A stretch of 17,566 nucleotides of DNA from Desulfobacteraceae bacterium (lineage in GTDB: Bacteria; Desulfobacterota; Desulfobacteria; Desulfobacterales; Desulfobacteraceae): contig PIVQ01000080.1 in the NCBI GenBank assembly GCA_003354055.1, forward strand, positions 1 through 17,566, in the 5' to 3' direction. Below, one piece after another: positions 1-17,566 of this stretch. The notes under the pieces are model-generated. The model was given only the letters and a program-made list of their open reading frames with translations, had not been told where the DNA came from and made no database searches. The position numbers were made by a program, and so were the translations under genes. The first letter of the stretch is position 1. The number at the start of each line of letters is the position of its first letter.

Positions 1-1068
1 TCGGATGCTGCAGAGGAATCCGGCCATGATAAGCCCGGCTATATCTTATGTGACTGGGTAGATGATTTCATGGATACCCCGGCAGGGCCTGTGCCAAAGG
101 TTAAAACAAAGCTGACTGTCAAGGACCGGATTGCAACTGCCCTTGTCCGGTGTGGTGTTCACCGGTACCAATATACGGTGGTGCCCGGATTATATGCAGT
201 TGGACAGCCGGATGCCGGATCAGAGGTAATAGTAACCGCCAATTTCAAATTGACCTTTGATATCGTAAGAACGGAACTTGGCAGTATTAATGCCTGGATC
301 CTGGTACTGGACACCAAGGGGATAAATGTGTGGTGTGCTGCGGGAAAAGGGACCTTCAGCACCAGGGAACTGGTCCATAGACTTCAGGATTCCGATCTTG
401 GCAAGGTGGTGGATCATAAACGGCTTATTGTTCCCCAGCTCGGTGCCACAGGGGTCTCAGCAAAAGAGGTAAAGGCCCAGTCCGGATTCAGGGTGATTTA
501 CGGGCCCATCCGGGCGTCGGACATTCCTAAATTTCTGGAGAACAAAAGAAAGGCAGATCCTGAGATGCGGGAAGTGACATTCACCATTTGGGAACGGTTT
601 ATCCTGACTCCGGTGGAAGTTCAGATTGTGCTTAAGCCTGCCCTGCTCATGGCGCTGGTGCTATTCATCCTCTCCGGCATCGGGCCCGGGATATTCTCCT
701 TTGGATCGGCATGGGTAAGAGGTTGGACAGGGCTTGGCGCCCTTACCGCAGGAATTGTTTCCGGGGCAATGGTCACGCCTGTGCTTTTACCGTTTATCCC
801 GGTAAAGGAGTTTGCACTTAAGGGAATCATCACGGGATGTGTGGCTGCGGTGGTATTCTTGATGGCCTTGCCCACGGCCACCGTTAGTACCGGACTGGCC
901 CTGTTTTTATTCATTGTCACCATCAGCTCGTTTCTGGCCATGAACTTCACCGGCACCACCCCGTTTACCTCACCTTCCGGGGTTGAAAAAGAGATGAAAC
1001 GATATATTCCGGTTCAGCTGGCCTGTTTGGTGCTCTCATCCGGGTTTTGGATTTACGGGGCATTTTAA
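1..1068 (+). CDS. hgcA: HgcA, corrinoid mercury methyltransferase (5' partial)
   Basis: HgcA is a membrane corrinoid protein that transfers a methyl group to Hg(II). The frame is open from base 1, and residues before the first ATG (position 70) already match the family N-terminus (GHDKPGY...TPAGPVP). The true start therefore lies upstream and only a short N-terminal piece is missing. The diagnostic cap-helix motif NVWCAAGK is complete; its cysteine, the presumed lower cobalt ligand, is at 334-336. The soluble corrinoid-binding domain ends near base 630. About five hydrophobic helices follow from ILTPVEVQIVLKPALLMAL to the C-terminus, the usual HgcA architecture. hgcB follows after 20 bases, the standard hgcAB arrangement. 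Recognition rests on the motif and the partner gene. No promoter is visible because the upstream region is outside the window. Confidence 0.96.
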   Translation, partial: SDAAEESGHDKPGYILCDWVDDFMDTPAGPVPKVKTKLTVKDRIATALVRCGVHRYQYTVVPGLYAVGQPDAGSEVIVTANFKLTFDIVRTELGSINAWILVLDTKGINVWCAAGKGTFSTRELVHRLQDSDLGKVVDHKRLIVPQLGATGVSAKEVKAQSGFRVIYGPIRASDIPKFLENKRKADPEMREVTFTIWERFILTPVEVQIVLKPALLMALVLFILSGIGPGIFSFGSAWVRGWTGLGALTAGIVSGAMVTPVLLPFIPVKEFALKGIITGCVAAVVFLMALPTATVSTGLALFLFIVTISSFLAMNFTGTTPFTSPSGVEKEMKRYIPVQLACLVLSSGFWIYGAF

Positions 1069-1088
1069 TTTACAACAAGGATAGAGAT

Positions 1089-1379
1089 ATGAAAGAATTC
1101 AGACATTATGAGGACGTATCCACCCTGGTTCTGGATAAGGAACTTTGTGTCGGATGCACCCTTTGCACCCTGGTCTGCCCCCACCATGTATTTGAGATGG
1201 CGGACCGGAAGGCTGCGATTGTAGATTTCAATGCCTGCATGGAATGCGGGGCCTGCGTGAACAACTGCCCGTCAGGTGCCCTGAGTGTAAATCCGGGGGT
1301 AGGCTGAGCCGCTTATATTATCCAGGTCTGGATAAAAGGCGAAGAAAATGCTTCCTGCGGTGACGGCGGCTGCTGCTGA
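1089..1379 (+). CDS. hgcB: HgcB ferredoxin, predicted selenoprotein (Sec73 at TGA 1305-1307)
   Basis: HgcB is the 2x[4Fe-4S] partner of HgcA, thought to supply electrons to its corrinoid and to handle Hg. The ATG at 1089 has an AAGGA site at 1077-1081. Two cluster motifs are seen: C20-x2-C-x2-C-x3-C30 and C50-MECGACVNNC-60. The family motif NPGVG follows at 68-72. Codon 73 is TGA, not a cysteine codon. Reading through it, the frame stays open for 23 codons (AAYIIQVWIKG and on), ending in CGDGGCC before a TGA at 1377-1379. That gives 96 residues, the usual HgcB length, with the typical C-terminal vicinal cysteines (95, 96). Known HgcB has a conserved, functionally essential Cys at position 73 (Desulfovibrio ND132 numbering). 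A SECIS-like hairpin follows the TGA, so I infer selenocysteine insertion. A standard gene caller would stop at 1307 and lose the C-terminus. Confidence 0.9.
1308..1340 (+). promoter_or_regulatory. Bacterial SECIS-like hairpin after the hgcB TGA
   Basis: TTATCC (1318-1323) pairs with GGATAA (1330-1335) around a six-base loop AGGTCT (1324-1329). A weaker lower stem is possible (CTT 1312-1314 with AAG 1336-1338, or GCC 1308-1310 with GGC 1338-1340). The loop contains GGTC, and AGGTCT is the same apical sequence as I recall for the E. coli fdhF SECIS. There are 17 bases between the TGA and GGTC, against 18 in fdhF by my reading. Bacterial SECIS elements lie inside the coding region just after the UGA and bind SelB, as this one would. 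Confidence 0.85.
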
Positions 1380-1405
1380 TCAACCCTGCTTTTGATTTAA
1401 CCGAT

Positions 1406-1442
1406 GCAAACACCGGTCCGGAAATTCCGTGCCGGTGTTTGC
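1406..1442 (+). repeat. 11-bp perfect inverted repeat between hgcB and marR
   Basis: GCAAACACCGG (1406-1416) is an exact inverted match to CCGGTGTTTGC (1432-1442). The 15-base loop itself contains CGG/CCG. It begins 26 bases after the second hgcB stop and ends at the -35 of the marR promoter. No T-run follows, so it is not a canonical rho-independent terminator. It may end or stabilise the hgcAB transcript, or bind protein. Confidence 0.6.
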
Positions 1443-1471
1443 TTGACAAAACCGTTTAGCATGTATACACT
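1443..1471 (+). promoter_or_regulatory. marR promoter with internal operator
   Basis: A perfect -35 TTGACA (1443-1448) and a -10 TACACT (1466-1471) are separated by 17 bases. Between and over them lies GTTTAGCATGTATACAC (1454-1470). Read on the minus strand this is GTGTATA-N5-TAAAC, the same element found before the methyltransferase gene at 1956-1972. Placement inside the promoter suggests autorepression by the MarR protein. The predicted transcription start (about 1478) falls on the ATG at 1479, so the mRNA would be leaderless. Confidence 0.65.
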
Positions 1472-1478
1472 CAACACC

Positions 1479-1940
1479 ATGCCAAATGAAAAACTAAAAA
1501 TTCACGGGAAGTTCCAATCCATCATGGAACTGGCGCTGAAACTTACCAAAACCCCCAAAAGATTCGGAACAGACCATGATCTGTCCCACTCGGAGATCCA
1601 TCTCATTGAAATGATCGGAGATAACGAGGATCTGAGTGTGACAGATATTGCCGGACTCATCGGTGTGACAAAGGGAGCGGTCTCCCAGAGTCTGAAACGC
1701 CTTGAGAGGAAAGGGCTGACCGGCAAACAACCAGACCCTGAAAACCGATCCCGGTCCCTGGTTTTCCTGACAGCCAAGGGAAACATGGCATACTGGGCCC
1801 ATAAGCACTGGCATGAAACAATGGACGGCGGGTTCAGGCAATACCTTGAGGAACTGAACATTGAAGATACCCGCGTAATTGTAGAGTTTTTAACCCGGAC
1901 GGAGGATTTTCTGGCCCGCAGGATTGAATCAGACGAATAA
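1479..1940 (+). CDS. MarR-family transcriptional regulator
   Basis: This is a winged-helix repressor of 153 residues, a normal MarR length. The core reads LSVTDIAGLIGVTKGAVSQSLKRLERKGL, followed by a wing containing DPENRSRSLVFLTAKG. These are the recognition helix and beta-hairpin typical of MarR proteins. I chose ATG 1479 because the longer frame from 1404 would run through the -35 and -10 elements. No Shine-Dalgarno sequence precedes 1479, consistent with a leaderless message. The ligand is unknown. The shared operator upstream of this gene and of the next one suggests it controls itself and the methyltransferase. Whether it senses a metal, a thiol or a lipid-type compound cannot be read from the sequence. 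Confidence 0.88.
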   Translation: MPNEKLKIHGKFQSIMELALKLTKTPKRFGTDHDLSHSEIHLIEMIGDNEDLSVTDIAGLIGVTKGAVSQSLKRLERKGLTGKQPDPENRSRSLVFLTAKGNMAYWAHKHWHETMDGGFRQYLEELNIEDTRVIVEFLTRTEDFLARRIESDE

Positions 1941-1955
1941 AAAAATTTAACCCAA

Positions 1956-1972
1956 GTGTATACGAACTAAAC
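1956..1972 (+). promoter_or_regulatory. Second MarR-type operator, before the methyltransferase gene
   Basis: GTGTATACGAACTAAAC matches, on the opposite strand, the element inside the marR promoter (GTGTATA-N5-TAAAC in both). Including two more bases, it forms an imperfect palindrome, GTGTATA-N5-TAAACAC, with one mismatch. It lies 17 bases upstream of the methyltransferase ATG, just before the ribosome binding site. No convincing -35/-10 pair was found for this gene. Confidence 0.6.
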
Positions 1973-1989
1973 ACCTATAAGGAGGAATT

Positions 1990-2556
1990 ATGTACAATTC
2001 ATCATTTAAAGGCGATGTCTGCAGCCACAGCCATTCCATTTTTCTGGACAATTTCATTCGCAGGATATTCCAGAATCCCAAAAAGATCGTGGGACCCTAT
2101 ATCAATCCTGGCGACACCGTCATTGATCTGGGATGCGGCCCGGGCTATTTTTCCATTGATATGGCAAAGATGGTCGGCAGCCAGGGCCGGGTTTTTTCCG
2201 TTGATCTTCAGGAAGAGATGCTCTCCAAGGTGGCCCATAAATCCGTGCTGAAAAACCTGACCGATATCATTCACCCCCACCAGTGTACCCAGGACAGTAT
2301 CGGCCTTGCTCCGGAAGTTCAGGCAGATTTTATCCTTGCCTATTATATGGTTCATGAAACCCTGGATCACGGGGAATTTCTCTCCCAGGTAAAGGCACTG
2401 CTGAATCCGGGGGGCCGGTTTCTCATTGTGGAACCGCCCTTTCATGTGTCCAAAAAATTGTTTGAGCAGATAGCCAAGACAGCATTGGATACCGGATTCA
2501 TTTTAAAAGAAAGGCCTTCCGGTAAGGGAGGGAAAAGCGTTTTACTGGGTCTTTAA
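1990..2556 (+). CDS. Class I SAM-dependent methyltransferase, substrate unknown
   Basis: This is a 188-residue protein with a Rossmann SAM-binding fold. Motif I VIDLGCGPGYFS lies near residues 45-56, an acidic motif II sits in VFSVDLQEEM, and the post-I region ends in NPGGRFLIVEP. A strong AAGGAGG ribosome site precedes the ATG by a few bases. The N-terminus carries CSHSHSIFLDN, a Cys/His-containing stretch seen in some methyltransferases of this kind. It lacks the cysteine pattern of arsenite methyltransferase ArsM, so its place next to an ars operon should not be read as arsenic methylation. The operator shared with the marR gene suggests MarR control. The substrate may be a small molecule; nothing here identifies it. 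Confidence 0.85.
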   Translation: MYNSSFKGDVCSHSHSIFLDNFIRRIFQNPKKIVGPYINPGDTVIDLGCGPGYFSIDMAKMVGSQGRVFSVDLQEEMLSKVAHKSVLKNLTDIIHPHQCTQDSIGLAPEVQADFILAYYMVHETLDHGEFLSQVKALLNPGGRFLIVEPPFHVSKKLFEQIAKTALDTGFILKERPSGKGGKSVLLGL

Positions 2557-2591
2557 CCAGGTCGAAATCTAATTCTCCTTTACAACACCAT

Positions 2592-2638
2592 GGCTCTTTT
2601 TGTATATTTAGCCAATCATCTAAATATACAAAAGAGCC
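2592..2638. promoter_or_regulatory. Long inverted repeat, likely ArsR operator/promoter
   Basis: GGCTCTTTTTGTATATTTAG (2592-2611 region) and CTAAATATACAAAAGAGCC (2620-2638) are inverted copies. They differ by a single extra T/A in the homopolymer run and have an eight-base centre. The AT-rich core ATATTTAG-N8-CTAAATAT resembles ArsR/SmtB operators. It ends directly before the arsR ATG (2640), so RNA polymerase binding, operator and start codon overlap. The hairpin could also end the methyltransferase transcript. Confidence 0.7.
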
Positions 2639-2639
2639 C

Positions 2640-3014
2640 ATGGAAACACCACTGACCATATTAAAAGCATTATCGGACAGAAACCGGCTCAGAATCGTTG
2701 CCGCCCTGCTGGACGGTAAGGAGCTATGCGCCTGCCAGGTGACCGAAATGCTCCAGGTCACAGGTCCCACCGTATCCAGACACCTTGCCCAGCTGACCCG
2801 GACCGGACTTCTGAATTCAAGGAAAGAGGGCCGGTGGATCTTCTTTTTCATTCCCACAGGGAATCAGAGTCTCTTATTGCAATGGATAGAAGGGCAGCTC
2901 AAAGACACGGACCAGATAAGAACAGATGCCCTGGCCTTACAGGAGATCCTGTCCCAAGACCCGGAAGTCATTTGCCGGAAACAGCGGGGCGAAGCCTGCT
3001 GTCCTTCCAAATGA
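2640..3014 (+). CDS. arsR: ArsR-family arsenite-responsive repressor
   Basis: This is a winged-helix metalloregulator of 124 residues. The helix-turn-helix region reads TVSRHLAQLTRTGLLNSRKEGRWIFFFI. ELCACQ provides the Cys-x-Cys pair typical of As(III)-sensing ArsR proteins (ELCVC in E. coli). Extra cysteines near the C-terminus (ICRKQRG and EACC) could add thiolate ligands. It is the first gene of arsR-arsC-acr3. The ATG lies immediately after the inverted repeat with no clear ribosome site, so the mRNA may be leaderless or nearly so. By family knowledge it represses the operon until arsenite or antimonite binds. Confidence 0.93.
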   Translation: METPLTILKALSDRNRLRIVAALLDGKELCACQVTEMLQVTGPTVSRHLAQLTRTGLLNSRKEGRWIFFFIPTGNQSLLLQWIEGQLKDTDQIRTDALALQEILSQDPEVICRKQRGEACCPSK

Positions 3015-3032
3015 AACCAAGAGGAAAAACAA

Positions 3033-3473
3033 ATGCCCCATAAACTGAAACTCCTTTTTCTATGCACGGGGAATTCCTGCCGAAGCCAGATGGCGGAAGG
3101 ATTTGCCAACCATTTGAAGGGAGATGAACTTGAGGCCTATTCCGCAGGGATTGAAACCCACGGGTTGAATCCCCATGCCGTCGCGGTCATGGCAGAAGCC
3201 GGTGTTGATATTTCCGGCCAGACCTCCCAGCTTCTGGATGAATTTAAAACCGTTAAATTTGACTATGTGATCACGGTGTGCAGTCATGCCCATGAAACCT
3301 GCCCCTGGTTTCCGGGAGAGGCCGAGGTGATTCACGTCGGGTTTGACGACCCGCCACAACTTGCCAAAAATGTTTCAAGTCAAGAAGAAAAGCTGAACTG
3401 CTACCGCAGGGTCAGGGATGAGATTTCATCCTATATAACGACCCTGCCCCAGGCCATTATAAACTTAAGATAA
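3033..3473 (+). CDS. arsC: Arsenate reductase, LMW phosphatase/thioredoxin type
   Basis: It reduces arsenate to arsenite in the cytoplasm using a cysteine relay recycled by thioredoxin. The 146 residues begin with the P-loop [13 protein letters not shown] (C11, N14, C16, R17). The relay cysteines C83 and C90 lie in [14 protein letters not shown], matching the Cys10/82/89 scheme of the Staphylococcus enzyme. GFDDPP supplies the conserved acid region. A GAGGAAA ribosome site precedes the ATG, and the gap to arsR is 18 bases. The product, arsenite, is the substrate of the next gene. All catalytic residues are present. Confidence 0.95.
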
Positions 3474-3490
3474 CGACAGGAGGAAACCCC

Positions 3491-4687
3491 ATGGCTTCTG
3501 AACGATCAGCCGGTTCAGACCGGAAAATGACCAGCTTATTTGAACGCTACCTCACCCTCTGGGTGGGGCTTTGTATCCTTCTGGGCATCGGTCTTGGAAA
3601 AGTCGCCCCTGATCTTGCCCGAACCTTAGACCAGATGTCCCTGACTGTAAACGGCGCACCTGTGGTATCCATCCCCATTGCCGTCTGCCTTTTCTTCATG
3701 ATGTATCCCATCATGGTGAAAATTGATTTTGCAGCCGTGGTAAAGGCGGGTAAAAGCGGCAAACCGGTATTTTTAACCCTGTTGCTCAACTGGGGAATTA
3801 AGCCCTTTACCATGTACGCCATCTGCATTTTCTTTCTCGGCGGACTGCTTAAAGGGGTTATCGGGCCTGAAGCCATGGATATCGTCAAACTTCCGTTCGG
3901 TCTGGATCTGCCTCTGGGTGCGGTTCACGGTGCCGGCACCGTGGTGCTTCATGACGGAATTAAAATGCTTGAGGTTCCATTATGGCGGTCCTATCTGGCA
4001 GGCTGCATCCTGCTGGGGATTGCCCCGTGCACCGCCATGGTTCTGGTCTGGGGGTACCTGGCCAAGGGAAATGACGGCCTGACCCTGGTCATGGTGGCCA
4101 TCAACTCCCTGACCATGCTGCTGCTTTACGGAATCCTCGGCGGCTTCCTGCTTGGCGTTGGCCGCCTTCCCGTACCCTGGCAGGCCCTGCTGCTCTCCAT
4201 CGGGATCTATGTGGCCCTGCCCCTGGCAGCCGGTTTTCTCTCAAGAAAATGGATACTGGCAGTTAAGGGAGAGGAGTGGTTCAGAGAAAAATTTCTTCAT
4301 GTCCTGACACCGATAACCATTTTAGCCCTTCTCCTGACACTTGTACTGCTCTTCAGTTTCAAAGGAGAAACCATCCTGGCCAACCCGTTGACCATTTTAT
4401 GGATTGCCATCCCTCTGTTCATACAGACCCTGCTCATTTTCTGTCTGGGCTATGGGACTGCCCTGGGATTAAAACTCTCCTATGCAGATGCCGCACCTGT
4501 GGCCTTGATCGGGGCCTCCAACCACTTTGAAGTGGCCATTGCCACATCAGTAATGCTGTTCGGCCTCTCATCCGGAGCGGCTCTTGCCACAGTGGTCGGC
4601 GTGCTCATAGAGGTACCGGTCATGCTCATGCTGGTTAAAATATGCAAACGGACACAGCATTGGTTCAGGCCAGGGGAAGCCGAATAA
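3491..4687 (+). CDS. acr3: Arsenite efflux transporter, ACR3 family
   Basis: This is an inner-membrane arsenite exporter of 398 residues with about ten hydrophobic helices. The family signatures are present: [11 protein letters not shown] in an early helix, the essential cysteine in IAPCTAMV (C180), and [11 protein letters not shown] with its conserved Glu (E347). AGGAGG sits seven bases before the ATG, and the gap to arsC is 17 bases. The segment between the helix near 105-120 and the one near 168-188 looks longer than in the ACR3 proteins I know. It contains [19 protein letters not shown] and HDG, perhaps an extended periplasmic or re-entrant loop. The 3' end overlaps the convergent kinase gene by 23 bases, with no terminator between them. 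Confidence 0.94.
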
Positions 4688-7145
4688 TGAATTCAGTGCC
4701 CTGATCCGGCTCAGATGTCACATCCATTTGCCCGCCGTGGTCTTCGGTAATGATGAAATAGGAGATTGACAGCCCAAGTCCCGTGCCCTTATTCACCCCC
4801 TTGGTCGTAAAAAAGGGTTCAAAAATACGTTTACGGACCGAATCATCCATGCCGGGTCCGTTATCCCTGATTGTCAGACAGGCCATATTCATATCTTGGA
4901 ATGTTCTGACGGAGATGGCGGATTCAGAAGTGGCGGTGCCTGTACTGCCCATGGCCTGGGCGGCATTTTTAAACAGGTTTAACAGGACCTGGCGAATTTT
5001 TGTCTCTTCACACCTGACAAGTCCAAGATCCAAATCATAGTCTTTTGTGATCCGGATCTCTTTAAAATCATATTGTTTTTTCAACTGAAAATCATTTTCC
5101 GCCAGTGCCAGGGTTTTATCCACGATGATATCCAGTTGCCATGCCCCTTTTTTATTGGGAGACTTTCTGGAAAAACTGAGCATATTGTCCACAATATCCG
5201 CAGCATTCTGACCCGCAACCACGATATGATCCAAATACTTATAGATGCCCCGGTTACGGGCATATCCGTTGATCTTTTCCAGCCGGATGCCGGTCTCCCC
5301 TGCAGCCTCTTCATTGGCAGGGATGCCAGGTGACAGACGACTTTTGATCAACTGGGCATTGAGCATCATTCCGGCCAGAGGGTTGTTTATCTCATGGGCC
5401 ATCCCTGCAGCCAGTCCACCCACAGAGAGCATTTTTTCAGACTGAAACAGCAGCTCACGGGTCCGGGTCTGTTCTGTCATATCCCTGACAAAGGTCAGTA
5501 TGGCCGGTTTTTTTTCCCATTCAATAACAGAGGCATTCACTTCAAGATGATAAATCCTTTCTCCACCATTTACCCCCCTGATTGCAAAATGTCCCGGTAC
5601 CTTTTCATCAGGGACATTTTTCCCGTATCGTTTCAATATTTTCCCGTGATCATCCGGATGAATAAAGGTTAAAAAGGAAATGCGGCCAAAATCTGATTTA
5701 TCCAGGCCGGACCGGTCGAGAAACATGGGATTGGCATATAAAATTATACCCTTTCTCACAATACAGATGCCGTCTGCTGAATCTTCAATCAACTCTCGAT
5801 ACTGAGACTCGGACTCCTTTAACGCAGCCTGGACCCGGATCCGGCTTTTCAGTTCTTTTTGATAGGCCATATTGGTTTTGGCCAGTTCCTGCCACTGTTT
5901 TTCAATGGTGGAATATGCCCGGGAAAACCGCTGGTATAATAATAGGGCCTGAGAAAAGATAAAAACAAAAAAACCAAAGGGTAAAAGATGCCCCGTACTG
6001 ATTATCTGTCGGGTATAGAGAATATCATTGACAGCCGCTACCGCAAGAACAAGAAACCCACCTAAAAATATCAATGAGCCCTGACGGTTTTGGAACACAG
6101 CCTTAGCAGTTATCCAGGCACCATAGACCATCATGACCAGTGTCGTCAGCTGAAACACAGGCATTGAGTAGGTCAGCATGGGCAGAGGGCTTACCATTAC
6201 AAACAAGAGGAAAAAACCTGCTAAAATCAGATTGACTAAGACGGCTGATTTGGCCACCTCTTTGGGAAATAATGCCCGAACATAAAGTGCAAACAACGGC
6301 AGGATAAGAAACAGGGTGATATACACCATTAAAATCTCTACCCTGAAGCTTAACCCCGGTATCACCTGTGATAAGAATCGTTCTCCGGTGGTCATCATGC
6401 GAATGGCAATCAAAAAATTGAACAGGGAAAAATAAAGGGTAGACCGGTTACCCGTCCGTGTCAGAAAAAGCCCGAAATGATATATCCCCATAATCAAGAT
6501 ACTTCCCAGGAGGAAAAAATCCCAAAGGATATTTTTTTCCCTCAGCCATTGGACATCCGGGGTCAAACCAAGACGGACCGGTTCCCAGGCACCTCCCTGC
6601 CAATGATGAAAGTTGGATACATGGGCCACAATATCCAGCACACCTTTCCGGGGGCCAAGGTCTGTAACCTGGGGACGATAAAGGGGGAGGCTTTCTTCAC
6701 GGGTCTTCCCGGGCGCACCGGATGCAACCTGCTTGATTCCGTTCACGTAAAGGGTATACGCCGTTGCCATATCCAGGAGTTTCAGCCCGAGACGATGGGC
6801 GTCGTCCGGAAGCAATACCCTGAGATGGTAGGTGGCATATCCTGAGCCTGATACTTTTCCGGTTTTTGTCTGGAATTCATTCCAGTGCCCCGGGACCTTA
6901 ATCATTCCCGAAGGTATGGGTGGGGTGGGGGCTGAAAACCGGGAAGGCGGTACCATTTGCTGCCAGTAAAAGGCCCATTGCCCGTTCAGATTCACGGTTC
7001 CGTCTTTGGGAAAATCCCATTGACGTAGATCCAAAACACCGTTAACGGAGATTGGAGATATTTTTTGCTGCCTGCACCCGGATGAGATAGAAAAAGTAAC
7101 CAATAGAATTAAGGTACAGGTCCCGTAGATCAAATTTCTCATCAT
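4665..7145 (-). CDS. 7TMR-DISM / PAS sensor histidine kinase
   Basis: This is an 826-residue membrane kinase. The N-terminal signal/anchor ends in FSISSGC, a poor lipobox. Residues about 35-195 form the periplasmic DISM-type jelly-roll ([27 protein letters not shown]), a fold linked to carbohydrate-like ligands. About seven helices cover 205-405. A coiled linker is at 410-445, a PAS domain at about 447-560 and HisKA with phospho-acceptor H584 in HEINNP. The ATPase part has N-box NLFKNAAQ (724-731), DNGPGM and GTGLGLS. No receiver is fused and no response regulator with output domain is adjacent, so it is an orphan kinase. MM at the start leaves 7145 or 7142 as alternative starts. The signal sensed cannot be inferred. 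Confidence 0.93.
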
Positions 7146-7178
7146 CTATTGCCTGCCAAAATTATTTTGTCCCGGCAT

Positions 7179-7207
7179 GATATACACCCAAATCCACAGG
7201 AAATCAA
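7179..7207 (-). promoter_or_regulatory. Probable sigma-70 promoter of the histidine kinase
   Basis: On the minus strand TTGATT (7202-7207) and TATATC (7179-7184) are 17 bases apart, four of six matches each. The expected start would leave a leader of roughly 25 bases before the kinase ATG. This is suggestive only. Confidence 0.4.
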
Positions 7208-7531
7208 TCACTTATGGCATGGGGTGCAGTGAATTATTTTTTCCGACCTGCCTGTCACCATTTTTAGTTGATATATCCACGATAAGTTTGACTTCTAATC
7301 AGCACCCCTCGTCCCCTGTCAACTCAAAGTCGCCCATGGCCGGATGCATGAGAGATTTTTTAGATCCCAAGCCAAACGTCACAACCGCGACAATGGTTGA
7401 TATTGTTTATACCAATCGGCAAATAAAAACCTAACCCACTGAAAAACATAAAAATTTTATTACTCATTTTTCCTTGACAGGCCTTTAGAATTATGTTTTT
7501 TCTATTGGGAATTAATAAAAAGAGGAAGCTC
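7208..7531. other. Intergenic region between kinase and DAHP synthase leader
   Basis: This AT-rich gap separates two divergently read units. A perfect -35-like TTGACA lies at 7474-7479, a plausible start of the attenuator transcript, but no good -10 sits at 16-18 bases from it. An 85-codon frame at 7177-7434 has no ribosome site, no recognisable domain and low-complexity composition, so I do not call it a gene. No strong repeat was seen. Confidence 0.4.
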
Positions 7532-7609
7532 ATGATTTTTTGCAAAACAGACAGATTTTATTTTTACTTTTGGTATTATTTTTATACCCATCTGCCTGTA
7601 TTGCGCTGA
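7532..7609 (+). CDS. Aromatic-rich leader peptide of the DAHP synthase attenuator
   Basis: This is a 25-codon open frame starting with ATG at 7532, with AGAGGA at 7521-7526 as ribosome site, and ending in TGA 7607-7609. Residues 9-18 read FYFYFWYYFY: four Phe, five Tyr and one Trp in a row. Such runs mark leader peptides whose translation senses charged aminoacyl-tRNA. It is followed by mutually exclusive antiterminator and terminator stems and then by the first enzyme of aromatic amino acid synthesis. When Phe- or Tyr-tRNA is scarce, ribosomes would stall in the run and allow readthrough. The peptide itself is unlikely to have another function. Confidence 0.85.
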   Translation: MIFCKTDRFYFYFWYYFYTHLPVLR

Positions 7610-7640
7610 TATTTTCTAAATACCCCAAGCCGCAGGCAGA
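7591..7640 (+). promoter_or_regulatory. Antiterminator stem of the aromatic attenuator
   Basis: TCTGCCTG (7591-7598), inside the end of the leader peptide frame, is exactly complementary to CAGGCAGA (7633-7640). The latter overlaps the left arm of the terminator (7627-7637), so the two stems exclude each other. A ribosome stalled on the aromatic codons (7556-7585) leaves TCTGCCTG free; one that reaches the stop codon covers it. This is the logic of trp/phe-type attenuation. Confidence 0.8.
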
Positions 7641-7660
7641 CACCGCCTGCGGCTTTTTTT
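7627..7660 (+). terminator. Rho-independent terminator (attenuator) before DAHP synthase
   Basis: AAGCCGCAGGC (7627-7637) and GCCTGCGGCTT (7645-7655) form an 11-bp GC-rich stem with a seven-base loop, followed by a T-run to 7660. It sits between the leader peptide and the structural gene, so it acts as an attenuator, not as the end of a preceding gene. Confidence 0.92.
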
Positions 7661-7702
7661 ATTTAAAGTTTCAGGCAAAAAAAGACCTGCAAAGGAATTG
7701 CC

Positions 7703-8746
7703 ATGAAACCGACCTATGATGTAAACGTCGAAGAATTCAAACCCCTGACCTCCCCGGCAGTCATCAAGAAAGAACTGCCGGCGAACGAAACCGCAGCCGC
7801 CACTGTTCTAAAGGGCCGTAAAGATGTAGAAAACATTCTTAATGGTGAAGACAAGCGCCTTCTGGTGATTGTCGGCCCCTGCTCCATCCACGATGTCAAT
7901 GCCGCCATGGAATATGCCAGGCAGCTAAAATCCCTTAGAGAAGAAGTCAAAGACAAAATCGAATTGGTCATGCGGGTTTACTTTGAAAAACCCAGAACCA
8001 CGGTGGGATGGAAAGGGCTAATCAATGACCCGTTTCTGGATGCCAGTTATAATGTGGACCAGGGTCTGCGCCGGGCCAGGTCCCTTCTGATTGATATCAA
8101 TGCCATGGGAATTCCCACGGCGACGGAAATCCTGGATCCCATCACCCCACAGTACATTGCCGGCCTTCTGACCTGGGTAGCCATCGGAGCCAGAACCACG
8201 GAATCACAGACCCACAGAGAGATGGCCTCCGGCCTGTCCATGCCTGTGGGATTTAAAAACGGAACTGACGGCAGCCTTACCGCTGCCATCAATGCCATGC
8301 AGGCAGCAGGGGCACCCCAGCATTTCTTAGGTATTGATCCGGACGGCAAATCTGCGGTGGTATCCACCAAAGGAAATCCATACGGCCACGTTGTCCTCAG
8401 AGGCGGCCCCACCCCCAACTACGATCCTGTCTCCGTCGGCAAAGCTCAGGACAAACTCAAGGAAAAAGACCTTATGGATTCTGTCATGATCGATTGCTCC
8501 CATGACAATTCAGGCCAGAAATTCAAGGGCCAGTCCTTTGTATTCAAAAGTGCTGTGGACCAGCGCCTGGACGGCAATGACAAGATCATCGGTTTGATGC
8601 TGGAAAGCAACCTGTTTGAAGGCAACCAGAAGTGCAAGTGTAACGGAGATGCCTGTGACCTGAGATACGGTGTTTCCATCACTGATGAATGCATCTCCTG
8701 GGACACCACCGTAAGCCTGATCCGTTGTGCCTATGATAGGTTATAA
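7703..8746 (+). CDS. 3-deoxy-7-phosphoheptulonate (DAHP) synthase, AroF/G/H type
   Basis: It condenses phosphoenolpyruvate and erythrose 4-phosphate, the first step of the shikimate pathway, in the cytoplasm. The 347 residues match the class I alpha (E. coli AroG-like) enzyme along their length. The metal ligands are present: C60 in GPCSIHD, His in IDCSHDNS, Glu in MLESNLFEGNQ and Asp in SITDE. KPRTTVGWKG and GARTTESQTHREMASG form the substrate site. An unusual Cys-rich segment (CKCNGDACD) lies between the metal-ligand Glu and Asp; E. coli enzymes have no cysteines there as far as I recall. AAGGAA precedes the ATG. Expression appears to be set by the upstream Phe/Tyr attenuator. Which amino acid inhibits the enzyme cannot be told, so no aroF/aroG/aroH symbol is given. 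Confidence 0.95.
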   Translation: MKPTYDVNVEEFKPLTSPAVIKKELPANETAAATVLKGRKDVENILNGEDKRLLVIVGPCSIHDVNAAMEYARQLKSLREEVKDKIELVMRVYFEKPRTTVGWKGLINDPFLDASYNVDQGLRRARSLLIDINAMGIPTATEILDPITPQYIAGLLTWVAIGARTTESQTHREMASGLSMPVGFKNGTDGSLTAAINAMQAAGAPQHFLGIDPDGKSAVVSTKGNPYGHVVLRGGPTPNYDPVSVGKAQDKLKEKDLMDSVMIDCSHDNSGQKFKGQSFVFKSAVDQRLDGNDKIIGLMLESNLFEGNQKCKCNGDACDLRYGVSITDECISWDTTVSLIRCAYDRL

Positions 8747-8770
8747 TTAGAGCCCGTCAACACTAAACGC

Positions 8771-8815
8771 CTACCAGAAGACTGCTTTTCTTCCCGGAAA
8801 GCAGTCTTCTGGTAG
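8771..8815. repeat. 18-bp perfect hairpin downstream of DAHP synthase
   Basis: CTACCAGAAGACTGCTTT (8771-8788) is an exact inverted match to AAAGCAGTCTTCTGGTAG (8798-8815) with a nine-base loop. It starts 24 bases after the stop codon. No T-run follows on either strand, so it is a strong 3'-end stem or processing stop more than a canonical intrinsic terminator. It probably ends or protects the DAHP synthase mRNA. Confidence 0.75.
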
Positions 8816-8974
8816 CGGCGGGTCTCGGTAATGCATCCTTCCCGTTGCAACCGCGATACCAGGTCGCTCTTTCGCGTCCCTTCCAAAATCATCCGTTTTC
8901 ACTCCACCCTCTCTGAAACCAATTTTCTCTTTAATTTCAGGCGCCTAATATTTTAATTTTTTAAATTTATCAGC

Positions 8975-8990
8975 TGGCACAGGCTTTGCT
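8975..8990 (+). promoter_or_regulatory. Sigma-54 promoter of the ORP-like operon
   Basis: TGGCACAGGCTTTGCT fits the sigma-54 consensus TGGCACRNNNNTTGCW at every defined position, with GG (-24) and GC (-12) ten bases apart. The expected start is near 9001, about 60 bases before the ATG at 9063. Transcription would need an enhancer-binding activator, and none is encoded in this window. From 8816 to 8970 no clear enhancer palindrome was found; that stretch is pyrimidine-rich and then AT-rich. Confidence 0.88.
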
Positions 8991-9062
8991 CTTCTTTAGA
9001 TCCCGGAAACCATAAAAAACTGATTTCCCGATGATATTGAATTTAATGATGTGGAGACCAAG

Positions 9063-9449
9063 ATGAAACGAGCTGTGTTCGTAAGCAGGGATAAAGATCA
9101 ATTTGTTGAAGTTGAGCAGATGCTGACCAGGAAAGAAGTGAATATTGAGTGGACCGGAACCGGAAAAGATCTGTTATCCCTGCTTTCGGATGCCCCTAAA
9201 AACTATGGGATTGATTTGGTGATCATGGCGGAAGACCTGCCTGATACCGGTGCCAGATCTCTGGTTGAGGCAGTCATTATCCGGAGTCCGTTTACCCATT
9301 GTGTGGTATCAGGCACCATGGATAAAAATGAATTCCACGATACCTACGAAGGATATGGCGTATTGATGCAATTGCCCGATAGTCCCGCAGAAAAGGATGC
9401 CCTGAAGCTTGCAACCCATCTGGATCAACTGGCCGGGCTGAGTTGCTGA
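9063..9449 (+). CDS. Degenerate receiver-like protein, first gene of the ORP-like operon
   Basis: This is a small protein of 128 residues with a receiver-like alternation of strands and helices (RAVFVSRD, DLVIMAEDLPDTGARSL, THCVVSG, YGVLMQLPDSP). Where a true receiver has its phospho-acceptor Asp (LVIxD), this protein has Ala in LVIMAEDLP. The conserved Lys before Pro is Gln, so phosphorylation is unlikely. I prefer ATG 9063 over GTG 9051 because GGAG at 9053-9056 is well placed for 9063. It precedes the first ATPase by 28 bases and lies behind the sigma-54 promoter. A scaffold or non-phosphorylated signal role is a guess; it could also be an unrelated CheY-like fold. Confidence 0.65.
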   Translation: MKRAVFVSRDKDQFVEVEQMLTRKEVNIEWTGTGKDLLSLLSDAPKNYGIDLVIMAEDLPDTGARSLVEAVIIRSPFTHCVVSGTMDKNEFHDTYEGYGVLMQLPDSPAEKDALKLATHLDQLAGLSC

Positions 9450-9477
9450 TCATGAATCTGCCGGGGAGAATCATCCA

Positions 9478-10395
9478 ATGATTATCAGCATTGCCAGCGG
9501 AAAAGGCGGAACCGGAAAAACCACCGTGGCCACAAACCTCAGTGCCAGCCTTGGGGCAGACCTGACGCTTCTGGACTGTGATGTAGAAGAACCCAATGCC
9601 CACCTCTTTTTGAATCCTGAATTAACGGAAAAAGATAATGTAAATGCCCCGGTACCGAAGGTAGATGAAACCCTTTGCACCTATTGCAAAAAATGCAGGA
9701 CCATCTGCCGGTTTGGCGCCATTGCCGTTATGGGTCAAAAAATTATTACCTTCCCGGAACTCTGCCATTCCTGCGGGGGATGCACGCTGGTCTGCCCTGA
9801 AAATGCCATCACGGAAACTGACAGGTTTATAGGTCAGGTGGAAACCGGCACATTATCCCAATTGGCCCAATTATCTAAACGCTCAGGGGCCGGGTTTGCC
9901 CGGGGGATTCTGGACATCGGCCAGGTCATGGCACCTCCGGTGATCAGACAGGTCAGGACCCATGAAAAACCGGATGGGCTGACAATCATAGATGCCCCTC
10001 CAGGTACCTCCTGTCCCGTAATTTCTGCCATGAAGGGGACGGACGTGGTGGTTCTGGTCACGGAACCCACTCCGTTCGGGCTTCATGACCTGGTCCTGGC
10101 GGTTGAAGCGGTAAAACTTTTGGGCATCCCCCATGGTCTTGTGATCAACAGGGCCGGGATAGGCAATGACGAGGTCAAAAATTACGCAGCCAGGGAAGGA
10201 CTGCCCATCCTAATGGAAATTCCATTTGATAGAAGAATCGCCATGGCCTATTCCAAAGGAGAGCTTCTGGTTCATGCCCTGCCGGAGTATAAGGAAAAGT
10301 TTCTATCCCTCTATCAGGATATCACAGCCCTGGCCGACCAAGAGACTCTGAAAAGAACCGTGACTGAGCCAATGATGCGGAGGGTTGCCCAATGA
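9478..10395 (+). CDS. MinD-family P-loop ATPase with inserted 2x[4Fe-4S] domain (first copy)
   Basis: This is a deviant-Walker ATPase of 305 residues. P-loop GKGGTGKTT lies at 8-16, LLDCDVEEPN near 31-40 and Walker B region IIDAPPGTSCPV near 168-179. A ferredoxin domain is inserted after the first strands. Cysteines at 67, 70, 73, 77 and 96, 99, 102, 106 form two C-x2-C-x2-C-x3-C cluster motifs. GGGGAG lies before the ATG. Tandem pairs of such ATPases next to NifX-like genes are a feature of the orange-protein (ORP) gene set of sulfate reducers, where they belong to a complex linked to cell division. In this context I infer an ATP-driven metal-cluster assembly or positioning role. It overlaps the second copy by four bases (ATGA), implying coupled translation. 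Confidence 0.9.
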   Translation: MIISIASGKGGTGKTTVATNLSASLGADLTLLDCDVEEPNAHLFLNPELTEKDNVNAPVPKVDETLCTYCKKCRTICRFGAIAVMGQKIITFPELCHSCGGCTLVCPENAITETDRFIGQVETGTLSQLAQLSKRSGAGFARGILDIGQVMAPPVIRQVRTHEKPDGLTIIDAPPGTSCPVISAMKGTDVVVLVTEPTPFGLHDLVLAVEAVKLLGIPHGLVINRAGIGNDEVKNYAAREGLPILMEIPFDRRIAMAYSKGELLVHALPEYKEKFLSLYQDITALADQETLKRTVTEPMMRRVAQ

Positions 10396-11291
10396 AAGAA
10401 CTGGTAATTTTAAGTGGTAAGGGCGGCACGGGGAAAACCAGCCTGACAGCGGCATTTGCGGGGCTATCCTCAAATATGATGCTCTGTGATGCAGATGTGG
10501 ACGCGGCTGACCTTCATCTGATCATGACCCCGGAGATCCTTGAAGCCCATGATTTTATCGGCGGTAATGAGGCTGTCATTGATCCGTACAGATGCTCAGG
10601 ATGCGGCCAGTGCATTGAGGTCTGCCGGTTCAATGCCGTGACAAAAGCCCAGTCAACAGACAGCTTTCTCGTCGATCCTATTGACTGTGAAGGGTGCGGA
10701 GTTTGCGTGGACCTCTGCCCTGAGCAGGCCATTGACTTCCCCAGGAAGACCTGCGGCCAGTGGTTTTTTTCCCATACCCGATTCGGGGATATGGTCCATG
10801 CCCGCCTGGGTATTGCAGAAGAAAATTCGGGCCGCCTTGTGGCGCTTGTCCGTGAAGAGGCCAGAAAACGGGTCGCGGCAGATCATATAGATCTCCTGCT
10901 GACAGACGGTCCTCCGGGTATCGGCTGCCCAGTCATTGCCTCAATGGGCCAGGCCAATGCCATTCTCATTGTTGCTGAACCCACAGTATCCGGCATCCAC
11001 GATATGGAACGGGTCGCCACTCTTTCAGCCCACTTTAAAATCCCGGCCATGGTCTGCATCAATAAATATGATCTGAACCCGGACCAGGCCCGGGCCATTG
11101 AAGTTATTGCCAGGAACAAACAATTGGATTTAGTGGGTATGATTCCCTTTGACCCGGCATTTACCCAGGCCATGATCCAGGGAAAATCCATTGTGGAAAC
11201 CCATGGAGACTCACCTGCGGGAAAGGCAGTCAAGGATATATGGCAAAAGGTAATGGATAACGGGTCTATGAAAAAAGACCGACTTTGCTGA
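10392..11291 (+). CDS. MinD-family P-loop ATPase with inserted 2x[4Fe-4S] domain (second copy)
   Basis: This is a diverged paralogue of the preceding gene, 299 residues. P-loop SGKGGTGKTS lies near 8-17, DADVDAADLH at 33-42 and the Walker B region LLTDGPPGIGCPV follows the insertion. Cluster cysteines are at 68, 71, 74, 78 and 99, 102, 105, 109. An extra cysteine (TCGQWFF) follows the ferredoxin part. Its start ATG overlaps the stop of the first copy, so the two are probably made in equal amounts and may form a heterodimer. That pairing is inferred from gene order. The function is as for its partner: an ORP-type or NifX-type cluster ATPase. The exact client is unknown, but the two NifX-family genes just downstream are the obvious candidates. 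Confidence 0.9.
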   Translation: MKELVILSGKGGTGKTSLTAAFAGLSSNMMLCDADVDAADLHLIMTPEILEAHDFIGGNEAVIDPYRCSGCGQCIEVCRFNAVTKAQSTDSFLVDPIDCEGCGVCVDLCPEQAIDFPRKTCGQWFFSHTRFGDMVHARLGIAEENSGRLVALVREEARKRVAADHIDLLLTDGPPGIGCPVIASMGQANAILIVAEPTVSGIHDMERVATLSAHFKIPAMVCINKYDLNPDQARAIEVIARNKQLDLVGMIPFDPAFTQAMIQGKSIVETHGDSPAGKAVKDIWQKVMDNGSMKKDRLC

Positions 11292-11318
11292 ACAGATGAA
11301 ATAAAAATCATGTGAACA

Positions 11319-11337
11319 GCCGACGGATACAGTCGGC
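11319..11337 (+). repeat. Small intercistronic hairpin
   Basis: GCCGAC (11319-11324) and GTCGGC (11332-11337) form a six-base-pair stem with a seven-base loop, in the 84-base gap between the second ATPase and the first NifX-family gene. No T-run follows. It may mark an mRNA processing or stability site separating expression of the ATPases from the small proteins. Confidence 0.45.
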
Positions 11338-11375
11338 GGATATAAAACAAATACAACAAAACGGAGTATATAAAA

Positions 11376-11759
11376 ATGGAAAACGGTAGAATTGCCATTC
11401 CCTCCAACGGAGAAGGGGGACTTAGCGGCACCCGGTCCGGTCATTTCGGACATTGCGACGTATTTACCTTTGTGGATGTCAAAGACGGAAAAATTGAAAA
11501 TGTCTCCACTCTGGCCAACCAGGAACATGTCCAGGGCGGCTGCATGGTCCCGGTGAATTTGCTGGCTAAAAACCGGGTAAACGCCCTGATCGTGGGCGGT
11601 ATCGGAATGCGCCCCCTCATGGGCTTCCGGCAGGTGGGTATTGATGTATACCACGATGATCAGCGCCCGGAAATCGAACCGGTTGTCATGGATCTCATCC
11701 AGGGAAATCTTACCGAAATCCGCAATGACCAGGTCTGTGGAGGCGGTGGCGCCCATTAA
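11376..11759 (+). CDS. NifB/NifX-family (dinitrogenase FeMo-cofactor-type) protein
   Basis: This is a 127-residue soluble protein of the NifX/orange-protein superfamily, whose members bind Mo- or Fe-containing sulfide clusters. Family landmarks are an N-terminal RIAIPSNGEGGL, SGHFGHCDVFTFVDV, QGGCMVPVNLL, and ALIVGGIGMRPLMGF. The C-terminal GGGGAH tail with a single Cys (VCGGGG) may add a ligand. GGAG (11363-11366) is its ribosome site. It sits downstream of two ferredoxin-MinD ATPases behind a sigma-54 promoter. By analogy with the ORP system it could carry the metal cluster handled by those ATPases. No nif structural genes are visible, so a nitrogenase role is not implied. Confidence 0.85.
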   Translation: MENGRIAIPSNGEGGLSGTRSGHFGHCDVFTFVDVKDGKIENVSTLANQEHVQGGCMVPVNLLAKNRVNALIVGGIGMRPLMGFRQVGIDVYHDDQRPEIEPVVMDLIQGNLTEIRNDQVCGGGGAH

Positions 11760-11780
11760 TTTTTACACAGGATATGAAAA

Positions 11781-12140
11781 ATGAAAATCGCCGTAACATC
11801 AAAGGGAAAAGATCTGGATGCCCTTGTAGATCCCAGGTTTGGCAGGGCAGCCTACATCATTGTGGTGGACACAGACACCCTTGACTTTGATCTCATTGAT
11901 AATGAAGAGAATAAAAACGCCTTTAAAGGCGCCGGTATTCAAGCCGCAGCAGCCATCTGCGACAAAGGAGCCCGGGTTCTTCTCACGGGGTTCTGCGGGC
12001 CCAATGCATTTAAAGCCCTGTCTGCGGCAAATGTCCGGGTGGTCAATGATGCCGAAGGATCTGTCCGGGATGTAATCCGGAACTTTAAGGACGAAAAACT
12101 CAAGTTTGCCACAGAGGCCAATACCCAGGGACATTGGTAA
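11781..12140 (+). CDS. NifX/orange-protein-like cluster-binding protein
   Basis: This is a second member of the same superfamily, 119 residues and clearly diverged from its neighbour. It begins MKIAVTSKGKDLDALVDPRFGRAAYIIVVD, a start typical of orange-protein-like sequences (the PRFGRA segment). It continues with GAGIQAAAAICDKGARVLLTGFCGPNAFKAL. Cysteines are few (two), which fits a fold where the cluster is held largely by electrostatics. Whether this is ORP itself, with its Mo-Cu-sulfide cluster, cannot be decided by eye. The gap to the preceding gene is 21 bases with CAGGA as ribosome site. It is the last gene of the operon; the structured gap from 12162 follows. Confidence 0.84.
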   Translation: MKIAVTSKGKDLDALVDPRFGRAAYIIVVDTDTLDFDLIDNEENKNAFKGAGIQAAAAICDKGARVLLTGFCGPNAFKALSAANVRVVNDAEGSVRDVIRNFKDEKLKFATEANTQGHW

Positions 12141-12161
12141 TCCTGTCCTAAGGATCGGCTC

Positions 12162-12259
12162 CAAAATTACTTGATCTTTTGTTTTCAAAATACCCAGTCT
12201 TATAAGGGGTTTTGGAAACAAGTTTCTGCCCTTCAGGGTATTTAGATCAAGTTATTTTG
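12162..12259. repeat. Two-tier inverted repeat (first) after the ORP-like operon
   Basis: CAAAATTACTTGATCT (12162-12177) pairs with AGATCAAGTTATTTTG (12244-12259) over 16 positions with one mismatch. Directly inside on the right, GGGTATTT (12236-12243) pairs with AAATACCC (12188-12195), leaving a ten-base bulge on the left only. Inside that, AAGGG and CCCTT can pair as well. No T-run follows, so it is not an ordinary terminator. It may be a structured RNA end, a protein site or a relic of a small mobile element. Confidence 0.65.
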
Positions 12260-12276
12260 TAACGATTCCTGAATTT

Positions 12277-12362
12277 GATAAAGCCCTGTTCTGGTGGCAC
12301 CTTTTTACCCCTATATACCCCCCGTCTCATTAAAAAAGGTGTCATCTGCACAGGGCTTTATC
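12277..12362. repeat. Two-tier inverted repeat (second), symmetric
   Basis: GATAAAGCCCTGT (12277-12289) pairs perfectly with ACAGGGCTTTATC (12350-12362). After a symmetric five-base internal loop (tctgg opposite tctgc), TGGCACCTTTTT (12295-12306) pairs with AAAAAGGTGTCA (12333-12344), with one G-T. The 26-base terminal loop is C-rich. The whole is a stem of about 25 bp, 18 bases after the first structure and 33 bases before the -35 of the next gene. No T-run flanks it on either strand. Confidence 0.7.
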
Positions 12363-12395
12363 CGCTGGGCTTAACCATTGGCTCATTTCCGTTTA

Positions 12396-12425
12396 TTGAC
12401 ACTGTTTCAGCGCCTGTGGTACAAG
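12396..12425 (+). promoter_or_regulatory. Promoter of the PocR-domain gene
   Basis: A perfect -35 TTGACA (12396-12401) is followed after 18 bases by TACAAG (12420-12425), four of six to the -10 consensus. A leader of about 40 bases contains AAGGA at 12456-12460 before the ATG at 12471. The two large inverted repeats lie upstream of it and so would not be in this transcript. Confidence 0.5.
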
Positions 12426-12470
12426 AGCACTTATCCTGTCACGGTTAATACAAACAAGGAAAAACATTAA

Positions 12471-12977
12471 ATGGAACTCACCGATATCTGCCCCCTGTCC
12501 AGATGGGAAACTCTGGAAAACGACATCTTTGAAAAGTTCAGCTTCCAGGGCTCTGTATTCAACCCTGCCGGCATCAGGATTACCCAGGTAAAAAACTGGA
12601 GCAACAAACTCTGTCCGGCCATCAAGGCCACGGAAAAAGGCCAGAGTTATATTTGCTCAGTCGCCCATATGAACATGACCGCCATTGCCAAAAATACCCG
12701 GAAAAGCATGGAAGAAGAGTGTGATGCCGGATTTACCAAAATCGTGGTTCCTATTTACCTCAAAGATGAATTTCTTGGGGTAGCCGGCGGCTGCGGACTG
12801 GTTGCAGAAGATGGAGAGGCAGATACCTTTGCCGTTACCAAAATCGCAGAAATGGAAGAAGCCCAGGTAGAAGATCTGGCACGGGACCTACCCACCATAT
12901 CCTCTGAAAAACTGGCCGAGGCCAGAAACTTTATCCAGGATCAGATCGCACAGATTCTTGACGATCACAAAAAATAA
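12471..12977 (+). CDS. Stand-alone PocR-type ligand-binding domain protein
   Basis: This is a 168-residue protein that consists almost wholly of a PocR sensory domain. It shows LCPAIKATEKG and QSYICSVAHMNMTAIA, the EECDAGFTKIVVPIYLKDEFLGVAGGCGLV core and a C-terminal helical stretch. Such domains bind small molecules and usually sit in front of AraC helix-turn-helix or kinase modules; here no output domain is attached. The conserved cysteines (in LCPA, YICS, EECDAG and GGCG) might bind a metal or be redox-active. It has its own promoter and is followed after two bases by an RNA methyltransferase gene. It may act in trans on a partner encoded elsewhere. Assignment is by motif recall. Confidence 0.75.
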   Translation: MELTDICPLSRWETLENDIFEKFSFQGSVFNPAGIRITQVKNWSNKLCPAIKATEKGQSYICSVAHMNMTAIAKNTRKSMEEECDAGFTKIVVPIYLKDEFLGVAGGCGLVAEDGEADTFAVTKIAEMEEAQVEDLARDLPTISSEKLAEARNFIQDQIAQILDDHKK

Positions 12978-12979
12978 GG

Positions 12980-14242
12980 ATGGATCTCATCAAAAAAGCA
13001 TCAAAACCTTCAGCCTTTGACAAGCGTATCAAACGCAGGGTATCCGGACGAGACCATGATTTTTTTGCGGTCTGCCCGCCCGGCCTGAGAGGTATCTGCC
13101 ATAAAGAATTAATCGCTCTGCCGGACCGTCTTACAAAAGACCGGATTACACCAACCACACCGGAAATCAAAGAGCTCACCCCTCTGCCCGGCGGCATCCG
13201 ATTTGTTGCACGCCTTGACACGGCTTGCCTTGCCAATGTTTTCCTGGGCAGTCCCACACGAATCCTCATGCGGATAGGAGGCTTTAAGGCAGAAAATTTT
13301 TCAAGTCTTGAACACCATATCAAAGCCATTGACTGGGAGTTGTTTCTGCCGAGCAATCTTGAAAATAAGCACCTGAATATTCAGGTCACCGCCCGGAAGT
13401 CCAGACTCTACCATTCTGATGCCATTGCGGAACGGGTCCGTCCCCTGATTCTGAACCATTTAAAATATGTTCGGGATCATTTGCCCAATCACCCCGAGGA
13501 TTCAACTGTGCCCAGTCCCTCACAAACCCTGATGATCCGGGCCGAGGAGGACCGGTTTAAAATCTCTCTGGATATGTCAGGCGCCTCCCTGTACAAACGG
13601 GGGATTAAACAACGGGTTGTCCAGGCACCGCTGAGGGAAACCCTGGCCTATGCCATTTTAAAAAATATGAACCTGTCCTGTGACGATACCCTGGTAGATC
13701 CCATGTGCGGATCCGGAACCTTTTCCCTTGAGACTGCCATGCTCCAGGCTGCCGTCCCCCCTGGCCTGTTCAGGCAATTTGCCTTTGAGGCCTGGCCCGG
13801 ATTCCGGGAAAAAGGATTCAGCCATGCCAAAAAAAAGATACAGGACAGTATAACGCCTGTGGCATCGCCCCGCATCTTTGCCTCGGACCTGGACACTGCC
13901 GCAATTAAAAATTTAAAGAGTACCCTTTCGATCCATCCGATTTTCGAATCGATATCTGCAAACAACCTTGATTTTTTCGATGTTCGCCCCCCGGATGTCC
14001 CGGACGGGAAAGGGGTAGTGGTTCTGAACCCGCCCTATGGCAAAAGATTGGGGAAAGGCATGGATAAAGCAAAATTTTTTAAAGCGATCGGAAAAAAACT
14101 CTCCAAAGATTTCAAAGGATGGCGGGCCGGCATCATCTATCCTGAAAAAGACCTGGGCCACGACCTCGGACTGAACCTTCGGCCCATGACCTTTTTCCAC
14201 GGCGGTTTGGATCTATATGCGGGAATCGGTATTATAAAATGA
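12980..14242 (+). CDS. THUMP-domain rRNA/RNA guanine-N2-type methyltransferase (RlmL N-half family)
   Basis: This is a 420-residue SAM-dependent RNA methyltransferase resembling the N-terminal half of E. coli RlmL (23S rRNA m2G). A THUMP-like N-terminal region at about 28-200 ends in ISLDMSGASLYKRGIKQR. The catalytic domain carries VDPMCGSGTFSLE (motif I, 239-251), a central IFASDLD and the catalytic NPPYG at 350-354. The bifunctional RlmK half is absent, as in many bacteria. The start overlaps the end of a short AAGG, only two bases after the PocR gene stop, so translation is probably coupled. The last four bases overlap the next start (ATGA). The exact target nucleotide is not readable from the sequence. 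Confidence 0.9.
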   Translation: MDLIKKASKPSAFDKRIKRRVSGRDHDFFAVCPPGLRGICHKELIALPDRLTKDRITPTTPEIKELTPLPGGIRFVARLDTACLANVFLGSPTRILMRIGGFKAENFSSLEHHIKAIDWELFLPSNLENKHLNIQVTARKSRLYHSDAIAERVRPLILNHLKYVRDHLPNHPEDSTVPSPSQTLMIRAEEDRFKISLDMSGASLYKRGIKQRVVQAPLRETLAYAILKNMNLSCDDTLVDPMCGSGTFSLETAMLQAAVPPGLFRQFAFEAWPGFREKGFSHAKKKIQDSITPVASPRIFASDLDTAAIKNLKSTLSIHPIFESISANNLDFFDVRPPDVPDGKGVVVLNPPYGKRLGKGMDKAKFFKAIGKKLSKDFKGWRAGIIYPEKDLGHDLGLNLRPMTFFHGGLDLYAGIGIIK

Positions 14243-14982
14243 GGGGTATGAAATCAAAATGGATTGCCCTATGCACAGGATTAGTTCTGCTTCTTCCCAT
14301 TGCTGCCTGGGCCGGTGGCGTGGACAACAGCATTTACAAGGAACTGCTGGCAAAACATGTAAAAAAAAACCGGGTTAGTTATGACGGATTCAAACGGGAT
14401 GAAGCTCTGCTGGATAAATATCTGGACATATTGAGTGCCGCAGATCCTTCCACCTTTTCCCGCAACCATAAGTTTGCCTTTTATATCAATGCCTACAATG
14501 CCTTTACCATTAAACTCATCCTGAGCCGCTATCCTGAGATCAACTCCATCAAGGAAATTGGATCATTTTTTTCAGGACCCTGGAGTAAAAAGTTCATTTC
14601 CCTGGATGGCTGGACCGTGTCTCTGGATCATATCGAGCATGAGGTCTTGAGACCTAAGTTTAACGATCCCAGGATTCACTTTGCTATTAACTGCGCAGCC
14701 AAAAGCTGCCCGCCCCTGCTCAACACGCCCTATGAGGGTGATATTCTGGAAACCCAGCTGGACACTCAGACCAGGGTTTTTATCAATAGGTCGACCTTTA
14801 TGAAAGACAACACCCTTTATATCAGCAAAATATTTGACTGGTTTGATGATGATTTCAACGACAATCCCCCACTGTTCATCCGGCAATATGCAGGAGAACA
14901 ATTGAAAACTAAGATAGATGCGGCCGGCTCCGGAATTAAAATCTCATACCTTCACTACGACTGGACCCTGAACCGGCGATAA
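14239..14982 (+). CDS. Secreted DUF547 protein
   Basis: This is a 247-residue protein with an N-terminal signal peptide (basic start, WIALCTGLVLLLPIAAWA, predicted cut before GG), so it is probably periplasmic. The DUF547 core is recognisable: YKELLAKHVKKNRVSYDGF, FYINAYNAFTIKLIL, SLDHIEHEVLRPKFNDPRIHFAINCAAKSCPPL. The conserved His and Cys residues (HFAINCAAKSCPP) are intact, and the family has no settled function. ATG 14239 overlaps the preceding stop. ATG 14248, placed just after GAGGGG, is an alternative start. Its end is only three bases from the convergent amidotransferase gene, with no terminator visible between them. Confidence 0.88.
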   Translation: MRGMKSKWIALCTGLVLLLPIAAWAGGVDNSIYKELLAKHVKKNRVSYDGFKRDEALLDKYLDILSAADPSTFSRNHKFAFYINAYNAFTIKLILSRYPEINSIKEIGSFFSGPWSKKFISLDGWTVSLDHIEHEVLRPKFNDPRIHFAINCAAKSCPPLLNTPYEGDILETQLDTQTRVFINRSTFMKDNTLYISKIFDWFDDDFNDNPPLFIRQYAGEQLKTKIDAAGSGIKISYLHYDWTLNRR

Positions 14983-14985
14983 GTT

Positions 14986-15705
14986 CTAATTGGCGCAGAC
15001 AAGGTTGCCAAAGCGCGTCAGCAATGCTGCTGAATGGGGAGTTTCTTCCAGACCCCGGATCAAATTTTCAGGGTTCTGTCCTTCGGAACTGACAGTCTCA
15101 GCCAAATGCTCAATATAGCCCCGCATTGCCCGAATAGAAAATTCAGGATGGAATTGAACCCCCCAGGCAGAATCACCGATTCTGAAACCATGGTGAGATT
15201 CAAATGCATTTTGCGCCAGAAGCACTGCATTTCCAGGTAACTGGATTACAGACTGGGAATGTACCACATGGCCTTTGAAAGTTCCGGGCAGATCTTTGAA
15301 CAGGGAATCCTGAACACTTTCAGGAAGACAGATAATTTCCGTGGTTCCGATCTCAGTTCCCTTAGGGTGAAAATCTGCTGTACCACCCATGGCTCTGGCA
15401 AGGATCTGGTGACCGTAACAGATGCCGAGTACAGGTATTTTAGCCTCAACCAGCTGTTTTGTCCAAACTTCCAGGGTCAGACTCCAGTCCAGATTCTGGG
15501 TCACCATGGCGTGGGCTCCGGAGATCACCGCCCCCCTGACAACAGAGAGATCAGGCAACGCCCCGCCATTTTCAACATCAACCACCTCAAGAAGAGAGTT
15601 GTCCAGGCCAAGGCCATTGATGATCCAGTCTTCAAAATCCCCTTGTTCAGCCGCCATATCCGGGAAGGTTGACCCTGCCTTAATAATAAACAGCTTCGTT
15701 GTCAT
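14986..15705 (-). CDS. Class I glutamine amidotransferase (GMP synthase-like)
   Basis: This is a 239-residue stand-alone amidotransferase domain. The nucleophile elbow is GICYGHQ (C96) and the other triad residues are H186 and E188 in QFHPEF, so it is expected to release ammonia from glutamine. It is related to the YfeJ/GuaA-like group; no synthase domain is attached and the acceptor substrate is unknown. Its ATG shares one base with the stop of the cbiX-like gene (TAATG), so the two are translationally coupled. Pairing with a cobaltochelatase hints at, but does not prove, a corrinoid link: cobyrinate amidation uses larger proteins (CbiA/CbiP), and this is not one of those. Confidence 0.88.
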   Translation of the reverse strand: MTTKLFIIKAGSTFPDMAAEQGDFEDWIINGLGLDNSLLEVVDVENGGALPDLSVVRGAVISGAHAMVTQNLDWSLTLEVWTKQLVEAKIPVLGICYGHQILARAMGGTADFHPKGTEIGTTEIICLPESVQDSLFKDLPGTFKGHVVHSQSVIQLPGNAVLLAQNAFESHHGFRIGDSAWGVQFHPEFSIRAMRGYIEHLAETVSSEGQNPENLIRGLEETPHSAALLTRFGNLVCAN

Positions 15706-16088
15706 TATCGGTCTCCATTGTCAAAGCGGCAGTTCACCTCATTGAGAATAACGTCTTCAATGGACGCAGCCACCCCAAGATGGCGGGTAATACTGAACTC
15801 AACTGCGGGGTAGGTCGTCCCGGCCTCTTTTACCAATTCCGGAATATCGGTCAGGATATGGCTGCCGGCTGAAATAAAAAAGGGGAATATCACGATCTTG
15901 TCAGCGCCTTGCTTTACGGCATTATCAATCACATCGGGCAGCAGAGGATCTGAAAATTGTAAGAATCCATGGTCTACCCGATCAAAATTGGGTTTAGCTT
16001 TGAGATTTAATTTTTCAGTCAGGGCTGCAACTTCCTTGGCAGACTCTTTTTTCCGACTGCCGTGTGCAGCTATGATCAATACCTTCAC
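15705..16088 (-). CDS. cbiX: Short CbiX-type sirohydrochlorin cobaltochelatase
   Basis: This is a 127-residue class II chelatase of the short CbiX kind, thought to insert cobalt into sirohydrochlorin in anaerobic cobalamin synthesis and to work as a homodimer. It begins MKVLIIAAHGSRKKES with metal-site His9. The second ligand, His77, lies in the FISAGSHILTDIP motif. The length equals half of the long CbiK/SirB enzymes. The start is GTG at 16088 with GGAG eight bases upstream. Nickel (CfbA) or iron chelation are alternatives for this fold. HgcA elsewhere in the window needs a corrinoid, so a cobalt role is plausible, but the genes are 15 kb apart. Confidence 0.85.
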   Translation of the reverse strand: MKVLIIAAHGSRKKESAKEVAALTEKLNLKAKPNFDRVDHGFLQFSDPLLPDVIDNAVKQGADKIVIFPFFISAGSHILTDIPELVKEAGTTYPAVEFSITRHLGVAASIEDVILNEVNCRFDNGDR

Positions 16089-16113
16089 GATTGGGTCTCC
16101 ATTCAGATTTTCG

Positions 16114-16136
16114 GTTGATCTCTAAAAGAGATCAAC
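16114..16136. repeat. 10-bp hairpin in the cbiX/arsR2 divergent gap
   Basis: GTTGATCTCT (16114-16123) and AGAGATCAAC (16127-16136) form a perfect stem with a three-base loop. AGAGATCAA recurs at 16215-16223, just upstream of the arsR-type promoter. The two copies in a divergent intergenic region could be binding sites for one regulator, or the hairpin could lie in the 5' leader of the cbiX transcript. Confidence 0.5.
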
Positions 16137-16226
16137 GTTCCATTAAAGGGCAATAATAGTATTTACGTAGAATAACACCCCCTAACACTTTGGCAAGGCA
16201 CTGTTTTTATTTTTAGAGATCAAATA

Positions 16227-16255
16227 TTGACATCCGTTGAGATGATACCTATAAT
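16227..16255 (+). promoter_or_regulatory. Exact consensus sigma-70 promoter of the second arsR-type gene
   Basis: TTGACA (16227-16232) and TATAAT (16250-16255) are separated by exactly 17 bases, the full textbook consensus. The predicted start (16262-16263) coincides with the ATG at 16263, indicating a leaderless mRNA. Such a strong promoter implies tight control by the overlapping palindrome. Confidence 0.85.
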
Positions 16256-16270
16256 TCGAAACATGTCGAA
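16255..16270. promoter_or_regulatory. Operator A: TTCGA-N6-TCGAA at the arsR2 start
   Basis: TTCGA (16255-16259) and TCGAA (16266-16270) form a palindrome with a six-base spacer, covering the end of the -10, the predicted start and the ATG. The same pattern recurs at 16619-16634 before the flavoprotein gene. It is the likely binding site of the ArsR-type protein encoded here. Confidence 0.65.
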
Positions 16271-16592
16271 CTCGGAAACCAATATATTTCACACAGATCA
16301 GGTGGACAAATATTCAGATATTTTCAAAGCGCTTTCCAATCCCAACCGGCTGAAAATACTCCTGGAACTTGCCCATTGCCCCGTTGGCAACGGGAATTTC
16401 ACCACCAATGATGACAATTTTGAAAACTGCCAGCAGGAGTTTGCCAAAATGCTGGGACTTGCACCTTCCACGGTATCCCATCATTTCAAGGAGTTACGCA
16501 ACGCAGGATTGCTGAAGGTTCGAAGAGAAGGAAAAAACCTTATGGTTCAAGTTAACACCGAGGTGTTGAATTCCATTAAAGATCTGTTTTAG
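16263..16592 (+). CDS. ArsR-family regulator (second, ligand unknown)
   Basis: This is a winged-helix repressor of 109 residues from ATG 16263. Longer frames would include the promoter. DIFKALSNPNRLKILLELA and the recognition helix LAPSTVSHHFKELRNAGLLKVRREGKNLMVQVN place it in the ArsR family. It lacks the ELCVC arsenic motif of the other ArsR at 2640. Between the first helices and the recognition helix it carries an Asn/Asp-rich insertion with two cysteines (HCPVGNGNFTTNDDNFENCQQ), a possible alternative metal or thiol sensor. It shares an operator with the following flavoprotein gene, so that gene is its probable target. The mRNA appears leaderless. Confidence 0.88.
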   Translation: MSNSETNIFHTDQVDKYSDIFKALSNPNRLKILLELAHCPVGNGNFTTNDDNFENCQQEFAKMLGLAPSTVSHHFKELRNAGLLKVRREGKNLMVQVNTEVLNSIKDLF

Positions 16593-16618
16593 AATTCACC
16601 CTTTTTTTACTTTTATAG

Positions 16619-16634
16619 TTCGAAAGTTTTCGAT
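16619..16634. promoter_or_regulatory. Operator B: TTCGA-N6-TCGAT before the flavoprotein gene
   Basis: TTCGA (16619-16623) and TCGAT (16630-16634) repeat the arrangement of operator A with the same six-base spacer and a similar TATA-N-TTCGAAA left side. It lies 25 bases before the flavoprotein ATG. A -35/-10 pair with good spacing was not identified here. Confidence 0.6.
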
Positions 16635-16659
16635 ATCTAAATCTAACAAAGGAGACAAA

Positions 16660-17223
16660 ATGAAAATTACCGCCATCATGGGAAGTCCGAGAAAAAACGG
16701 CGTGACCTCACGGATTGCAAAAGGGTTCTTAGAGCAAGCAGAGGCCAAAGGAGCACAAACCACGTCCTTCTATTTGAATCAAATGGATTTCAAAGGATGC
16801 CAGGGATGTCATCTGTGCAAAAGCAAATCGGATTTCTGCGTACTGAAAGATGATCTGACACCGGTACTGGAAAACATTGTCACATCAGATATCCTGGTCT
16901 TTGCCACCCCCATCTATTTCTGGGATGTCACCGGTCAGTTCAAGTGTTTTTTTGACCGGACCTGGTCCCTGGTCAAACCGGACTATACGACCAATCCCCA
17001 TCCGGTCCGCATGGAGCCCGGAAAGAAGGCATTATGGGTCTCCAGCCAGGGAGAAGTGGAAGAAAAATACAAAGAGGTCGTTGATAAATATACAGGATTT
17101 CTGACCATGTTCGGATGCGAAACTCATTCCATCAGGGCTTTTGGCATGGAAGACGGCCCGGATCAGGAAATAGGGACTTTTTTGGACCAGGCCAGGAGTA
17201 TGGCAGACCAATTGGTCGGTTAG
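16660..17223 (+). CDS. Iron-sulfur flavoprotein / NAD(P)H-dependent oxidoreductase of flavodoxin fold
   Basis: This is a 187-residue flavodoxin-like protein. The FMN phosphate loop is GSPRKNGVTSRI near 8-19, with FATPIYFWDVTGQFKCFFDR further on. Cysteines 47, 50, 53 and 60 form C-x2-C-x2-C-x6-C, the compact [4Fe-4S] motif of archaeal and anaerobe Isf proteins, so I infer FMN plus one cluster and an electron-transfer or detoxification role. AAGGAG precedes the ATG. It follows the second ArsR-type gene by 67 bases and carries the same operator, so it is probably derepressed together with it. NADPH-dependent FMN reductase is the generic name such proteins receive; the partner is not known. Confidence 0.88.
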   Translation: MKITAIMGSPRKNGVTSRIAKGFLEQAEAKGAQTTSFYLNQMDFKGCQGCHLCKSKSDFCVLKDDLTPVLENIVTSDILVFATPIYFWDVTGQFKCFFDRTWSLVKPDYTTNPHPVRMEPGKKALWVSSQGEVEEKYKEVVDKYTGFLTMFGCETHSIRAFGMEDGPDQEIGTFLDQARSMADQLVG

Positions 17224-17235
17224 AATAATTATAGT

Positions 17236-17566
17236 TTAATATCCGGAAGGGCCGACGGAAGTGCCGGATCCGTATCCTGGATCTGATCCGGCACCGTATT
17301 CGCTCCTTTCCCCCCCGGCTCTGGTGTCACGGCCCACCACCCTGATGGCAGCCTCTCCTGTGACCGGGCAGACATGTTCACAGATCCCGCAGCCGATGCA
17401 GCGCTCCGCGACCACATAGGGTTGTTTCACCATCTTTTGCTTTCCATCGGTATCTTTGATCCTGATCTCATCAAACTTGATGGCCTTATTGTGCACCGGG
17501 CAATGCTCTTCGCATACAATACACCCTTTTTTCTCGGCCCAGGGCAGGCAGCGGTTTTTATCGAAA
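17236..17566 (-). CDS. 4Fe-4S dicluster protein, C-terminal part (partial)
   Basis: The frame is open from the right window edge to a stop at 17236, so the N-terminus lies outside. Two ferredoxin motifs are visible. The first, RCLPWAEKKGCIVCEEHCPV, has an irregular first cysteine spacing; the second is CIGCGICEHVCPV. An inner GTG at 17496 could be mistaken for a start, but the upstream frame carries the first cluster, so it is not the real one. The tail from RDTRAGG onward is Gly/Ser-rich and low in complexity. It is the end of a larger iron-sulfur oxidoreductase of unknown partner. It is convergent with the flavoprotein gene, 12 bases apart. Confidence 0.8.
   Translation of the reverse strand, partial: FDKNRCLPWAEKKGCIVCEEHCPVHNKAIKFDEIRIKDTDGKQKMVKQPYVVAERCIGCGICEHVCPVTGEAAIRVVGRDTRAGGERSEYGAGSDPGYGSGTSVGPSGY

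What the first reader, a model, noticed from the sequence alone, without database searches (positions are those of the whole stretch)
1305..1379. HgcB with selenocysteine in place of the essential Cys73
Seen: the hgcB frame has TGA as codon 73, right after NPGVG. It then stays open for 23 codons that match the expected HgcB ending (AAYIIQ..., then CGDGGCC). Known: HgcB has an invariant cysteine at this position (Cys73 in Desulfovibrio ND132 numbering, shown by mutation to matter for Hg methylation) and C-terminal vicinal cysteines. Inferred: the TGA codes for selenocysteine. Selenium binds mercury more tightly than sulfur, so this would put a selenolate at the proposed Hg-handling site of the mercury methylation pathway. 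I know of no described selenoprotein HgcB. Automatic annotation would truncate it and miss the C-terminus.
Basis: partly seen in the sequence, partly recalled or inferred. Interest (0 to 1): 0.96.

Follow-up and report, generated by a model that had tools for sequence, protein, structure and literature searches.

The report
Selenocysteine form of mercury-methylation HgcB
This bacterial gene for HgcB, one of the two proteins needed to turn mercury into methylmercury, has a UGA codon exactly where its relatives encode an essential cysteine, followed by a conserved stretch predicted to fold into an RNA hairpin, so the cell likely inserts selenocysteine there; such selenium forms of HgcB are already in print.

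Summary
Observation confirmed: hgcB (1089-1379, +) follows hgcA and has TGA as codon 73 (1305-1307), then 23 open codons ending in CC. Reading through lifts the NCBIfam HgcB score from 95.7 to 117.2 bits (cut-off 99). The same TGA occurs in 60 further loci, with a predicted 7-bp hairpin 10 bases behind it in 61 of 61. Its codons are almost frozen at synonymous sites (diversity 0.04, against 0.48 upstream and 0.60 in Cys-HgcB), and its core matches the E. coli fdhF SECIS. The nearest relative's genome has tRNA-Sec, selA, selB and selD; the window's own is not held. UGA is very likely selenocysteine. Not seen in print by me (their paper is not held): the extent (57 of 173 hgcB-bearing genomes in an order sample, 1 of 116 in a phylum sample), the frozen SECIS, one main clade without Cys members, and one Sec-HgcB outside it. 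That selenium handles mercury is inferred.

The parts
1..1068 (+). hgcA, 5' end cut by the window; mercury methylation corrinoid protein
   Evidence: NF040863 429.5 bits against cut-off 275; NVWCAAGK present
1089..1379 (+). hgcB, 96 codons plus stop when UGA 73 is read as Sec
   Evidence: NF040864 117.2 bits read through against 95.7 cut short, cut-off 99
1305..1307 (+). UGA codon 73, predicted selenocysteine at the Cys73 column
   Evidence: TGA at this column in 61 loci, window included; TGT 34 and TGC 22 in the 56 Cys genes of L022-L080
1308..1376 (+). C-terminal tail of 23 codons, AAYIIQVWIKGEENASCGDGGCC, ending in vicinal cysteines 95-96
   Evidence: amino acids conserved with free synonymous change at codons 83-90
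1310..1341 (+). predicted bacterial SECIS: lower helix 1310-1314/1337-1341, apical 7-bp stem 1318-1324/1329-1335, loop GGUC 1325-1328
   Evidence: fold -12.9 kcal/mol, 9 of 200 shuffles as low; apical stem 7 of 7 pairs in 61 of 61 loci, GGU loop in 58 of 61; CAGGTCTG shared with E. coli fdhF
1377..1379 (+). terminator of hgcB (also TGA)

Best explanation
hgcB in this window has UGA at the codon of the essential Cys73, and a predicted SECIS-like hairpin right behind it likely makes the ribosome insert selenocysteine there, giving a predicted 96-residue selenoprotein. Shown by sequence: the UGA, the open tail, and the conservation of both and of the hairpin-forming bases. Predicted: SelB with charged tRNA-Sec binds the hairpin and decodes UGA. 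Inferred: the selenolate at residue 73 takes the place of the Cys73 thiolate that is thought to receive methylmercury (or mercury) from the C-terminal Cys pair before release, binding it more tightly or exchanging it faster than sulfur would.
For: Read-through restores the full family profile. 61 of 61 loci with the TGA form the 7-bp apical stem. Synonymous diversity at codons 76-79 and 82 is 0.039 in 58 Sec loci against 0.597 in 86 Cys loci, and 0.476 at codons 8-72 of the same Sec genes. Codons 77/78/82 are ATT/ATC/ATA in 58 of 58 Sec genes; of 17 Cys genes with YII[QS]xWI, 3 have ATT at 77, 9 ATC at 78, 1 ATA at 82. The core CAGGTCTG is that of E. coli fdhF. In the genomes of L001-L021: tRNA-Sec over the cut-off in 18 of 21, selA 20, selD 19, selB 17; all four in 16, among them the nearest relative G001; each of the 19 genomes with selD holds a copy with an in-frame TGA. 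Mutation of Cys73 to Ala abolishes methylation and Cys73 is proposed to receive CH3Hg+ (PMC7305189, passages). A review lists HgcB motif GVGU as a selenoprotein.
Against: No protein-level evidence. The window's own genome is not held; 5 of 21 relatives lack one or more Sec components. Five of the seven stem pairs follow from the amino acids YIIQxWIK; only 15-30 and 18-27 (counted from the TGA) are free, so Cys genes often form 6 of 7 pairs, and L121 (Cys) forms 7. The GGU loop needs Val80, which most Cys genes lack, so its absence there is partly an amino-acid difference. Stem positions do not vary in the Sec set, so there is no covariation. Folds are uneven: window 9 of 200 shuffles as good, L001 0, L002 3, L015 7, L003 9, L009 22, L021 83. 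The Rfam search gave no SECIS match. A metagenome protein, P0003, has Leu at this column with a tail like the Sec clade's. G393 (L122, Sec-type) shows no tRNA-Sec. The mercury role of residue 73 comes from mutants and models of Cys-HgcB.
Confidence: 0.68

Rival explanations
1. UGA is decoded as selenocysteine, but the Sec serves another purpose than holding mercury: for example electron transfer from cluster B to the corrinoid, or redox control of the C-terminal cysteine pair.
For: HgcB is a dicluster ferredoxin; in the published model Cys73 lies about 13 A from cluster B and points away from the corrinoid of its own complex (PMC7305189, passages).
Against: In the same paper Cys73 is proposed as the CH3Hg+ acceptor. 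The review says that Sec in some other selenoproteins of this kind (SaoB, SaoC, UXX-star) may be metal-binding ligands; it does not say so of HgcB in the passages seen.
Confidence: 0.27
2. UGA 73 is a true stop and the gene makes a 72-residue HgcB; the conserved hairpin has another RNA role.
For: Gene prediction reports such proteins: 7 of the 120 homologs listed have 72 residues and end after GVG, one of them named '4Fe-4S binding protein'.
Against: Amino acids beyond the hairpin stay conserved while synonymous sites vary (codons 83-90, diversity 0.467); the truncation falls under the family cut-off; Cys73 is essential in ND132.
Confidence: 0.02
3. Sequencing error, or a decayed pseudogene with a nonsense mutation.
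For: Isolated TGA codons at other places may be of this sort: L168 has TGA at a cluster cysteine.
Against: The TGA recurs in 61 loci with conserved protein sequence on both sides.
Confidence: 0.01
4. UGA is read as Cys or Trp by a suppressor tRNA or an altered code rather than as Sec.
For: Cys is the residue in homologs.
Against: The SECIS-like hairpin and the Sec machinery would be unnecessary; UGA is also the terminator of hgcB and six other genes in the window.
Confidence: 0.02

Closest known systems
Selenoprotein HgcB (Haft & Gwadz 2023, J Bacteriol 205:e0025922; listed in PMC13188914 as NF040864, motif GVGU, WP_250697400.1)
   Same: Same protein family and same GVGU motif, hence the same residue
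   Different: Nothing found in kind. The original paper is not held, so how far it covers SECIS, clade and distribution is unknown to me.
Selenoprotein HgcA (same review: NF040863, motif CU)
   Same: Partner protein of the same pathway, also with Sec in some lineages
   Different: I take the listed CU to be the N-terminal C-UGA-P that I see in 7 of 141 HgcA reads, all 7 beside Cys-HgcB; 0 of the 53 Sec-HgcB loci whose HgcA was read show it (the window's HgcA start is cut off)
E. coli fdhF SECIS
   Same: Shared CAGGTCTG core at nearly the same distance from UGA
   Different: Distance one base shorter by my count; the rest of the stem differs
Cys-HgcB of Desulfovibrio ND132 (Cys73, Cys94, Cys95; from PMC7305189)
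   Same: Two 4Fe-4S motifs, residue 73, vicinal Cys tail
   Different: Cys in place of Sec; its DNA was not looked at here

Membership tests
HgcB, mercury methylation ferredoxin (NF040864) | Score over the curated cut-off | tested here: met
   117.2 against 99 bits with UGA read through; 95.7 cut short
HgcB, mercury methylation ferredoxin (NF040864) | Directly downstream of hgcA | tested here: met
   hgcA ends 1068, hgcB starts 1089
HgcB, mercury methylation ferredoxin (NF040864) | Two CxxCxxCxxxCP motifs, residue 73 Cys or Sec, C-terminal cysteines | tested here: met
   C20/23/26/30P, C50/53/56/60P, U73, C95-C96
HgcB, mercury methylation ferredoxin (NF040864) | Needed for Hg methylation | not testable with these tools
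   no experiment
Bacterial selenoprotein gene | In-frame UGA aligned with Cys in homologs, conserved frame beyond | tested here: met
Bacterial selenoprotein gene | SECIS hairpin right after UGA with GGU-type apical loop | tested here: met
   predicted from sequence: 61 of 61 full stem, 58 of 61 GGU, frozen codons; no Rfam hit; not tested in a cell
Bacterial selenoprotein gene | selA, selB, selC, selD in the genome | tested here: inconclusive
   window genome not held; all four in 16 of 21 relatives incl. the nearest
Bacterial selenoprotein gene | Se in the protein | not testable with these tools
   needs 75Se labelling or mass spectrometry

The most novel reading that the evidence does not exclude
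Sec-HgcB is the fixed form of one large lineage of the window's order (Desulfobacterales by the record names): one ancient Cys-to-Sec change with a frozen SECIS and no return to Cys, plus a second spread of the Sec-and-SECIS tail into an unrelated HgcB (G177). About a third of hgcB-bearing genomes of the order would then make methylmercury through a selenoenzyme, so that their methylation depends on selenium supply, while gene prediction cuts off the essential end of the protein.
Probability: 0.5. Interest if true: 0.7.

Novelty: already known. Interest (0 to 1): 0.45.

Why it matters
Residue 73 of HgcB is essential for making methylmercury, and what it does is open. A natural exchange of S for Se at that one atom gives a spectroscopic handle (Se X-ray absorption, 77Se) on the mercury transfer step and suggests that methylation in these species may depend on selenium. 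It also warns that surveys which call hgcB by gene prediction can see a 72-residue stub lacking residue 73 and the cysteine tail.

Tried and rejected
Rfam on 1000-1500 gave only hits far below their gathering scores. Second TGA in L003 (CU in the tail): the stretch behind it folds no better than shuffles (z 0.22), not claimed as Sec. Genes of the window that end in TGA: 7 listed, extensions of 1-9 codons except 152 after ArsR, which is just the next gene in the same frame. TGA flags in the phylum sample: of 6 genomes, G001 is Sec, 4 are terminators after Cys73-HgcB, 1 (L165) lies in the tail; one TAG flag (G560) was not fetched. In the order survey G214 (terminator only), G125 (terminator), G203 (TGA at a cluster cysteine), G337 (frame broken), G326 and G159 (TAA, Cys73) were fetched and not counted as Sec; G253 (2 TAA, partial match) was not fetched. 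Rows dropped: L016, L029, L044, L048 without a readable hgcB; L093 and L113 as duplicates of L121 and L122; L061 was misread by my pattern and is Cys, so the 86 Cys rows lack it. HgcA was not read by my pattern in 8 of 149 loci, 5 of them Sec-HgcB loci. Trees are the quick kind, SH-aLRT only, no bootstrap. The structure and fold tools were not used: a Cys-for-Sec model would not bear on decoding.

Full report
WHAT IS THERE. The window opens inside hgcA (1-1068; NF040863 429.5 bits) and continues with hgcB at 1089-1379 on the same strand. Codon 73 of hgcB is TGA (1305-1307) after NPGVG. The frame then runs 23 codons, AAYIIQVWIKGEENASCGDGGCC, to a second TGA. Against NF040864 the protein scores 95.7 bits if it stops at codon 72 (cut-off 99) and 117.2 bits over the whole profile if read through.

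RECURRENCE. A scan of genome contigs with HgcA kept the best 80 of 533 related stretches, itself a capped list. Of the 21 nearest (L001-L021, 64-83% HgcA identity), 20 still hold hgcB and these 20 have TGA at this column with much the same tail; L016 ends too early. The 56 readable hgcB genes of L022-L080 have TGT (34) or TGC (22). A survey of 389 genomes drawn from the order of G001, the genome of L001, found HgcB in 173. I fetched the places flagged with an inner stop, apart from one partial match with 2 TAA, and read them: 37 places in 36 genomes (L122-L158; G272 has two), 3 more genomes (L166, L169, L170), and 18 of the G001-G021 set have TGA at column 73, together 57 of 173 genomes. Places flagged 'none' were read for L091-L120 only. 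In a sample of 395 genomes of the phylum, 116 have HgcB, 6 were flagged with TGA, and of these only G001 has it at column 73. So the trait is common in the order sample and rare in the phylum sample. Counting the window there are 61 Sec-type loci.

THE HAIRPIN. Behind the TGA the DNA reads GC....TAyATTATCCAGGTnTGGATAAArGG (three loci differ in the loop). In 58 loci the codons 76-79 and 82 (Y I I Q, I) are almost frozen (mean synonymous diversity 0.039), while codons 8-72 of the same genes vary (0.476) and the same positions vary in 86 Cys genes (0.597); beyond the hairpin, codons 83-90 vary again (0.467) with the amino acids mostly kept. A 7-bp stem UUAUCCA/UGGAUAA, starting 10 bases behind the TGA, forms in 61 of 61; GGU is in the loop in 58 of 61. 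How far do the amino acids alone force it? Given YIIQxWIK, five of the seven pairs follow; the free ones are third base of codon 77 with third base of codon 82, and third base of codon 78 with G of Trp. Of 17 Cys genes with YII[QS]xWI (10 with Gln, 7 with Ser at residue 79), 9 make 6 pairs and 1 (L121) makes 7; 3 use ATT at 77, 1 uses ATA at 82, 0 have the GGU loop, against 58, 58 and 55 of 58 in the Sec genes. The loop also needs Val80, so its absence in Cys genes is in part an amino-acid difference. The weight thus rests on the frozen codons. The folded window element has -12.9 kcal/mol with 9 of 200 shuffles as good; for the Sec-type relatives folded, the shuffles as good were 0 (L001), 3 (L002), 7 (L015), 9 (L003), 22 (L009) and 83 (L021) of 200, and the Cys gene L027 shows no such hairpin. 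I conclude that this is a bacterial SECIS; Rfam gave no SECIS match.

MACHINERY. No genome is held for the window. In the 21 genomes of L001-L021, tRNA-Sec over the cut-off of 47 bits (scores 73-78) is in 18 (5 of 14 control genomes pass that cut-off too), selA in 20, selD in 19, selB in 17, one of them a partial match; all four are in 16, among them G001, the nearest. The missing ones concern G003, G004, G006, G012 and G016; completeness is not given, and G016 has only 1.5 Mb. Each of the 19 genomes with selD has a selD copy with an in-frame TGA, itself a sign of working Sec insertion. Of 8 further genomes from the survey, 7 have tRNA-Sec; G393, which has a Sec-type hgcB, does not show it.

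HISTORY. On an HgcA tree of 141 rows (53 of the 58 Sec loci, 83 Cys), 52 Sec rows and L016 form one group (SH-aLRT 100) with no Cys row inside; one Sec row, L158 (genome G177), lies among Cys rows. The first, smaller tree needed one change. In L158 the residues before 73 are about as near to Cys as to Sec HgcB (best identity 0.71 against 0.68) while the 17 residues after it equal those of Sec HgcB (best 1.00 against 0.94; DNA 0.94 against 0.82), and its stem is complete. This fits transfer of the Sec tail or gene, an older origin with losses, or convergence; I cannot decide. Its HgcA-tree neighbour L121 has Cys but a 7-pair stem with one G-U and another loop, perhaps a relic, perhaps chance. 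HgcA has its own Sec form with N-terminal C-UGA-P: 7 of 141 HgcA reads, all 7 with Cys-HgcB, and 0 of the 53 Sec-HgcB loci whose HgcA was read (the window's HgcA start is cut off). The numbers are too small and too related to call this exclusion.

HOW IT LIKELY WORKS. Predicted: SelB with Sec-tRNA binds the hairpin and inserts Sec at codon 73. Known for the Cys form: C73A abolishes methylation, and in a published model the C-terminal Cys pair brings Hg(II) to the corrinoid and hands CH3Hg+ to Cys73 for release (PMC7305189, passages). Inferred: Sec73 takes that role with tighter or faster exchange. A role in electron transfer or tail redox is the main rival.

WHAT IS KNOWN. A 2026 review (PMC13188914; outline and found passages seen) lists 'Mercury methylation ferredoxin HgcB, NF040864, GVGU, WP_250697400.1' and HgcA with 'CU', crediting for HgcB its ref. 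[quoted passage not shown] The original is not held. Full-text searches for HgcB with selenocysteine and with 'UGA codon' gave that review alone, hgcA with selenoprotein gave 4 papers of which these two bear on it by title, and HgcB with selenium and Desulfobacula gave none. So the kind is already known. I saw no print of the clade extent, frozen SECIS or the outlier, but these may be in the paper that I could not read.

ANNOTATION. In the protein search 7 of the 120 listed (of 800) homologs have 72 residues; all 7 were aligned and end after GVG; one NCBI name is '4Fe-4S binding protein'. Their DNA was not looked at, but such stubs are what gene prediction gives for this gene form (one search lists the window's own frame as ending at 1307).

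Noticed in passing
L003, second TGA at 6345-6347: HgcB tail with a second in-frame TGA (C-U-D-S-G-C-C). The stretch behind it folds no better than shuffles, so a second Sec or a point change cannot be told apart.
   Followed up: partly
L165 (G649), minus strand: HgcB with Cys73 but an in-frame TGA in the tail (PPDUSDGCGDG...SSCC) where relatives have a Cys-rich tail; a stem forms behind it (-11.3 kcal/mol, no shuffle control). Candidate Sec at a new place, one genome only.
   Followed up: partly
P0003 (metagenome protein): HgcB like the Sec clade (YIIQVWIKGKENASC) with Leu at residue 73: a loss, a variant or a read error of TGA.
   Followed up: no
L168 (G203), minus strand: TGA in place of the second cysteine of the first 4Fe-4S motif of HgcB; Cys73 intact, frame ends in CC and TAG.
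   Followed up: no
L126 and L137 (G272): One genome holds two Sec-type hgcB copies on different contigs.
   Followed up: no
L022, L024, L051, L058, L075, L080, L102: HgcA with N-terminal C-UGA-P, all 7 beside Cys-HgcB.
   Followed up: partly
window 1404-2556: MarR-type regulator and a SAM methyltransferase (PF13847) follow hgcB; of L001-L080, relatives of both lie in L001, L007 and L020 (there about 3 kb after hgcB), of the regulator alone in L002, and a like start MYNKKFKGDVCSHSHS follows hgcB in L149. A possible partner, given that SAM is reported as the methyl donor of HgcAB (PMC11588087, title and abstract start).
   Followed up: partly
window 2640-4687: ArsR-type regulator, low-molecular-weight phosphatase (arsenate reductase-like, my reading) and an SBF-family (ACR3-like, my reading) transporter next to hgcAB.
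   Followed up: no
window 9478-12140: Two ferredoxin-bearing MRP/NifH-type ATPases followed by two small proteins that look NifX/NifB-like (from the translations, not searched).
   Followed up: no
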